Shown here one piece after another: positions 1 through 64,000 of a DNA stretch of 64,000 nt. The translations under genes were made by a program, and so were the position numbers. A model generated the notes under the pieces. It saw only the letters and a program-made list of their open reading frames with translations. It was not told the origin of the DNA and did not search any database. This stretch comes from an uncultured Brachyspira sp. (GTDB lineage Bacteria; Spirochaetota; Brachyspiria; Brachyspirales; Brachyspiraceae): the NCBI RefSeq assembly GCF_944388875.1, contig NZ_CALXKQ010000001.1:248001-312000 (forward strand). Direction: 5' to 3'. Position 1 is the stretch's first letter. The number at the start of each line of letters is the position of its first letter.

Positions 1-608
1 CCTCTTACATCCATATTAAATGCAAATATGAATATAGGGTCTAGTATTATGTTTACTACAGCACCTATAAGAACAGTAAACATGCTTGTCTTTGCCTTAC
101 CCTGTGCAGTAATAAACGTATTTAATCCCAATGCCAATTGAACAAATATTGTACCTATAGAATATATACGCAAATATCTTAATGCATATATAATAGTATT
201 TTCACTGGCTCCGAAAAGCATAAGTATAGGCTCAGCAAATATCAATAATAGTATAGTTAATGTTATTGAAATTATTATTAACGTCATAGTACAGTTGCCA
301 AGTATCTCTTCGGCATTATCATAATGCTTTTTTCCCATCATAATAGATGCACGTGGAGAACCGCCCATACTAATAAGATATGCAAATGCTGATACGGCAA
401 TAATTACAGGCATTGTTACACCAACTCCTATTAAAGCCATTGCTCCAATATCTTTAATATGTCCGATATACATTCTATCTACTACATTGTATAAAACGTT
501 TATTATTTGGGCTGCTATGGCAGGAAGGGCTAACTGAAATAATAGTTTTCCTACTGGTTTATTTGCTAAATCATTTGATTTATTGTTTAATACTGCATCA
601 TTACTCAT
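1..608 (-). CDS. MATE family multidrug efflux transporter, N-terminal part
   Basis: This is the first about 202 residues of a MATE (NorM/DinF-like) cation-coupled efflux pump of the inner membrane; the C-terminal half lies beyond base 1. The ATG is at 608 (protein begins MSNDAVLNNK). The family signature follows: QLALPAIAAQIIN in helix 1, then YNVVDRMYIGHI, a conserved block of MATE transporters, and GSPRASIMMGKKHYDNAEEI between later helices. Several hydrophobic segments alternate with short loops as expected. The gene is convergent with nothing visible here; the next gene downstream of its start is the ABC permease on the same strand, 77 bases away. A second, complete MATE gene is at 28478. 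Substrate cannot be told from sequence. The partial state is due to the window edge, not to damage. Confidence 0.88.
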   Translation of the reverse strand, partial: MSNDAVLNNKSNDLANKPVGKLLFQLALPAIAAQIINVLYNVVDRMYIGHIKDIGAMALIGVGVTMPVIIAVSAFAYLISMGGSPRASIMMGKKHYDNAEEILGNCTMTLIIISITLTILLLIFAEPILMLFGASENTIIYALRYLRIYSIGTIFVQLALGLNTFITAQGKAKTSMFTVLIGAVVNIILDPIFIFAFNMDVR

Positions 609-685
609 AATTATTCCATATAACAATTTTTTTATATAGTATACAATATAATAAACCTATTTATATTTTAGTCAAACTATATTAT

Positions 686-1540
686 TTATTCATTTACTCC
701 GCCTGCTGTTATATTAGATATAATTTTTTTGGATAATATTATATACATCACTATAGTTGGTATCAAAACTATGACAACAGTAGCAAACATACCTGAATAA
801 TCATTCGTATATCTCATAGACTGTATCATAGAAAAAAGTCCTATTGACAAAGGGCGTAAATTTGTTCTATTTGCAAATATTAATGCTATAAAATACTCAT
901 TCCATATAGATATAAAATTAAATATAGAAACAGTTATTATTCCCGGCGAGGCTAATGGAAACATAATACTCCAAAAGGCCCTGAAAGGCGTACATCCATC
1001 TATTGCGGCAGACTCTTCAAACGTAGATGATATATCTTTAAAAAATGATATTAAAAAGAAAATTGTAAAAGGTATATGCATAGCTATATAAACCATAATA
1101 AGTATAAATCTGTTATTTATAAGTTTTAAGCTGGTTGCTATACCAAATAACGGAATAACTATCATTATACCAGGTATTCCCATACCAAGCACAAATATAT
1201 TTTTCAAAAGTCTGTTAAATTTAATATCAATTCTAGCTATAGCATAAGAAGCAGGAGCACATAATATAATCAAACCTACACAGGAAACAATAGAATAAAT
1301 AATAGAATTAACAAAATATGTACCTACCCTATTATTAACAAAAGCCTTATAATAATTTTGAAAGTTTATACCAGAAGCAAGCAATTTTCCATCAAAAATA
1401 TCAGCTGTTGTAGATAATGAAGCTAAAAATATCCATCCCAAACATATAAATGTTAATAAACACCAGCTAAACATTATAAAATATTTTAATATAGATGATA
1501 TCTTAATACTTTTTTTTCTTTTTATATTATTGATTGTCAT
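686..1540 (-). CDS. carbohydrate ABC transporter permease (MalG/UgpE type)
   Basis: Inner-membrane subunit of a CUT1-family sugar importer. The 284-residue protein has about six hydrophobic helices and carries the EAA loop at residues 175-200 (FEESAAIDGCTPF then IMFPLASPG), the site where the transport ATPase docks. Length and layout match MalG-type permeases, which are the second permease of such operons. Its start lies 2 bases after the end of the MalF-type gene, so the two are almost certainly co-translated, with the binding-protein gene first in the operon (order 3759 to 686). No ATPase gene is present nearby, so a shared MsmK/UgpC-type ATPase encoded elsewhere probably energises the system. 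The sugar cannot be assigned from sequence alone. Confidence 0.9.
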   Translation of the reverse strand: MTINNIKRKKSIKISSILKYFIMFSWCLLTFICLGWIFLASLSTTADIFDGKLLASGINFQNYYKAFVNNRVGTYFVNSIIYSIVSCVGLIILCAPASYAIARIDIKFNRLLKNIFVLGMGIPGIMIVIPLFGIATSLKLINNRFILIMVYIAMHIPFTIFFLISFFKDISSTFEESAAIDGCTPFRAFWSIMFPLASPGIITVSIFNFISIWNEYFIALIFANRTNLRPLSIGLFSMIQSMRYTNDYSGMFATVVIVLIPTIVMYIILSKKIISNITAGGVNE

Positions 1541-1542
1541 AA

Positions 1543-2451
1543 TTATTTATTTTTATCCTTTATCAATAAGTTTACTAACAAGAAAGAAATCAATGCTATT
1601 ATAGACAAAATAACGCATACCGAAGCTCCTAATCCTGCATTTCTCTCAGATATTGTAACCTCAGAACCGAATAATTGAGTATACATATATACTTTTGGAG
1701 TAACTGTACCAGGCAATGCAAAAAGAGGTGAAAATATTTGAGACCATACAAATATTCCAAATGATTCCACACTCCATATAACTATAGCACTTTTTACAGC
1801 ACCTAAAATCATTGGAAAAGTAATATTAAAAAATTTATCAAAAGAATTAGCCCCATCTATTGAAGCAGAATCGTATAAACTTGCAGGTATTGATTCCATA
1901 GATGCTGAAAACATAACCATATAATAACCTATATTAGAAAATGAATATGCTGTCAATATTGCAATAAATATATAGTCAGGGGAAGCCCATTTTACTTGTG
2001 CTAAAGAATTCAGTCCTATTAATGTAAAAAATGATTTTAAAAATCCATAATCAGGCTGAAAGAAATAATGAATCCACATTGTAGCCAAAGCAACCGATGA
2101 TATAATATTAGGCATATATATAACTGTTTTGAAAAATGATTTAAATCTTATATTGGAAAATGTAATAACAGAAGCAAAAAATAAAGCTATAGAAAAAACT
2201 ATAATTCCTCCTATAATCCATATTAAAAATACATTAAGTAAAGATCTAACAAATAATTCACTATTAAAAAGATAAATAAAATTTTCAAGTCCTACAAATT
2301 TCCAATTAGCAAAACTGTCAGATATAGTTTTTACATAAAAAAGACTCATAATCCCAGTTCTAAAAGCAGGATATAAAAATGTCAATATAAATACTATTAA
2401 GGCAGGAAGTACAAAAACTACCGCTGTTATTTTACTATATTTTTTATACAT
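1543..2451 (-). CDS. carbohydrate ABC transporter permease (MalF/UgpA type)
   Basis: First permease of the same CUT1 sugar importer. The 302-residue protein starts with a membrane helix (VVFVLPALIVFILTFLYP), a typical MalF/UgpA beginning, has about six helices, and shows an EAA loop around residues 187-215 (SIPASLYDSASIDGA, then ITFPMI). It sits between the lipoprotein binding-protein gene, 66 bases upstream, and the MalG-type permease, 2 bases downstream. A hairpin with a T-run in the 66-base gap probably lowers permease expression relative to the binding protein, a usual arrangement in this transporter class. Confidence 0.9.
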   Translation of the reverse strand: MYKKYSKITAVVFVLPALIVFILTFLYPAFRTGIMSLFYVKTISDSFANWKFVGLENFIYLFNSELFVRSLLNVFLIWIIGGIIVFSIALFFASVITFSNIRFKSFFKTVIYMPNIISSVALATMWIHYFFQPDYGFLKSFFTLIGLNSLAQVKWASPDYIFIAILTAYSFSNIGYYMVMFSASMESIPASLYDSASIDGANSFDKFFNITFPMILGAVKSAIVIWSVESFGIFVWSQIFSPLFALPGTVTPKVYMYTQLFGSEVTISERNAGLGASVCVILSIIALISFLLVNLLIKDKNK

Positions 2452-2462
2452 ACTATATACTC

Positions 2463-2500
2463 AAAAACTGTAAGGAGAGAATAATCCTCTCCCTACAGTG
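2463..2500 (-). terminator. intercistronic hairpin, probable partial terminator
   Basis: An imperfect stem pairs 2467-2479 with 2487-2499 (ACTGTA and GGAGAG against CTCTCC and TACAGT, one mismatch). Read on the minus strand it is followed by a short T-run. It lies between the binding-protein gene and its permease, where it would allow more binding protein than permease to be made. Confidence 0.6.
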
Positions 2501-2517
2501 ATTATAACAAAACTATT

Positions 2518-3759
2518 TTATTTTTTCATCTCAGCTACAAACTCTTCAGCTGTTATTTGACCAGACATTAATTTTATAATATTAGCATTTATAACAGGTG
2601 TTTTTTCTGTATTAACATCTATTCCTCCGTCTATAGGATAATATTTTCCTAATTTAGGGAATATTTCTTTAGTATCTTCAAGCTGTTTAGTCCAATATGT
2701 TGTCATAGTAGATACAGGAAGTGCATAAGAACGCTTAGCTATCTCTTCATCCCATTTTCCAGTTGTAAGATGAACTATTATATCAAATACTTCTTTAGGA
2801 TATTTTGTATCTTTATTGATTTGGAAAGACTGACTTCCATACTGCATATCATAAAGTCCGTCAGTTCCGCCTTCAACTGTAGGATAAGGGAAATGTCCCC
2901 ATTCAAAATCCTCTCCTGCTGTAGCCATTACAAAATTAGGAACCCAAGTACCATTTAAAAACATAGCAGCTTCTCCTCTGGCTAATTCATGTCTTCCTGC
3001 TGGGAATTTATTTCCTGCAACCTTAGGAGATACATATCCCAATTCCACCATTTCCTGCCAGTCTTTAGCAGCTTTTAAAACTATAGGATCATCCCATAAT
3101 CCTTCCATAGCTACTTTTTGCACAAATTCCGTACCCTTATATCTAGCTATATGATATCCCAATAAAGCATTAATCTCAGCATCATCATCTGTAATAGGAG
3201 GTATTCCTAAAGCTTTTATTTTAGCACAAGCATCTTTAAACTCTGCCCATGTTTCAGGTACTTTTTCTATACCAGCATCTCTGAATATTTTTTTATTGTA
3301 ATTAAATACAAATACAAAAGGCTGATATGGTATAGAATATAGATGTCCATCACCAGCATGCTGTCTGCCCAAGTCTAATAATGATTTTATAATAACATCC
3401 TGATAAGGTTTTCCGCCTGTAGTATCATAAACATTAGTAATATAATCATCTAAAGGCAATGCATATTTTTTCCAAAGTTTAGAAGTTCTTTCAATATCTT
3501 CATCCCAAAAATCTATCACCTGTCCGTAATCCAAAGCAGGCTCAAGAGTTTTTCTGATTTCACGTCCATTGAAATTCATCTCTACTTCTATATCAGGATG
3601 CTGCTTCATATAATCCTCAATAGCAGCCTTAACTGCCTGACCTTGAGATTCTGTTTCATTCCACATTGACCAATAAACTATTTTCTTTTTTTCTGTATTA
3701 CTGCCTGAACATGACAGTAAAAATACAAATACTAATAAAATGAATAAGATTTTTTTCAT
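2518..3759 (-). CDS. sugar ABC transporter substrate-binding lipoprotein (family 1)
   Basis: Extracytoplasmic solute-binding protein of the sugar importer. The 413-residue sequence opens with a lipoprotein signal (MKKILFILLVFVFLLSCSGS; lipobox LLSC, lipidated Cys17). The mature part has family 1 binding-protein features: IVYWSMWNETESQGQAV at the N-terminus, PYQPFVFVFNYNKKIF in the hinge region, and FLNGTWVPNF with aromatic residues in the binding cleft. It is the first gene of the three-gene operon; the 300 bases upstream hold the presumed promoter and a CAGATG-ACC-CATCTG palindrome. Family membership is strong; ligand is unknown. Confidence 0.9.
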   Translation of the reverse strand: MKKILFILLVFVFLLSCSGSNTEKKKIVYWSMWNETESQGQAVKAAIEDYMKQHPDIEVEMNFNGREIRKTLEPALDYGQVIDFWDEDIERTSKLWKKYALPLDDYITNVYDTTGGKPYQDVIIKSLLDLGRQHAGDGHLYSIPYQPFVFVFNYNKKIFRDAGIEKVPETWAEFKDACAKIKALGIPPITDDDAEINALLGYHIARYKGTEFVQKVAMEGLWDDPIVLKAAKDWQEMVELGYVSPKVAGNKFPAGRHELARGEAAMFLNGTWVPNFVMATAGEDFEWGHFPYPTVEGGTDGLYDMQYGSQSFQINKDTKYPKEVFDIIVHLTTGKWDEEIAKRSYALPVSTMTTYWTKQLEDTKEIFPKLGKYYPIDGGIDVNTEKTPVINANIIKLMSGQITAEEFVAEMKK

Positions 3760-3869
3760 AGTAAAATCTACCCTCCAAAAAATATTTAATTTTTATTTAT
3801 TTGATTTTTAAGGCAATGTTATTTCACAGATATTAATATATTGTGAATAAATATGAATTGTATTTAATA

Positions 3870-3884
3870 CAGATGACCCATCTG
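3870..3884. promoter_or_regulatory. short palindrome upstream of the sugar ABC operon, possible operator
   Basis: A perfect 6-base inverted repeat, CAGATG and CATCTG around a 3-base centre, lies about 110 bases upstream of the binding-protein start in an otherwise AT-rich leader. It could be a repressor site. I see no clear minus-strand promoter next to it, so the call is tentative. Nothing else recognisable lies in 3760-4057. Confidence 0.3.
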
Positions 3885-4057
3885 CAAATATTAAAGAATT
3901 GGAGGAAAGCAGTATTTATAGATGAAATGCATAGTATGACTTTTTTTAAAAATTTTCATAATAAAATACCTTTGAATAACTTTACTCTATGTTACAGATA
4001 TTAAATTAATATATTAAAAAAGTCAATTATTATTTTTATTATTTAATATAAAATTTA

Positions 4058-4438
4058 TTAAACATATTTTTCCATTTGATGATATATTATATCAGCCAAA
4101 CCGAAAGTTTTAGTTTTAGAGAATTCTTTTGCATATTCATCATAAAGCATATCTCCAAAAATTTGTTCAGCCATACCGCCGTCTATTAAACCGCTTTTAT
4201 CAACTGTTTTTCTCATTTCTTTAAGCATCTGATTAATCATTAATGCTTCAAAATCCTCTGAAACTTGTCTTAAGCGTTTTTTTTCAAATTCTTTATCATA
4301 TTTTGATATATTATTATTTTCTAAAGAAGATGCTTCATCTATAGAAAATTTAGCATTTCCGTATTGTTTTTTTGTGTTTTCTAATTTAGAAAGATTAGCA
4401 CTATTCATACTTAAATTATATTTATCAGTTATATTCAT
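4058..4438 (-). CDS. flgJ: flagellar rod-binding protein FlgJ, single-domain form
   Basis: Rod-binding protein of periplasmic flagellum assembly. The 126-residue protein matches the N-terminal rod-binding domain of FlgJ: VSEDFEALMINQMLKEMRKT at about 60-79, then GGMAEQIFGDMLYDEYAKEFSKT and a final FGLADIIYHQM. The C-terminal muramidase domain of enterobacterial FlgJ is absent, which is normal in spirochaetes rather than a truncation. No signal peptide is visible. It stands alone here, between the sugar operon and a chemoreceptor gene, on the same strand as both. Confidence 0.85.
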   Translation of the reverse strand: MNITDKYNLSMNSANLSKLENTKKQYGNAKFSIDEASSLENNNISKYDKEFEKKRLRQVSEDFEALMINQMLKEMRKTVDKSGLIDGGMAEQIFGDMLYDEYAKEFSKTKTFGLADIIYHQMEKYV

Positions 4439-4510
4439 ATCTTAATCCCAAATTGTTAAATATATAAAATTTTATCGGTAAAGCAAATAAAGCCATTAGT
4501 ATTTTTTATA

Positions 4511-4552
4511 GCAAATAAAAAAGGCTTAAACCGCATTAAAGATTTAAGCCTT
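4511..4552 (-). terminator. intrinsic terminator of the chemoreceptor gene
   Basis: AAGGCTTAAA at 4521-4530 pairs with TTTAAGCCTT at 4543-4552. On the minus strand a T-rich run follows (4511-4520). It lies just after the stop codon of the 964-residue chemoreceptor. Confidence 0.8.
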
Positions 4553-4563
4553 ATATTTTTAAA

Positions 4564-7458
4564 TTACCAAGTTACAATGTACTCAGTATAAATATAGCCT
4601 TTGCTTATTGATTTAGTCATTTTTACCTTTGAACTATTAGGATATTTATACCTTATTATATTTTTTATCATTTCATCATAATAAGTTTCTATAATAGAAT
4701 CATAATTAGGGAAATAATGTAAATGATAAATTATACGTTTTTTCTCTGCTTTTACAGCTTCAATATTAATATTCTTAAACATCTTTTTATTGAAATTAAT
4801 AAATATATCAGCTAAAGTACGTTTTTGAGCAACTTTTATCAGCATTTTAGTAAATATACTAAACTTTTTAAAATCATATCTTGCTTTCTCTCTTATACCA
4901 TCTCTTGAACCTTCATAAAACTCATCCATTATAGTAGTCATTGGTATAAAACATGAAGAAGATAATGGATATTTCTTTCTAAATTTCAATTTCTTAATAT
5001 CTTTAAAGAGTAATTTGGAATCATCAGGCATTTGTTCAAGCATTTGTTGGAATTTATCTTTGCCGAAAGTTGCTATAACAAATCTATAAATACTTAAAAC
5101 AAAAGCACTTCTGCCGTAAGCTCTATCCCCTTCATTAATAACTTTAATCTTCTCTTTAATAACCTCTTCAAAATCCTTAACAACATAGTTAGACATTTCT
5201 TTTTCTAAAGTGTCTACAGAATCATTAGCAACATTTGATAACTGTTCTATTTCTTTAATAAGTCCGAAAACATTTCCTATACTTTCGCTCATGTTCTGAG
5301 TTCTGGAAACTATATCATCAGTATTTTGAGATACTAATTTCATAGCTTCATCATTCTTTTTAGACAAATCTGAAAGATTTACCAAATCATCTTTAGCAAC
5401 GGATATTCTGCCATGCAGTGTAGTATACTGTTCTTTAATTTCTTTTACAGCATCATATAAACTTTCTATAGAGCCGCTTATCTCATTTGTAGATACATAC
5501 TTTTCATCAGAAACTTTTTTTACTTTAGTCATAGTATTAACAAAATTCTGCATTTTATTAAGCATGTCTTCTATACCGATAATTCTATCAGTCATACTTG
5601 ACATAATGAGATTCATTTCTTTTTCTATATCTCTTAATATTTTCCAAGCCTTTTCAGACTGCAAATTAGTAGTTGTAGCAAGTTTTCTAATTTCTTCAGC
5701 AACAACAGCAAATCCCTTACCTTGTTCTCCAGCATGAGCAGCCTCAATAGCAGCATTCATCGCCAACATGTTTGTCTGCTGAGATATATCTATTGTAGAG
5801 TTTACGAAGTCTGTTATACCTCTTATAGAAGTAATAAGTGATTTTGTAATGCTCTCTGTTTTCATTATTTTTTCTTTACTGTCTTCAGTTAAAGCAACCA
5901 TTTTTTCTGATTCTTCTTTTGCTTTTCCTACAGAAGCAGATACCTCCTGCATATCCTTTTGCATAGTTACAGTTAATGAATTAATTTGATTCAAGCTCAC
6001 AGACTGATCATCAATTTTTCTTTGAAGATTATTAGTCATATCATCAATGGAAATTAATTCTGCTAAACTTGAAGCTATAATTTTATATATTTCCAAATTA
6101 CTGCTTTCTACATGTTTAAACTCTGTTTGCTGAGATGATATATTATCTACTATTAAACTCACAGATTCTGTCATTGATCCTGCAGACTCAGATATATCTA
6201 TCATCTTTTCTTTTAAAGCATTGCTTTGCTCTTTTGATATTTTGAGAGTTTTTGATACGCTTGAAAATACATGCTGAATCATATCAAAAAATATTCTTAT
6301 CCAAGTACTCAAATCCCCAAGAGAGTCCTTAGAATTAATCCTGCTTACATTTACAAATATATTATTATCAAATACTCCAGACTCTAATTCCTGAGATATT
6401 TTTTCCAAAGGTTTCAATGATATAGGTATTGTAATATTTAGTACAACTATAATAATTATTACAGCAACTATTAATATTAAAAATATTGTATTATTTGTTG
6501 CTGTTAAAACATTATAGAAATAATTTGTAGGAACATACATGAAAATATTATAAAAACCGTTATCAAATTGTCTGAAAAATAAAGAATAAGACTGATCATC
6601 AACTATATAGTTTTCTCTTACTCTGGTATTAGTATAGAAAGTTGTATTATTAATAGCATTATCAACCCACTCTATATTTGTTAAACTAGAAAGTATATAA
6701 TTAGGATTATCATGGTAAACTATTTTTTTATTTCTAGAGTCAAAAATTATTGTATTGAAAGGTCCTGTTTTTACTATATTAGTAAACATTTCATAAGCTA
6801 TATCCAAAGATAAATCTGAAAGCGAAACACCTATAAGATTCTCATTCACGCTGGAATATATAGGAGATGAAAAAGAGATAACCTTTTGAGGTCTGTCTAT
6901 ATTCTTTAAATATGGAGAAGAAAAATACACAGTACTTGGTCTTTTAGCCTCTCTATTCCAGTTATCAGGCAAAGCTAAAGAATAAAATTCCTCCTGAGTA
7001 TAATTATCTCTGGAAGTTTCTATTTTAGGCTGCATATTGCCAGTATCTCCAACATCATATAGATATAGAGAATAAATATCTCTCATATATGGATTATTAT
7101 CTACTATATTAGGCTCAAAATATATACCGTTCGCTATTACATGATGCAAATCTCTTTGTGATTTATGGAAACGGTAAATAACTTTTCTAAGGTTTGTGGC
7201 TACATCCCTAACTGTTCCTGTAGAATATAAATCATAAGATACTGTGGCTATATCGGACAAGGAAACAGTTCCTACAGTAGTAGAGGCAAATATATTATCA
7301 AAAGTAGACACCATATCATAAAAATAATTCTGTGATACTGACATTGCTGAATCATATAATGCCTTTTTATTTGTTCTTGTATTTATAAAAATAGTAGGAG
7401 ATAATACCAAAATAACTACTATGACTACCAAAAGAAGTACCTTATTCTTTAAACTCAT
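4564..7458 (-). CDS. methyl-accepting chemotaxis protein with extra C-terminal domain
   Basis: Transmembrane chemoreceptor of 964 residues. An N-terminal helix (about 6-25) is followed by a large periplasmic sensor region (about 30-320, probably Cache-like), a second helix (about 322-345, [20 protein letters not shown]), a linker and a long coiled coil. The signalling tip is clear at about 565-590 ([19 protein letters not shown] then EEIRKLA), where CheA and CheW bind. Unusually, about 195 residues follow the signalling coil (about 770-964): [19 protein letters not shown], a central [16 protein letters not shown], and a final IYTEYIVTW. Their pattern resembles the DUF2378/V4R-like small-molecule binding family known from myxobacterial proteins; that is inference from memory. 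Expression appears single-gene, closed by a terminator. Confidence 0.9.
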
Positions 7459-7548
7459 ATAAAAAACCTTATTATTTTATTAAAAAATTATTACTTAAAT
7501 TGTCGGATATTTCTAATATATTATTGAGAATTATTAAAAATATATATA

Positions 7549-9159
7549 TTATTTTTTGCTAAACCTTCTCAATAGTCTGCCTTTAAACATATTAATAAAT
7601 GACATAAAATCATCATTTCTAAATATTATATTGACTACAGAATATATTAATACTCCAAACAATATAACTATAAAAACTTTAATTATAAAAAATATCCTAG
7701 AATCGCTATTATATAATATGTAGTATTTTAAACCATAAACAGCAGCAGCCATAAATAAACTGGATATAATAGTTTTTACTACCTCTATTTTTTTATTAAT
7801 TATAGATTTAACAGCCATTCTTTTTATAAGCAATACATATAGTATACAAAAAGATACAATATTTGCAATAACACTTGATATTGATATTCCAATAATATCG
7901 AATTTAAATACATAAACACATAAATAATTACTTACAGCATTAATTATAAATGTAAAAAACGCTATATATACAGGAGTTTTCATATCCTTCATAGCATAAA
8001 AAGACTGTACTAATATTCTATAACTAGCTACAAAAAACAATGACACAGATAAATATCTTAAAGCACTTGATACTAAATATGTAGATTTTGAAGAAAATGC
8101 CCCATATTCAAATATCATTCTAACTATTTCTTTACCTAACACTATAAACCCGAAAGTGGCTGGAATAGTAACTAATGCCACAAGTCTTAAAGAATATGAT
8201 AAAGTTTCAACAGCCTCATCTTTTTTGTTGTCTGTTATAAGTTTGTTTAAAGTGGGAAGCATAACAGTTGCAACACTTACAGCAAAAACTCCTAAAACAA
8301 ATTCATGTATTCTAGTAGCAAATGTAACAGCAGAAACCCTACCCTCTCCGATAGCACCTGCAAATGCAGTAGATACCAGTAAATTGATCTGATATATACT
8401 AGCTCCAAATATACCGGGAGCAAATAATTTTATCATTTTTATAACATAAGGATCTTTAAAATTGAAATAAGGCTTAAAACTAAATCCCTGCTTATGAACA
8501 AAAGGCATTTGATACACAAACTGCACAAATCCTCCCAGTAATACAGCAAATGCAAATACATAAGCCATATTGCTGAAAAAATTAGGCATAAAAAAATAAA
8601 AAAACAGTGCCATAGATATAATGACTGTATTTAAAAGTATAGGACTTGCTGCCGAAATGGAATAATATCCTCTTATATTAAGAACTCCCTGCATTAATGC
8701 TGCTAATGATATAAATAGAAGATATGGAAACATTATTCTTGATAAATCGGATGCCAAACTTAATGCCTCTATATTATCTTTTCCAGATTTATAAAGTATA
8801 TTAACAAGTAAAGGAGAAATTATGATACCAACAGCAACAACACCTATAAGTATTAATCCAAGAAGTGTAAAAACAGCTCTAAAAAATTTTTTTGATTCCT
8901 CTTTTCCTTTTTCTTTTTCAAGCTCTGTAAATACTGGTATAAAACTTGCTACCATATTGCCTTCAGCAAATAAACGCCTTAAAAGATTTGGAAGTATAAA
9001 TCCTATGGCAAAAGCATCAGCTATAAATGTAGTTCCAAGTAATGCCCCCTGTATTTGATCTCTGACAAGTCCGAATACTCTGCTTATTGTTGTTACAAGC
9101 GACATTTTTAATGATGATTTGGCTATTTTTTCTTTGCTTACTGTTTTATTATCTGACAT
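7549..9159 (-). CDS. murJ: lipid II flippase MurJ
   Basis: Integral membrane flippase moving lipid II across the inner membrane for peptidoglycan synthesis. The 536-residue protein is the usual MurJ length with about 14 hydrophobic helices. Signature segments include SRVFGLVRDQIQGALLGTT near residues 25-43, AFAIGFILPNLLRRLFAEGN at about 48-67 and FIPVFTELEKEKGKEESKKF at about 73-92, all characteristic of the MviN/MurJ family with its central arginines. It is divergent from the rhodanese gene at 9514; both promoters must lie in 9160-9360. No neighbouring wall-synthesis genes are present. Confidence 0.95.
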   Translation of the reverse strand: MSDNKTVSKEKIAKSSLKMSLVTTISRVFGLVRDQIQGALLGTTFIADAFAIGFILPNLLRRLFAEGNMVASFIPVFTELEKEKGKEESKKFFRAVFTLLGLILIGVVAVGIIISPLLVNILYKSGKDNIEALSLASDLSRIMFPYLLFISLAALMQGVLNIRGYYSISAASPILLNTVIISMALFFYFFMPNFFSNMAYVFAFAVLLGGFVQFVYQMPFVHKQGFSFKPYFNFKDPYVIKMIKLFAPGIFGASIYQINLLVSTAFAGAIGEGRVSAVTFATRIHEFVLGVFAVSVATVMLPTLNKLITDNKKDEAVETLSYSLRLVALVTIPATFGFIVLGKEIVRMIFEYGAFSSKSTYLVSSALRYLSVSLFFVASYRILVQSFYAMKDMKTPVYIAFFTFIINAVSNYLCVYVFKFDIIGISISSVIANIVSFCILYVLLIKRMAVKSIINKKIEVVKTIISSLFMAAAVYGLKYYILYNSDSRIFFIIKVFIVILFGVLIYSVVNIIFRNDDFMSFINMFKGRLLRRFSKK

Positions 9160-9330
9160 ATTTCCTCTATAATAAATAAACTGCTGATAGTTTTTATTTT
9201 AAAATATTATTAATTATAACAGTATATCAAACATATCATAAAAAGCGAATTTATACTAAAAATTTTTTAGTTTTTTAGTTTATATATTTTTATGCATGCT
9301 TCTTTGAATAATGCTGCAGTAAAAAAATAA

Positions 9331-9359
9331 TTGACACAAAACAAAGCCAAATATAGAAA
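9331..9359 (+). promoter_or_regulatory. possible promoter of the rhodanese gene
   Basis: A perfect TTGACA (9331-9336) stands 17 bases before TAGAAA (9354-9359), a 4 of 6 match to a -10 box. If used, transcription starts near 9366 and leaves a leader of about 150 bases. This argues against a TTG start at 9331 for the coding sequence. Confidence 0.35.
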
Positions 9360-9513
9360 AATAAAAATTAATTATGAAACAAATCTATTAATAATACATC
9401 AAAATGAAATCAAATTTTTCTTAAAAAAAATAAAAAAATTACGTTTTTGTGGAACTTTTACAAAAAATATTCGTCTAATTAATAAATTAAATATACATAT
9501 AGGGAGTATACCT

Positions 9514-9936
9514 ATAAAAAGAAATCTTTTTATTATTTTCACACTATTATTAACAGCAGTTATGAGCAATGCTCAAACAGCAAAAACCGAATCATACGAA
9601 CTTGACAATATAAAAGTTGTCAACAAAAACGGATTAGCACTTAATGACTTTATATCGCTGCTTAAATCTGATCCTAATATAGTATTGGTTGATGCAAGAA
9701 CACCAGAAGAAATTAAAGAAACAGGAACTATAAAAAACTCTGTTAATATTGACTACAGAGCTAAAGGCTACAGCAAAAAATTATTATCACTAGACAAAAA
9801 CAAAAAATACATGTTCTATTGCAAAACAGGAGGACGCTCTGGAAAAACTGTGCAGTATATGCTTGATAACGGATTTAAAAATATTAATTATCTAAAAGAT
9901 GCAGGATATGCAGAACTTTCAGTCGCTTTGAAATAA
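9514..9936 (+). CDS. exported rhodanese-like sulfurtransferase, apparent AUA start
   Basis: Single rhodanese domain behind a signal peptide, so a periplasmic sulfur-transfer protein. The signal is KRNLFIIFTLLLTAVMSNAQ; the domain runs from ISLLKSDPNIVLVDARTPEE to the end. The active-site loop CKTGGRSGK holds the catalytic cysteine in the usual place. No ATG, GTG or TTG lies near the signal peptide. GGGAG at 9502-9506 stands 7 bases before ATA at 9514, exactly where a start should be, so I place the start there. The only in-frame alternative is TTG at 9331, which would add 61 lysine- and asparagine-rich residues ahead of the signal peptide. The reading frame is otherwise intact, so either AUA is used or the start codon has mutated. 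Confidence 0.7.
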   Translation: MKRNLFIIFTLLLTAVMSNAQTAKTESYELDNIKVVNKNGLALNDFISLLKSDPNIVLVDARTPEEIKETGTIKNSVNIDYRAKGYSKKLLSLDKNKKYMFYCKTGGRSGKTVQYMLDNGFKNINYLKDAGYAELSVALK

Positions 9937-9976
9937 GTTTAATTGAATAAATATACTTAATTTAAATAAATACAAA

Positions 9977-10012
9977 AAGAGGGACTGTTTATTACAGTCC
10001 CTCTTTATAATT
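9977..10012 (+). terminator. intrinsic terminator after the rhodanese gene
   Basis: A perfect 13-base stem pairs 9977-9989 with 9994-10006 around a 4-base loop and is followed by a T-rich stretch. This is among the strongest terminators in the window. Confidence 0.9.
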
Positions 10013-10087
10013 TTACTTATAATTAATTATAAAATTTATTATATATAAGGCTATTGAATAAATATATTTTAAATATATTATACATTG

Positions 10088-10528
10088 ATGTTTAAAATCA
10101 TAAAAATAATACTAATATCACTACTAGTGCTATTTGTAAATTATGACAATAAAAATCATAGTTCAAATTATAATATACCAATAGATGATTTATGTATTAT
10201 AAGAAAGAATACTGGATTCCCATGTCCAAGCTGCGGTATGACTAGAGCATATATAGAAATGTTTAAGCTAAATTTTAAAAGAGCTTTTTATTATCATCCG
10301 TTATTCATTCTTCCTGCTGTAATCTTTTTGACTGCCTCATTAAGAAAAAAATCAAAAACAGCAGATAAAATATACAATAATCATTATATTACAATTACTA
10401 TATTAATAATATTTATAGCAGTATATATAGTGAGATTTATAACTTTATTTCCAGATGAAGAGCCTTTTACATACAACTATAACAGTAATCTATACATATT
10501 TATACAAATAATACAAAATATAAAATAG
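10088..10528 (+). CDS. DUF2752 membrane protein
   Basis: A 146-residue protein of the DUF2752 family, function unknown. The family core is clear at about 35-60: CIIRKNTGFPCPSCGMTRAY, with the CPxCGMTRA motif whose cysteines could bind metal or form a disulfide, followed by FKRAFYYHPLFILPAVIFL, which begins a membrane helix. Helices lie at about 5-17, 70-83 and 100-120. ATG at 10088 is chosen over the TTG directly before it. The next gene starts 129 bases downstream on the same strand. Confidence 0.8.
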   Translation: MFKIIKIILISLLVLFVNYDNKNHSSNYNIPIDDLCIIRKNTGFPCPSCGMTRAYIEMFKLNFKRAFYYHPLFILPAVIFLTASLRKKSKTADKIYNNHYITITILIIFIAVYIVRFITLFPDEEPFTYNYNSNLYIFIQIIQNIK

Positions 10529-10657
10529 ACTATTAAGCATAAATTTTATTATATTAAATATTGATTTTTTTTTAATAATATATATAATACTTCAGTGCTA
10601 TTTTTTACATAAATTATTGTTTATTTATTTTTATTTACTAAATTGGTTGGATATCTT

Positions 10658-11341
10658 ATGAATTTTTTTACTAAAATAAAACTATATATAATAGTTCTTA
10701 TATTCTCATGCAATTTAATATTTGCTAAAAGCGGTTTTGAAGCCATATTAAATATTCCTTTTGGCATAACATTATCATACCCAAATGAAACTCTTAAAAA
10801 TTTAGGATATAAAATGTCCCCTAATCTGGATGCATCTGTACTACTGCAGACTGGATATATGTTCTCTATAGTTGAAAACTTTTCTATAAGTGCTTTAGGC
10901 GAAATAGGATATTCTTATGACAGTTTTTCTGTATATAAAAAAGAAAATGATATCTCTAATATAATTTCATGCTTTACACATAATATACAGCTTGGAATAT
11001 TATCAAAATTCAATATAAAACAATATTCAATAGGAATAGGCGGAGGAATGAAGTTTCCTATGTATGTTAATTATTTAGTAAAAAATAATAATTCTATAGT
11101 AAGCAAAGATTCTATAAAAACTGCTGATATAAAAAATTATTTTGATTCTGTTTTTTCTTGGTATGTAAAAGCAAGTATAGATTATTATGTATTTTTTACT
11201 GATATTCTAGCATTGAACATAGGTGCGTATTTTTTATATGATTTTGGCTTAAAAGGAAAAAAAGAGTATAATAATACCATAGGATTCAGCAGTTTTGATG
11301 TAGGAATACAAATAGGGTTCAGGTTCGGTCCAAAGCCTTAA
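10658..11341 (+). CDS. probable outer-membrane beta-barrel protein
   Basis: Unrecognised 227-residue exported protein. A signal peptide (MNFFTKIKLYIIVLIFSCNL, cleavage probably after IFA) is followed by alternating polar and hydrophobic residues with many tyrosines and glycines, for example FSISALGEIGYSYDSFSVY, and the sequence ends in FDVGIQIGFRF followed by four residues, a near-terminal beta-strand of the kind used for outer-membrane insertion. I choose ATG at 10658 because it begins the signal peptide; a TTG five codons upstream is possible. No specific family assigned. The following gene also encodes an outer-membrane protein. Confidence 0.65.
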   Translation: MNFFTKIKLYIIVLIFSCNLIFAKSGFEAILNIPFGITLSYPNETLKNLGYKMSPNLDASVLLQTGYMFSIVENFSISALGEIGYSYDSFSVYKKENDISNIISCFTHNIQLGILSKFNIKQYSIGIGGGMKFPMYVNYLVKNNNSIVSKDSIKTADIKNYFDSVFSWYVKASIDYYVFFTDILALNIGAYFLYDFGLKGKKEYNNTIGFSSFDVGIQIGFRFGPKP

Positions 11342-11531
11342 TATCATAAAATTTATATCTTTATTACAATTTATTCATAATATAAATTATTTTCCCATTT
11401 TAATATTTATATGGTTTAATTTATGTGCAGTTTTTTACGTTAATAATGAAAAAAATATGATTAATGTTATAATACAAATGTGATTTTTATTATATTTAAT
11501 GAAGTCAAGTGTTGAAATAGGAAGATAAAAT

Positions 11532-12935
11532 ATGAGAATTATATTGATATTGTTTATATTATTATCTGTATATTCTTCACTTTTTGCTGAGGAGATTATA
11601 ACTAATTATCAAAATACGAATTATGAAGATGTAAATGATATAGACTATGAAGATTATAATGAGGAGGAAGATAATCAGGATTTTGATACCCCAAATAATA
11701 TACAAGTTCTGCATAAAAAGAAACAGCTTCTTCTTGACAGCATGATAATAATAAGAAAAAAAGATATAAAAGAATCAAAATCAAAAAACATAGCTGAGCT
11801 TATAAGAGAATATGCTAATATAGACATAAAAAATAAAACGGTATATTCACAATCCACATTCATATTAAACGGTGAAATACTTAATAACGAAAAGAAAAAA
11901 ATATATCTATTTTTATATGATAAAAACAATATAGACTCTATAGATATTAATTATCATGTTATGACAGGAAGAATAGTATATAACATATTAAGCAAGAATT
12001 ATGCAAAATCTGAAGAGATTTTATATATGAATCTTTCAAGAGATGTTCAATTAGAATCATCAAAAACTATAGGATATACAAAAACTCAGACTAATGAAAG
12101 TAAAACTTCAGGAAAGATGAATCTATTAGAATATAATATAAAAAATCAAAATAACAGCTCTTTGAAATTCAATTTAGATACATCAGGAGAAGAAAGAGGA
12201 GGGAGTACTAAAAAAAGCACCTCAGCAGATTTCAGATCTTATATAAACGGAGATGTTAACTTTAATATCAATCCTATAAAAGAGATATCTTTAACAGGCA
12301 AATACTTCGTAAATATGCAGACAGATATTGCTTTATTAAATAAAGGATACACAAACAGTATAAAAAATCAGAATATATATCAAGGCGGAAATATAGGATT
12401 ATCTATAAAACCAACAAGCATGATAACAATAGAAGCATTATATTTTATAAGCAGTAAAAAAGACCTGTTAAATGTAACTAATAATAATTATTTAACAACG
12501 CAGGGAAACAGAACAAGCATAACATTCAGCATACCAATAAGACAAATTAATTCTACCATAAAAATAAAAGGTAATTATTCTTATTTGGTTGGCGAAAATT
12601 TATATAATGTTAGCGTTCAAAATAACAGCCTTCCTGGACTTCCTAAACATCAATTTAATACATCATTGGAATATGTTTACAGCAAAACAAGTGATTTAGA
12701 ATCCAGCATACTATTTAATGTTCAGTATATAGGAGATGAATATAATAATGCCACTCAAACAGACCTTGACAAAGCATACACAACTTTTGATATAATAGCT
12801 TCTTTCATATTCAAAAAAGATATATCACTAAAATTTGGAGTAAAAAATATATTAGATGTAAAATATGAAAATATAAAAGGATATCCTATATCAAGCAGAG
12901 AGTATTTTCTTAATGTATCTGCAAAATTAAGATAA
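11532..12935 (+). CDS. TonB-dependent receptor-like outer-membrane protein, short
   Basis: A 467-residue exported protein that looks like a small TonB-dependent receptor. A signal peptide (MRIILILFILLSVYSSLFAE) precedes an acidic stretch, then a plug-like region (LDSMIIIRKKDIKESKSKNI through STFILNGEILNN, about 70-130), then a beta-rich barrel. The C-terminus is receptor-like: DISLKFGVKNILDVKYENIK and YFLNVSAKLR. The barrel region, about 300 residues, is shorter than the usual 450-550, and I see no convincing TonB box. The ligand is unknown. The gene stands alone ahead of the repeat island. Confidence 0.6.
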   Translation: MRIILILFILLSVYSSLFAEEIITNYQNTNYEDVNDIDYEDYNEEEDNQDFDTPNNIQVLHKKKQLLLDSMIIIRKKDIKESKSKNIAELIREYANIDIKNKTVYSQSTFILNGEILNNEKKKIYLFLYDKNNIDSIDINYHVMTGRIVYNILSKNYAKSEEILYMNLSRDVQLESSKTIGYTKTQTNESKTSGKMNLLEYNIKNQNNSSLKFNLDTSGEERGGSTKKSTSADFRSYINGDVNFNINPIKEISLTGKYFVNMQTDIALLNKGYTNSIKNQNIYQGGNIGLSIKPTSMITIEALYFISSKKDLLNVTNNNYLTTQGNRTSITFSIPIRQINSTIKIKGNYSYLVGENLYNVSVQNNSLPGLPKHQFNTSLEYVYSKTSDLESSILFNVQYIGDEYNNATQTDLDKAYTTFDIIASFIFKKDISLKFGVKNILDVKYENIKGYPISSREYFLNVSAKLR

Positions 12936-12977
12936 AATATAGAATTTTATGACCTAATACAAAGATTTGATTTATTT

Positions 12978-13180
12978 ACGCACGCAGAACAAAGTTAAAA
13001 CTACATAATTATTTGCAATTCAAATTTATGTTATATTAAAAATTTGGTTTATCGTGCGTTAATAAAAATTCTAAATTTAATAAAAGCTAGGGCGGGTGTG
13101 CTTTTGTAATTAGGCAGTAAAATTAATTAGAATTCTATTTTTAATAAAAACATGAAATTTATAAGGGCGGGGTATGTTTA
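12978..13180 (+). repeat. modular intergenic repeat, copy A1
   Basis: One of three copies in the window. In order: CGCACG at 12979, CGTGCG ending at 13058 (80 bases spanning an AT-rich centre), GGGCGGG at 13090-13096 (31 bases later), and GGGCGGGG at 13165-13172 (75 bases after the previous G-run). The AT-rich DNA between these motifs is not conserved between copies, but the spacings are. The CGCACG and CGTGCG motifs can pair. No open reading frame of note overlaps it. Confidence 0.7.
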
Positions 13181-13199
13181 AAAAATTTTAAAATCTATT

Positions 13200-13405
13200 T
13201 TCATTTTCCCACCCTTTATATTTTCTGCTTTAATATACAATTTCTATATTATTTTTCTTTTTGGTTAGAAATAGTCATGGCACTACCCACCCAAGTGTTT
13301 TTTTAATTTATTTCTAACCCACCGCACACAGAACGAATTTGAAAATATAATGTATTTATAATTTGTATTTTTTTATATTATAAATTTTATTAACCGTGCG
13401 TAGTA
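13200..13405 (-). repeat. modular intergenic repeat, copy A2, inverted relative to A1
   Basis: Same motif order as A1 when read on the minus strand: CGTGCG at 13395-13400 (read as CGCACG), CGCACA at 13323-13328, CCCACCC at 13286-13292 and CCCACCC at 13208-13214. Spacings are 78, 30 and 78 bases. The G-runs have decayed from GGGCGGG to GGGTGGG. It faces A1 head-on, 20 bases away. Confidence 0.65.
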
Positions 13406-13715
13406 TAAAAACAATTATTATAATTGTATCAAAATACTCGACAAAATTAGTAATAAAATTAGTTTTGGAACAAGTCTAAAGTACTTTTCAAATATATATA
13501 GTTTATGTATTACAATTTTATAAATAGTGATTTTTTATACATTGTTTTTATTTTAATATAATATTTCATATAAGGATAAAGTATTTCTCTTGCTGTAGGC
13601 AGTAGTTAATATAGTTCTTTATGTACTCCCTGTACTACAAAAAACTGGGTATACTTCCAACTATTAAAATTATAAATATATACATAGCTACATAACCAAA
13701 ATTTTTAAAAAAGTG

Positions 13716-13744
13716 TTGAATTATTTATTTTAATATAGTATAAT
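13716..13744 (+). promoter_or_regulatory. strong promoter ahead of the AGCCA repeat and FkbM gene
   Basis: TTGAAT at 13716-13721 and a perfect TATAAT at 13739-13744 are separated by 17 bases. Transcription would start near 13751, at the ATG of a short leader ORF, and would carry the pentanucleotide repeat in the transcript. Confidence 0.65.
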
Positions 13745-13750
13745 CCGCCA

Positions 13751-13870
13751 ATGGATATTAATAAGATGAATAATACTTTGGGCTTAATCAAGCCAAGCCA
13801 AGCCAAGCCAAGCCAAGCCAAGCCAAGCCAAGCCAAGCCAAGCCAAGCCAAGCCAAGCCAAGCCAACTAA
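13751..13870 (+). CDS. leader ORF containing the pentanucleotide repeat
   Basis: A 39-codon ORF starts with ATG at the predicted transcription start (MDINKMNNTLGLIK), runs through the AGCCA repeat as repeating PSQAK, and stops at TAA (13868-13870) directly after the repeat. There is no Shine-Dalgarno before this ATG; ATG at 13766 is an alternative. Changing the repeat count changes the reading frame leaving the repeat. One of the three frames stays open to 13982, across the FkbM ATG at 13964; the present count gives a frame that stops at once. Whether it is translated is unknown. Confidence 0.3.
   Translation: MDINKMNNTLGLIKPSQAKPSQAKPSQAKPSQAKPSQAN
13789..13866 (+). repeat. pentanucleotide tandem repeat (AGCCA), 15.6 copies
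   Basis: A perfect period-5 tract of 78 bases with 15 full AGCCA units from 13791 to 13865 and no interruptions. It is GC-rich against its AT-rich setting. Such uninterrupted short tandem repeats change length by slipped-strand mispairing and often mark phase-variable genes. It lies in the predicted transcript leader, about 100 bases before the FkbM start codon. Confidence 0.95.
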
Positions 13871-13963
13871 TATAATAATCTTTATTTTAAAAAATTATAT
13901 AATTCTAATAATCTGTGTTAGGTATTTTTGTTTAGAAAAATTTGATACAATAGGAGATATAAA

Positions 13964-14758
13964 ATGGATAGAAAAACAATAGATATGATAGTATGGTGGA
14001 TACCTTTTAGACGATTAAGAGATGTTGTAAGATGTACTTTAAATGATATACATTCTATTCTAAATGAAACAATAGATACAAAAAATAAAATAAATAAGAT
14101 ATTATCAAAAGAGAATATAATATACCCTTGCAAATTATCTGATATAGATTTTTATTTTTATGATTCTATGATATCTTGTACTACAGATGTAGTAAAAAAA
14201 GAAATAGGTCCATATAATTTTGATTCAATAGATTTCAAAGAAGGTGATATAGTGATAGATATCGGAGCCAATATTGGCATGGTATCTATATATTTAGCTA
14301 AAAAATATCCTTTTTTAAAAATATATGCTTTTGAACCCGTAAAACAAAATTATGAAAATTTATTAAAAAATATAGAAATAAATAATATACCTAAATATAC
14401 AATTACAGCTGAAAATGTTGCAATAACTAAGGATAGAAGAGATATTGATATAATAATTCCATTATATAATACAGCTGCAAGTAGTTTCGTAATAGAACGC
14501 GGTACAACAGCATTAACTTCAAATATTGATATACATGTACAATCAATCACATTTGATGATATATTTAAAAAATATAATATAAATAAATGCAAATTATTAA
14601 AAATTGACTGTGAAGGTGCTGAATATGAAATATTATACAATGCTAGTAAGGAAAATCTAAAAAAATGTGAGAATATGAGAAGAGAATTTCATGGATGTAT
14701 AGATGAACAAAAACAATTATATGAGTATTGTTCTAAGTATATAAAAAACATAGAATAA
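13964..14758 (+). CDS. FkbM family SAM-dependent methyltransferase
   Basis: A 264-residue methyltransferase of the FkbM type, which usually O-methylates sugars or polyketide-like acceptors. The SAM-binding motif I is VIDIGANIGMVSIYLAKKYP at about 101-120, followed by IYAFEPVKQNYENL, and the later family motif LLKIDCEGAEYEILYNAS at about 208-225. A good Shine-Dalgarno (AGGAG) stands 8 bases before ATG. It is a single gene behind the promoter and AGCCA tract, with repeats upstream and a gene relic downstream, so it may be an acquired surface-glycan modifier. The acceptor is unknown; surface glycan is an inference from the family and the repeat. Confidence 0.85.
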   Translation: MDRKTIDMIVWWIPFRRLRDVVRCTLNDIHSILNETIDTKNKINKILSKENIIYPCKLSDIDFYFYDSMISCTTDVVKKEIGPYNFDSIDFKEGDIVIDIGANIGMVSIYLAKKYPFLKIYAFEPVKQNYENLLKNIEINNIPKYTITAENVAITKDRRDIDIIIPLYNTAASSFVIERGTTALTSNIDIHVQSITFDDIFKKYNINKCKLLKIDCEGAEYEILYNASKENLKKCENMRREFHGCIDEQKQLYEYCSKYIKNIE

Positions 14759-15005
14759 ACTTGTTTTTAAAGTTATTTTTACTTATAGCTATATTAGCTT
14801 TATTAAAAAATGTTATAGATATACAGATAGTATGCTTTTCTTGCTATAATATTTTTTTAGTGAATAAATCTTCTTTGATTATTCTAAAAATGTGTATTTT
14901 TTAATCAATATTTTCTTTACATTTTTTTATTATTTTTTTAATTTTTTACCTTAATATTCAAAACATATATAATATAAATTTATGTTCTTCTGTTATAATT
15001 CAAGT

Positions 15006-15207
15006 ATGAAAGATATTAACATACTTAATGATTTATTTATGCGGTATATATTGGAAAATATTGTTAATGCTGTTTTTAAATGAGGAAGGATTCAGACAAG
15101 GTATAAAATAAAATCAAATATTAACAGCTAAAAATATGAAAAATAAAAATATGGATTTGAACCTCATAAGCGAATTAACAGGACTAAGTATAGATAAAAT
15201 AGAATAA
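15006..15207 (+). pseudogene. relic of an Rpn family (PD-(D/E)XK) gene with large internal deletion
   Basis: The start (MKDINILNDLFMRYILENIV, then NAVFK and a stop at 15078-15080) matches the first residues of the intact gene at 40231-41136 (MKEINRLNDLFVRYL, then DILENIVNAVL), with GTEGDED removed. After the stop come EEGFRQGIK and, in a frame ending at 15207, DLNLISELTGLSIDKIE, matching the C-terminus of the intact gene (DIKIISENTGLSIEEIEKL). About 240 residues in the middle, including the whole nuclease core, are missing. The remaining gap between 14759 and polA holds nothing else I recognise. Confidence 0.75.
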
Positions 15208-15362
15208 ATATAAAAAAATAATTAATTATGATTTAAAAGGTTATAAAATTAAATACTTTTTTATCAAAATAAATTTATTCCAGTTATTTTATTTTACATT
15301 ATAAATTAATTATATATAATTCAATATTTACTTATTTCTATAAAATTGTATAATTCAATATT

Positions 15363-18134
15363 ATGAAAAAGACATTTCTTATTATTGACGCATTCGGTAT
15401 ACTTTACAGATACCATTTTATTTTTTTGAAAAGACCTCTATTAAACTCTAAGGGGCAGAACGTTTCATCTATTAATGGTTTTATGAGAACTTATTTCTCG
15501 CTCATTAATACATATCCTGCAGAATATATTGCTATAGCATTGGATAGTTCCAGAAAAACTTTTAGAAATGAAATATATAAAGAGTACAAAGAAAACAGAG
15601 AAAGCATGCCTGATGATTTAAGGAGCCAGATACCTATACTCTATAATCTTATAGATGCTTTGGGAATATCTAGAATAGTTCTTGATAATTATGAGGCTGA
15701 TGATATTGTAGGAACTATTGCCGAAAAAAATAAAAAAGAGAATATTAAAACTATTATTTACTCTCCTGATAAAGATATACTTCAGCTTGTAGATGATGAT
15801 GTCAGAGTGGTTGCCAGCAATAAAGATAATGAGCTTATGGAGTATGATGCTGAAACTGTAAAAGAAAAAAGAGGAGTTTATCCTAATCAAATAATAGATT
15901 TACTTTCTCTAATGGGGGATGCTTCAGATAATATACCGGGAGTAAAAGGAGTAGGAGAAAAAACTGCTTTAAAACTTCTTGAAGAATATAAAAGTTTAGA
16001 TGGAATATACGAAAATATCGATTCTATTAAAGGAAAGGTTCAGGAAAAATTAATTGAATCAAAAGATATGGCATATATGAGTTACAAACTCGCTACTATT
16101 GAAAGAAATATAAAAGATTTTAATTTAGACTATAATGAAATAGCAAGCAATAAAATAAATATTGAAGAAGTCAATAAAATATTAGATGAATTGGAATTAA
16201 AGCAAATAAGAGATAAAATAAACTCTTATATAAATGTGGTAAGCAGCAAAAAAGAAGATAAGGTGAAAATTTCAAATAATGCAATTAATTCATCTAAAAC
16301 AGAAGAAGATACAAAAGAAGAAAGCCCAATACTTAGTGCTAAGGATAATAAGGCAAGCTATTATTTAATAGAAAATGAAACAGAATTAAAAAATTTATTA
16401 AATGATATTAATAGTAAAAAATTGGTATGCATAGATTTTGAAACTACAGGTCTTGATACATTTAAAGATACTATAATAGGAATTTCTTTTGCAATAAAGT
16501 CTAATGAAGCATTTTATTTAGATTTAAGCAGCAGAACAAATATAGATAAAGAAAAATGCTTAAATATGGTGTTTGAAACTTTAGCTAAAGAAGATATAAA
16601 AGTTATAGGGCATAATCTTAAATATGAATATAAGATGATGAGGGCTATTAATAAAAGTTTCGGAAATTTATATTTTGATACTATGGTGGCTGCCTATTTG
16701 ATTAACCCAACAAGAGGAAGATATAATATGGACGATTTAGCTATAGGATATCTTTCATACAATACTATAAAATACAGTGATATAACAGATAATGCCAAAA
16801 AAACTTTATTGGAAGTGCCTTTAAAAGATGTTGTAGAATATGCATGCGAAGATGCGGATATAACATTCAGATTTTATGAATGCTTTGCCCCGCTTTTAAA
16901 AACACATAATCTTGAAGACTTATTTTTTAACATAGAAATGCCTCTTGTAAGCGTACTTGCCGACATGGAATTTGACGGAGTATATATAAGCAGCGAAAAA
17001 ATGAAATCATTATCCGATGAATACTCCTCACTTTTAGAGAAAACAAAGAAAAAAATATACGAAGAAGCAGGAGAAGAGTTTAATATACAGTCTCCAAAAC
17101 AGCTTGAATATATACTATTTGATAAAATGGGTATACCTCCTACCAAAAAAACTAAAACAGGATTTTCTACTGATGAGGAAGTATTAACAGAATTATCACA
17201 GAAATATAAAATAGCCGAGTATATGCTCACATACAGAAAATATGCAAAATTAAAAAACACATATCTTGATGTATTTCCTACTTTGATAAATGAAAAAACA
17301 GGAAGAATACATGCTTCATTTAATCAGACAGTAACAGCTACTGGACGTTTGTCATCATCAGAACCTAATTTGCAAAATATTCCAGTAAGAGGAGAAGAAG
17401 GCAGAGAGATAAGAAATACATTCATAGCAGAAAAAGGAAATTTGCTTATAGCTGCCGACTATTCCCAAATAGAATTAAGACTATTAGCACATTTCAGTAA
17501 CGACCCTGCTTTGGTAGAAGCTTTTAAAAATAATGATGATATTCACAGAAAAACAGCAATGAAAATATATTCCGTAAGTAAAGAGCATGTAACTCCTTCA
17601 ATGAGAAATATTGCCAAAATAATAAACTTCTCTATTATTTATGGGAAAACAGCATTTGGCTTATCCAAAGAACTTGGTATAAAACGCAAAGAAGCAGATG
17701 ATTTTATAAAAGGATATTTTTCTACTTATTCTAGGGTAAAACCTTTCTGTGAGGAAGTTGTTGAGGAAGTAAGAAATAAAGGCTATGTTCGTACTATGTG
17801 CGGAAGGATTAGAGATTTATCTAAGACTATAAACTCATCAAATGCTATGGCTAGAAATGAGGCTGAAAGAATGGCTTTAAATACTCTTATTCAGGGAAGT
17901 GCTGCAGATATGATAAAGGTTGCTATGGCTGCTATACATAAAGAGTTTAAAAATCATTTGAAAACTGCAAAAATAGTCATGCAAGTTCATGACGAATTAG
18001 TAGTCGAAGTTTCAGAAGCAGAAGCTGATAAAGCTATGACTATAATGAAAGAGATAATGGAACATTCAGTAAAAACTAATGTGCCTATAACTGTTGATAT
18101 ACATAAAGGAAACAGCTGGGGAGAGGTTCATTAA
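15363..18134 (+). CDS. polA: DNA polymerase I
   Basis: Full-length polymerase I of 923 residues with all three activities. The 5' nuclease has DNYEADDIVGTIAEK and LMGDASDNIPGVKGVGEKTA. The proofreading domain, often inactive in other bacteria, keeps its acidic residues: CIDFETTGLDTF, IGHNLKYEYK and YACEDADITFRFY. The polymerase domain has motif A (LIAADYSQIELRLLAHFSND), motif B (RNIAKIINFSIIYGKTAFGL) and motif C (VMQVHDELVVEV). It serves Okazaki fragment processing and repair. ATG at 15363 begins the conserved KKTFLIIDAFGILYR segment; no Shine-Dalgarno is obvious. The GrpB-like gene follows 51 bases downstream. Confidence 0.97.
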   Translation: MKKTFLIIDAFGILYRYHFIFLKRPLLNSKGQNVSSINGFMRTYFSLINTYPAEYIAIALDSSRKTFRNEIYKEYKENRESMPDDLRSQIPILYNLIDALGISRIVLDNYEADDIVGTIAEKNKKENIKTIIYSPDKDILQLVDDDVRVVASNKDNELMEYDAETVKEKRGVYPNQIIDLLSLMGDASDNIPGVKGVGEKTALKLLEEYKSLDGIYENIDSIKGKVQEKLIESKDMAYMSYKLATIERNIKDFNLDYNEIASNKINIEEVNKILDELELKQIRDKINSYINVVSSKKEDKVKISNNAINSSKTEEDTKEESPILSAKDNKASYYLIENETELKNLLNDINSKKLVCIDFETTGLDTFKDTIIGISFAIKSNEAFYLDLSSRTNIDKEKCLNMVFETLAKEDIKVIGHNLKYEYKMMRAINKSFGNLYFDTMVAAYLINPTRGRYNMDDLAIGYLSYNTIKYSDITDNAKKTLLEVPLKDVVEYACEDADITFRFYECFAPLLKTHNLEDLFFNIEMPLVSVLADMEFDGVYISSEKMKSLSDEYSSLLEKTKKKIYEEAGEEFNIQSPKQLEYILFDKMGIPPTKKTKTGFSTDEEVLTELSQKYKIAEYMLTYRKYAKLKNTYLDVFPTLINEKTGRIHASFNQTVTATGRLSSSEPNLQNIPVRGEEGREIRNTFIAEKGNLLIAADYSQIELRLLAHFSNDPALVEAFKNNDDIHRKTAMKIYSVSKEHVTPSMRNIAKIINFSIIYGKTAFGLSKELGIKRKEADDFIKGYFSTYSRVKPFCEEVVEEVRNKGYVRTMCGRIRDLSKTINSSNAMARNEAERMALNTLIQGSAADMIKVAMAAIHKEFKNHLKTAKIVMQVHDELVVEVSEAEADKAMTIMKEIMEHSVKTNVPITVDIHKGNSWGEVH

Positions 18135-18185
18135 TATTCTGATTTTTAAAGAAAAAGAGTTTTGTATAAAATTTAGGAGTTTGTA

Positions 18186-18725
18186 ATGAGAATAATTGAA
18201 ATTGTTAATTATGATCCTAATTGGAAGAATTTATATGCAGAGGAAGAAGTAAAAATAAAAAATATTCTTAATGATATACTCATAAGCATTCATCATATAG
18301 GAAGTACATCAATAGAGAATTTAAAAGCAAAACCTATTATAGATATACTAGCTGTAGTTGATGATATAAATAAAGTTGATCATTATAATAATGATTTTTA
18401 TAATGTTGGATATAAAGCTATGGGAGAAAATGGAATAGCAAACAGAAGATTTTTTATGAAAGATTATATTAATGATAAAGGTACCCAAAAAAGATTTTCT
18501 CATATACATATATTTGATATTAATAATAAATTTGATGTTGAAAGGCATTTAGCTTTCAGAGATTTTTTAAAAGCTAATAAAAATATTGCAGAAGAATATG
18601 TTAAAATAAAATTACAAGCTTTAAAAAATTGTAATAATGATATTGAATTATATTGCAATTATAAAGACAAATTTATAAAAGACACTGAAAAAGCAGCATT
18701 GGAATTTTATATAACAAAATTATAA
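18186..18725 (+). CDS. GrpB (UPF0157) nucleotidyltransferase-fold protein
   Basis: A 179-residue protein of the GrpB/UPF0157 family. The family opening ([19 protein letters not shown]) is followed by the nucleotidyltransferase-like core [20 protein letters not shown], in which GS and the later acidic residues correspond to the polymerase-beta active site. [19 protein letters not shown] and the end YCNYKDKFI are also typical. Some relatives act on CoA precursors; its role here is unknown. It starts 51 bases after polA and is probably co-transcribed. Confidence 0.88.
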
Positions 18726-19020
18726 ATATTATAAAATATTATTTTATTAAATTTCTTATTAATGACAGAGAATCATTTTATAGAATGAAAGATTTATTTT
18801 ATAATTAAACTATTTTAAGAAGGTATTATGTAAATTAACTATAATAAAAAAATATAAATTTATTTGATAACAAATTAAAATATTTTAATAGATAATAAAA
18901 AAAATAATAATATACATAAAGTTTTTTTTATATTTTTAAAAATATACATTTTTTACAATTTTATTTATTTCTATTTTTTATATAAACTGTTTTATTTATA
19001 AAATTCTATAAGGAATGAAC

Positions 19021-19686
19021 ATGGTTAAGAAAATATTAATAAGTTCAATTATGATTATATCTCTAATATCATGCGGTAATAAATCGCAGCAAAATGATTC
19101 AGCAAAAAATAATACAGAAAACAAAGTTATAGAAAATGGCTCTTGGAATATTGATACACAGCAGTCAGATGCTATAAACGAAGATATTAAAACAATTTTT
19201 TCTAATGCAACAAAAGAACTATTAGGTGTAAAAAGAGAATTAATGCTTTATCTAGGAAATCAAATTGATGAAGGAATAAATTATGCTTTTATATGCAGAA
19301 GTGAAATCCTCGCTCCGTCTGCCCTTCCATATTATGAAATTATTATATGTAATGTGTCAGATCAAAATGAAACATCAATAACAAAAATAGAAAAAATTAT
19401 AGAAAGTAGCCAAAGTTCTGTAGGCGGTATAATATGTACTTCTTCAGATGAAGCTAAAATTAACACTTCAAAATCAAAAGAGTCTGAAGATATAATAAAA
19501 ATATTTGAAAATGCTATTAAAAATGCTGGAGATGTAAAATATAATCATGAACTTTATGTTGCAAATCAAGTTGTAAAAGGAATTAATTATTATTTCATAG
19601 CAAGCGACGAAACAAGCATAAAATTATTAACTATAAACAATTTTATGGATTCAAGTGAAATAATTAAAACAGAAAACATATTATAA
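19021..19686 (+). CDS. lipoprotein with two cystatin-like repeats
   Basis: A 221-residue lipoprotein; lipobox LISC gives Cys18. It contains two related segments of about 75 residues. The first has IFSNATKELLGVKRELMLYL then GNQIDEGINYAFICRSE (to about residue 95); the second has IFENAIKNAGDVKYNHELYV then ANQVVKGINYYFIASDE (to about 197). The NQxxxGxNY motif and its place between two predicted strands resemble the QxVxG loop of cystatins. A protease-inhibitor role is inference only. Start: ATG at 19021 has AAGGA six bases upstream; ATG at 19015 is too close to it. It lies 84 bases before the vWA gene, both exported. Confidence 0.7.
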   Translation: MVKKILISSIMIISLISCGNKSQQNDSAKNNTENKVIENGSWNIDTQQSDAINEDIKTIFSNATKELLGVKRELMLYLGNQIDEGINYAFICRSEILAPSALPYYEIIICNVSDQNETSITKIEKIIESSQSSVGGIICTSSDEAKINTSKSKESEDIIKIFENAIKNAGDVKYNHELYVANQVVKGINYYFIASDETSIKLLTINNFMDSSEIIKTENIL

Positions 19687-19770
19687 ATAAAAAATATTCT
19701 CATTCAATTAACATAACAATGCAGATTTATGATATTTAAAACCGATAATAATTTGCAGAGGGTATAAACT

Positions 19771-21435
19771 ATGAGAAACATAAGATATAAATATTTGCTT
19801 GTTATTTTATCGGTAGTATTAATAACTACTTTAGGAAATTTATATGGTCAGAATAATCTAAATACTTATGCTATACGTATTAATCAAAATGATATTTTGA
19901 TTGATAAATTAGCCAATGGTTATCAAATCTATATAAAGAAAAAAGGAAATACTGCAGGATTGAGATTGTATTCAAGACTGCCTAATGGAAATTACTCTTA
20001 TCTTTATATTAACAATACTGGAAATACTAATTCAATAGTTAATATAAATAATGTAGATTTTCATAACAGCCTTGGAGAGGTATTTGAAGTATTCATTCCA
20101 GAAACATTATATTTAGACAGAAGAAATAATAATTCTGTTTTCAGACTAAGCGATAGTATTAATATAATATTAGAGTCTTATGATACAAATGGAAACACAT
20201 TATTAGATAATGAAATCGTTTTCAGAGTGAATAATAACAGTACTTCAAGACCTACTATAACATTAAGAAATGTAGAAAAAGAAGGTGATTTGTATGCATT
20301 TTATTTGTATTATTCAGGAGGCGATAACGGAGAATACGCTTTCTATGTAAGAGAAGGAAAAACAAATACAGCATATAAACTAATAAACACTTATTATGGA
20401 AGCACATTAAATGCTGATAATAGTGCTGTAGTATTGGAAAACACTTATAATAGAGAATTAGGTAAAAAACTATATATTAAAGCATATTTTAAGCAGCTGC
20501 CTAAAGACAGATACTTATCATTTAATGTCTTTAATATAAGAGGTGAAAGTTTTACCTACCCTATAGACTATGTTATAGAAACAACTAATGTACAGCAGGA
20601 AGTTATACCTCCTCAAATGCCTAGCGGAGGAAATGAAGGAGATGTGCCTAGAAGACCTATAGATAAAGTTATAGATCAGTCTACAAATACTATTATAGTA
20701 AGCAGTAAAAAAGAAGAACCTATTATACTTGCAGAAAGTGAAAATAAAGAAACTGCAAAATCAAATGAAGTGGATATGAAAGAAATAAAAATTACTGAAA
20801 ACGTAGTAAAAAAAAACAACTTTTATGACGGAGAGGCAATGGATGCATTAGACAATACGAGCAAAGCATTCCATACTCCTAATAATTATGCTGAAGATGA
20901 AGATGAACTTACTGACAAATTGAAAAGTATAATAGACAGATATAAGAATGCAGGCAGTATAGACTTGGTTATAGTGCTTGATACAACAGAAAGTATGCAT
21001 CCTTATCTTAAAACTATAAAAAGAGAAATAAGAGGCATAGTAAGAGAATTATTTGACAATCATAAAGAAGCTAGAATAGGATTCATGCTTTATAGAGATG
21101 TTAAAGATACATACTTTACAAAGATGATAGACTTCAGTGATAATATTAATGTTATAAACAGGGAAGTTAATTATTTTTATGCTGCTGGAGGCGGAGATAA
21201 GCCTGAACCTATGTACGAAGCTATACAGGAAGCATTAGAGAAATTTAATTTTACTAATGAAAAAAAATTAATAATAGTTGTAACAGATGCACCTGCTAAA
21301 GTTATAGGAAGAGCTAATTTAGAGCTTAATGCTAAAACTGCAGAAGCAAAAGGCATAACTGTAGAATTGGTATTAACCTCAGAAATTGAAGAAGAAGATA
21401 CATCAGATGATCATTTATATTTTCTAAGCTTCTAA
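19771..21435 (+). CDS. exported von Willebrand factor A domain protein
   Basis: A 554-residue protein with a signal peptide (KYLLVILSVVLITTLGNLYG), a beta-rich N-terminal half of unknown fold (about 30-270), a low-complexity linker and a C-terminal vWA domain (about 395-554). The domain begins IDLVIVLDTTESMHPYLKTI with the metal-site motif written DTTES instead of the usual DxSxS, and contains RIGFMLYRDV, GGGDKPEPMYEAI and KLIIVVTDAPAK. GGDxPEP is typical of vWA proteins in bacterial surface and secretion systems. It is likely periplasmic or surface-exposed and may bind protein partners through Mg2+. No transmembrane anchor follows. Confidence 0.85.
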   Translation: MRNIRYKYLLVILSVVLITTLGNLYGQNNLNTYAIRINQNDILIDKLANGYQIYIKKKGNTAGLRLYSRLPNGNYSYLYINNTGNTNSIVNINNVDFHNSLGEVFEVFIPETLYLDRRNNNSVFRLSDSINIILESYDTNGNTLLDNEIVFRVNNNSTSRPTITLRNVEKEGDLYAFYLYYSGGDNGEYAFYVREGKTNTAYKLINTYYGSTLNADNSAVVLENTYNRELGKKLYIKAYFKQLPKDRYLSFNVFNIRGESFTYPIDYVIETTNVQQEVIPPQMPSGGNEGDVPRRPIDKVIDQSTNTIIVSSKKEEPIILAESENKETAKSNEVDMKEIKITENVVKKNNFYDGEAMDALDNTSKAFHTPNNYAEDEDELTDKLKSIIDRYKNAGSIDLVIVLDTTESMHPYLKTIKREIRGIVRELFDNHKEARIGFMLYRDVKDTYFTKMIDFSDNINVINREVNYFYAAGGGDKPEPMYEAIQEALEKFNFTNEKKLIIVVTDAPAKVIGRANLELNAKTAEAKGITVELVLTSEIEEEDTSDDHLYFLSF

Positions 21436-21444
21436 TTAAAAATT

Positions 21445-21482
21445 ATAAAGCCCTTGTATTATTAATGTACTTGGGCTTTTTT
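21445..21482 (+). terminator. terminator between convergent genes (vWA and unknown)
   Basis: AAGCCC and GGGCTT pair with an inner GTA/TAC stem, followed by six T on the plus strand. It ends the vWA transcript and may also end the convergent minus-strand gene. Confidence 0.75.
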
Positions 21483-22467
21483 ATTTCATAAAATCATTAA
21501 TAATATTATTAATTTCAAATTTAGGTATATAAATTTGATTGAAATCCTCAATATCAACATCCATTACATATATGAGTGAAGATATTTTTTTGTTTCTATT
21601 TGCTATAGCATTAAAATCACTATTTATCTTTTCTATGTTTTTATTATAATTTTTTATATACTCTTTTATATCATTTTCTTTTGATATATTATATTCAGCA
21701 GATAAAATAATAAAATTAGCCTCTTTTATTTTTTCCAATGCATCTTTTTTATCATTAAAACTTTCAAAATCTTTTAAACTATTTTCAAACTGTACTACCC
21801 CATTCTTAGCAGCTTCAATATACTTTAAAAATAATTTTTTTATTGTACTGTCATCCAAAAATACATTTTCAGATTTTTTCTCATAATTACTATTTATATT
21901 TTCTTCTGTTATTACTTCTCTTACAGTTTCTATATTATCATCATTACCATTATTATTACTCTCAATATTTAAATTAAACTCCTCATCACTGTAATAATCA
22001 AAATTAAGCATAGCATCAGCTTTATTTAAAACATATTTCAAAATAGAATACATCAAAATTCTAATATCATTATCCTCAAAATTAAAAGCTATATTTTCAT
22101 TACTATCAATATTTATAATTGGTATATCATTATTCTTTAAAAACTCTTTAATAGATAATTTTACTAATTTTAAAGCCTTTATATCAGCATCTTCTTTACT
22201 GCTGTTTTTAGAAATTTCATTATTGTAAATATCATCTAATAATTCAAATTTTACTTCTATACCCTGATCCTCATAATAATAATATTTCTTAGAAGCTCTT
22301 ACATTCCTGCTATGATTAATTACGATATTTAAATACTTATCATTATTTATATAATTTAATCTATTCAATACAGTTTCTATTGCTGTAATATTTTTAATCC
22401 CAATAGGTTCATAATTACTTGCCTGATTATCATTATAAACCATAGCTGCTCTATAAAAATAACTCAT
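21481..22467 (-). CDS. unrecognised acidic protein
   Basis: I do not recognise this 328-residue protein. It has no signal peptide or membrane helix and is very rich in Asn, Asp, Glu, Ile and Lys, so probably cytoplasmic. Its N-terminal part (MSYFYRAAMVYNDNQASNYE, then IETVLNRLNYIN) looks like a compact domain; the middle holds an Asn-rich linker, and a helical region follows (YIEAAKNGVVQFENSLKDFE). The start at 22467 is chosen because GGAGG stands 5 bases upstream; the earlier ATG at 22479 overlaps that Shine-Dalgarno. It is divergent from the DUF4132 gene, 134 bases away. Confidence 0.6.
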   Translation of the reverse strand: MSYFYRAAMVYNDNQASNYEPIGIKNITAIETVLNRLNYINNDKYLNIVINHSRNVRASKKYYYYEDQGIEVKFELLDDIYNNEISKNSSKEDADIKALKLVKLSIKEFLKNNDIPIINIDSNENIAFNFEDNDIRILMYSILKYVLNKADAMLNFDYYSDEEFNLNIESNNNGNDDNIETVREVITEENINSNYEKKSENVFLDDSTIKKLFLKYIEAAKNGVVQFENSLKDFESFNDKKDALEKIKEANFIILSAEYNISKENDIKEYIKNYNKNIEKINSDFNAIANRNKKISSLIYVMDVDIEDFNQIYIPKFEINNIINDFMK

Positions 22468-22601
22468 ATTATCCTCCATTTTTTATAATATATATAACTT
22501 ATTTTATTTGTCAATTTGTTTTTTATAATATAGACAAAAAGTATAATGTTAATTATAATAAAAAATCAAAATAAATAATTAAGATTGTTATGGGATTTAT
22601 A

Positions 22602-23996
22602 ATGGATAAGATTTTAACATTAGATGAAATAAATAATTTAGCAGAAAAAAATTATAATAAAAAATTCGATAAAAGCACATTATTTATAGATGATTCTATA
22701 ATATCAAATGTACTTACAAAGGATAAAAGTTCAGCTGTTTCAAGCAGAGTTATAAGATATATTTTAGGAGAATATTTAGATATAAAAGAGCCTTACAGAA
22801 TTAGAAATGCCGATTTAATAGGATGCTCTTTAGATAATAAAAGTTTAAGCGATGCTATGGAAAATGTATATAATGCTTGGAATGAAGATAATAAAACTAA
22901 ATCAATACTTTATCCATACTGCATATTTGCAAATAATAATCAGCTTGATAAACTATATCAAAAGGCAAAAGAAATAGGAAGCAGCAGGTCTAAACTATCA
23001 TGCTTTATGCTTGAGGCTATTGCTTTAAGCGGAACAAAAAAGGGATTCGGATTAGTGTATGAAGCATCAAGAAAATTCAAGCAAAGCAGTGTAAGAAATA
23101 GATGTTCGGAAATTTTGTTTAATATAACTAAAAGACTGGGAATAAGCAAAGAGGCTTTTGCAGATAAGGTTATACCAGATTTTAATTTTAATAAAGACGG
23201 TGTTAGAATAGTAGAAAGCAGCGGTACAAAATTTAAGATAACATTAAAATCAGATTTCACTATATCAATATTCGATGAAATAAAAAATAAAGAATTCAAA
23301 ACGTTCCCAAAAGATTTTCCAGAAGAGGCAAAAAAAGAATTATCAAAGATAAAAAGCGAAATAAATAAAGTATTAAAAACTCAAACAGAACGTATGCAGT
23401 TGGTATTTATGGATGCAAGGAAATGGACAGTTACAGAATGGAAGGAGGTATTTTTTGAAAATCCTTTTATGAAAGCATTTGCTATTAAGCTCATTTGGGG
23501 AATATATGATAAAAATAATAATTTATTAAATACATTCAGATATATGGAAGACGGATCATTTAATAATATAGACGATGAAGAAATAATAATAGATGATAAT
23601 TCTTTAATAACTTTAATAAGTCCAGTAGAAATAAAAAAAGAATTAATATTAAAATGGAAAAATCAGCTTGCAGATTATGATATAGTGCAGCCTTTCAATC
23701 AGTTATCAGAATACACAAAAGAAGAATTAATTTCTAAAATACCAGAAACTGTAACTGTAGGAAATATTAAAAACACAGCACAAAAATTGGGAATGGAAAA
23801 GGAAGAAGACGGAGGATTGATAGAAGGATATTATATACATGACTCATACAATAATGCATTAGTATATATTTCAGTATCAAATATGTATTATGGTTCTGGC
23901 AATAATGATGAAACTAATATAAAAATCAATTTTAAGAATTCAGATAATAGATTTGAATACGGAGCTTATTTAATATTATCTAATTATTTAAAATAA
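22602..23996 (+). CDS. DUF4132 domain protein
   Basis: A 464-residue cytoplasmic protein whose C-terminal half matches DUF4132, the domain of E. coli MolR-like proteins. Matching blocks are RMQLVFMDARKWTVTEWKEV, FFENPFMKAFAIKLIWGIYD, FRYMEDGSFNN, and LADYDIVQPFNQLSEYTKEE followed by a C-terminal beta-rich segment. The N-terminal part is helical (residues 1-190), perhaps HEAT-like. The function of the family is unknown. I choose ATG at 22602 because GGGA stands 6 bases before it; an in-frame ATG four codons earlier is possible. A terminator follows. Confidence 0.8.
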   Translation: MDKILTLDEINNLAEKNYNKKFDKSTLFIDDSIISNVLTKDKSSAVSSRVIRYILGEYLDIKEPYRIRNADLIGCSLDNKSLSDAMENVYNAWNEDNKTKSILYPYCIFANNNQLDKLYQKAKEIGSSRSKLSCFMLEAIALSGTKKGFGLVYEASRKFKQSSVRNRCSEILFNITKRLGISKEAFADKVIPDFNFNKDGVRIVESSGTKFKITLKSDFTISIFDEIKNKEFKTFPKDFPEEAKKELSKIKSEINKVLKTQTERMQLVFMDARKWTVTEWKEVFFENPFMKAFAIKLIWGIYDKNNNLLNTFRYMEDGSFNNIDDEEIIIDDNSLITLISPVEIKKELILKWKNQLADYDIVQPFNQLSEYTKEELISKIPETVTVGNIKNTAQKLGMEKEEDGGLIEGYYIHDSYNNALVYISVSNMYYGSGNNDETNIKINFKNSDNRFEYGAYLILSNYLK

Positions 23997-24025
23997 AAGA
24001 GGGAAAAAATAATCCCTCTTTATTT
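23996..24025 (+). terminator. intrinsic terminator after the DUF4132 gene
   Basis: AAAGAGGGA at 23996-24004 pairs with TCCCTCTTT at 24013-24021, followed by a T-rich tail. The complement also serves as terminator for the convergent oppA-like gene. Confidence 0.8.
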
Positions 24026-24045
24026 ATATAAATAAAAAATATTTT

Positions 24046-25649
24046 CTATTCTTTATATGAATAATAAAACTTATGAACTGAAAGAGGATCATATAAAACA
24101 TCTTTCAATTTAGAAGAAACCAATAAAGGTTCTGAATAAAAATACATAGGTATTATTGCAAAACTATTTATTAATATATCTTCAGCCTTATGCATAGCTT
24201 CCATTCTTATTTTTTGATCCGATGTGCCTAAAGCAGTTTTTATATATTCATCATACTGAGCATTGCTGAAAGATGAAAAATTATAAGGAGAGTAGCTTGC
24301 AAATAATTCTAAGAAGTTTATAGGATCATTAAAGTCGGCAAACCATCCGCCTCTTGCTATTGTGAAATCTCTTGAAAATCTTCTGCTTAAAAATACGGAC
24401 AATTCCTCCTGAACTATTTTTGTATCTATACCTAAATTCTCCTTCCACATCTGCTGAACGGCCTCAAAAATTGCAACATTTATACCGGGATCAGAATTAA
24501 ATTCAAATACAGGAAAACCCTCTCCATTAGGATATCCAGCCTCAGCCATTAATTTTTTAGCCTCTTCTATATTATTTTGATAATTCTCACTGCTTACATC
24601 AAAATAATCTCCGCCATTCTCTCTGAAATCTCCAGATGCATCTTTAACACCATAATGAACAAAGCACTGGCTGCCCTCTCTCCCGCTTTAGTTATCTGTT
24701 TAACTATATACTCTCTGTCAATAGCCAAAGCTAAAGCCTTGCGTATTCTAACATCCTTCAATACCTCATTAGTAGTACTCAAGCAGTAAAAGAAAGATGC
24801 TAATGAAGGTTTTATCTGAATCAAACCCTCCTCCTGTAAAGCGGGTATATCCTGTGTAGGAAGTATTTTAGAAAAATCTATAGAATCCTCTTTTATGCCA
24901 GCAACAGATGCTGTTTCATTTTGCATTATAATAAAGTTTAGTTTTTCCGCTACTATAGAATCGCTGTTCCAATAATTAGTATTTTTTACCATAACTATTT
25001 TGTCATCTGCACTTATTTCAATAGTGGTATAATGTCCGTTTCCTATATATGTTTTTGCATCCAAGCTCCAGCTATCGCCATACTGCTCTACTATATCTTT
25101 TCTTACTGGAAAGAATACTGAAAATGATGTCAAATCTAAGAAATATGCTGTAGGACGTTCTAATAATACCTCAAATGTATAATCATCTATAGCTTTTACT
25201 CCTAAATCATCAGTACTCAATTCCCCAGCAATAATCTTATCAGCATTTTTTATCGGAGACATTAAATAGTTATAATCACTTACAGTTATAGGATCAACAA
25301 CTCTCTTCCATGTATAAACAAAATCATTAGCGGTAACTATTTTACCGTCATTCCATTTAGCATTAGTTCTTAAATGAAACACATATCTTGTACCGTTATC
25401 AAACTCCTCCCAGCTTTCAGCAACACCTCCTACTATATTTCCAGACTTATCCGTTCTAGTTAATCCTTCAAAAGCATGAGCAATATAATACGAGCCTATT
25501 AATGTAGAACTTAAACTAGGATCTATAGCTTTAGTCTGAGGACCTAAATTTATATTTATAGTTTTTTTATCATCAGAAGGCGATGAAGATGAGCATGAAA
25601 CTGATAACATTAGTATGAATATCAGAATTGCATTTAGTTTATTATTCAT
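24046..25649 (-). pseudogene. oppA: oligopeptide ABC transporter binding lipoprotein, single-base frameshift
   Basis: An OppA-type (family 5) peptide-binding lipoprotein in two frames. The first part (25649 to about 24662) has a lipoprotein signal (lipobox SVSC) and family blocks such as HAFEGLTRTDKSGNIVGGVA, WNDGKIVTANDFVYTWKRVV and ALALAIDREYIVKQI. The second part, to 24046, continues in another frame (NIEEAKKLMAEAGYPNGEGF, then the C-terminal lobe). Adding one A to the AAA at 24661-24663 (plus strand) joins them into one protein of about 534 residues. Everything else is intact, so the lesion is recent or a sequencing error. No opp permease genes are nearby; it is an orphan binding protein. 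Confidence 0.85.
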
Positions 25650-25749
25650 TTATAAAACTCCTTAAATTTATTGAAACTATTATATATTTCATATATTAAC
25701 TGTTAAGCGGGAACTTTTTTAAATTTCATACGTCTAATATAGTATAAAG

Positions 25750-25871
25750 AGAGTTACTTTAGACATTTGGAGGTTTATGAAAGATTTAAGATGCTTTAAA
25801 TATTTAGGAGGTTTATATTTAATGCATCTTAAAATAATAAGGAGGTTTTATTATATGTTTAAAGTAACTTT
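25750..25871 (+). ncRNA. candidate structured RNA with three GGAGG loops
   Basis: An imperfect inverted repeat spans the 250-base gap between oppA and moxR. The outer stem pairs 25750-25764 with 25857-25871 (15 bp including G-U). The inner stem pairs 25785-25803 with 25815-25833 (18 of 19) and has GGAGG (25807-25811) in its 11-base apical loop. A third stem pairs 25834-25840 with 25848-25854 (7 bp) and has GGAGG (25841-25845) in its loop. A further GGAGG (25769-25773) is in the internal loop. TATAAA at 25743-25748 could be a -10 box placing the RNA start at the outer stem. GGA motifs in hairpin loops are the hallmark of CsrA-binding RNAs. It could equally act as leader of the short ORF inside it. 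Confidence 0.45.
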
Positions 25872-25899
25872 ACTTATATATTGTTCCTATAACAAATAG
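25777..25899 (+). CDS. possible nested small ORF (40, 25 or 14 residues)
   Basis: A 40-codon ORF begins MKDLRCFKYLGGLYL. Two further in-frame ATG codons lie at 25822 and 25855. AGGAGGT stands 9 bases before the second and AAGGAGGT 8 bases before the third, ideal spacings; the first has GGAGGT only 2 bases away. The shortest product would be MFKVTLLIYCSYNK. The stop ends 3 bases before the convergent moxR stop. The ORF may be chance within the structured element; I see no homology. Confidence 0.3.
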   Translation: MKDLRCFKYLGGLYLMHLKIIRRFYYMFKVTLLIYCSYNK

Positions 25900-25901
25900 A
25901 T

Positions 25902-26897
25902 TTAAGGTACATTGATATTAGCAAGTAAATTTTCTATAATCATATCGCTATTAACATTTTCAGCCTGTGCTTCATAGCTTATGCTTATTCTATGCCTTAG
26001 TATCTCATAAGCAACGGCTCTGATATCTTCAGGCATAACAAATCCCCTTCCCTGCATCATGGCATTTGCTTTAGCTGCTTTAGTTAAATATATTCCAGCT
26101 CTTGGAGAAGCACCGTACTCTATATATTCAGACTGAAGTTTATATTCCTTAGGATTTCTAGTGGCATCTATAATATTTACTATATAATCTATAAGTCTTT
26201 CTTCTATATGTATTTGATTTGCTAATTTTCTTAATTTTTCTATAGTTTCTATAGTAGTTATAGATTTTAATTCTTCAGGTTTTGAAGATGACATATTTTT
26301 TATAATAGTTTTCTCCTCGCTTTTTGTAGGATACTGAACTATTACCTTTAACATAAATCTATCAACCTGTGCTTCTGGAAGAGGGTATGTTCCTTCCTGC
26401 TCTATTGGGTTTTGCGTTGCCAATACTAAAAATACATCAGGCAGCTGATAAGTAGTATCCCCTATTGTAACCTGATGCTCTCCCATAGCCTCAAGCAATG
26501 CTGACTGAACTTTTGCAGGAGAACGGTTTATCTCATCAGCCAATATTATATTAGAAAATATAGGTCCCTGCTTAGGTACGAATGCTGAATTTTTTATATC
26601 ATAAATTTCTGTTCCTACTATATCTGCAGGAAGTAAATCTGGTGTAAACTGTATCCTCTTGTATGTGGCGTCTATTGTACTTGCTAAAGATTTTACAGTT
26701 AATGTTTTTGCTAATCCTGGTACTCCTTCTAATAATACATGCCCATCGCATATAATACCTAAAAGAAGTTTATCTATCATATTTTCCTGACCGATTATAA
26801 CTTTTTTTATCTCATTTTTTATTGCCTGAACAACATCAAGTGCCATTTTTGAGGCTTCTGAAATTACTTGTAAATCTTTTGAATTGCTGTCTACCAT
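25902..26897 (-). CDS. MoxR family AAA+ ATPase
   Basis: A 331-residue MoxR ATPase, a chaperone-like AAA+ protein that usually activates vWA-containing partners. Walker A is GHVLLEGVPGLAKTLTVKSL at about 52-71, Walker B is NIILADEINRSPAKVQSALL, sensor 1 is VFLVLATQNPIEQEGTYPLP, and the lid holds GASPRAGIYLTKAAKANAMM. The length is full. It follows the BatD-like gene by 20 bases, so the two form an operon. The usual DUF58 and vWA (BatA/BatB) genes are not next to it; the vWA protein at 19771 is the only vWA gene seen here. Confidence 0.93.
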   Translation of the reverse strand: MVDSNSKDLQVISEASKMALDVVQAIKNEIKKVIIGQENMIDKLLLGIICDGHVLLEGVPGLAKTLTVKSLASTIDATYKRIQFTPDLLPADIVGTEIYDIKNSAFVPKQGPIFSNIILADEINRSPAKVQSALLEAMGEHQVTIGDTTYQLPDVFLVLATQNPIEQEGTYPLPEAQVDRFMLKVIVQYPTKSEEKTIIKNMSSSKPEELKSITTIETIEKLRKLANQIHIEERLIDYIVNIIDATRNPKEYKLQSEYIEYGASPRAGIYLTKAAKANAMMQGRGFVMPEDIRAVAYEILRHRISISYEAQAENVNSDMIIENLLANINVP

Positions 26898-26917
26898 TTA
26901 CCAAATTCCTTTTCTTC

Positions 26918-27439
26918 TTATATGTTTTTTAAAGATTTTTTATTTTGCCTATGCTGATCTATTATAAATTTATAAATCAAAAAAGCAATAAGCACTATTA
27001 TAACCCATTGACCAATCATAATAAGTATAAACCAAGAACTAAAAACTCTTATATCATATTCTCTTATAATTTCTTCCTCTGGAACTAAACTATTTCCCCG
27101 TTCTATATTATAATATCTAGCTTCCAATTCAGGTATTTTTAATTTGCCTTTAGTAATAGGCTTTAATGTATATGTTATCTTATAATTCATAGAAGCAATT
27201 TCATTATCTTTATGTATAGTTTCGCTTTCTATTTTTTTATTAATAACCTCAAAATCACTTATAGCATTTTCATTTAAGCCTTCAACTTTAAACTTACCCG
27301 CATCGCCTGTAAATAAAAGAGAATACTCTATAGTCTGCCATTCATATATACTCTTTTTATTAACTTTCTCTTCAACTATAACTATAGGATATAGTATATT
27401 TGTCATCATTACTATTAAAAAAATATAATATTTAATCAT
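26918..27439 (-). CDS. short BatD-like membrane protein
   Basis: A 173-residue exported protein with a signal peptide (YYIFLIVMMTNILYPIVIVE), a beta-sandwich region and a C-terminal membrane helix (about 138-160, WFILIMIGQWVIIVLIAFLI). The segment MNYKITYTLKPITKGKLKIP followed by ELEARYY is a typical BatD motif. Full BatD proteins have 400-600 residues with several such domains, so this is a minimal version. Its place 20 bases upstream of moxR supports the assignment, since Bat genes cluster with moxR. Function in stress resistance is by analogy only. Confidence 0.6.
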   Translation of the reverse strand: MIKYYIFLIVMMTNILYPIVIVEEKVNKKSIYEWQTIEYSLLFTGDAGKFKVEGLNENAISDFEVINKKIESETIHKDNEIASMNYKITYTLKPITKGKLKIPELEARYYNIERGNSLVPEEEIIREYDIRVFSSWFILIMIGQWVIIVLIAFLIYKFIIDQHRQNKKSLKNI

Positions 27440-27490
27440 TGAAGTAGATTATATAAAAAATAAAAAAAAGTCAATATAAAGTAAAAAAAC

Positions 27491-28237
27491 TTATCTTATA
27501 AATCTGTTAAAATCAAAAGTATATGATAAATAAGCACCTATACCGAAATAAAATCCGCTTGCTAACTGCTCTAAATAAGGAGTAAAGTTAAGAGAAAGAC
27601 TAGCATCGCTGTTTAATACCAAATATAAACCCAAACCTAAATGATTAAGATATAGAAATGCCTTATTATAAAAATCATAAGCTATATGATATTCTAAATA
27701 TATTCCTGCAAGAGAAAATCCGAATAATGCCCCCGGATAAACACCGAAAGCCGCCTTTAATCTTAAAGATTCAACTACTCCTCTAGGATCATTAAAATAC
27801 ATTGGAACTTCAAAGTTAAAAAATGCTGTAAAGAAGTCGCCTAAACCTATTAAATAATGAAGCTGAGGATTAAGTCCGAATTTCTGCTTGGATGACCCAG
27901 GAAATAATACCTCCACTGCTCCTATAAAGCCGTTAAAAAATTGGAATCTAGGCATTATAGAAAACTGAGGCTCTCCTTCTACTCCAACTCCTACTTCAGG
28001 TATATAAGTAATGGGAAGCACTCTTGCAAAGATATCAAAATTTCTAAAAATACCAAAATTAATCATAATAGGACTTGAAAGCGTATAATTCTTAGTACCT
28101 ATTCTGTCATTATTTAAATAAATTGTTCCGCCAAGACGCAAAGCTCCTGTCATTCCTGTATACATATTATATGGAAAGGAATAAAGAAACGCTGACAATA
28201 TTAACGTAAAAATAAATGTAAAAACAAACTTTCTCAT
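27491..28237 (-). CDS. probable outer-membrane barrel protein
   Basis: Unrecognised 248-residue exported protein with a clear signal peptide (MRKFVFTFIFTLILSAFLYS). The mature part is built of alternating short strands rich in Phe, Tyr, Gly and Leu (for example GALRLGGTIYLNNDRIG, FGFSLAGIYLEYHIAYDFYN), and ends FGIGAYLSYTFDFNRFIR. This suits a beta-barrel of about 10-12 strands. It stands 51 bases upstream of the BatD-like gene on the same strand. Confidence 0.6.
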   Translation of the reverse strand: MRKFVFTFIFTLILSAFLYSFPYNMYTGMTGALRLGGTIYLNNDRIGTKNYTLSSPIMINFGIFRNFDIFARVLPITYIPEVGVGVEGEPQFSIMPRFQFFNGFIGAVEVLFPGSSKQKFGLNPQLHYLIGLGDFFTAFFNFEVPMYFNDPRGVVESLRLKAAFGVYPGALFGFSLAGIYLEYHIAYDFYNKAFLYLNHLGLGLYLVLNSDASLSLNFTPYLEQLASGFYFGIGAYLSYTFDFNRFIR

Positions 28238-28362
28238 ACTATACTTCTAACTTTTTAATAATATATTAATATATTATCTAAAAAATATCAATAAATAAAT
28301 ATTGCTTTAAGTAAAATACAATTCTATGAATATAGTAATTTTTTAATTTTATAGTCCAAAAT

Positions 28363-28390
28363 TTGACTTTTAAAAACTATATGATATAAT
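28363..28390 (+). promoter_or_regulatory. promoter of the MATE transporter gene
   Basis: TTGACT at 28363-28368 and a perfect TATAAT at 28385-28390 are separated by 16 bases. Transcription would start near 28397, leaving a leader of about 80 bases that contains the hairpin at 28407-28454. Confidence 0.7.
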
Positions 28391-28406
28391 CTACTTAAAA
28401 GTTCAT

Positions 28407-28462
28407 CAAAGGTTGGATAAGATGTCTAATTATTAGATTTCTTCTCCAGCCTTTTATTTTTT
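28407..28462 (+). promoter_or_regulatory. leader hairpin with T-run, probable attenuator of the MATE gene
   Basis: AAAGGTTGGATAAG (from about 28408) pairs with CTTCTCCAGCCTTT (28441-28454) as a 14-base stem with one mismatch and one G-U, around a 19-base loop. The T-rich tract TTTTATTTTTT follows at once and then the Shine-Dalgarno AGGAG. This is a terminator placed between promoter and start codon. I do not recognise a known riboswitch consensus. Confidence 0.55.
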
Positions 28463-28477
28463 GCAGGAGTGCAGATT

Positions 28478-29797
28478 ATGGATATACTTAAAGCAGATGT
28501 TAAAAAAATATTTTTTAAATATTTGTATGCAAGTTTTGGAAGTGCTTTAATAGCGGCAATTTATTCTATAGTGGATGTCGCTATGGTAGGACAATATGAA
28601 GGGGATAATGGAGCAGCTGCATTAGCTGTATTTGCTCCTATATGGAATATAATATACAGCATAGGCATGTTATTTGGTATTGGAGGATCTGTACTTTTTA
28701 GTAAGTCAAGAGGTTCAGGAGAGCATGAAAAATCAAATATTTTCTTTACTGCTTCATTCATTGCTCTGTCAATAGTTATATTTATAATTTGGGTTTTATC
28801 AATAGTATTTGAAGATAATATACTTTATTTTTTTGGTGCGGATGATGTACTTTTAAGATTAGCTAAAATATATTTTCTTCCTATAAAAATAATTCTTCCC
28901 TTATTTTCATTCAGTCAGTTTTTTGCTGCATATCTTAGAAATGATAATGCCCCTATGAAAGCAACAATTGCTGTTATGGCAGGCGGAATATTTAATATAT
29001 TTGGAGATTACTTTTTTGTATTTGTATGCGACATGGGTATATTTGGTGCTGGTCTTGCTACTGCTATAGGACAGGTTATTACCGCTTCAATTTTAATATC
29101 TCATCTATTTACGAAAAAGAATACTTTAAAATTTGTAAAAGTAAATAAATTATTTTCATTATCAAAGAATGTCATATCAATTGGTTTTTCTACATTTTTT
29201 ATAGATATAGCAATGGGAATACTAGCTTTAATGTTTAATAATCAGATAATGAAATATTTTAACTCTTCAGCATTAGCAGTGTACTCTGTAATAATTAATA
29301 TTAATATATTAGTTCAGTCATCAGCTTATGCAATAGGACAAGCAGCACAGCCTATAATATCTGCTAATTTAGGTGCAGGCAACATGAACAGAATAAAATC
29401 TGCAGTAAAATACGGTATATTTACAGCTTTAATACTAGCAATAGTATCTACTTTATTTACATACTTTAATACTGACTTTTTAATGAAAGCATTTATGAAG
29501 CCTTCAGATGAAGCTTTAAGTATATCAAAAAATATTATGAGAGCTTATTTTATATCATTCTTAATACTTCCTTTCAATGTATATGCAACATACTATTTTC
29601 AGGCTATAATGAAACCAGCCTCTTCATTTATAATTGCTGTATTAAGAGGGCTTATAATAAGCGGTATTTTAATATTTGTAATGCCTTTAATATTTACAAG
29701 AGAAAGTATATGGTACGTTATGACTATTACAGAAATTTTTGTTTTTATAATTGTTATGGTATTTTTTATCAAATATAGAACTATATATTCAAAATAA
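28478..29797 (+). CDS. MATE family efflux transporter
   Basis: A complete 439-residue MATE antiporter with about 12 membrane helices. Conserved parts include YSIVDVAMVGQYEGDNGAAA in helices 1-2, IGMLFGIGGSVLFSKSRGSG (the family's GxxxxxSRxxG segment) and, in the second half, SAYAIGQAAQPIISANLGAG. ATG at 28478 has AGGAG 8 bases upstream; the GTG three codons earlier overlaps that site. The promoter and the attenuator-like hairpin before the gene suggest regulated expression. The SDR gene follows 68 bases downstream with its own Shine-Dalgarno. Confidence 0.93.
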   Translation: MDILKADVKKIFFKYLYASFGSALIAAIYSIVDVAMVGQYEGDNGAAALAVFAPIWNIIYSIGMLFGIGGSVLFSKSRGSGEHEKSNIFFTASFIALSIVIFIIWVLSIVFEDNILYFFGADDVLLRLAKIYFLPIKIILPLFSFSQFFAAYLRNDNAPMKATIAVMAGGIFNIFGDYFFVFVCDMGIFGAGLATAIGQVITASILISHLFTKKNTLKFVKVNKLFSLSKNVISIGFSTFFIDIAMGILALMFNNQIMKYFNSSALAVYSVIININILVQSSAYAIGQAAQPIISANLGAGNMNRIKSAVKYGIFTALILAIVSTLFTYFNTDFLMKAFMKPSDEALSISKNIMRAYFISFLILPFNVYATYYFQAIMKPASSFIIAVLRGLIISGILIFVMPLIFTRESIWYVMTITEIFVFIIVMVFFIKYRTIYSK

Positions 29798-29865
29798 TCA
29801 TCTTAATTATAAAAATAATTATTAAATTTAATATAATCAATAAAAAATCAAAGGAGATACATAAT

Positions 29866-30669
29866 ATGAAACTTTTAGATAAAAAAATAGCATTAGTAAC
29901 ATCAGCAACCAGAGGTATAGGTTTAGCCTGTTCAAAAAAATTAGCAGAAAATGGAGCAAAGGTTTATTTAGCTGTAAGAAGACTTGATGCTGGAAAAGAA
30001 ATTGCAGATGAAATAATAAAAAACGGCGGAGAAGCTGATGCTGTATACTTTGATGCGACAAAAGAAGAAACATTTACTTCCATGGTTGAAGATGTAGTTA
30101 AAAAAGAAAATAGAATAGATATACTTGTTAACAATTTTGGTACTACTGATACTAATAAAGATTTTGATTTAGTTAATGGAGATACAGATGCATTTTTTAA
30201 TATAGTTAATGAAAACTTGAAAAGTGTTTATCTTCCTTCAAAGGCAGCAGTCAAACAAATGATAAAAACAGGAGGAGGAAGCATAATTAATATTTCTTCA
30301 GTAGGAGGTATATTCCCAGATATGTCAAGACTTGCTTACGGCATATCAAAATCAGCTATAAACTTCCTTACAAAAAATATTGCAGTTCAGTATGCCAGAC
30401 AAAATATAAGATGCAATGCTGTACTTCCTGGATTTGTAGCAACTGATGCAGCTATGGAGAATATGTCGGAAGATTTTTTAAAATTATTTTTGAAAAATGT
30501 ACCTTTAAACAGACCAGCATCTCCAGAAGATATTGCTAATGCTGTACTATTTTTTGCAAGCGATTATTCATCATTTATAACAGGAGAAACTATGCCTGTA
30601 GCAGGAGGCTTCGGACTTCCTTCTCCTATGTACAGTCAGTATATGGATATGGGAGGAAAAAAAGGATAA
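29866..30669 (+). CDS. short-chain dehydrogenase/reductase
   Basis: A 267-residue NAD(P)-dependent oxidoreductase of the classical SDR family. The cofactor motif is ALVTSATRGIGLACSKKLAE (about 10-29), the structural NNxG motif is NNFGTT, and the catalytic residues are Ser in INISSVGG and Tyr/Lys in YGISKSA. LPGFVATDA and the closing FITGETMPVAGGFG are also typical. The gene has an AAGGAGA Shine-Dalgarno and ends before a strong terminator. Some SDRs of this shape are 7alpha-hydroxysteroid or 3-oxoacyl-ACP reductases, but the substrate cannot be fixed. Confidence 0.92.
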   Translation: MKLLDKKIALVTSATRGIGLACSKKLAENGAKVYLAVRRLDAGKEIADEIIKNGGEADAVYFDATKEETFTSMVEDVVKKENRIDILVNNFGTTDTNKDFDLVNGDTDAFFNIVNENLKSVYLPSKAAVKQMIKTGGGSIINISSVGGIFPDMSRLAYGISKSAINFLTKNIAVQYARQNIRCNAVLPGFVATDAAMENMSEDFLKLFLKNVPLNRPASPEDIANAVLFFASDYSSFITGETMPVAGGFGLPSPMYSQYMDMGGKKG

Positions 30670-30682
30670 TAGCTGTTTTTGT

Positions 30683-30722
30683 AAAAAAAGCCTATACTCT
30701 TAAAAGAATATAGGCTTTTTAT
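30683..30722. terminator. bidirectional terminator between SDR and gyrA
   Basis: AAAAAGCCTATA at 30685-30696 pairs with TATAGGCTTTTT at 30709-30720. A-runs and T-runs flank the stem on both strands, so it can end both convergent transcripts. Confidence 0.88.
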
Positions 30723-30737
30723 TTAGTTTTATATTAT

Positions 30738-33245
30738 TTATTTTTTATCTTCTTCATCTAAAGGAACAACAGCTAAGTCGCTCACTCTTGCACCGTCAGA
30801 AATATTAACTATTTTTACACCTTTAGCGTTTCTTCCAAGTTCTGGTATAGAATCAGCTTTTATTTTTATAGTCATATCATCGGTAGTAACAACCATGATC
30901 TCATCTTTATCACCAACAGTTTTTACGCTTACAACTTTGCCTGTCTTGTTATCAAGTTTTATATAAATCTGACCCTTTCCGCCTCTTCCTTTAACATTAA
31001 ACTGTTTTGAAGAAAGCCTTTTTCCTATGCCATTTTCGGTAATAACTATTAATGATTCTCCTTTATGTATAGCATTGCCTGATACGCATATATCATCATC
31101 GTCTAAAGATATACCCTTAACACCGCCTGCTGCCCTGCCCATTTTTCTGATTTTCTCTTCAGTTATTCTCAAAGCAAGACCAGTAGCTGTAGTCATTATA
31201 AAATCATCTCCAGTCTGAACTGCAGAAACAGCCACAAGCTCATCATTATTTTCTAATGTTAAAGCAAGTATTCCTCTTTTCTTAGCATTTTCAAGATGTT
31301 TTAATTCCATCTTCTTTATAGTACCCATTTTTGTAACCATTATAATTGACTGCTTAGGATCAAAATTGGAAACTGTAAAATAGCTTGTGATTTTTTCTTC
31401 AGGAGCTAGATTAAGTATGAATTTAATACTTTTTCCTTGAGAAATCTTGCTTAAAGCAGGTATTTCATGCACCTTCATCCAGAAAGCCTTGCCTCTGTCT
31501 GTAAAAATGAATAAATAATCTTTTGTAGAAGCAACGAATAAATGCTCTATATAATGCTCGCCCTGAGATTTACCTCCTTGAACACCTACTCCGCCCCTTC
31601 CTTGCGTACGGTAGCTTGAAGCGGGTACTCTTTTAATAAAGCCCTGAGTTGTGATTGATACAGCAACATCTTCATCATGTATCAAATCTTCTTCATCTAT
31701 TTCTGTGTCATTAGTTTTTCCTATTATTTCGCTTCTTCTGTCATCGCCGTATTTTTCTGATATTTTTTTAAGTTCATCTTTGATAACAGCAAGTATTTTT
31801 TCTGGGTGAGCAAGCAAATCTTCACAGTAAGCTATAAACTCTCTTAATTGCTGTAATTCCTGTTCTATTTTTAATTTTTCTAAAGCAGTTAAGCGTTTAA
31901 GAGGCATATCCAGTATAGCCTGTGCCTGTTTTTCTGAAAGTTTGAATCTTTCCATAAGAGTATTTCTAGCAGAATCTGTATTCTCACTCTCTCTTATTAT
32001 TCTAATAACTTCCTCAATATTAGCCTGTGCTATGAGTAAGCCTTCTAATATATGTGCTTTAGCTTTAGCCTGATTCAAATCATATTCTGTTCTTTTAGTA
32101 ATAACTTCAACTCTATGATCAACAAAATATTTTATAAGCTCTTTTAAATTTAGAACTTTAGGCTCTCCATTAACTAAAGCAAGATTAATTATACCGAAAG
32201 TTGTTTCCAAATCAGTATGCTTCCATAACTGATTAAGAACTATCTGAGTAGCAACACCTTTTTTAAGTTCTATTATAAGACGAATACCAGCTCTGTTACT
32301 TGATTCATCTCTAATATCAGCAACACCTTCAATTTTTCCCTGTTTAACTAAATCTGCTATTTTTTCATGCAAAGTAGTTTTTACAACTCCGTAAGGAAGT
32401 TCTTTTACTACTATAGCCTCTCTGTCTCTTTTTGTTTCTTCTATTTCAAGTCTTGCTCTTAATTTTATTCTTCCCTTTCCTGTAGTATAAGCTTCTTTTA
32501 TGCCTTCTTTACCATATATAATACCAGCAGTAGGGAAATCAGGACCTTGAACATAACGCATTAAATCTTTAATTTCAGCATCCTGATGATCTATGTAATA
32601 AACTACAGCATTTACAACTTCTTTCAAGTTATGAGGAGGCATATTAGTAGCCATACCAATGGCAATACCCATACTTCCATTAACTAAAAGCTGAGGAACT
32701 GTTGCTGGAAGAACAGAAGGCTCAGTTCTAGAATCATCAAAGTTTGGTACGAATTTAACAGTTTCTTTTTCTATATCATTAAGCATCTCTTCAGCAAAAC
32801 GCGTCATTCTAGCTTCTGTATAACGCATTGCTGCAGGAGGGTCATCATCTATAGAACCAAAATTACCCTGTCCGTCTACAAGCAAATATCTCATAGAGAA
32901 ATCTTGTGCCATTCTAACCATTGTACCATAAACAGCAGCATCTCCATGCGGGTGATAACGTGCTAAAACCTCACCTACTGTAGCTGCCGACTTTTTATAT
33001 GGTTTGTCATGCGTAAGATTAGCATCATACATGGCATATAGTATTCTTCTATGAACTGGCTTTAATCCGTCCCTTACATCAGGCAATGCCCTTGACACTA
33101 TAACGCTCATAGCATAGGTTAAATAGGACTCTCTAAGTTCATTCTCTATCGATATATGATCTACTCTTTTTAAGATGTCTTTTGTCAGTGTGGAATATTG
33201 TCTTTCTTCCGAGCCATCTTCATTTTTATTCTTTTTTACTGCCAT
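30738..33245 (-). CDS. gyrA: DNA gyrase subunit A
   Basis: Full-length GyrA of 835 residues, the breakage-reunion subunit of gyrase. The catalytic tyrosine is in [28 protein letters not shown] and the N-terminal [20 protein letters not shown] are conserved. The C-terminal wrapping domain carries the GyrA-box-like QGRGGVG. In the quinolone-resistance region [17 protein letters not shown], residues equal to E. coli Ser83 and Asp87 are Ala103 and Gly107, both non-standard. The gene stands alone, with no gyrB nearby, between two terminators. Confidence 0.97.
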
Positions 33246-33365
33246 AACTTATTATCCTTAAAAAAATATTGTTTTTATTATAACATTTTAGTGTAAAATT
33301 ATCAATATAACATAGTCTATATATATGTAAGAAATTTATAAGTTATACCTGTTTTTTATATAAAA

Positions 33366-33404
33366 AAGCACATATCTGTTATAAAAAATAATCAGATATA
33401 TGCT
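33366..33404 (-). terminator. terminator of the PTS permease gene
   Basis: Eleven-base stem (33368-33378 with 33393-33403, one mismatch) followed on the minus strand by a run of six T. It lies directly after the EIIBC stop codon. Confidence 0.75.
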
Positions 33405-33421
33405 TATAATTTTATAATCTC

Positions 33422-35068
33422 TTATTTTATATTATATTTTTGTATAATTTTATTTTTATACACTTCGGCCTGAGTACCATAAATAGCCTGTATTCCGTTT
33501 CCTGCTCTTAATACTTTTTTAGATTTAAGAGAAGTCCATACATCATCGCCTGCAACTTTACTTGGATCTTTAACTGTAACTCTTAATCTAGTAATACATG
33601 CATCTATATTATCTATATTATCAACTCCTCCAAGTGCATCAACTATAGAATCTATTATACTGTCATCATCAGCTTGTGATGCTTTACTATCTTTAGAACC
33701 TTCTTTTTCATTATAGTCGGCTCTTCTATATAATTTTACTTCGCTTCCTGCTCTTCCAGGAGTTGCAAAGTTAAATTTAATTATTAAAAACTTAAATACA
33801 AAATAATATACAACCGCATATACTGGAGCTAATATTAATATCCATTGATAAGAAGTTTTACCCATACCCTGAAGTAATCCAAAGAACGTGAAATCAATTA
33901 ACCCCCTTGAAAAAGTGATACCCACAGCAACATTCAATACATACATAAGCATATATGCCAAACCTTCCAATACAGCATGAACAACATATAAAGGAGGAGC
34001 TACAAATAAGAATGTAAACTCTAAAGGTTCTGTAATACCTGTTAAAAATGAAGTTAAAGCAGCAGATAATAATATACCTTTAGCTTTTGATTTGCTTTCA
34101 TCATCAGCTACATGATACATAGCTAAAGCAGCAGCAGGCAAACCAAACATCATAGGCAAAAATCCTCCTGTCATAGTTCTAGTAGCAGCTGCACTGAAAT
34201 GTGTTACTGTAGGGTCTGCTAATTGAGCAAAGAATATTCTCTGTCCTCCTGCTACCATTTTACCGCCTACCTCTAATACGCCTCCCAATTCAGTATACCA
34301 AAATAAAGGATATATAGCATGATGAAGTCCGAATACATTTAATATCCTCATAGCAAAGCCGTAAAAGAATGTTCCTATATAACCAGTAGCAGCAAAAAGC
34401 TCTCCTGCTTTTACTATACCCTTAAAAATACTAGGCCATATAAAAGGAAATATTGCAGCCAATGGAATAAAAAATACCATAGTCAAAACGGCAACGAATC
34501 TGTTTCCGCTGAAAAATGCTAAATAATCAGGCAAAGTCTGATTTGCAAATTTATTGGTTATAAATGCTGATAATAAACCGCATATAATACCTCCGAAAAC
34601 CCCAGTCTGTAATGTAAATATTCCTAATTCTCTGGCATATAAGGCAGCAGTACCAGCAGCCTCTCCTGAACTCATACCTGCAGCCATTAAAGCATCAACT
34701 GTTGTATTATCAGGCGTATGACCTTGAAATTTTAATATAACACCTATAACAGTATGAAATAATAAAAAACCTACAACAGCAGAAAGAGCAGCAGTTTCTT
34801 TACTCTTATTTGCCATACCTATAGCTATACCTACCGCAAACAAAAGAGGCAGATTAGCAAATACAAAATTACCCGCATTGAATAATAGAACTAAAATATA
34901 ATTTAAAGGCTTTCCTGATTGCAAAAAAGTTAGATTATATGTTTCTATTAAAGTAGGACTTGTAAAAGCTCCGCCTATACCTAATAATATACCCGCCATA
35001 GGAAGTATGGCTATAGGAAGCATGAAAGACCTTCCTATTTTCTGAAGCAGTGCAAATGAATTTTTCAT
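33422..35068 (-). CDS. PTS sugar permease EIIBC (glucose/GlcNAc/maltose class)
   Basis: A 548-residue phosphotransferase permease. The membrane EIIC domain covers about 1-395 (SFMLPIAILPMAGILLGIGG at the start; VFGLHHAIYPLFWY; the substrate-site motif GITEPLEFTFLFVAP), and an EIIB domain covers about 455-548 with the phosphorylated cysteine in DACITRLRVTVKD. No EIIA is fused or adjacent, so a separate EIIA must serve it; EI is encoded at 49179. The next gene upstream, nanE (86 bases), shares the strand, so the pair may take up an amino sugar such as ManNAc or GlcNAc; the sugar is inference from context. Confidence 0.9.
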   Translation of the reverse strand: MKNSFALLQKIGRSFMLPIAILPMAGILLGIGGAFTSPTLIETYNLTFLQSGKPLNYILVLLFNAGNFVFANLPLLFAVGIAIGMANKSKETAALSAVVGFLLFHTVIGVILKFQGHTPDNTTVDALMAAGMSSGEAAGTAALYARELGIFTLQTGVFGGIICGLLSAFITNKFANQTLPDYLAFFSGNRFVAVLTMVFFIPLAAIFPFIWPSIFKGIVKAGELFAATGYIGTFFYGFAMRILNVFGLHHAIYPLFWYTELGGVLEVGGKMVAGGQRIFFAQLADPTVTHFSAAATRTMTGGFLPMMFGLPAAALAMYHVADDESKSKAKGILLSAALTSFLTGITEPLEFTFLFVAPPLYVVHAVLEGLAYMLMYVLNVAVGITFSRGLIDFTFFGLLQGMGKTSYQWILILAPVYAVVYYFVFKFLIIKFNFATPGRAGSEVKLYRRADYNEKEGSKDSKASQADDDSIIDSIVDALGGVDNIDNIDACITRLRVTVKDPSKVAGDDVWTSLKSKKVLRAGNGIQAIYGTQAEVYKNKIIQKYNIK

Positions 35069-35153
35069 TTTTTGATTTTCTCCTGATTATTTTGCATATT
35101 TATATTGAACAATTATAACATAATAGATAAAAATTGATATAATACTTAATTTT

Positions 35154-35834
35154 TTATAAAGATTCTATAGCTTTTACAAATTTTTCTGCTATTTGCTTAG
35201 GTCTTGTTATAGCTCCGCCAACAACAACAGCTAATGCCCCCATTTCTATAGCCTTTTTAGCCTTATCAGGAGTATCTAAATTACCTTCTCCTATAACAGG
35301 TATTTTTACAGATTTTAACACATCTCCCAAAGTAACTAGAGGTTCATTGCCTTTTGTGTAATCGGTATATCCGCATAATGTTGTACCCACTATGTCAATA
35401 CCTATACTCTCAGCATAAACAGCTTCAGAAACATCGGAAATATCGCCCATTATAATTTGATTAGGATATTTTTCTTTTATTGCTTTCACAAAATCCTTTA
35501 ATTCAACTTTGTCAGGTCTATCCCTTTTTGTAGCATCTATTGCAATAATATCAACACCCTCTTTTGATAATTCATCTATTTCTTTCATAGTAGGCGTAAT
35601 ATATACATTGCAGTCGCCGTAATTTCTTTTTATTATTCCAATGATAGGAAGATTAGTATTTTTTTTGATTTCCTGTATATCAGCAACCGTATTTGCTCTT
35701 ATGCCGCCTGCTTTAGCCTGATCTGCAGCCAAAGCCATTCTTCCCATTATAAAAGAACTAAATAGTGGTTCATCCTCTAATGCCTGACATGATACTATAA
35801 GTTTACCTTTTATTTTATTAAAAATTTCATTCAT
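35154..35834 (-). CDS. nanE: N-acetylmannosamine-6-phosphate 2-epimerase
   Basis: A 226-residue TIM-barrel epimerase that converts ManNAc-6-P to GlcNAc-6-P in sialic acid and ManNAc catabolism. Family signatures are [15 protein letters not shown] at the N-terminus, [32 protein letters not shown] (catalytic Lys), [12 protein letters not shown] (acidic residue) and [20 protein letters not shown]. It is first in an operon with the EIIBC gene. A 9-base inverted repeat overlaps its Shine-Dalgarno and presumed transcription start. No other nan genes are in the window. Confidence 0.92.
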
Positions 35835-35842
35835 GTATTAAC

Positions 35843-35870
35843 TCCTTATTAATTTATAATAAGGATTATA
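35843..35870 (-). promoter_or_regulatory. inverted repeat over nanE promoter and Shine-Dalgarno
   Basis: TCCTTATTA at 35843-35851 and TAATAAGGA at 35857-35865 are a perfect 9-base inverted repeat with a 5-base centre. On the minus strand TATAAT is at 35870-35865 and the AAGGAG of nanE is in the proximal arm. It can be an operator for a sugar-responsive repressor or a hairpin that hides the ribosome site. Confidence 0.5.
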
Positions 35871-35883
35871 ATACAAAAAGCAA

Positions 35884-36309
35884 TTATTTTAAATAATCCT
35901 CTCTGCCTAAAACTTTAGCTAGATGCTCAACAACAGTTTGACGCTGAACAGGTTTAACAACATATCCTTCTACTTTTAGTTTTAAAAATTCCATCAAAAC
36001 ACCCTTATTAGCATAGGATGTAACTACTATTATTTTTGAATCAACATCTAAAGCTCTTATCCTCTTTAATAAATCAACCCCATTCATCTGCGGCATTTCA
36101 AAATCTATCATTATAATATCAGGCTTCTCCTCTGCCTCTTTTAATTTCTTTAAAGCATCCATTGCCCCATCAGATTCCAGCATAACCTCAAATTGTTCAG
36201 ATAAAAGTATTTTCTTCTCTGCCATACGTATAGTGCTAGAATCATCTATAACCATAACTTTATAAGGCTGATTTGTTTTGATATTAATTCCTAATGGACT
36301 ACTGCTCAT
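35884..36309 (-). CDS. single-domain response regulator (CheY-like)
   Basis: A 141-residue stand-alone receiver protein. Acidic pocket DD is in VMVIDDSSTIRMAEKKILLS, the phosphorylated aspartate in IIMIDFEMPQMNGVDLLKRI, the switch Ser/Thr in VVTSYA and the conserved lysine in YVVKPV. There is no output domain, so it should signal by protein contact, as CheY does at the flagellar motor. It carries about 20 extra residues ahead of the receiver fold. No kinase gene is next to it, so its partner is unknown. Confidence 0.9.
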   Translation of the reverse strand: MSSSPLGINIKTNQPYKVMVIDDSSTIRMAEKKILLSEQFEVMLESDGAMDALKKLKEAEEKPDIIMIDFEMPQMNGVDLLKRIRALDVDSKIIVVTSYANKGVLMEFLKLKVEGYVVKPVQRQTVVEHLAKVLGREDYLK

Positions 36310-36454
36310 ATTAATTATACCCCAAAATATTTTTCATACTATTAAATCTATAAAATTTGCTGATATTGTCAATTATTTTTTATAAAAATTAAAGAAAAAA
36401 AATATTTTTTGTTCAGTAATTTGATTTTTATACATTTTTTGTTATTATAATTGA

Positions 36455-38188
36455 ATGAATATATCAGCTAAACTGCATAGTTTAATACAAGAAAAAAATA
36501 CAGATTTGGACTCTTCCTACTTGATAGAAAAAAATAAAGACGGAATAATAACTATTTCTAAAAATGGAAGGGCTGTACATAGTAAATATAATATAAACAA
36601 TGAATGCCGAAAATCTCTAGAGAAAATTAATAAAAATAAAAACCTCCTAATAATATACGGCTATGGACTCGGGTACATTCTGAAATTTCTGCTTGAAAAT
36701 ATAAATGATTACTTTAATCAGAAAACTACTCAAACATTGAAAATAGTTATAGTTATTGAAGATGCTAAACTGTTCAAATATTCATATTATAATATATATA
36801 ATACCGATAACAAGAATGTATTTTTTATATATAAAGATGATTCTATAGATTATGTAAATCAATTAATAGATTATAAGAGTATAAATGGTATTAATTTGGT
36901 GATACTGCCTTCTCTCACAAAAGAAGAAAAAGAGAATGCAAATAATTTTTATAGTGAAATACTTGCGGATATGGAAAAAGAAATATCTAATATATTCACA
37001 AATATGTATTTTGAAAATATATGGACTAAAAATATAATATTCAACAGCGAATTTATTAAAAACTCTGCTGATATATCTATATTAAAAAATGCATTCAAAA
37101 TGTTAAAAGCATTATTAATATGTCCAGGTCCTACATTAAAACATAGCATAGAAATTATAAAAAAAGAAAGAGATAATTTTTTAATAATATGTGTTGATAC
37201 AAGCTATAGTGTATTATGTAAACATGGTATAGTGCCAGATTTTGTTGTAACAGTTGATGGAGGTTTTTTTAATTCATTAGATTTTGTTTATGAAAATAAT
37301 AGTTTTCCATATCTGGTAATGGATATGGCATGCAATAAAATAATACCTAGAAATATTAATAGCAAGTCCAAAATTATAAGATTTACTTCAACTGATAACT
37401 TAGGAATTATGGAATATATAAAAGAATTCGCATCGATATCACATTTAACAACATCAAATACTGTAGCAACAACTATGATTGATTTTGCATACTATTTAGG
37501 TTTGCAAGAGGTTCTTTTAATAGGATTTGACAACAGCTATCCTTTTTATCAAAGACATATAAAGCATGCATTATCTTATGAATATATGGTAAACAAAATT
37601 AATAAATTAAAAACTTATGAATCTTACTATTTCAATACTATAAGAAACAATACAAATATAGATAATTATCCGCCTACAGAATTTATATTTGAAAGTCAAA
37701 TAGAGTATTTTAATGATTTCAAAAATAAATATTCAAATATGAAAATAAAAAGATTAACTTATGAAGCTGTTAAAATAGATTCTATTGACGAAGGAAATAT
37801 TAATGACTTTCAGCAAAACAATGCAAAAGAAAAAGCATTAAATATAGCAAATAATCTATTTAAAGAAAACGGCAGTCAAAATATTAAAGAAGCATATATA
37901 AATTTAATAAGCACATTAGAAGAGTTTAGAAATATCATACTAAATATATATAACAACTTGAATAATAACCCTGATAATATAGATAATATATATACTGACA
38001 CTATAAACATAATAAAAGAATATCAAAATAAAGTGAGCATATTAAAAACTATACTTTCTGCCTCAATTATGATGTGTGAAAGAGGAGAAAGAGATAATAA
38101 AGAAAAACTTATATTTTTATTAATGGAAAGTTTAAGAAATATAAACTACTTTATTACAAGAATATCTATAATAATAAAAAAACTATAA
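36455..38188 (+). CDS. DUF115 (MAF/6-hydroxymethylpterin pyrophosphokinase-like) protein
   Basis: A 577-residue protein of the motility accessory factor (DUF115) family, thought to be glycosyltransferases acting on flagellins or other surface proteins. The family core is at about 225-360: LLICPGPTLKHSIEIIKKER, LIICVDTSYSVLCKHGIVPD, FVVTVDGG, then LTTSNTVATTMIDFAYYLG and VLLIGFDNSY. The N-terminal part has IYGYGLGYILKFLLEN. The C-terminal 170 residues are helical. No clear Shine-Dalgarno is seen. Four bases separate it from the pseudouridine synthase gene, so they are co-transcribed. Confidence 0.85.
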   Translation: MNISAKLHSLIQEKNTDLDSSYLIEKNKDGIITISKNGRAVHSKYNINNECRKSLEKINKNKNLLIIYGYGLGYILKFLLENINDYFNQKTTQTLKIVIVIEDAKLFKYSYYNIYNTDNKNVFFIYKDDSIDYVNQLIDYKSINGINLVILPSLTKEEKENANNFYSEILADMEKEISNIFTNMYFENIWTKNIIFNSEFIKNSADISILKNAFKMLKALLICPGPTLKHSIEIIKKERDNFLIICVDTSYSVLCKHGIVPDFVVTVDGGFFNSLDFVYENNSFPYLVMDMACNKIIPRNINSKSKIIRFTSTDNLGIMEYIKEFASISHLTTSNTVATTMIDFAYYLGLQEVLLIGFDNSYPFYQRHIKHALSYEYMVNKINKLKTYESYYFNTIRNNTNIDNYPPTEFIFESQIEYFNDFKNKYSNMKIKRLTYEAVKIDSIDEGNINDFQQNNAKEKALNIANNLFKENGSQNIKEAYINLISTLEEFRNIILNIYNNLNNNPDNIDNIYTDTINIIKEYQNKVSILKTILSASIMMCERGERDNKEKLIFLLMESLRNINYFITRISIIIKKL

Positions 38189-38192
38189 AATT

Positions 38193-38852
38193 ATGAAGTT
38201 AGAAATTATATATGAAGACGAATATATATTGGCAGTCAATAAAAGTGCCGAAATAGAAGTTGATGAAAGTTTAATAAAAAAATTAAAAGAACAATATAAT
38301 CGTATAAACAATTTATATTTAGTTCATAGAATAGATAAATACACATCAGGAATAGTAATACTTGCAAAAGATGAAAATACTAAAATCTACTTTGAAAAGG
38401 CTTTTAAAGAAAGAAAAATTAATAAGATATATCATGCTATAACAGAAGGCACTATAAGAAAAGAAAGCGGATGTATAGATATATCAATAGGTATTGACAA
38501 AAAAAATCCTAATAAAAGGATTCCTTTATCTATTAAAGACGGAGGAGAGGCTGCTGTAACATACTATAAGATATTAAAAAAACTTAATGAACACACTTTA
38601 GTGGAATTAAAGCCTGTAACTGGAAGAACACATCAAATACGAGTACATCTTTCATATATAGGGCATCCTATAATAGGTGATAAAATATATTCAAAAAATG
38701 CTGGTATTTACAAAATGAAAGGTTTTGCTTTAATAGCTAAAGAGATAAATTTTATTCATCCTATCACAAAAAAAGACATAAAAATCACAGTAAAATATAA
38801 TAAAGAGTTCTTAATAAGGCTTAAACTATTAGAACAATCAAAAAGAACATAA
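38193..38852 (+). CDS. RluA family pseudouridine synthase
   Basis: A 219-residue RNA pseudouridine synthase. It has the catalytic Asp in LVHRIDKYTSGIVILAKDEN, the family block KIYHAITEGTI, and the C-terminal RTHQIRVHLSYIGHPIIGD. It lacks an N-terminal S4 domain and is shorter than RluC/RluD, like stand-alone RluA-type enzymes. The site modified in rRNA or tRNA cannot be told. It follows the DUF115 gene by 4 bases. Confidence 0.92.
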   Translation: MKLEIIYEDEYILAVNKSAEIEVDESLIKKLKEQYNRINNLYLVHRIDKYTSGIVILAKDENTKIYFEKAFKERKINKIYHAITEGTIRKESGCIDISIGIDKKNPNKRIPLSIKDGGEAAVTYYKILKKLNEHTLVELKPVTGRTHQIRVHLSYIGHPIIGDKIYSKNAGIYKMKGFALIAKEINFIHPITKKDIKITVKYNKEFLIRLKLLEQSKRT

Positions 38853-38868
38853 TAATTTCTTTTTTTTA

Positions 38869-38896
38869 TTGACTTTTTTCCTAATAATTATATATT
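38869..38896 (+). promoter_or_regulatory. promoter of tpx
   Basis: TTGACT at 38869-38874 and TATATT at 38891-38896 with a 16-base spacer, giving a start near 38903 and a leader of about 50 bases with a strong Shine-Dalgarno (GAAGGAG). Confidence 0.55.
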
Positions 38897-38955
38897 TTCT
38901 TTAAAAAAGATAATAATTATTTTTATTATTAAAATAATATTGAAGGAGTAGAAAA

Positions 38956-39453
38956 ATGACAGTTACATTTCAAGGTGCAACACAAAATTTAGAAGGTGCT
39001 CAATTATCAGTTGGTTCAAAAGCATTGGATTTTACAGTAGAAAAAACAGATTTAAGCCCATGGAAACTTTCTGATGCAGGCAATACTGTAAAAATCATAT
39101 CATCTGTACCATCTTTGGATACACCTGTATGCGATGTACAAACTAAAAGATTTAATAAAGAAGCTGCTGCTCTTCCTGGAGTAACAGTTGTAACAGTGTC
39201 AGTAGACTTACCTTTCGCTCAAGCTAGATGGTGTGCTGCTGCTAATGCTAGTTCACATATCGTAGCTTCTGACTACAATCAAAAAGATTTCGGAAGAAAA
39301 TTCGGTACTTTATTAAAAGAATTACAGCTTTTAACTCGTGCTGTATTCGTACTTGACAAAGACAATACTGTTAAATACGTACAATACGTTCCAGAAATCA
39401 CTAATGAACCTGATTATGATGCTGCTTTAAAAGCTGCTAAAGCTCTTTTATAA
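38956..39453 (+). CDS. tpx: thiol peroxidase (atypical 2-Cys peroxiredoxin)
   Basis: A 165-residue Tpx that reduces peroxides with thioredoxin. The peroxidatic cysteine is in SLDTPVCDVQTKRFN (about Cys60) and the resolving cysteine in FAQARWCAAAN (about Cys94), spaced as in E. coli Tpx. VTFQGATQNLEGAQLSVGSK is the usual start. Codon use is richer in GC-ending codons than its neighbours, suggesting high expression, in line with its strong promoter and Shine-Dalgarno. It has its own terminator. With gpx next to it, this is a small oxidative-stress cluster fitting an anaerobe that meets oxygen at the gut mucosa. Confidence 0.96.
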   Translation: MTVTFQGATQNLEGAQLSVGSKALDFTVEKTDLSPWKLSDAGNTVKIISSVPSLDTPVCDVQTKRFNKEAAALPGVTVVTVSVDLPFAQARWCAAANASSHIVASDYNQKDFGRKFGTLLKELQLLTRAVFVLDKDNTVKYVQYVPEITNEPDYDAALKAAKALL

Positions 39454-39482
39454 TTTTTAATTAAATTATAAAATTATAATAT

Positions 39483-39515
39483 AAAGGCATATCTTTAAAA
39501 GGTATGCCTTTTTTC
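39483..39515 (+). terminator. terminator of tpx
   Basis: AAAGGCATA at 39483-39491 pairs with TATGCCTTT at 39503-39511, followed by a run of T. Confidence 0.85.
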
Positions 39516-39599
39516 TTTACATTATGTTTGCATATATAATAAAACTAATTTATAATTTGCTCAATGTAAAGTTGATGTAAGGTTATGGAGGATATTAAT

Positions 39600-40082
39600 A
39601 TGAGCATATACGATTACACCGTAAAAGATGCTGAAGGCAAGGACGTTAAATTAAAAAAATATGAAGGCAAAGTTTTACTAATAGTGAATACTGCAACTAA
39701 ATGCGGATTTACAAAACAGTATCCAGCATTGCAGGACTTATATAAAAAATACAAAAAAGAAGGTTTTGAAATATTAGACTTCCCATGCAATCAATTCGGA
39801 GGTCAGGCTAAAGAACCTATAGAGGAGATTGCTGAGTTTAGAAAAGAAAAATTTGGCATAACATTCAAACTATTCGACAAAGTAAAAGTTAATAGTAAAA
39901 ATGCTGATCCTTTATTTATTTATTTGAAAGCAGAAAAGCCTACTGAAGAAGGCATTGAAAAAATAAGATGGAACTTCGGTAAGTTTTTAATAGACAGACA
40001 AGGAAATATAGTAGGACGTTATGATCCTAGAGTAAAGCCTGAAGAGCTTGATGAGATAGTAGGCGAACTTGTAAAAAAATAA
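39600..40082 (+). CDS. glutathione peroxidase family protein
   Basis: A 160-residue peroxidase of the GPx family, cysteine type. The catalytic Cys is in NTATKCGFTKQYPALQDLY, with Gln in FPCNQFGGQAKEP and Trp in IRWNFGKFLIDRQG completing the active site. The cysteine in FPCNQ suggests a thioredoxin-dependent two-cysteine mechanism, common in bacteria. ATG at 39600 is chosen because GGAGG lies 7 bases upstream; an ATG five codons earlier overlaps that site. It follows tpx but has separate expression signals. Confidence 0.94.
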   Translation: MSIYDYTVKDAEGKDVKLKKYEGKVLLIVNTATKCGFTKQYPALQDLYKKYKKEGFEILDFPCNQFGGQAKEPIEEIAEFRKEKFGITFKLFDKVKVNSKNADPLFIYLKAEKPTEEGIEKIRWNFGKFLIDRQGNIVGRYDPRVKPEELDEIVGELVKK

Positions 40083-40094
40083 TAAATAAAAGTT

Positions 40095-40126
40095 AAGAGC
40101 TTTTATATATAAAAGCTCTTTTTTAT
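40095..40126 (+). terminator. terminator of the glutathione peroxidase gene
   Basis: A self-complementary stem (AAGAGCTTTTATA with its mirror, 40095-40120) is followed by a T-run. Confidence 0.85.
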
Positions 40127-40230
40127 TTAAAAGTTATTGATTTAGAAAAAATTATTTATTTAATTATAAAAAACTTGTTTGCTAAAGACAATGACATTCT
40201 TACAGGTATCAGGTACTCACAAATTTTTTA

Positions 40231-41136
40231 TTATAATTTTTCTATTTCTTCTATACTTAATCCTGTATTTTCGCTTATAATTTTTATGTCTATGCCTGAA
40301 TTTTTTAAACTTTTAGCTATAGATATCTGCTGCTGCCTTTTACCTTGTTCTATACCTTTCTTAAAACCTATATCTATACCTTCTTTTTTTCCCTCTTCTC
40401 TTTCATATTGAAGCATTACTGCCTGTCCATAAAGAAAAGCATCTCTTTCATTATAGGCTGACATTTCTTTTTCATCAGCTACGAATCTTTTATATTTATC
40501 TATTACTTTAGGCATAATAATATTACCTCCTATAAGTTTCTTAATATTTTTTTCTAAATCTTTAGTTGTAAAAAAGTCAATCCAAGATAAAAGTTTATTT
40601 TTATTATAATCATCTATACTAATATTTTTTAATATTTCTACAAATCTTTTAATCTCTACAAAATGTATCTGAAAAGCATCTAACTTAAGAGTAGGATTAT
40701 TAATATCTGATAATTGAAGACATTTATGTTCTTTTTTTATATCAGTTTCACTACTTATATTTAAATTAAAATTTATAAAACTAATACTTATCATCTGGCT
40801 TACATTAATATAATCTTCATTTTCTTTTAATTCAGAAGCTATATTTTTAGCTATGTAATATAGTATTCTTTTTATAAAGTTATTATTTCCTACAAGCTGT
40901 ATTTCAATAATTATTTTTTTACCGTCTTTAGTTTTTGCTTTAACATCAAGTATAGACTCTTTTAAATTTTCATTTTCTGGCAAATTATAAGGATTAATAA
41001 TTTGAAGATTACTTACAGACTCAAAACCTACATCATTTAAAACAGCATTAACAATATTTTCTAATATATCTTCATCACCTTCAGTACCAATCAGATATCG
41101 TACAAATAAATCATTAAGTCTGTTAATCTCTTTCAT
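40231..41136 (-). CDS. Rpn family recombination-promoting nuclease / putative transposase
   Basis: A 301-residue protein of the Rpn/PD-(D/E)XK nuclease family (older name: transposase_31 or YhgA-like). The nuclease core near residues 55-85 reads ESILDVKAKTKDGKKIIIEI followed by QLVG, with the D and ExQ residues of the fold. The middle contains TLKLDAFQIHFVEIKRF, and the C-terminus has the usual low-complexity EGKKEGIDIGFKKGIEQGK segment followed by AKSLKNSGIDIKIISENTGL. Such genes are abundant and variable in Brachyspira-like genomes. A deletion relic of a sister copy is at 15006. Confidence 0.88.
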   Translation of the reverse strand: MKEINRLNDLFVRYLIGTEGDEDILENIVNAVLNDVGFESVSNLQIINPYNLPENENLKESILDVKAKTKDGKKIIIEIQLVGNNNFIKRILYYIAKNIASELKENEDYINVSQMISISFINFNLNISSETDIKKEHKCLQLSDINNPTLKLDAFQIHFVEIKRFVEILKNISIDDYNKNKLLSWIDFFTTKDLEKNIKKLIGGNIIMPKVIDKYKRFVADEKEMSAYNERDAFLYGQAVMLQYEREEGKKEGIDIGFKKGIEQGKRQQQISIAKSLKNSGIDIKIISENTGLSIEEIEKL

Positions 41137-41200
41137 AGTTTAATTATACTAAAAACATTTCAATTTGTCAAAGTTTAATAGTTTTTATTTAATAAAATAA

Positions 41201-41545
41201 TCAATAAATATTCTTTTTTAAATAAGGCTTTAATTTTTCAAAATCATAAAGTGCTATAACAGCATGCGGAAGTACAAATGATTATGCATCCTAATACTAT
41301 CGTATACTTTTGTAATTGAAACACCTGCAGACATTAAAGTTTCAGCATAATAACTATCAGATTTATTTATTACATCAATAGTAAAGTTATCTTCTCCAAT
41401 TTCTTTATAATATTTGCTAATTTCGCTTTGCAAAGTTTTTCTAAATTTATCGCTGTCATGATAAAGTCAATCTTTTTATTAATATATAATGAAAAATTTG
41501 ACATTATTGCTACTCCATCATATTCTGTACCGCTTGTAAAACATT
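41201..41545 (-). pseudogene. decayed gene remnant, family not identified
   Basis: Read on the minus strand, three coding-like stretches in different frames follow each other: SGTEYDGVAIMSNFSLYINK then KIDFI; after a frame change at about 41460, DKFRKTLQSEISKYYKEIGE, then NFTIDVINKSDSYYAETLMS and AGVSITKVYD; after another change at about 41270, LPHAVIALYDFEKLKPYLKK and a stop at 41201. At least two frameshifts and a missing N-terminus make it inactive. I do not recognise the family. The rest of the gap up to cutC (41551-41922) shows nothing I can name. Confidence 0.45.
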
Positions 41546-41922
41546 AAATCAATATTATTTAACTGAGCATTATTTATTTTTAAACTAAATTCTTGAATTA
41601 TTATAATAAAAAGCAGACAATTAGGCGGTATTTTTAGCCATTTATCCGCTTATATGTATTTGAAATTAATACAATTGTATTTATAATATCAATCTATATA
41701 AGACTTTTTATTAATAGTTATATTATATGTAATATGGTACTTATACAAAATAAATGATTTGTTATATTAGTGGCATCTAAAAAAGCAGATAAGTACATTA
41801 TATTTAGCAGTGTAAATATCTTTTAATAAGCCGAGTTCTTATTATTAAATAGATATAGAGAGTATTATAAAATAGATTTTAATTAATTTGACAATTTAAA
41901 TAATTATAAAAGAGTTATAGAT

Positions 41923-42666
41923 ATGAATAAAAATATAAAAATAGAAATATGTGTTGATTCCGTAAAGTCCTGTATAAATGCTGAAAAAGGAGGAGCTGAC
42001 AGACTTGAGCTTTGCGGAAATATGTTTGAGGGAGGCACAACAGCTAGTTTCGGAGTCTTAGAATTAGCAAGAGAAAAAGTAAATATACCAATATATGCAA
42101 TGGTGCGTCCTAGGGGCGGAGATTTCTGCTATGATGACATTGAATTTGAAATAATGAAAAGAGAAATAAAACTTATGAAAAAATTAAAAATTGACGGCAT
42201 AGTATTCGGCATACTCACAAAAGAAGGAAAAGTTGATAAAGAAAGATGCAGTGAACTATTAGATTTATGGGGAAGCAGTAAAGCTACTTTTCATAGGGCA
42301 ATAGATGTAAGCTGTGATTTAAATGAGTCTTGTAAAGATATAATATCCATTGGTTTTGAGAGAATACTTACTTCTGGAGGCGAGGCTAATGTTATGAACG
42401 GTATAATAAAATTAAAAAAATTAGTTTCAAAATATAATGATAAAATAATAATAATGCCAGGAAGCGGAATAAATGAAAGAAATATTGAGTATATAAAAGA
42501 CACTCTAAAAGCTAATGAATATCACATGACAGCAAACAAAACAGTTGAAAGCGTAATGCAATACAGAAATGAAAATGTATTTATGGGGGCAACTTTAAGA
42601 GCTTCAGAGTTTAGTGTACAATATACAGATGAAAAAAAGGTAAAAAATATAAAATCAAAAATATAA
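41923..42666 (+). CDS. cutC: CutC family protein
   Basis: A 247-residue TIM-barrel protein of the CutC family, once linked with copper homeostasis. Conserved blocks: EICVDSVKSCINAEKGGADR, LELCGNMFEGGTTASFG, MVRPRGGDFCYDDIEFEIM, KIDGIVFGILTKEGKVDKER, FHRAIDVSCD and IMPGSGINERNIEYI. Length is normal. The copper role is doubtful in the family; an enzymatic role has been proposed. It is followed 19 bases later by the patatin pseudogene, which has its own Shine-Dalgarno. Confidence 0.93.
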   Translation: MNKNIKIEICVDSVKSCINAEKGGADRLELCGNMFEGGTTASFGVLELAREKVNIPIYAMVRPRGGDFCYDDIEFEIMKREIKLMKKLKIDGIVFGILTKEGKVDKERCSELLDLWGSSKATFHRAIDVSCDLNESCKDIISIGFERILTSGGEANVMNGIIKLKKLVSKYNDKIIIMPGSGINERNIEYIKDTLKANEYHMTANKTVESVMQYRNENVFMGATLRASEFSVQYTDEKKVKNIKSKI

Positions 42667-42684
42667 TAATTTTGGAGTAATTTT

Positions 42685-43747
42685 ATGGCTTTAAATGATA
42701 AAAAAATAGAGGCGGAATAAGAGCTGCCATATTTCATTTAGGTGTATTAAAATGGCTTGCAGAGGAAAATGCTTTAGAGAATATAGAACATATATCAACT
42801 GTATCTGGGGCAAGCATATCAATAGCTTTGGTATATTCTTTTAATAATAATAAATTCCCAAGCAGTAAAGAATATAATAATGTATTAAAAAAAATCAAAA
42901 ATGCTGTTATGAAAAAAGATATAGAAAAAACATCTATTTTTTCTTTGATTTTTCACCCATCAAAAATATTTAAAAAACCAGAAATAATTTCATATAATAT
43001 GAAAAAATATTGGAATATGAACGGTAAAATTTCAGACTTGTTAAAAACTCCAAGATGGTCTATAAATGCCGCAACTGTAGAAACAGTAAAAAGATTTTCT
43101 TTCTCACAAAAACATATAGGAGATTATGAATTGGGATATACTGAAGATTTAAACTATGATATATCTATGGCTACTGCTTTTTCGGCCGCTTTTCCAATAT
43201 TAGTAGGAATGCAGAAATTTAGTACAGAAAATAGAAAATGGATAGACAATGAAGGCAAGGAAATAAAAAATATCCCTAAATATATATATCTATGGGACGG
43301 CGGAGTTTATGATAATTTAGGACTTGAAGCTATATATAAAATGGATAATGGCTGAGAATTCAAAGATAATATCAACTTTACTGTTGTGGCAAATGCTTCT
43401 AGTTTTAATGATAAGTATGCCGTAGGAAAAATGGATATTAAAAGACTTTTAGATATTTCTATGAGTCAGGTAGATGCTTTAAGGACTAGAAGCTACTTTG
43501 ATTTTGTATCGAGAAATAAAAATGGAATATATGTAAAAATAGGAAATCATGCTTCAAAAATATTAAATATGTCATCACTCGATAAAGATAAAAAAAAGAG
43601 ATTATAAAAAATTATGATACAGAAGAAAATTGTCAAAAAGTAAAAGATTATAAAACTACATTATCAAGTCCTAATGAAGAGAACTTTGATATGATTTTAA
43701 GGCATGGATATGAGAATGCAAAATGCTGCTATTTAGGTTATTTTTAA
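42685..43747 (+). pseudogene. patatin-like phospholipase, inactivated
   Basis: A patatin-like phospholipase with at least three lesions. After MALNDKKI a frame change at about 42700-42710 is needed to reach RGGIRAAIFHLGVLKWLAEE (the oxyanion-hole glycines), then STVSGASISIALVY, where the nucleophile motif is GASIS rather than GxSxG. DGGVYDNLGLEAIY holds the catalytic Asp. A TGA at 43353-43355 interrupts the same frame, which then resumes (NINFTVVANASSFNDKY). A one-base loss in an A-run near 43590-43600 ends that frame; the last part (NYDTEENCQKVKDYK to CCYLGYF) continues in another frame to 43747. Confidence 0.85.
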
Positions 43748-43828
43748 TAAATATATATTGACATAAATATTTTTTATATTATTGTTGTTAATAATTTTCA
43801 GTGAATTAACTTTATTAGTAATGAACAA

Positions 43829-44545
43829 ATGAATAATAGAAAACATGAATTAATATCATCATTAAAATATGCATTTCCTTTTACTATACCTGTTCTTATA
43901 GGCTATATTTTTTTAGGTATGGCTTATGGTGTACTTATGAAAGCAAAAGGACTTGATACTTCTCTTGCTGTATTTTTAAGTTTATTTGCTTATTGCGGAA
44001 GTATGCAGTATACGGCTATTAATTATTTGTTTTTAGCACCTTTTAATCCTCTGTATGCTCTTATACTTACATTAATGGTTAATTCAAGAGTGGCATTTTA
44101 CGGAATATCTATGGCTTCTAAATATAAAGGAATTGGAATATTAAAACCATTCCTTATATTCTCATTAAGCGATGAAACTTTCTCAATATTATGTTCTGCT
44201 AATATACCTTCAAATATCAATAAAAAATTATTTCTGTTTTTCGTGTCTTTTATAAATTACTGCTATTGGAATATAGGCACATTGTTAGGATGCTTGATAG
44301 GCTCATTTGTAACTTTTAATACAAAGGGGCTTGATTTTGTTTTAACGGCTTTATTTGTTGTGATATTTACAGAACAATGGCTTGACAGTAAAGATCATAA
44401 AGGTGCTTTAATTGGACTTGTATGCTCTGTACCTATTTTAATATTTAAAACTAATATATTTATAATACTTGCCATGATATTAATATTTATAGCTATAAGC
44501 ATTATTTATAAATATAATGAAAATGTAAAAATACATGAACAATAA
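43829..44545 (+). CDS. azlC: branched-chain amino acid exporter large subunit AzlC
   Basis: A 238-residue membrane protein of the AzlC/BrnF family, which with AzlD exports branched-chain amino acids. Blocks: AFPFTIPVLIGYIFLGMAYG at about 14-33, YCGSMQYTAI (family signature SxQF-like region), LMVNSRVAFYGISMASKYKG and FVVIFTEQWLDSKDHKGALI. It has about six or seven helices. The start codon lacks a clear Shine-Dalgarno. Its end overlaps azlD by 11 bases, showing translational coupling. Confidence 0.93.
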   Translation: MNNRKHELISSLKYAFPFTIPVLIGYIFLGMAYGVLMKAKGLDTSLAVFLSLFAYCGSMQYTAINYLFLAPFNPLYALILTLMVNSRVAFYGISMASKYKGIGILKPFLIFSLSDETFSILCSANIPSNINKKLFLFFVSFINYCYWNIGTLLGCLIGSFVTFNTKGLDFVLTALFVVIFTEQWLDSKDHKGALIGLVCSVPILIFKTNIFIILAMILIFIAISIIYKYNENVKIHEQ

Positions 44546-44828
44546 AGAAATATTTATAACAGCTTCAATGATTGTGATAGGAACTGCTTTTTTAAGATTT
44601 CTTCCATTCATTATAATAAACAAATCATTATCAGAAAGCAAATATATAAAGTTTTTAGGAAAAATGCTTCCATACTCTATGATATCTCTTCTTGTAATAT
44701 ACTGTTTAAAAGATATTAATATTCTTAAATTTCCTTATGCCATTCCAGAGTTAATTTCTATAGCAGTTATAATAATACTTCATATATTAAAAAGAAATGT
44801 ATTGTTAAGTATAGGGCTGGAACTATAA
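44535..44828 (+). CDS. azlD: branched-chain amino acid exporter small subunit AzlD
   Basis: A 97-residue membrane protein with three to four helices, matching AzlD/BrnE: a first helix with FLRFLPFIIINKSLSESKYI, then FLGKMLPYSMISLLVIYCLK and a final ILHILKRNVLLSIGLEL. It overlaps azlC by 11 bases and forms the two-subunit exporter with it. Confidence 0.9.
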   Translation: MNNKEIFITASMIVIGTAFLRFLPFIIINKSLSESKYIKFLGKMLPYSMISLLVIYCLKDINILKFPYAIPELISIAVIIILHILKRNVLLSIGLEL

Positions 44829-44904
44829 TTTATATGTTTTTGGTTCAGGTAATATTTGTATAATTGATAAAAGTATTAAGTTTAGTTATATTAAATTTAT
44901 AGTG

Positions 44905-45403
44905 TCATTCATTATATTTATGAAATATGTTGCTGAATAATTGAAATCTTTTTTTAGGGCTGAATATAAGTATAACCTGCCCTTTTATATCCTTTTTATC
45001 TATAAGTCCGAAATACCTGCTGTCCTCACTTACCTTTATATTATCCCCCAATACAAAATATTGATTGCTTCCTACTAAATATAGTCCATCATCTTCATTA
45101 GAAAAAATATAATATTCATGTTCTATAAGCTCATCATTCAAATATAAACCGCCGGCTTTAATTTCAACCTTATCACCTTCTACACCTATTACCCTTTTTA
45201 CTAGATTACTGTCTTCATAATTAAATACAATAACATCAAAATTTTTTATGCCGTTAAATATAAAATTTCTTTTTAATAACAGTATTTGATCCCCTTCCAG
45301 AAATGTAAGTTCCATAGATTTATTTGTAACAATATATGATAAGTGTACATTTAATAATTATAAATTCTCTTTCAAATGTGTTTTCAATGATTTCTGTATT
45401 CAT
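44905..45403 (-). pseudogene. signal peptidase I, probably frameshifted
   Basis: Serine-lysine signal peptidase (S26) in two frames. The long frame (45315 to 44905, 136 residues from its first ATG) has LEGDQILLLKR, LVKRVIGVEGDKVEI (general-base Lys) and FVLGDNIKVSEDSRYFG. The catalytic serine is the TCT codon immediately before that ATG, in KSMELT (usual form SMxPT), so the ATG cannot be the true start. This frame has no start before a stop about 14 codons upstream. A second frame starting at 45403 (MNTEIIENTFEREFIIIK) gives a fitting N-terminus and meets it around 45330 after a frameshift. The usual Pro in SMxPT is Leu. Probably non-functional, unless an unusual start is used. Confidence 0.7.
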
Positions 45404-45454
45404 ATATTGAGTATAATAATCAACAATAAAAAAGCAACTAATTTAATATAAAAA

Positions 45455-45665
45455 ATTATTTACACACCCCGCCCTATATCTTTATTATTTTGTTTTCAAT
45501 TTTAATCTTTATTTCCTTACTGCTTCAAACAAAAAAGCATTCCCGCCCAAGTTTTGATTAGATTTATAATTAACTAAACGCACGGTTAATAATTTTTTTA
45601 ATATTAGTAATATTATGTATTATAACTTAATTTATATTTGTTGTTTTATTTAGCGTGCGGTATTA
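45455..45665 (-). repeat. modular intergenic repeat, copy B
   Basis: Third copy, read on the minus strand: CGCACG from 45659, CGTGCG ending at 45579, GGGCGGG at 45548-45542 and GGGCGGGG at 45474-45467. Distances are 81, 30 and 75 bases, close to those of A1 and A2. Short matches to A1 also follow the first G-run (a TGCTTTT and a GCAGTAA). It lies directly upstream of rnpB. Confidence 0.7.
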
Positions 45666-45723
45666 AATTTTTTAATTAAATACAAATTATGATTGACATT
45701 TTATTATTTTTATAATAGAGTAA

Positions 45724-46067
45724 TCGGCATGCGGAGCGGGTAAACGCGGTATTTAAGTAACTAATACTGAGGAAAGTCCGTACCTCTAAAGGGCATCATG
45801 CAAGCTAACGGCTTGAAGGCGAAAGCCTATGGAAAGTGCAACAGAAAATATACCGCCAATTTGGTAAGGGTGAAAAGGCATGGTAAGAGCATACCGCATT
45901 TGTGGCGACATGAATGGCAGTGTAAACCCCATGAGAGGCAAGAGCAAACAGAAACGGATTGCCCTTTTCCTAAGTTTCAGGTAGCTCGCTAGAATATTAT
46001 AGTGATATAATATCAAGATAAATGTTTACCTTAAATGACAGAATACGGCTTATAGCTCCGCTTACTT
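45724..46067 (+). ncRNA. rnpB: RNase P RNA (class A)
   Basis: Catalytic RNA of ribonuclease P, which cuts the 5' leader from tRNA precursors. Conserved regions are visible: GAGGAAAGTCCG at 45769-45780 (CR I), ACAGAAAATATACCGCC at about 45841, GGTAAGGGTGAAAAGG at about 45863, AGAGCATACCGC at about 45888, and ACAGAATACGGCTTATAG at about 46038-46055 (CR V). The P1 helix pairs GCGGAGC near 45731 with GCTCCGC at about 46055-46062. The 5' end is uncertain by several bases. TTGACA at 45693 and TATAAT at 45711 lie upstream, with an unusually short 12-base spacer. A T-run follows P1. Confidence 0.95.
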
Positions 46068-46071
46068 TTTA

Positions 46072-46464
46072 TAATAAAAAAATATCTTACACATATAAAA
46101 TATTATCCTAAACAAGTAGATTATATATTAATATTTATTATCTATTATTATTTTATTATTCTCATGTCTTACTTCAAGTTTCTACACTTTTTCTAATGAA
46201 AAATCAAAATACTATCTGTAATGTTCACCTCTTCTCTTTTCCATTTCAAACATAATTAAAACCAATATTTTAACTGACAAAATGAAGCATCGTACATTCG
46301 TAATAAATAACTTAGGTGAGAGCAGATTATATAAAATAAAAAATATGTAATACTTTTTATCTTAAATTATAGATAATTACAAACTAATACAATTATGTTC
46401 ATGTATCTGTTTATTATATTCATTATTATATTTTGTTTTTTAGATTTATTACAGCTATTTATAT
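46072..46464. other. gap with a possible coding relic on the minus strand
   Basis: No intact gene. On the minus strand from 46253 to 46128 one frame reads MFEMEKRRGEHYR, stop, YFDFSLEKV, stop, KLEVRHENNK and onward, which looks like a decayed coding sequence with two in-frame stops. It is too short to identify. The remainder is AT-rich sequence in which I see nothing. Confidence 0.25.
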
Positions 46465-47412
46465 TTATACTCTGTCTGCTACGTCGTTTAGTATAATATT
46501 ATAATCTTGAACATTTTCTATATTAAGCAGATGCCCCGCATTTTCAACTATAAATATATTTTTTTCTGGAGATATTATCGTTTCAAAATATTTTTTTACT
46601 TCTATAGTTGGAACCTGCCAATCATGAGAACCGCATATAAAAAATATAGGTATTTTAAAACTCTTATAAGAACTTATATCAAAATCTATAAGATAATCCA
46701 AAAGATTTTTATTAACTTTCAAAACTGAAATATATGCAAAAAGATCCTTCAAAGAAAATATAGGACTCTTTCTTATAATATTCATAAGCTTTAGAGTTCC
46801 TTCATGATAGCCTGCCAATCCGTATTTTACTTGTATAATTCTAAATTTCATTACAGCTTTCCAAATATTATCTTTATCTATATTAAAAGGATAGTCTCTC
46901 ATCTCTTCCATTTTTTTTATGTATTTTTTCGACTTTGAGTTTTTTACTATTTCAAAACAATGAGTAAATGCTGTCTTTTCTCCTTTAAGAAAGTTAACAA
47001 CTTGCCCCATTCCTATATAAGCTGAAACATAATTATGATACTTTTTTATAAACTCAATACCCAAAACAGTCCCCCAAGAATGTCCAAGCAAAATTATATT
47101 ATCACTTTTGTATTTTATTCTGACATAATCTATTATGCATTTTAAGTCTTCTATTAGATTTTCAATGGTAATATCTTTTGTTTTAGTATTATTTTTTATT
47201 TGAGTTCTACCTGCTCCTCTTTGGTCATAATAAATCAAATTATAGCAGCTTTTATAATTTTCTGTTATATATAAAAAATGAGCCTCAGATTGTGCAGGAC
47301 CTCCATGCAGAAATATTATAGTCTTATCAGACTTTCTATAATAATGAATAAGATAATGCTCTATTCCGTTTACTTTTATATACTCTTCATAAAAGTCTTT
47401 GTAGTTTTTCAT
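46465..47412 (-). CDS. alpha/beta hydrolase, proline iminopeptidase-like
   Basis: A 315-residue alpha/beta hydrolase resembling proline iminopeptidases. The oxyanion segment is TIIFLHGGPAQSEAHFL, followed by YYDQRGAGRTQ; the nucleophile is Ser in IILLGHSWGTVLGIEFIKKY; the acid is in FFICGSHDWQVP and the base His in VENAGHLLNIE. Length and motifs suit a cytoplasmic peptidase S33 member, although esterase activity is possible. ATG at 47412 is chosen over 47424 since GGAA lies at a suitable distance. It is a single gene. Confidence 0.88.
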   Translation of the reverse strand: MKNYKDFYEEYIKVNGIEHYLIHYYRKSDKTIIFLHGGPAQSEAHFLYITENYKSCYNLIYYDQRGAGRTQIKNNTKTKDITIENLIEDLKCIIDYVRIKYKSDNIILLGHSWGTVLGIEFIKKYHNYVSAYIGMGQVVNFLKGEKTAFTHCFEIVKNSKSKKYIKKMEEMRDYPFNIDKDNIWKAVMKFRIIQVKYGLAGYHEGTLKLMNIIRKSPIFSLKDLFAYISVLKVNKNLLDYLIDFDISSYKSFKIPIFFICGSHDWQVPTIEVKKYFETIISPEKNIFIVENAGHLLNIENVQDYNIILNDVADRV

Positions 47413-47798
47413 AAATATTTCCATTTAGTACAAAATTGCGGGACTTATATATGTCTTTCACCTATAAGGCAGTTAATGTCTATATTCCTAGTTACATCTT
47501 TCCTCTTTTGTGTGTCCCTGCTCAAATTTTTTTTTGAAGATATATATACTAGGTTTAAATTCCCGCTATTTCCAACTATATTAAATAAGTTTAGTTTTTA
47601 CCTATTTTTAAAAAATGTCAATAACTAAAATAAAAAATTTTTAATTATATATTATGGTGTAGTTTGTATATAATTTCCAAAATTGCTGTATTATAAAACA
47701 TAAATGTGCTCTAAATAAAATGTATGGTAGTCTGATATATTGCATTTAAGTATTCCTTAATTTATTAAAGTAAACAAGCGGTGTGCTATAATTTTGCA

Positions 47799-48005
47799 TC
47801 AGAATGTATGTGTTTATAGTCCCAAAAATTGTTATATTTTCTTAATTTCAGATTAGCTTTCTCTAAAGTTAATTCCTGATTACAAAAGTCATAAAATTTT
47901 TTTTGGTCAAAGTTATGTACTTCGTTGCTCTGTATACTGTAGGCAAGGCATCTGCTCGGTGTTAATGCCTCACTATGCGGAAAGACTGCATTTTTTGACT
48001 AAAAT
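47799..48005 (-). pseudogene. transposase C-terminal fragment with GC-rich insert
   Basis: On the minus strand a frame of about 66 codons closes at about 47803. Its last part, NFDQKKFYDFCNQELTLEKA then NLKLRKYNNFWDYKHIHSD, matches the C-terminal end of DDE (rve-type) transposases, where NxxRxHxAL usually follows. The preceding part (about 47920-48000) is an unusually GC-rich segment that does not look like transposase. No other transposase part, end repeat or intact IS is found in the gap 47413-48233. Confidence 0.55.
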
Positions 48006-48233
48006 AGAGGTATTATCATACATTTAAAACTTATTTTATAAATAATTAGTAATACTTTACTATTTATAACTTATCATTATATTAATAAATTGGTCAAAAT
48101 TTATAAACTATATTTGTTTAGGTATAAACTAATTAAGTATTATATTTATAATAAAAAATAAAATAATAAGTTTATAAAAAAATATTTTTAATATATAATG
48201 TTACCTATTATATTATTTTGAGGAGATTATTTT

Positions 48234-48950
48234 ATGTCTGAAGTAAAAAGAATAGCTATAATAGGAGCTATGGATTCTGAAATAACCAATTTTAAAGGTA
48301 TGATAGAAAATATAGAAGAAATTGAAATAGCTAATATTACTTATTATAAAGGAGTATTATGCGGAAAAAATGTAGTATTATTAAAATCTGGAATAGGGAA
48401 AGTTAATGCCGCCATTGCTACAACTATAGCTATAGAAAGATTTAATGTAGAAAAAATAATATTTACAGGTGTTGCTGGTTCTGGAAATCCAGATTATGAT
48501 ATATCTGATATAGTGATATCAAAAGATTTAATAGAGCATGATTTTGATACAAGCGATTTAGACGGAGATGAACTTACTGTGCTTGTAAAAGGCTATGATA
48601 AAAATTATTATCCTGCTGATACTTCTTTAATACAATTAGCAAAAGAATCTGCACAAAAAGTGATTACTGATAATAAAATATATATTGACACTATAGCTAC
48701 AGGAGATCAGTTTGTAGGTAATAATCAAAAAGTTAAGCAGATACATAATAAGTTTAAAGCAGGTGCTATAGAAATGGAAGGAGCTGCTGTAGCTCATGCT
48801 GCTTTGATGTATAAAGTGCCTTTTGTAGTTATACGTTCATTATCTGATAAAGCTGACAGTGATGCGGTAGTAGATTTTCCTAAATTTGTTGTAAAATCAG
48901 CTCAGAACTCTATGAAAATAGTAGTAGAAATGCTTGAAAATATGAAATAA
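48234..48950 (+). CDS. mtnN: 5'-methylthioadenosine/S-adenosylhomocysteine nucleosidase
   Basis: A 238-residue nucleosidase that hydrolyses methylthioadenosine and S-adenosylhomocysteine in methyl-cycle salvage, giving S-ribosylhomocysteine. Blocks: AIIGAMDSEITNFKGMIE, LLKSGIGKVNAAIATTIAIE, IIFTGVAGSGNP, the base-binding GAIEMEGAAVAHAALMYKVP (catalytic Glu) and VIRSLSDKAD with the catalytic Asp. GAGGAG precedes ATG. No luxS is next to it. A hairpin terminator follows at 48975. Confidence 0.95.
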   Translation: MSEVKRIAIIGAMDSEITNFKGMIENIEEIEIANITYYKGVLCGKNVVLLKSGIGKVNAAIATTIAIERFNVEKIIFTGVAGSGNPDYDISDIVISKDLIEHDFDTSDLDGDELTVLVKGYDKNYYPADTSLIQLAKESAQKVITDNKIYIDTIATGDQFVGNNQKVKQIHNKFKAGAIEMEGAAVAHAALMYKVPFVVIRSLSDKADSDAVVDFPKFVVKSAQNSMKIVVEMLENMK

Positions 48951-48974
48951 AAATTTTAATACTGATAAACAAAA

Positions 48975-49012
48975 AGCTGATAATCAAATAAATAAGATTG
49001 TCAGCTAACTTT
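48975..49012 (+). terminator. probable terminator of mtnN
   Basis: AGCTGATAATC at 48975-48985 pairs with GATTGTCAGCT at 48996-49006 (11 bp, one G-U). The T-tract after it is weak. Confidence 0.6.
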
Positions 49013-49101
49013 ATAATAAATAATATATAAACGACTAGGAAATATATAATATCAAATAAGAGTCATAAAACTTATTGTTATATATATATACAAATTTACT
49101 A

Positions 49102-49130
49102 TTGAAAATATTTTACATTTGTAATATAAT
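49102..49130 (+). promoter_or_regulatory. promoter of ptsI
   Basis: TTGAAA at 49102-49107 and perfect TATAAT at 49125-49130 separated by 17 bases, giving a start near 49137, about 42 bases before the ptsI ATG. Confidence 0.65.
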
Positions 49131-49178
49131 CTGTACTATTAATTAACATAATTATATTAACATAATATTGGAGCTTCA

Positions 49179-50945
49179 ATGCCTGATAAAAGAACAATAT
49201 TAAATGGAAATGGAGTCGGAGATGATGTTGCAATAGGAAACTCATTCTTATACACGGCATCATTAAGCACGCCTGTATATAAAATAGAAGAAGATGATAT
49301 AGAAGAAGAATATAAAAGATTCGATGAGGCTATAAAAAAATCTAAATTAGAAATACAGGAATTACAAAAGCATGTGGATAATAATATAAAAAATATATTA
49401 GCCATGCATATACTTATGCTTGAAGATAATGTTATAATAAGACAGGTAAAGGATGAGGTTAAATTAAAACTATTTAATGTAGAATATATATATGATACTA
49501 TAATTTCAGGATATTTAGATAAATTATCTAAAATAAATAATAAAATGCTGTCAGAGAGAACCAGCGATATTGTAGATATAAAATCAAGACTTATAAGAAA
49601 TTTAATACAGCCCAATTCAGGAGATTATTCTCAAGTTCCTCCAGACAGTATAGTAATAGCAAAAACTTTAACTCCAAGTGATGTTTTAAAATTTAACAGT
49701 ATAGGTGTTAATGGCTTTATCATAGAAAGCGGAGGATATACTTCGCATGCAGCAATACTTGCAAAGTCATTTGGAATAACAACGATATTTAATATAGCAG
49801 ACATTTCAAACAAAATAAAAAACGGCAGAAAAATTATAATAGATTGCAGAAGCAGTATAGTAATAATGAATCCAAGTGAAAAGGATATAAAAAATTATAC
49901 TATTCTATCAGAAAATATAAAGCAATTTAAAGAACAATCTATAATAGATGCAAAAGAAGATGCTGTAACAAAGGATAATATAGAAATAAAGATACATGCT
50001 AATATAGATATACCCGAAGAAACAGAAAATGTATTAAAACATGGTATAAATTCCATCGGATTATATAGAACAGAATTTTTGTATATATTTTCAGAAGAAG
50101 ATAGTGCTACAACATTACCTACCGAAGAACTGCAGTTTAGCGTGTACAAAAGAATAGCATCTAAAATGAAAGGCAGAGTAATAATAAGAACTTTAGATAT
50201 AGGCGGAGATAAAATGACTCCTGCTTTAGGATTAGATTTCAAAGAAGATAATCCATTTTTAGGATGGCGTGCTATAAGATTTTGTTTATCCAATAGACAG
50301 GTATTTAAAGATCAAATAAAAGCATTGTTAAGAGCATCTCATTATGGGAACATAGAAATAATGATTCCTATGATAAGTACTTTAGAAGAATTTATAGAAA
50401 CTAAAAAATTTATAGAAAATATAAAAGATGAATTAAGAAAAGAAAAAAAAGAGTTTAATGAAAATATAAAAATAGGAGTATTAATAGAAACACCATCAGC
50501 TGCTGTTATAATAGATTTATTAGTAAAAGAGGCTGATTTTTTATCAATAGGTTCAAATGATTTAGTACAGTATTTGATGGCATGCGATAGAACAAATGAA
50601 AAGTTAAGTTATCTTTATAATCCTATAGACATATCAGTTTTAAGAACTTTAAAAAATGTAATAGAAACAGCTAAAAAGGCAAACAAACCTATAACATTAT
50701 GCGGTGAAATGGGAAGTGTGGGAGCATATACTCCTATATTATTAGGACTTGGTATAAGAGAATTATCAATGTCAGTTACATCAATAGCTAAAATAAAAAA
50801 TATTATTAGAAGCATAAGTATAAAAGAATGTGAAAATCTAGTTAATGAAATGCTTAATAAATGCGACAATAATTTTTCTAAATCTATTTTAAATAGTTTT
50901 ATAAAAAGAATAAATGTAAAAAATTATAAAGGTATAAGTGAATGA
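49179..50945 (+). CDS. ptsI: phosphoenolpyruvate-protein phosphotransferase (enzyme I)
   Basis: Cytoplasmic EI that takes phosphate from PEP and passes it to HPr for all PTS sugars, including the EIIBC at 33422. The 588-residue protein has the HPr-binding helical domain, the catalytic histidine in SGGYTSHAAILAKSFGI (about 188-205), and the PEP-binding barrel with NSIGLYRTEFLY, RTLDIGGDKMTPAL, LIETPSAAVIID, SIGSNDLVQYLMACDR and TLCGEMGS. A GGAG Shine-Dalgarno precedes ATG. Its stop overlaps the lipoprotein start by 4 bases. HPr (ptsH) is not nearby. Confidence 0.96.
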   Translation: MPDKRTILNGNGVGDDVAIGNSFLYTASLSTPVYKIEEDDIEEEYKRFDEAIKKSKLEIQELQKHVDNNIKNILAMHILMLEDNVIIRQVKDEVKLKLFNVEYIYDTIISGYLDKLSKINNKMLSERTSDIVDIKSRLIRNLIQPNSGDYSQVPPDSIVIAKTLTPSDVLKFNSIGVNGFIIESGGYTSHAAILAKSFGITTIFNIADISNKIKNGRKIIIDCRSSIVIMNPSEKDIKNYTILSENIKQFKEQSIIDAKEDAVTKDNIEIKIHANIDIPEETENVLKHGINSIGLYRTEFLYIFSEEDSATTLPTEELQFSVYKRIASKMKGRVIIRTLDIGGDKMTPALGLDFKEDNPFLGWRAIRFCLSNRQVFKDQIKALLRASHYGNIEIMIPMISTLEEFIETKKFIENIKDELRKEKKEFNENIKIGVLIETPSAAVIIDLLVKEADFLSIGSNDLVQYLMACDRTNEKLSYLYNPIDISVLRTLKNVIETAKKANKPITLCGEMGSVGAYTPILLGLGIRELSMSVTSIAKIKNIIRSISIKECENLVNEMLNKCDNNFSKSILNSFIKRINVKNYKGISE

Positions 50946-52384
50946 AGAGAATTTTATTAAACACTATTATTTCTGTATTATTCATAATATTATTGCAGTC
51001 ATGTAAGGTTGCAAATTCATTAAATGAGTATCAAAAGTTAAAAACAATAGAAAAAACAGAAGATTATGGTTCTTTAAGTGATTTTTTAAAAAATTTACCC
51101 AAATCAGAAGAAGAAAATGCTCAATCGCCGTACAATGAATTAACGGCATTTATTACTGGAAGAAATCAAATACTGTCATCAAACTATAAAGAAGGTTTTG
51201 AAACCCTAGCAAGATTCTTATTCACATACCCTTCAAGTTATTATGAAAGCGAGGCTTCCTATCTATTAGGTCAGGCTTTAATATATATGGTAGAAAATGA
51301 TCCTAATTATATAGAACAATTTTACAAGCAATTATTATCAGAAGGTATAGTAGAAGGAGAAGAAAATAATGATGATGCTGTTACAAATGTAAATACTTCT
51401 TTAACAAATATATACCGTCAGCTTGGTATTGTAGTGAAAGACGGAAAATATTATTTTAACGGATATACATTTGACAGAATACTTCAGGATGAAGAAAGTG
51501 CTTTTCCTCTTAAAGACTTTGCATACTATTTTAGTATAAGACATAGATTCAGCAATATAGAAACTTCAAATGATAAATATAAATTTATAACAAATGTAAG
51601 CTACCTAAAAAGATTTTCAGACAGATACAGAACAAGCATACTTCAGGAAAATATACTAAATAATAAATCATACTTTCCAGATACTTGGCAGTTTCAATTA
51701 ACAGCAGAAGAAAAGAGAAATTATGATGAAATAATAAAAATTGTAAGAAACAGAATAGATGATATAAAAGCCGAATATGAAGAACCTAATTATGTTATAG
51801 GAAATGGTGTTATAATAAGAGATAGAATACCAGCAGTAAGTACAGGAGAAAAAGAGCTTTATAGATTATATAATTATGATTTTGTAAGCATATTAAAGAG
51901 AACTAATGTATACAATACTAAAACAAGGGAGAATGAAAACTGGGCATTAGTAAAATATGATACATACTACGGTCCTATAGTAGGATGGAGTTATGCAAGA
52001 TATATGACTAATAATATAAAATATATAGAAGATATATTTGATAATTACAGGTCTGCCATGAATTGTTATAAAAATTATGATTATTTAAAAGCATCAGATT
52101 TCTTTTCCTATGTACTAAATAATCCTCAAACCAATTATTTCACAGATAAATCAGTGTATTTCTTATGGAAGGTTAACAATAAAATAGGAGAATTGGTAAG
52201 TTCTAAGAGTAATCCGTATTATAATTATGTATTAGATTATCCAAAATATTTTTATTACAATACAAATAATAATGTACTTCAAAGTTCAACATTATTATAT
52301 AACTACTTGATAAAAATACTGCCTACTAACCCTTATAGATTTGTTATAAGCGGGGATAGTGAGGCAGAATACAGTGTAGACTAA
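50942..52384 (+). CDS. unrecognised lipoprotein with TPR-like start and SH3-like segment
   Basis: A 480-residue lipoprotein: signal MKRILLNTIISVLFIILLQS with lipobox LQSC (Cys21). The region of about 60-130 (FITGRNQILSSNYKEGFETL, then RFLFTYPSSYYESEASYLLG) looks like a pair of TPR-like helices. Around residues 300-360, RENENWALVKYDTYYGPIVG and WSYARYM resemble a bacterial SH3 segment, often a wall-binding domain. The function is unknown. Its ATG overlaps the ptsI stop (ATGA), so it is translated together with enzyme I, an odd pairing for a surface protein. A terminator follows. Confidence 0.75.
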   Translation: MKRILLNTIISVLFIILLQSCKVANSLNEYQKLKTIEKTEDYGSLSDFLKNLPKSEEENAQSPYNELTAFITGRNQILSSNYKEGFETLARFLFTYPSSYYESEASYLLGQALIYMVENDPNYIEQFYKQLLSEGIVEGEENNDDAVTNVNTSLTNIYRQLGIVVKDGKYYFNGYTFDRILQDEESAFPLKDFAYYFSIRHRFSNIETSNDKYKFITNVSYLKRFSDRYRTSILQENILNNKSYFPDTWQFQLTAEEKRNYDEIIKIVRNRIDDIKAEYEEPNYVIGNGVIIRDRIPAVSTGEKELYRLYNYDFVSILKRTNVYNTKTRENENWALVKYDTYYGPIVGWSYARYMTNNIKYIEDIFDNYRSAMNCYKNYDYLKASDFFSYVLNNPQTNYFTDKSVYFLWKVNNKIGELVSSKSNPYYNYVLDYPKYFYYNTNNNVLQSSTLLYNYLIKILPTNPYRFVISGDSEAEYSVD

Positions 52385-52401
52385 AAAATTATAAAATATA
52401 A

Positions 52402-52435
52402 AAAGGCTGCCAATTATTTGACGGCCTTTCTTAAT
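52402..52435. terminator. bidirectional terminator between lipoprotein gene and pta
   Basis: AAAGGCTG at 52402-52409 pairs with CGGCCTTT at 52422-52429 (one G-U). A- and T-rich flanks allow use in both directions for the convergent genes. Confidence 0.75.
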
Positions 52436-52449
52436 TATAATAAATTTTA

Positions 52450-53457
52450 TTATTCAGCTTGTAATGAAGTTAAAACAGCCAAATCAGCAATATCCTGAGC
52501 AGAACATCCTCTTGAAAGGTCATTAGCAGGTTTAGCAATACCTTGAAGCATAGGACCTATAGCAGTACATTTACCTACTCTTTGAGCTATTTTATATCCA
52601 ATATTTCCTGCATTCAATTCTGGGAATACAAATACATTAGCATCCCCCTTAATAGGAGAACCAGGAGCTTTTTGAAGTGCAACTTTTTCTACCATAGCAG
52701 CATCAAACTGCATCTCTCCGTCATAAGCAAAATTAACATTGCGTGAATCTAATATTTTTTTAGCCTCTCTTACTTTTTCAACAGTTTCATGTTCAGCAGA
52801 ACCTTTAGTAGAAAATGAAAGCAAAGCAACTTTAGGTTCTATTCCAGTCATAGTTCTATAAGACTCAGCAGTTGAAGCTGCAATATCTGCAAGCTGTTCA
52901 GCAGTAGGATCAGGTATAACAGCACAATCAGCAAAACAAGCTATACCATTACTAAATAAATTTTTATCAGGACTTTCCACAAAGAATGTAGAAGATAATG
53001 TTTTAATACCTTTTTTAAGACCAATTAAAAATAAAGCAGCTCTAAGCATTTCTCCAGTTGCATAAACGGCACCTCCAACCATACCGTCAGCATCGTTAGA
53101 AGCAAGCATTGCAGCACCTGTATAAACAGAGTTATTAATTATTAAATTCTTAGCTTGATCCTTAGTCATACCCTTTTTCTCTCTAGCTTTAAATAGCATT
53201 TCTATATAGCCTTCTGTTTTAGAATCTTTGTTAGGGTCAAAAATTTTAGCAAAATTTCCATCTAATTCTAATGAATTTTCTTTTGCTAAAGCCTCTATTT
53301 TTGCAGTATCTCCTACCAATATTACACCCTTAGCTAATTGATCTCTTTTTAGTATAACAGCTGCCTTAACATGTCTTTCATCATACCCTTCAGCTAGAAC
53401 TATAGTTTTAGGATTAGTTTTAACTTTTTCTTTTAAATTGTCCATAAATGATGCCAT
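52450..53457 (-). CDS. pta: phosphate acetyltransferase
   Basis: A 335-residue phosphotransacetylase converting acetyl-CoA and phosphate to acetyl phosphate, which acetate kinase uses to make ATP. Blocks: TIVLAEGYDERHVKAAVILK, AKGVILVGDTAKIEALAKEN, DADGMVGGAVYATGEMLRAA, FADCAVIPDPTAEQLADIA, LSFSTKGSAEHETVEKVREA and the end FPELNAGNIGYKIAQRVGKC with GPMLQGIAKPANDLSRGCSA. It is the short form without the N-terminal regulatory domains of E. coli Pta. ackA is not adjacent. It follows the arginine operon on the same strand but a terminator lies between them. Confidence 0.96.
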   Translation of the reverse strand: MASFMDNLKEKVKTNPKTIVLAEGYDERHVKAAVILKRDQLAKGVILVGDTAKIEALAKENSLELDGNFAKIFDPNKDSKTEGYIEMLFKAREKKGMTKDQAKNLIINNSVYTGAAMLASNDADGMVGGAVYATGEMLRAALFLIGLKKGIKTLSSTFFVESPDKNLFSNGIACFADCAVIPDPTAEQLADIAASTAESYRTMTGIEPKVALLSFSTKGSAEHETVEKVREAKKILDSRNVNFAYDGEMQFDAAMVEKVALQKAPGSPIKGDANVFVFPELNAGNIGYKIAQRVGKCTAIGPMLQGIAKPANDLSRGCSAQDIADLAVLTSLQAE

Positions 53458-53555
53458 AATAAAAAACCTCTTTAAAATAAAATTACAATTATATTTTAAT
53501 GCATAAATAATAATTTTGCAAACATATACCCATAATATGTATTATTTTTATATAA

Positions 53556-53590
53556 AAAAAGCACCCGCTATAAAAATAGCAGGTGCCTTA
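53556..53590 (-). terminator. terminator of the arginine catabolic operon
   Basis: GCACCCGCTAT at 53561-53571 pairs with ATAGCAGGTGC at 53576-53586 with one mismatch. Read on the minus strand it is followed by a run of seven T. It lies after the arcA stop. Confidence 0.88.
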
Positions 53591-53606
53591 TAATAAACTT
53601 ATAAAA

Positions 53607-54827
53607 TTATAAATCTTCTCTATTAAATGGCATAGACATACACCTAGGACCTCCGCGTCCTCTTGATAATTCAGCAGAAGGCATTATATGAGTTTTTATT
53701 CCAGCATCCTGCAATACTTTATTAGTTACAGTATTTCTAGAATAAACAATAACTTCTCCAGGAGCAATGGCCAAAGTATTAGATCCGTCATTCCACTGTT
53801 CTCTAGAAGCAGCAATCAAATCATTACCTCCGCATTTAAGAATTGTAACTTTATCCAATTTTAAATATTTGGCCAAAGTTTTGTCGACATCCATTGTTTC
53901 TTCTTTAATAGATATATCCCCATTTTCACCTCTAGTAATAGCATAAGTAGTTAAAGGTCCCTCAATCTCAGGATGCATTACAAATTTATCTCTGTCAATC
54001 ATAGTAAATACTGTATCAAGATGCATGAAAGCACGTTTTTTAGGAATATTAAATGCCAATACAGTTTTGAAAGAAGTATTAGCATCAAATAAGTTAACAG
54101 CAAGTTTTTGAACAGATTCAGCATCAGTACGTTCAGAAATACCAATAGCAAGCAGCTCTTTAGAAAGTATCAATTCATCGCCGCCCTCTATAGATGTAGT
54201 ATCATTTCTCTTATACCACATAGGAACTTCTTTTCCTTTAAATCTAGGGTTATATTCAAAAGTATACTTACCAAATAATGTTTCTCTGTTACGTGTTACA
54301 GTACGCATATGATTTAAAGATACGCCATTACCTATAATAGCAAACGGATCTCTAGTAAAGTATAAATTAGGCATAGGATCAACAGCAAAAGGATAATCTG
54401 GATCAAACACATCAAAAAAACTTCCTATATATCCGCTAATCTCATCTTTCCTTACACCAGACATCATCTTCAATACCAGCTGTTTATTATCTTTGATATC
54501 GGAATAAAACTTTAATAATAAGTCTTTCTTTTTACCATAAGCATTCAAATCATCAACAAAGTCCATAATAAACTGATCTCTTACCTTAGAATCAGATATA
54601 CTCTCAGCAGCCAAATCTTCCAAATACAATACTTCTACCCCATTATCTCTTAAAATTTTAGCAAAAGCATCATGTTCTTCAATAGACGCATCTAAATAAG
54701 GTATATCATCAAATAATAATCTCTCAAGTATATCAGGAACTAGATTTTCTAATTCGAGATATGGTCTGTGTAATAACACAGTTTTTAATTTTCCAATTTC
54801 AGAATAAACATTTAAACCGTTGTCCAT
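53607..54827 (-). CDS. arcA: arginine deiminase
   Basis: A 406-residue enzyme that hydrolyses arginine to citrulline and ammonia, the first step of the ADI pathway. Signatures: [68 protein letters not shown] with the catalytic His, and the C-terminal [17 protein letters not shown] with the catalytic Cys396. Length is normal. It is the last gene of the operon, 33 bases after the symporter. Ammonia release may help acid tolerance in the gut. Confidence 0.97.
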
Positions 54828-54860
54828 AAAATTCTCCTTTTATCATATCACCTATTATTA

Positions 54861-56327
54861 TTAAGCTTTTTTAGTTTGAATATCCTCGTCTGGGAATCTT
54901 TTCATACCGTTTCCAACAAAACCAGCTACTAAATAAACTATAGAGCCTAATAAACCAGCAAGTATAGGAGCTTCAACCCAGCCAACATTTAATTTTAATA
55001 TAAATATTGTACTAGTAATTAATCCAACAAGCATAGAAAGTAATGCAGCTGTTATATTGGCTTTAACAATAGGTCTCATCATAATAGGACCAACAAACAT
55101 AGCTATCAAACCGCCAGTACCTATATAAGCTATTTGATTTAACATACCTTGAGGAGCAAGATATGTTAATATTACACCCCATACGCCTGTAAATATAACT
55201 CCGAATCTATTAATTAATGGACTGCTTTTCTCAGGATTTCCAGATATAGAAACAATTAAATCGTGTGAAAGAGCTGAAGCCAAAGCCTGTAATACAGAGC
55301 TTATAGTAGATAACATCGCAAACAAGATGAACAATATTATAAGTCCTTCAATTGCAGGCGGTAAATAAGTAGTTAAGAATACTGGCATAGCACTGTCTGG
55401 ATTAGCCAAACCAGGTTGTTTATAGAACATATAAAGACCTGTTATAGGAATAAGACTTAATATAATTCCTATAGGAGCCATTATAAGAGCCATTAATGGT
55501 ATATTAACATTATCTTTGAATGATAAGAATCTAACTGACATATAAGGCAATGTTGTTGTGAATAAGAAAGCATAAATAAATACCAAAAATACACTGTATT
55601 TAGCTTCACCATAAGGAACTGAACTTTCTGGGTTAATAAATTCAGGTTTCATTTCACCTACTTTTTGTATAAGTTCCAATAAAGGTATATCTTTAACTAT
55701 AGTAAAGTATACTATTAAAGAAGCTACAACCATACCCATACACATTATAGTATCAGTAACAGCAACTGCAAGCAAACCGCCTTGTACTGTAAATATAATG
55801 ATAACTATCATCAATATAATAGAAGCTGTATGTTCAGGAATACCAAGCCATTGAGAAGCAACCAAACCAACAGCTCTGATTTGTCCTATTATGTATACAG
55901 ATAAGAATACAAAAGTAGCTAAACCGCCTAATCCATGTACAATTCTTTTCTGTCCGTTTGGACCTCTGTGTGTTGAAGAGATATATTCAGGAACAGTAAA
56001 ACCGCCGCTTTCTTCTGCTCTTCTTTTCATAAATCCGGCAAAAAACAATGTACCGAAAGTTATAGCAGGAGCAAAGAAGAAATTAGCAAATACTTCTATA
56101 GCACCATAAGCATAAGCTGTACCAGGAGAACCAATAAACCCCCAGCCGCTGTAACCTGTAGCCATTAAAGTACCAGCACCTACAAATGCACCTATAGATT
56201 TAGCTCCTAATAAAAAACCTTCAGATGAACCACCAGCATCACCTTTTTTAATTTTCATTTGAGACCAAAAACCAACTCCTATAAGAGCTAAAGAAGATAG
56301 TATAAAGATAATCCAGTTAGCAGTCAT
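54861..56327 (-). CDS. sodium/solute symporter (SSS family) of the arginine operon
   Basis: A 488-residue membrane protein with about 13 helices. SSS features: GFLLGAKSIGAFVGAGTLMA, TGYSGWGFIGSPGTAYAYGA, TDTIMCMGMVVASLIVYFTI and FAMLSTISSVLQALASALSH, the last carrying the Na+-site serines of the family. Its ATG shares one base with the stop of the 38-residue gene upstream. Operons of this type usually carry the ArcD antiporter; here an SSS symporter takes that place, so it probably brings in arginine or another operon substrate. The exact substrate is inference from context. Confidence 0.88.
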   Translation of the reverse strand: MTANWIIFILSSLALIGVGFWSQMKIKKGDAGGSSEGFLLGAKSIGAFVGAGTLMATGYSGWGFIGSPGTAYAYGAIEVFANFFFAPAITFGTLFFAGFMKRRAEESGGFTVPEYISSTHRGPNGQKRIVHGLGGLATFVFLSVYIIGQIRAVGLVASQWLGIPEHTASIILMIVIIIFTVQGGLLAVAVTDTIMCMGMVVASLIVYFTIVKDIPLLELIQKVGEMKPEFINPESSVPYGEAKYSVFLVFIYAFLFTTTLPYMSVRFLSFKDNVNIPLMALIMAPIGIILSLIPITGLYMFYKQPGLANPDSAMPVFLTTYLPPAIEGLIILFILFAMLSTISSVLQALASALSHDLIVSISGNPEKSSPLINRFGVIFTGVWGVILTYLAPQGMLNQIAYIGTGGLIAMFVGPIMMRPIVKANITAALLSMLVGLITSTIFILKLNVGWVEAPILAGLLGSIVYLVAGFVGNGMKRFPDEDIQTKKA

Positions 56328-56443
56328 TATTTATTACCTCCCTTATTCTTATTCATTGCCCTCAAAACGCAAGCTATTATAGGTACAATAACCAATACAA
56401 CGCACCCATAAATAAAATAATCCATTAACCAAGAACCAGTCAT
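56327..56443 (-). CDS. 38-residue membrane protein, symporter accessory subunit
   Basis: A short gene that is easy to overlook. It encodes a single membrane helix protein (MTGSWLMDYFIYGCVVLVIV, then PIIACVLRAMNKNKGGNK) with a positively charged C-terminus that should remain inside. AAGGAGT stands 7-8 bases before ATG. Its stop overlaps the symporter start (TAATG), which indicates translational coupling. Small single-helix subunits of this kind accompany several Na+-coupled transporters. Coupling, ribosome site and composition all support a real gene; function is inferred. Confidence 0.8.
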   Translation of the reverse strand: MTGSWLMDYFIYGCVVLVIVPIIACVLRAMNKNKGGNK

Positions 56444-56454
56444 ATTTCACACTC

Positions 56455-56487
56455 CTTGAAAAACAACGGGAGGCTTTAACCTCCCGC
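56455..56487 (-). terminator. hairpin inside the arginine operon
   Basis: CGGGAGG at 56467-56473 pairs with CCTCCCG at 56480-56486, and the minus strand continues with TTGTTTTTC. It lies between the amidinotransferase gene and the small membrane protein gene and could end part of the transcripts, lowering symporter and arcA expression. Confidence 0.7.
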
Positions 56488-56506
56488 TAAAAAATTTTAA
56501 TTTATT

Positions 56507-57661
56507 TTACCACTTTTTAACTTCCCATTTTTTGTAAGTAACAAGAGTAGGATCATCAACAGCCTTAGGGAAATAATCCTGACATGTTCCTTCACGGTAA
56601 ACGTCAGCAGTAGCACAGTGTAAACCGCCTCCGAATGGGTAAGCATCACGGAATGGAACAGGAATAACATTCATTCCTAATTTATCCATTTGCTCTAATT
56701 GATTAGTTTCGCTAGCTTCTACTAATACTGTTTTATGGTCTAATACAAGACAGTTCATAGACAACCAAACACTAGAATAACAAAGTGGTGGAGGATCTTT
56801 GTGAGCAGGCTGAGCAGCATCAACAATTTCCCAACCATTTGCTTCAAATATTTTTCTTTGTTCTGTAGGAAGTTTTCTAGTAGGGTTATTAATTATCAAA
56901 CCAGGTCTCAATGGAACAAATGTAGCATCAATGTGTATTGGATAAGGGTCTCCAGGGAAGTTTACAGCATGTACTCTAAAGTCTGGATATTGTCTTCTTA
57001 ACCATTCCATAGCTTTTCTATTAGTAGTTAAACCATGCTGACAGAACAAGTCTTTACCAATTCTCATAATATCAGCAGCATCGAATAGAATTTCATGCTC
57101 AGTTGTTACCATGTGTAATTTTGCTGTTCTTTCTAATAAGATTTCTTCAGTTACATTTCCGTCAAAATAATGCATATCATAGCTGGCATCTCCAAGTTCA
57201 GGACGAGGTGCTGATATCCATCTGAATTCTGGATCATCATCAAAATATTGTCTTAATATTGGTGAATAAGCCAAATATTCAAAGTATCTGGATCTGAAAG
57301 ACATAGGTGCTGAAATAATGTCGCTTCCTATAGTAAGAAGTACATCTCTAGGAGGCATACATCCAAACATACTTCCTGTCATAAAATGAGGTGTTACTAC
57401 TGCTTGGTTCCACTGAATAGGAGTAGGTCTGTCTACTTTTACTCCATGTTTTTCTAGGATTTTGCAAAGGTTATCTAATTGAGCATTAGCCTTTTCTACT
57501 GTATCCAATGGTCTTGGACCTGTCATACCTCGCATTGGACTATTAAGCGGTACTTTAGCTTTTGAAGCAGGTTCAGAAGGTGCAATACAACAATTGTCTG
57601 CTCTACCTACTATAACATGTTTCAAAGGATCAAAATCATTCCATGAATTAACTATTTTCAT
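56507..57661 (-). CDS. amidinotransferase (glycine amidinotransferase family)
   Basis: A 384-residue enzyme of the arginine:glycine amidinotransferase family, related to arginine deiminase in fold. Key segments: VNSWNDFDPLKHVIVGRADN, DASYDMHYFDG, HGLTTNRKAMEWLRRQYPDF, FPGDPYPIHIDATFVPLRPG (catalytic Asp/His region) and YPFGGGLHCATADVYREG with the catalytic Cys at about 350. It would move the amidino group of arginine to an acceptor (glycine in animals), releasing ornithine. It is third in the operon after arcB and arcC. Acceptor is unknown; a deiminase-like hydrolysis is another possibility. Confidence 0.85.
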   Translation of the reverse strand: MKIVNSWNDFDPLKHVIVGRADNCCIAPSEPASKAKVPLNSPMRGMTGPRPLDTVEKANAQLDNLCKILEKHGVKVDRPTPIQWNQAVVTPHFMTGSMFGCMPPRDVLLTIGSDIISAPMSFRSRYFEYLAYSPILRQYFDDDPEFRWISAPRPELGDASYDMHYFDGNVTEEILLERTAKLHMVTTEHEILFDAADIMRIGKDLFCQHGLTTNRKAMEWLRRQYPDFRVHAVNFPGDPYPIHIDATFVPLRPGLIINNPTRKLPTEQRKIFEANGWEIVDAAQPAHKDPPPLCYSSVWLSMNCLVLDHKTVLVEASETNQLEQMDKLGMNVIPVPFRDAYPFGGGLHCATADVYREGTCQDYFPKAVDDPTLVTYKKWEVKKW

Positions 57662-57757
57662 ATGGATCTCCTTTTTATTTTTTTATATAAATAATTGATT
57701 ATACAACTATTTATTTCTAATGTAAAGTACTAAAATTTTAGACAGTATAAAGTAAAG

Positions 57758-58678
57758 TTATTTTATAACTATTGTTCCTGTTTTTCCTGCTATTCCATCT
57801 GCAGCTTTTTCCAAAGAGGTAATTAAAGCCTTACGTCCTGATTTAGATTCTGCAAACATCATAGCTGCTTTTACTTTAGGAAGCATAGAACCTGGAGCAA
57901 AATGTCCTTCATCTATATATTTTTTAGATTCATCTATAGTCATTTTTGAAAGCCATTCTTCATTAGACTTGCCAAAATTAATAGCAACTTTTTCTACTGC
58001 TGTCAATATTATCAAATAATCAGCATCTAGTATTTCTGCTATCTTAGCTGAAGCAAAATCTTTATCTATAACAGCTGGAATACCAATTAATTTATCGCCA
58101 TCAACATAAACAGGTATTCCGCCTCCGCCTACAGTAATAACAACTGTACCAGCATCCATTAATGTTTTTACTGTATCTTTTTCTACAACATCAACTGGTA
58201 AAGGTGAAGCTACAACTCTTCTATAGCCTCTGCCTGCATCTTCTTTAAATACATCGCCTGTTTTTTTTGCTTGTTCTTCTGCTTCTTCTTTTGAATAAAA
58301 TGAGCCGATTGGCTTGGTAGGATTTTGGAAAGCTTTGTCATTTTTATCAACAACAACTTGGGTAATAACTGTAGCTACATTCTTATTGACTTTCCTACGC
58401 CTCAATTCTTCGCTTATAGCATTCTGAAGATGATAACCAATATAACCTTGACTCATAGCACCGCATTCAGGAAAAGGCATATTTGGTATATTAGAAGCTG
58501 TATCAAAAGCTAAATTAATCATACCAACTTGAGGTCCGTTGCCATGTGCAATAACAACGGTATGTCCTTCCTGTATCAAATCTACTATAGGCTTTGCTGT
58601 ATTTATTACAGCTTCAAGCTGTTCTTTTGGATTATTACCTAAAGCGTTACCGCCTAATGCTACTACTATTTTTCCCAT
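57758..58678 (-). CDS. arcC: carbamate kinase
   Basis: A 306-residue kinase that makes ATP from carbamoyl phosphate and ADP in the last step of the ADI pathway. Blocks: KIVVALGGNALGNNPKEQ, VVIAHGNGPQVGMINLAFD, RRVVASPLPVDVVEKDTVKT, VVITVGGGGIPVYVDGDKLI, VIDKDFASAKIAEILDADYL and FAPGSMLPKVKAAMMFAES. Complete and of normal length. It follows arcB by 70 bases, a gap that holds a 12-base perfect hairpin without T-run. Confidence 0.97.
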   Translation of the reverse strand: MGKIVVALGGNALGNNPKEQLEAVINTAKPIVDLIQEGHTVVIAHGNGPQVGMINLAFDTASNIPNMPFPECGAMSQGYIGYHLQNAISEELRRRKVNKNVATVITQVVVDKNDKAFQNPTKPIGSFYSKEEAEEQAKKTGDVFKEDAGRGYRRVVASPLPVDVVEKDTVKTLMDAGTVVITVGGGGIPVYVDGDKLIGIPAVIDKDFASAKIAEILDADYLIILTAVEKVAINFGKSNEEWLSKMTIDESKKYIDEGHFAPGSMLPKVKAAMMFAESKSGRKALITSLEKAADGIAGKTGTIVIK

Positions 58679-58696
58679 TTATTACTCCATAAATTG

Positions 58697-58731
58697 ATAT
58701 TATAGTGGCAAACTCATTACCACTATAATAT
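58697..58731 (-). promoter_or_regulatory. intercistronic hairpin between arcB and arcC
   Basis: ATATTATAGTGG at 58697-58708 pairs perfectly with CCACTATAATAT at 58720-58731, loop of 11 bases. No T-run follows, so it is more likely an mRNA processing or stability element than a terminator. Confidence 0.6.
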
Positions 58732-58748
58732 TCTTAAAATTTATTTAA

Positions 58749-59747
58749 TTATAGTTTACCAATAGTTGCTACTATAACTGCCTTAATAGTATGCATTCTA
58801 TTTTCTGCTTCATCAAATACTCTTGAATATTTACTTCTAAATACTTCATCTGTTACTTCCATTTCTTTCAAGCCAAATTTTTCATGTATTTCTTTACCTG
58901 TTGTTGTATTTAAATCGTGGAAAGATGGAAGACAATGTAAGAAAATAACATTAGGATTACCTGTTTTCTTAATCATATCCATATTTACTTGATAAGGCTT
59001 CAATAATTTGATACGTTGTTCAAATTGTGCTTCTTCTCCCATAGATACCCATACATCTGTATAAATAACATCTGCTCCTTTTACATCTTCTATACTCTCG
59101 CTGAAATTAAGAGAAGCTCCTGTTTCTTTTGCCACCTCTTTCATTTCTTTTACTAAATCTTCTGAAGGCCATAATTCTTTAGGAGCAATACCCCAGAATT
59201 CCATTCCCATTTTTGCCGCACCAATCATAAGTGAATTACCCATATTATTTCTAGCATCACCTACATATACAAATTTCACTTTATTAAATGGTTTTGGAAC
59301 ATATTCTCTTACTGTCAAAAAGTCAGCAAGAATTTGAGTTGGGTGATAAAGGTCTGTTAAACCATTCCATACTGGTACTCCAGCATTATTAGCCAATATC
59401 TCTACTGTTTCTTGTTTAAATCCTCTAAACTCTATACCATCATAAAACCTACCTAAAACTTTGGCTGTGTCCTCTATAGATTCTTTCTTGCCCATCTGAC
59501 TATCACTAGAACCTAAGAATGTAACACAGCCGCCTTCATCCATAGTTGCTACTTCAAATGCACACCTTGTCCTAGTTGATGTTTTTTCAAACAAAAGAAC
59601 TATATTTTTTCCTTCTAAAAGATTTCCTTTTATTCCTGCTCTTTTTTTAGCCTTCAAATCAGCAGCTAAATTTAATAAATAATCGATCTCATCAGGAGTA
59701 AAATGTTTTAATGTTAAAAAATTTCTTCCTTTCAAATTTACTGGCAT
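58749..59747 (-). CDS. arcB: ornithine carbamoyltransferase, catabolic
   Basis: A 332-residue enzyme that in this setting cleaves citrulline with phosphate to ornithine and carbamoyl phosphate. Signatures: [20 protein letters not shown] (carbamoyl-phosphate site STRTR), [54 protein letters not shown] and [12 protein letters not shown] with the catalytic Cys. It is the first gene of the operon, behind a strong promoter at 59810-59837, and is assigned as catabolic because of the neighbouring arcA and arcC. Confidence 0.96.
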
Positions 59748-59778
59748 GTTTAACCCCTATTTAGTTTTATTTGTAAGA

Positions 59779-59800
59779 AATAATTAATTATCTAATTATT
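59779..59800 (-). promoter_or_regulatory. inverted repeat at the arginine operon start, possible operator
   Basis: AATAATTA at 59779-59786 and TAATTATT at 59793-59800 form an 8-base inverted repeat with a 6-base spacer, just downstream of the predicted start of transcription. Its AT-rich form recalls ARG boxes bound by ArgR-type regulators, but in AT-rich DNA such repeats also arise by chance. Confidence 0.35.
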
Positions 59801-59809
59801 CATAAAACT

Positions 59810-59837
59810 AGTATATAAACTTTTAATTGCTTGTCAA
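59810..59837 (-). promoter_or_regulatory. promoter of the arginine catabolic operon
   Basis: On the minus strand TTGACA (59837-59832) and TATACT (59815-59810) are separated by 16 bases. Transcription would start near 59803, about 56 bases before the arcB ATG. The rest of the gap to 60089 shows only AT-rich sequence. Confidence 0.7.
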
Positions 59838-60089
59838 GAAAGTACCAAAAAAATATATCAAAGATAACAATTAAAGGAAAAATTTAATATAAAATGTGAA
59901 TATATAATCATTAATAGTAATTAATAAAGATAATAAAAAATATATATATTGTAAAATTTAGATACAAAATAGTAAATAACTTATACAAAAACAATAATAT
60001 AATTTAACAAAATAATAAAATTAAGTTATAAATACGTATGTTAATACTATACCATAGAATACTATAAAAGAATAAAAAATAATTACTAT

Positions 60090-60959
60090 TTATTTTATAC
60101 TGCCGCCTATTTCACATATAAATATAGCAGACATCATACATATACCCCCTATAACAAAATTAACAGTAAGAGGGTCTTTCATAAATATAATACCGCACAA
60201 AGCTCCTAAAAATGATTCTAAACTCAATATTATACCAGCTTTGCTAGGAGCAACATATTTTTGAGATACTGTTTGTAATAGATAGGCTATACCAGTTGCA
60301 CCTATTGCTAAATAAGAAAGAGAATATATGCTTTCACTGGATACAGCATCTATATTAAAAGGTCTTGATGTAATAATACCAATTGATAAAGAAATTAATC
60401 CTGCTATTATAAGCTGCAATGCTGACATTACAATACTATCTACATAATTAAGTATTTTATCAACAAGCATCAAATGCACCGCAAAAACCACAGCACATAA
60501 AAGAACAAGTAAATCGCCTGCTTTAATAGAACCTATGCCGTCAAATGATGTTAATAAGTATAAACCTATTACTGTTATAATAGCTGCTATAAATGCTGCA
60601 ATATGAGGTCTTTTTTTATACATAATCCAAGTAAAAAACGGAAGCAATATTACATAAGAGCCTGTAAAAAATGCTACTTTTGAAGCTGTGATAAATTTAG
60701 TACCCATTGTTTGAAGGAAAAAACCCAAGAAAAGAGCAATTCCTACTGGTATTGATAATAATATATCTTTTCTCTTTACATTGATAATTTTTTTGAAAAA
60801 TATAATTGATAAAAATATACCGCCTGCAAGATTCCTAAATCCTACAAGATAAAAAGGGTCTATTTCCTGAACAACTACTTTAACTGCAACAAAGCTATAG
60901 CCCCAAATTAATGCAGTTAAAAACATTCCAATAGTACCTAGTCTTTCCTTATTAGCCAT
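60090..60959 (-). CDS. DMT superfamily (EamA) transporter
   Basis: A 289-residue membrane protein with ten helices in two EamA halves. Typical blocks: GMFLTALIWGYSFVAVKVVV near the N-terminus, FLGFFLQTMGTKFITASKVA followed by FFTGSYVILLPFFTW (end of the first half), and SYLAIGATGIAYLLQTVSQK then SLESFLGALCGIIF (second half). It probably exports metabolites or amino acids; the substrate is unknown. It follows the ankyrin gene by 43 bases and may be co-transcribed with it. Confidence 0.92.
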   Translation of the reverse strand: MANKERLGTIGMFLTALIWGYSFVAVKVVVQEIDPFYLVGFRNLAGGIFLSIIFFKKIINVKRKDILLSIPVGIALFLGFFLQTMGTKFITASKVAFFTGSYVILLPFFTWIMYKKRPHIAAFIAAIITVIGLYLLTSFDGIGSIKAGDLLVLLCAVVFAVHLMLVDKILNYVDSIVMSALQLIIAGLISLSIGIITSRPFNIDAVSSESIYSLSYLAIGATGIAYLLQTVSQKYVAPSKAGIILSLESFLGALCGIIFMKDPLTVNFVIGGICMMSAIFICEIGGSIK

Positions 60960-61002
60960 ATTTTATAATCCGATTAATATTAAAAATGAAAGATGTAAAA
61001 AA

Positions 61003-62643
61003 TCAAGATTTTAATTTACTTTGAAATAAATTAACTATTTTACTATAGCCTTTCTCTTTAGCAATATAATACTCTTTTTCTAATATATTTTCACTAAAAT
61101 CATCTATTTCATAGTATTTAATTAACTTCTCACATATCTCAAAATATCCATTTGAAGAAGCAATATATAATGCTGTACATCCATTAGCATTTTGATCTTT
61201 AATTGAGGCATTATTCTCTAATAAGTAATCAACAACATCCAATCTTCCATTATCAGCAGCTATCATCAAAGCAGTTTCTTTAAATTTACTCTTTTTATCG
61301 ATAATATCTGGATACAAATCTAAAATATATTTAACTATATTCATATACCCTTTAGCACAAGCAAACATAAAGGCATTCCATCCATTCACATCATTTTCTT
61401 CTATATTGACGCCTTTTTCAACTAAATATTTTACAGATTTAAGATTATCATATATAACAGACCACATTAAAGGAGTAATACTCTCGCCGCTTTTATTTAA
61501 TGACATTCCATTTAATAAAAGAAGCTCAACTATATCTATATTTCCAGATATTAATGCATGTACAATAGCATTTCTATCTATACTGTCTATAGCATTTATA
61601 TATGCATTATTATCAAGTAAAGTTTTTACTATCTCTATATTACCAATGTATGAAGCATACATAAGGGGAGTTACATCATCATCATCAGCTTGATTAATAT
61701 TAACATTATACTTTATAAGCAAATCTATAATTTCCTTACTTTCATTCTCTATAGCTGAAATCAAAGCAGATTTACCGTTATCAGATACTCCATTAGGAGA
61801 TACGCCATTCATAAGCAAATAGTTTACTATATCTTTATGTCCTGCAGAAGCGGCAATTGCCATAGCTTTAGGTGCTTTCTTTTTAGAGTTATCAAAGAAA
61901 TACCTTACAACATCCAAGTGTCCGTTATAAGCTGCTGATATAAATGCACTTGAAAATACATTATGCTGTTTATTTGTCCCTAATTTTGAATGTATATAAT
62001 GAACCAATGCCAAATTTCCGCTTATAGCTGCTACAGTTAAAGAATATTTGGGTATCTCTATATTACCCCTATTAAGTATATATTCAACTATATCAATATT
62101 GCCGCTGGATATGGCATAGGATAAAACAGTTTCTTCATATATATCAACATCATCGATATTGGCATTATGATCTATTAAGAATTCAACTGCTTCAAAATTC
62201 GATTTCTGACATGAATACATCAAAGGTGTAACATTAATATCTGTTTTAGCATTAACATCAGCACCATTTTCAACAAGTATCTTTATTATATCAAGATAAT
62301 TCTCAGAACATGCATAATGCAAAGGAGTTTCGCTATTGCAGTTGCTTAAATTTACAGAAGCTCCATTTTTTATTAATATATTTACTATATCAGTATGACC
62401 ATTGGCACAAGCATTCATTAATGGTGTTATATATAGTTGATCTGGTTTATTCGGATCTGCCCCAGCTTTAAGTAATAATTCAACTATTTCTTTATATCCT
62501 GATTTTGAAGCATGTGTTAAAGGAGTTAAACCTAATATATTGCTTAAATTTATATCTATATCCTTATTCTTTAATAAAATTTCAACAGCTAAAATATTAT
62601 TATTAGCTGATGCCTCATGCAATTCAATCTCAATCTCTCTCAT
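61003..62643 (-). CDS. ankyrin repeat protein
   Basis: A 546-residue protein made almost wholly of ankyrin repeats, about 15 units of 30-35 residues. Good units include GLTPLTHASKSGYKEIVELL, LYITPLMNACANGHTDIVNI, SETPLHYACSENYLDIIKIL and VTPLMYASYIGNIEIVKTLL. No signal peptide or membrane helix is visible, so it is probably cytoplasmic or exported by an unseen route. Middle units (about 200-260) are more divergent. Brachyspira-like genomes hold many such proteins; partners are unknown. Confidence 0.93.
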   Translation of the reverse strand: MREIEIELHEASANNNILAVEILLKNKDIDINLSNILGLTPLTHASKSGYKEIVELLLKAGADPNKPDQLYITPLMNACANGHTDIVNILIKNGASVNLSNCNSETPLHYACSENYLDIIKILVENGADVNAKTDINVTPLMYSCQKSNFEAVEFLIDHNANIDDVDIYEETVLSYAISSGNIDIVEYILNRGNIEIPKYSLTVAAISGNLALVHYIHSKLGTNKQHNVFSSAFISAAYNGHLDVVRYFFDNSKKKAPKAMAIAASAGHKDIVNYLLMNGVSPNGVSDNGKSALISAIENESKEIIDLLIKYNVNINQADDDDVTPLMYASYIGNIEIVKTLLDNNAYINAIDSIDRNAIVHALISGNIDIVELLLLNGMSLNKSGESITPLMWSVIYDNLKSVKYLVEKGVNIEENDVNGWNAFMFACAKGYMNIVKYILDLYPDIIDKKSKFKETALMIAADNGRLDVVDYLLENNASIKDQNANGCTALYIASSNGYFEICEKLIKYYEIDDFSENILEKEYYIAKEKGYSKIVNLFQSKLKS

Positions 62644-62802
62644 AACTAATAAACCTCATTTATTACAAATTTAATATAAAAGATTAAATAGTCAAATATA
62701 TTTTTATTATTTTTGAGTTTTTTATGTGGCTGTCATTATAAATTAATTATGTTAATTTAACAATATTTTTTTAAAAATTTTTTAAAAATAGTAAAAAAAA
62801 TA

Positions 62803-64000
62803 TTACTGCATTATCATAAATGCAATAGTAGCTATAGAGCAGTATATAGCAGTTCCAATTATATCACATATAGAAGTAAGCATAGGTGCTCCGCTTATTG
62901 CAGGATCAATATTAAATTTTGTTAATATAAATGGAAGAGAAAGACCTATCACGCTGCCTATAAAAACTATGCTAAACATTGATACGCCTACAATAGAAGC
63001 TATTTCCAATCCTCCGCGTATTATTCCTAGTATATATGCTCCTACTGCCATACTTAAACCCAATATAGAAGCCACTATCATTTCTTTTGAAAGCATATAA
63101 AACCAATCTTTAAGTACAACATCTCCAATAGCAAGCGAACGTATAACAAGCGTAGCAGACTGACTTCCAGCATTGCCTCCGCTGCCTATAAGAAGGGGAA
63201 GAAATACAACCAAAACTATATGTTTCTGCAAAGTATTTTGAAATATTCCTATTACGCCTCCTGAAAATATATTTATAAATACTAATATTAAAAGCCATAA
63301 TATTCTCTGCTTATACAATGTTAATATTGGAGTAATTTTTAAATTATCATCAAATTGATCCTCGCTTGAAGTAATACCAGCCATTTTATGAAAATCATCA
63401 GTATACTCTTCTTCGGCAATATCCATTATATCATCTATTGTAACTATTCCTATCATATAATGCCTGTCATCAACAACAGCAAGAGAATGAAGATTATATT
63501 TTTTTATTATATCAATAGCATTTTCCTGTTCATCATAAACGGATATATAAGGACAATTATTGATTATCTCTGATATAAGTACATCTTTATCAGTAAAAAA
63601 TAATTTTCTTAAAGTAATAGAACCCATTAATGTTCTTCTTGAATCTATTACATAAATAGTAGTATAAGTTTCAGAATCTTCTATATTGCTTCTTACATAT
63701 TCAAATGCCTCTCCGACAGTCCAATCAGGTTTTATTGTTATATATTTTGGCGTCATCAAACGACCGATACTTCCTTCTGGATATGCAAGCAGCCATGAAG
63801 CCATCTCTCTCTCTTCGCTGCCTAATAATTTTAATATATTTTCAGACATCTCCTGAGGTATTGACTCTAAAAAATATGTTCTGTCATCAGGATTAATATT
63901 TTCAAGCAAATCTTTAATATCAGCATTATCCGTATTTTCTATGATTCTTTGCTGATCTATTGGAACAAGCTCTGGGAAAACACCTAAACGATAATCTCTT
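62803..64000 (-). CDS. mgtE: magnesium transporter MgtE, N-terminus beyond window
   Basis: Mg2+ channel/transporter, at least 398 residues visible; the frame stays open to base 64000, so the start is outside the window. The visible part begins in the N domain (FPELVPIDQQRIIENTDNAD, LLGSEEREMASWLLAYPEGS), continues with GRLMTPKYITIKPDWTVGEA and two CBS domains, and ends in the membrane domain with VVFLPLLIGSGGNAGSQSAT, the family signature, and DPAISGAPMLTSICDIIGTA with the ion-site Asp. Confidence 0.95.
   Translation of the reverse strand, partial: RDYRLGVFPELVPIDQQRIIENTDNADIKDLLENINPDDRTYFLESIPQEMSENILKLLGSEEREMASWLLAYPEGSIGRLMTPKYITIKPDWTVGEAFEYVRSNIEDSETYTTIYVIDSRRTLMGSITLRKLFFTDKDVLISEIINNCPYISVYDEQENAIDIIKKYNLHSLAVVDDRHYMIGIVTIDDIMDIAEEEYTDDFHKMAGITSSEDQFDDNLKITPILTLYKQRILWLLILVFINIFSGGVIGIFQNTLQKHIVLVVFLPLLIGSGGNAGSQSATLVIRSLAIGDVVLKDWFYMLSKEMIVASILGLSMAVGAYILGIIRGGLEIASIVGVSMFSIVFIGSVIGLSLPFILTKFNIDPAISGAPMLTSICDIIGTAIYCSIATIAFMIMQ

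Follow-up and report, generated by a model that had tools for sequence, protein, structure and literature searches.

A pentanucleotide array in the leader of a Brachyspira methyltransferase gene as a candidate phase-variable attenuator

In our study, an FkbM-family methyltransferase gene of an uncultured Brachyspira sp. was found to be preceded by a short leader ORF carrying an array of AGCCA units. With a probability of about two in three, this array would act as a phase-variable, translation-controlled attenuator, in which the reading frame at its end decides whether the ribosome crosses a terminator to the gene. The arrangement of the parts, the frame calculations and the constraints seen in comparison were taken from sequence, in a window of 64,000 nucleotides (the whole stretch analysed; contig NZ_CALXKQ010000001.1, positions 248,001 to 312,000) and in related loci. 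The complete arrangement was found again at other loci throughout the genus, a point absent from the initial annotation of this DNA, and is not a one-off.

The leader, the array and the frames in the window

All features described here lie on the forward strand of the window. A sigma-70-like promoter was found at 13716–13744, with the -35 element TTGAAT (13716–13721), a 17-nt spacer and the -10 element TATAAT (13739–13744), matching the consensus at 10 of 12 positions. Shuffles of this AT-rich stretch gave 2.7 ± 1.9 promoter-like matches by chance, and a single match alone is insufficient; what makes the promoter credible is that almost every AGCCA locus has this element, equally spaced from its leader ATG. 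The initial annotation had called this promoter strong; the element is present, but its strength is not demonstrable from one site, and with this exception every figure of that annotation was correct. The leader ORF (13751–13870) begins with a near-leaderless ATG, 6 nt past the -10 element, and reads MDINKMNNTLGLIKP(SQAKP)n. At the present array length it is translated into 39 amino acids (MDINKMNNTLGLIKPSQAKP...SQAN*) with the stop at 13868–13870, the predicted OFF state.

The array, (AGCCA)x15.6, occupies 13789–13866 (78 bp, period 5, 100% match, TRF score 156) and is by far the top-scoring tandem repeat of the whole window. It is free of stops in all frames, encodes SQAKP repeats and has a unit length not divisible by three. 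TRF and translation agree with the earlier statement that the ATG frame enters 15.6 uninterrupted units. Downstream of the array the three frames were found to stop at +4 (13868–13870), +9 (13873–13875) and +116 (13980–13982), which confirms that two frames close within about 10 bases; the single open (ON) frame, 13867–13982, runs 19 nt into the FkbM gene (start at 13964), the same end and overlap as first described. Recomputation with other array lengths gave an exit at +116 for 83 bp (one unit more) and 68 bp (two units fewer), and an exit at +4 or +9 for 73, 78 and 88 bp, again as had been claimed. The assembled copy, with its 15.6 units, is predicted to be OFF and to turn ON at one unit more or two fewer, with the reservation that the genome is a short-contig assembly (3.11 Mb, 48 contigs), in which the array length may be an assembly choice.

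The gene behind the array (13964–14758, 264 aa) matched PF05050 (E 2.2e-16, 60.9 bits, cut-off 22.7) and TIGR01444 (E 7.5e-33, 114 bits, cut-off 37.7), and contained its own Shine-Dalgarno sequence, AGGAG, at 13952–13956. Its N-terminal module, IVWWIPFRRLR, is common to many array-controlled Brachyspira genes, and the enzyme probably takes part in surface glycan modification. As many as 26 genes in a single Brachyspira genome were seen to carry a module of about 35 amino acids, DxKTIDxIVWWIPFKKLRxxxRE. It is N-terminal in many glyco-enzymes and C-terminal in others, and possibly has a role in membrane or complex targeting. An in-frame fusion of the leader with FkbM was ruled out, as a TGA lies about 20 nt upstream of the ATG in the same frame as the gene; one lipoprotein locus (L074) is the exception, where the open frame continues into the gene.

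Recurrence, constraint and length variation

Some 70 arrays of this kind, built from 23 different units of 4, 5 or 7 bases, were found across Brachyspira in front of glycosyl- and methyltransferase genes and lipoprotein genes; they were gathered through gene searches, so that the total is a lower bound and favours the WWIPFK and lipoprotein families. AGCCA arrays were present in 13 of 25 genomes of the genus, against one of 16 genomes from elsewhere in the phylum, where the array had three units only. The 30 arrays inspected shared a single layout in a single orientation, that is promoter, ATG, short leader, array, spacer and gene. The leader ATG lies 5–10 nt past the -10 element in nearly all AGCCA loci and the spacer between array and gene measures 61–202 nt; for several non-AGCCA units, the promoter-ATG arrangement was not recognised. 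The genes behind AGCCA arrays encode proteins of the FkbM/glycosyltransferase type, in many cases with the module IVWWIPFKKLR at the N-terminus, or members of a lipoprotein family, and other WWIPFK genes were found to have the same upstream layout with different repeat units. The periods of the leader arrays were 4, 5 and 7, never 3, 6, 9 or any multiple of three, and the one 6-base A/T run seen lay outside any leader. On the sense strand all 23 units of the genus are free of stops in every frame, whereas nine would carry stops on the antisense strand.

The genome of the window contains at least five such array loci. One is a sister FkbM locus on another contig (C14), with an array of the same 78 bp behind a leader 5 nt longer; from these lengths it is predicted to be ON, and the window copy OFF. 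The lipoprotein family, SCKKxNILSPTHIPPPTDF, comprises proteins of about 570–640 aa that often lie behind an AGCCA leader array (e.g., L065 1749–3485); it had no Pfam or NCBIfam match, and the open frame in the spacers of its loci encodes a conserved peptide, SKKICLILFKI. In a pattern scan, AGCCA arrays of at least five units were also seen singly in unrelated genera, such as Nostoc, Vibrio, Pseudomonas and others.

The comparative tests point to translation of the array. At 26 of 27 AGCCA loci the leader frame ran into the array without a stop, against 10.3 expected from dinucleotide shuffles; among distinct AGCCA leaders it was open in 15/15 (P 1.2e-7), with the +1 and +2 frames open in 2/15 each. 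In 11 of the 13 sequence clusters, against 4.0 expected (P 3e-8), one frame stayed open until 25 nt or less from the gene start. A four-base overlap between the stop of the ON frame and the gene start (ATGA or GTGA) was found behind 9 of the 27 AGCCA arrays, where 2.0 were expected, and by cluster in 4/13 (P 0.004). All statistics given here rest on shuffles, and in these tests the clusters were defined by eye and treated as independent.

Differences in array length were seen at sister loci and not at the window locus itself, for which genomes were compared at one per species. B. hyodysenteriae ATCC 27164 (L068) contained four tandem copies of a glyco-gene, each with its own AGCCA array and nearly identical flanks; the arrays measured 69, 59, 54 and 53 bp, with the predicted states ON, OFF, ON and ON. 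With the open leaders, the spacer frames and these paralogue phases, the frame selection by repeat number proposed in the initial annotation is well supported comparatively. In plasmids of roughly 32–36 kb from nine B. hyodysenteriae strains (L307–L315), arrays at the same locus varied by whole units. An AACAG array in the tail of an acetyltransferase gene, found in six of the nine, contained 12, 9, 7, 13, 11 and 7 units with exits at +58, +58, +11, +11, +6 and +11, respectively, and precedes a terminator (dG -27) at +45 to +80. Sugar-pathway genes of these plasmids were observed to end in pentamer arrays (e.g., L307 29557–29616), some of which precede a strong terminator, and the differences in unit number between strains are relevant to strain typing. 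No close relative of the FkbM gene was found on the plasmids.

Putative terminators in the spacers and the competing explanations

A weak terminator-like hairpin with a T-rich tail, absent from the initial annotation, was found in the window at 13904–13931. The hairpin (13904–13922; UCUAAUA/UGUUAGG, seven pairs including two G-U, dG about -2.9) is followed by TATTTTTGT, with the T-rich tail at 13923–13931, and spans +38 to +56 after the array, so that the stops at +4 and +9 precede it and the one at +116 lies past it. Taken alone, it was indistinguishable from shuffles. It aligns with a stronger hairpin and T-run in three related loci, with 96% of cells paired; the counterpart in B. alvinipulli and another species is CCTAACAATCAATGTTAGG with a T-run. 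No two-sided (compensatory) change was found in the four-sequence alignment of this family, which is hence uninformative on this point, and the locus had no Rfam match up to E = 1.

Among 62 non-lipoprotein spacers, 39 contained a hairpin with a dG of at most -5 directly before a T-rich tail. Many of the non-lipoprotein spacer hairpins had -15 to -25 kcal/mol, unmatched in 40 shuffles, and many are textbook terminators (AGCCAGAGCATAAATTTATGCTCTGGCTTTTTTT). At 37 of the 39 strong-hairpin loci (20.8 expected), and in 25 of 27 hairpin clusters (P 2e-4), the hairpin is within reach of one or two frames, and the closed frames mostly end 20–86 nt ahead of it. No frame was found to reach the hairpin at the remaining two loci, L230 (AACAC) and L265. 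Two hairpin families, each of few sequences, keep their stems through two-sided compensatory changes.

In one class, an upstream gene that ends in ..AWWIPVKKWRDNF.. has an array of ACCAG units as its 3' tail. The open frame of this class ends in the 3' arm of the hairpin, 3–4 nt before the hairpin end and in most cases 40–110 nt short of the next gene. So far from the next start, a coupling of stop and start has no means to act, and antitermination, which has been proven for the same layout in Streptococcus gallolyticus (PMC3894217), is the better account. Chains of glyco-genes in which the 3' tail of a gene is an ACCAG array were observed at four loci (L290, L297, L298 and L282), with a strong terminator after the array in the first three and none found in L282; this suggests a daisy-chained control of read-through.

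In the proposed mechanism, the array would be a slipped-strand phase switch inside the leader ORF. Judging from the -10 spacing, transcription would start at the leader ATG or within a few bases of it. Ribosomes would translate the leader and the stop-free array and would leave in a frame that is given by the repeat number modulo 3. In the two closed frames the ribosome would halt 4 or 9 nt past the array, about 30 nt before the hairpin and T-run; the hairpin would then be free to form, and transcription would end before FkbM or the gene would be poorly reached. In the third frame the ribosome would pass the hairpin and end at the FkbM start, so that transcription would continue, and the translation of FkbM may be coupled as well.

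Coupling had been the effect on FkbM foreseen in the initial annotation. Its frame model holds, with the 19-nt overlap, but given the terminators in the spacers, coupling is probably secondary or shared with antitermination. As the whole mechanism, without a terminator, it would have the leader ribosome end over the FkbM start and re-initiate or open the ribosome-binding site. The excess of ATGA/GTGA overlaps among the AGCCA arrays, the overlap at the window locus and the lipoprotein class agree with such coupling, whereas the textbook terminators in the spacers of most glyco-loci, the ACCAG frames that end within the hairpin arm and the good Shine-Dalgarno of FkbM itself speak against it, and we consider it unlikely as the sole explanation. 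In the nine loci of the lipoprotein class no terminator was found, though the leader, array and open frame are the same; antitermination is therefore not the whole mechanism there, and this class must use coupling, Rho or something else. Coupling may add to antitermination, and it may predominate where the stop overlaps the start (ATGA) or where no terminator is visible. The common denominator of the terminator-bearing and lipoprotein classes is whether or not the ribosome is carried to the gene start.

Rho-dependent polarity, in which Rho instead of the hairpin would end transcription in the closed frames and the open frame would shield the RNA, is improbable. Both rho and nusG are encoded in the genome, and this explanation would also cover the lipoprotein class, but it leaves the strong intrinsic terminators with compensatory changes in the spacers unexplained, and the untranslated leader in closed frames, about 90 nt in the window and up to 190 nt elsewhere, is short for Rho at the window locus. 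An action of the repeat that does not involve translation, through the length of an untranslated leader, the stability of the transcript or a protein that recognises AGCCA in RNA, would fit the constant orientation of the arrays and an array RNA that should be unstructured; it is highly improbable, as the 23 kinds of unit differ widely yet keep the layout, the leaders are open, the openness of the spacers is frame-specific and the promoter spacing is fixed. A change in promoter spacing by repeat length was ruled out, since the array lies downstream of the promoter. A passive microsatellite without a regulatory role is equally hard to credit, with some 70 recurrent loci always before the same gene classes, constrained leaders and spacers, and stop-free units.

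Comparison with known systems

In the contingency loci of Haemophilus and Neisseria, slipped-strand changes in non-triplet repeats toggle surface-glycan genes. The repeat there usually lies in the target's own ORF or promoter, whereas in Brachyspira it lies in a separate leader and the gene stays intact. In the attenuation of the E. coli pyrBI and trp operons, the position of the ribosome on the leader decides whether the terminator forms. The Brachyspira loci would resemble these operons in that ribosome position on the leader governs the terminator, and would differ in that the input is a heritable repeat number, without metabolic sensing.

The phase-variable attenuator of pil1 (and pil3) in S. 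gallolyticus UCN34 was described by Danne et al., 2014 (PMC3894217), where trp attenuation is also discussed. A GCAGA array of 22 units lies in a leader-peptide ORF, and variants differ by whole units; the short leader stops 39–49 nt before an intrinsic terminator, long leaders reach the terminator, and mutants of the ATG, terminator and stop back the model experimentally (PMC3894217). The Brachyspira glyco-loci share with pil1 a pentanucleotide array in a leader ORF, mostly also a frame set against an intrinsic-terminator-like hairpin, weak at the window locus, and probable surface genes downstream. The phyla differ, and there is no sign of homology. The pil1 leader has its own ribosome-binding site, whereas the Brachyspira ATG lies about 6 nt past the -10 element without a Shine-Dalgarno; two of three frames are ON in pil1, whereas Brachyspira often has one open frame, often reaching the gene start. 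Brachyspira also differs in its diverse units, its dozens of loci and a class in which a complete upstream gene ends in the array.

Simple-repeat phase variation was not found in the Brachyspira literature searched. Brachyspira colonises pigs, birds and people. It is quite conceivable, and about equally open to doubt, that the genus carries a bank of independently switching, translation-gated attenuators with near-leaderless leader ORFs, several per genome (at least five in that of the window), one class of which chains switches along a gene cluster through 3'-tail arrays, and that together they encode surface glycans combinatorially, in a way that no multi-locus system described so far does. 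If so, a single Brachyspira clone would consist of cells with many different surface types, with consequences for serotyping and vaccines and for mismatches between glycan gene content and phenotype. The single case of repeat-driven attenuation in S. gallolyticus would then become a general regulatory design, having arisen independently and on a large scale.

Follow-up and report, generated by a model that had tools for sequence, protein, structure and literature searches.

What kind of RNA, if any, is encoded in the gap between moxR and an oppA-like gene of an uncultured Brachyspira sp. is a question raised by two nested inverted repeats on the plus strand (25743-25878; positions are those of the window, the whole stretch of 64,000 nucleotides that was analysed). 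A preliminary description had read this element as a candidate sponge for the regulator CsrA, with three GGAGG motifs displayed in hairpin loops. Our comparison with related genomes favours another origin, in that the element is probably the structured 5' leader, under the control of an ECF sigma factor, of a Spy/ZraP-type gene (PF13801) for envelope/metal stress, the coding part of which has been lost at this locus.

The element very probably represents a plus-strand RNA. Folding of this strand gave a minimum free energy of -43.2 kcal/mol against -21.2 kcal/mol for shuffled sequences (z -7.9, with 0 of 200 shuffles as good), and the nested hairpins of the preliminary description were recovered; the minus strand also has a stable fold (z -9.1). 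GGAGG starts at 25769, 25807 and 25841, and none of 5000 dinucleotide-shuffled versions of the element had three or more copies. The display of all three copies in loops was confirmed only in part. In the predicted ensemble the middle copy, lying in the apical loop of the inner stem as originally described, is alone reliably single-stranded (unpaired probability 0.89-1.0), while the first and third have most of the motif unpaired just ~0.2-0.25 of the time on account of weak G-U/A-U pairing, and the separate 7-bp hairpin described as presenting a GGAGG loop is an alternative fold. No other GGAGG in the window is enclosed by as long a stem as the copy at 25807 (18 pairs). The runner-up, on the minus strand near 58126 (17 pairs), was discarded because it is part of the coding sequence of a carbamate-kinase-like ORF, and a further hairpin at 3901 (13 pairs) because it is intergenic and has a different fold. 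A dispersed repeat or mobile palindrome was ruled out, the element being single-copy in its own genome and the best off-locus match of a covariance model across the genus having an E value of 0.026. A known Rfam RNA was likewise rejected, as no family reached its gathering score and the sole weak match was csRNA (E 1.2), on the minus strand. No intrinsic terminator was called for the window RNA, and a discrete RNA end is thus not predicted.

Features of the moxR gap and its surroundings, in window positions (G002, B. alvinipulli ATCC 51933; G020, an uncultured MAG)
Feature	Position	Strand	Details
ECF-sigma promoter	25710-25737	+	GGAAC 25710-25714, 16-base spacer, CGTCTAA 25731-25737
Outer stem, 5' arm	25743-25766	+	22 of 24 positions paired with the 3' arm; kept in G002/G020 across 15-16 pairs
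First motif, GGAGGTTTATG	25769-25779	+	Counterpart in G002/G020 is AGAGGTTTATG
Inner hairpin	25785-25833	+	Arms 25785-25803 and 25815-25833, 18 of 19 pairs; 11-nt loop UUAGGAGGUUU with second GGAGG 25807-25811
Third motif, AAGGAGG...ATG	25841-25857	+	GGAGG 25841-25845, ATG 25855-25857
Outer stem, 3' arm	25855-25878	+	From inverted-repeat and fold analysis
Site of the G002/G020 spy/ZraP-like ORF and terminator	25879-25901	+	Both missing in the window
moxR	25902-26897	-	

A TATAAA just before the outer stem is unlikely to be the promoter, since a much better candidate, GGAAC-N16-CGTCTAA, stands just upstream of it and has the form of ECF promoters of the sigma-E type. GGAAC and GTC are the promoter elements of E. 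coli sigma-E (PMC10012870). With one mismatch allowed, the pattern GAACTTTTT-N11-CGTCTAATA had 130 matches in 26 Brachyspira genomes as against 6 for the reversed pattern used as control, and the window copy is a perfect match. The genes found behind the motif copies that were examined mostly encode secreted Spy/ZraP-like or Gly/Tyr-rich small proteins or are of the efflux type, with some others, and one copy in the own genome heads an operon in which an ECF sigma factor (PF04542, PF08281) and a zf-HC2 anti-sigma factor are encoded along with a Spy-like protein. The GGAAC-N16-CGTC promoter that it shares with these genes and with the sigma operon makes the element a predicted member of an ECF-sigma regulon, which, as judged from the gene families present, probably responds to envelope/metal stress. 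Transcription would be expected to start near 25744-25746. At L209/L184 of this genome (C2, ~132.9-134.7 kb) the motif stands ahead of an operon that is likely to be the master of the regulon, its products being an ECF sigma factor, a zf-HC2 anti-sigma factor and two proteins of the Spy-like kind. The E. coli sigma-E and C. metallidurans CnrH regulons are comparable in their GGAAC...GTC promoters, their pairing of an ECF sigma factor with an anti-sigma factor and their Spy/ZraP-like and efflux targets. In contrast, the Brachyspira regulon is spirochaetal and has an anti-sigma factor of the zf-HC2 type, and its promoter at the window locus precedes a hairpin leader without a gene.

The same gap in relatives suggested what may once have followed the leader. 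In B. alvinipulli ATCC 51933 (G002) and in the uncultured MAG (G020), the promoter is followed by a homologous hairpin leader, a ribosome-binding site (RBS), a Spy/ZraP-like ORF (127 aa in B. alvinipulli, PF13801 E 3.7e-7) and a terminator-like repeat, so that both genomes have the hairpins after the promoter and ahead of the ORF. In three others (G009, G021 and G024) the promoter and an orthologous spy-like ORF occupy this spot too and are separated by a short leader devoid of hairpins. No spy-like ORF follows the element in the window genome, for which reason we term it an orphan leader, and no close homologue of that ORF was found elsewhere in the genome, the best being 54% identical and located at another regulon locus. 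In G009 and G024 the spy-like gene has an RBS and start that look similar to the third GGAGG motif of the window; this third motif has no counterpart at the same place in the G002/G020 leader. The oppA-like gene (24046-25649, minus strand) is frame-broken into ORFs of 351 and 167 aa, where G002 and G020 have a single ORF of ~490-510 aa. Downstream of moxR, six genomes (G004, G006, G009, G021, G023 and G024) have the 3' end of that gene partially duplicated in tandem, along with repeated terminators.

A further group also lacks the ORF. In G010 and Brachyspira sp. G79 (G016) the moxR gap contains two promoters, the upstream one of G010 being two mismatches off, together with GGAGG hairpins and no spy-like ORF. 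B. innocens (G008) has the same element beside the same catalase-like gene as these two, again with no spy-like ORF, and its moxR is on another contig. In a moxR tree the window genome groups with G002/G020 and with G015, in which the element was not found within 1.2 kb of moxR, and B. innocens, G010 and G79 form the sister clade (support 98 and 92). The tree thus implies two separate losses of the spy-like ORF. The simplest history would be an ancestral sigma-ECF-dependent spy-like gene, the leader of which gained hairpins before the ORF was lost twice while promoter and hairpins stayed in place. Other conceivable routes are unequal exchange and, for the B. innocens clade, hairpins that arose independently.

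Compensatory changes in stems that keep GGAGG in the loop, which the preliminary description had named as support for its candidate, were found on comparison of the window copy with G002 and G020. The alignment comprised these three closest copies, two of them nearly identical, with shorter stretches aligned and the structure drawn from one. Five pairs of the inner stem differ on both sides, A-U, U-A, A-U, U-A and G-C in the relatives being G-C, C-G, U-A, A-U and U-A in the window, and one pair is formed in the relatives only. The outer stem is preserved despite four pairs that changed on one side only, through G-U, and GGAGG is kept in the 11-nt loop of G002/G020, shifted by one base. Sliding the pairing partners, as a control, abolished the covariation signal. 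In all, 40 of 41 pairs form in the window against 32 in the gene-keeping relatives, on a structure drawn from the window copy. Relatives thus retain both the stems and GGAGG. In B. innocens, G010 and G79 a different stem of 15-16 pairs encloses TTTTGGAGGTTTATG; in the predicted folds of the latter two the first two GGAGG are paired and not in loops. This exact 15-mer has four copies in the 26 genomes, all at the moxR-gap locus, and this confinement led us to reject it as a general RBS. A covariance model built from the three copies detected the hairpins of G79 (E 6e-5) and G010 (E 1.5e-3) and gave no convincing match at other loci of the genus. A near-match in G010 at C1:1976431, given by BLAST and the model, was rejected for want of a GGAGG loop.

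Counted against the leader reading are the pairing of GGAGG in G010 and G79, the missing terminator, the lack of the element in G015 and a covariation signal drawn from three sequences. It could also be envisaged that the element is a plain relic, a promoter and leader left behind by recent deletion of the spy-like gene and now devoid of a role. We regard this as a real possibility, albeit one we lean against: gene and terminator are both missing, any leftover transcript would be without a terminator, and the adjacent oppA is frame-broken too, while on the other side the promoter is a perfect match, the stems are paired at least as well as in the relatives that keep the gene (in the structure taken from the window copy), and the B. 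innocens, G010 and G79 clade also retains promoters and GGAGG hairpins without the gene. Alternatively, the element might belong to the minus strand, where a hairpin at the 3' end of the moxR message would stand in for the terminator that the deletion removed. The good fold of that strand, the start of the element 24 bases past the moxR stop and the absence here of the terminator that separates ORF and moxR in relatives would suit such a role; we consider it very unlikely, however, as there is no terminator-like U-tract and the conservation of promoter and GGAGG motifs favours the plus strand.

A small protein or leader peptide, with the GGAGG-ATG pairs as real translation starts, is the least credible of these readings. 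RGAGGTTTATG recurs in six genomes, and a 40-codon frame in the window (25777-25899) has three in-frame ATGs, each after a GGAGG. The frames are, however, unrelated between genomes (MKDLRCF..., MIIVKLS*, MVIFKLS*, MLNF*, MIN*) and without a family match, and the GGAGG-ATG spacing of three nucleotides is short.

As regards the CsrA hypothesis itself, the gene for CsrA is present in 26 of 26 genomes, namely the own genome (C3:212606-212761) and all 25 relatives. In the own genome csrA adjoins fliW. FliW is a protein antagonist of CsrA, reported in bacteria that lack CsrB-like RNAs. High-affinity CsrA sites consist of ANGGA in a hexaloop, with a SELEX consensus of RUACARGGAUGU, and most SELEX ligands had no more than four contiguous pairs (PMC7652899); CsrA/RsmE sites have an A two bases before GGA, as in ANGGA or CANGGANG (PMC7652899, PMC4894983). 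Among the motifs of the element, UUUGGAGG, UUAGGAGG and AAGGAGG, ANGGA is found in the third alone, which has the appearance of an ordinary RBS. At the Shine-Dalgarno (SD) site of each of the three flagellin leaders in the own genome (L307, L308 and L309) stands CAUGGAGG, in agreement with CANGGANG; the CATGGAGG of these leaders is a good motif of the CsrA type. The element has no ANGGA/CANGGANG repeats in small hairpin loops of the kind that mark CsrB/RsmZ-type sponges, and it matched no CsrA-sponge family in Rfam. While it resembles CsrB/RsmZ in presenting several GGA in hairpins of a noncoding RNA, it has three motifs against some 18 CAGGA(U/A/C)G repeats in CsrB (PMC7652899), the motif is not of the CsrA kind, and it derives from an mRNA leader. 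Thus, while CsrA is present, a sponge role as proposed earlier is not supported: loops without ANGGA, just three GGAGG, long stems and the position of csrA next to fliW speak against it, and the homologous element of the nearest relatives is a stress-gene leader.

A modified form of the proposal, possible and not favoured, would be a leader repressed by CsrA in the relatives which, here, has become a small orphan RNA induced by the ECF sigma factor and titrating CsrA. In G002/G020 a conserved loop GGA upstream of the SD GGA reproduces the layout of CsrA-repressed leaders such as glgC (PMC7652899), and an mRNA leader that acts as a CsrA sponge is known from a FliW organism in flaA of C. jejuni (PMC4894983). 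This form is nevertheless unlikely, as the loops lack an A at -2 (UUUGGA, UUAGGA, UUUUGGA) in contrast to CAUGGAGG of the three flagellin leaders, the loop, of 11 nt, tops a long stem, G002/G020 have AGAGG in place of the first GGA, the sites are few and csrA lies beside fliW. The flaA and Salmonella fimAICDHF leaders, which titrate CsrA (PMC4894983), share with the element GGA stem-loops, an SD GGA downstream (in the relatives) and a host with both CsrA and FliW; its loops are, however, larger than hexaloops and devoid of ANGGA, its stems are longer, its link to CsrA is putative, and its gene is a stress chaperone that is missing in the window genome. Given the flaA precedent, binding of CsrA here would not be surprising. 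A putative CsrA-acting ncRNA is mentioned for Leptospira biflexa (PMC8668096).

Returning to the stress-gene leader, stress in the relatives would free the ECF sigma factor, leading to transcription of the spy-like gene with its hairpin leader; the outer stem would close the 5' end and so probably make the mRNA more stable, and the loading of ribosomes, or of another SD-binding factor, on the stress mRNA may be set by the SD-like GGAGG(UUUAUG) motifs. The ompA leader is a 5' stem stabiliser of its mRNA. The element is similar in that a stem is predicted to close the 5' end, and differs in being nested, in having SD-like motifs in its loops and in that its stabilising effect is putative. The corresponding promoter of the window genome would give rise to the leader only: with the coding part missing, the locus can at most yield an orphan leader RNA starting near 25745, which would run into moxR antisense unless cut or ended at the stem. 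As the promoter and the GGAGG hairpins survived two ORF losses, the RNA may now act by itself, perhaps as a free RNA. That a stress-induced regulatory RNA was born twice from the same leader by coding loss, with GGAGG loops that under the ECF sigma factor catch a partner recognising SD sites, 30S ribosomes or CsrA, is a speculative extension that we think improbable. Were the RNA made, it would exemplify in nature how an mRNA leader can survive the loss of its gene, here in two lineages, with a bearing on the origin of regulatory RNAs. Our literature search on Brachyspira with CsrA, ECF sigma factors or small RNAs found nothing specific and no paper on this regulon, of which promoter, sigma factor, anti-sigma factor and targets are outlined here for these animal-gut spirochaetes. 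The same window also carries the RNase P RNA of bacterial class A (45728-46068, plus strand).
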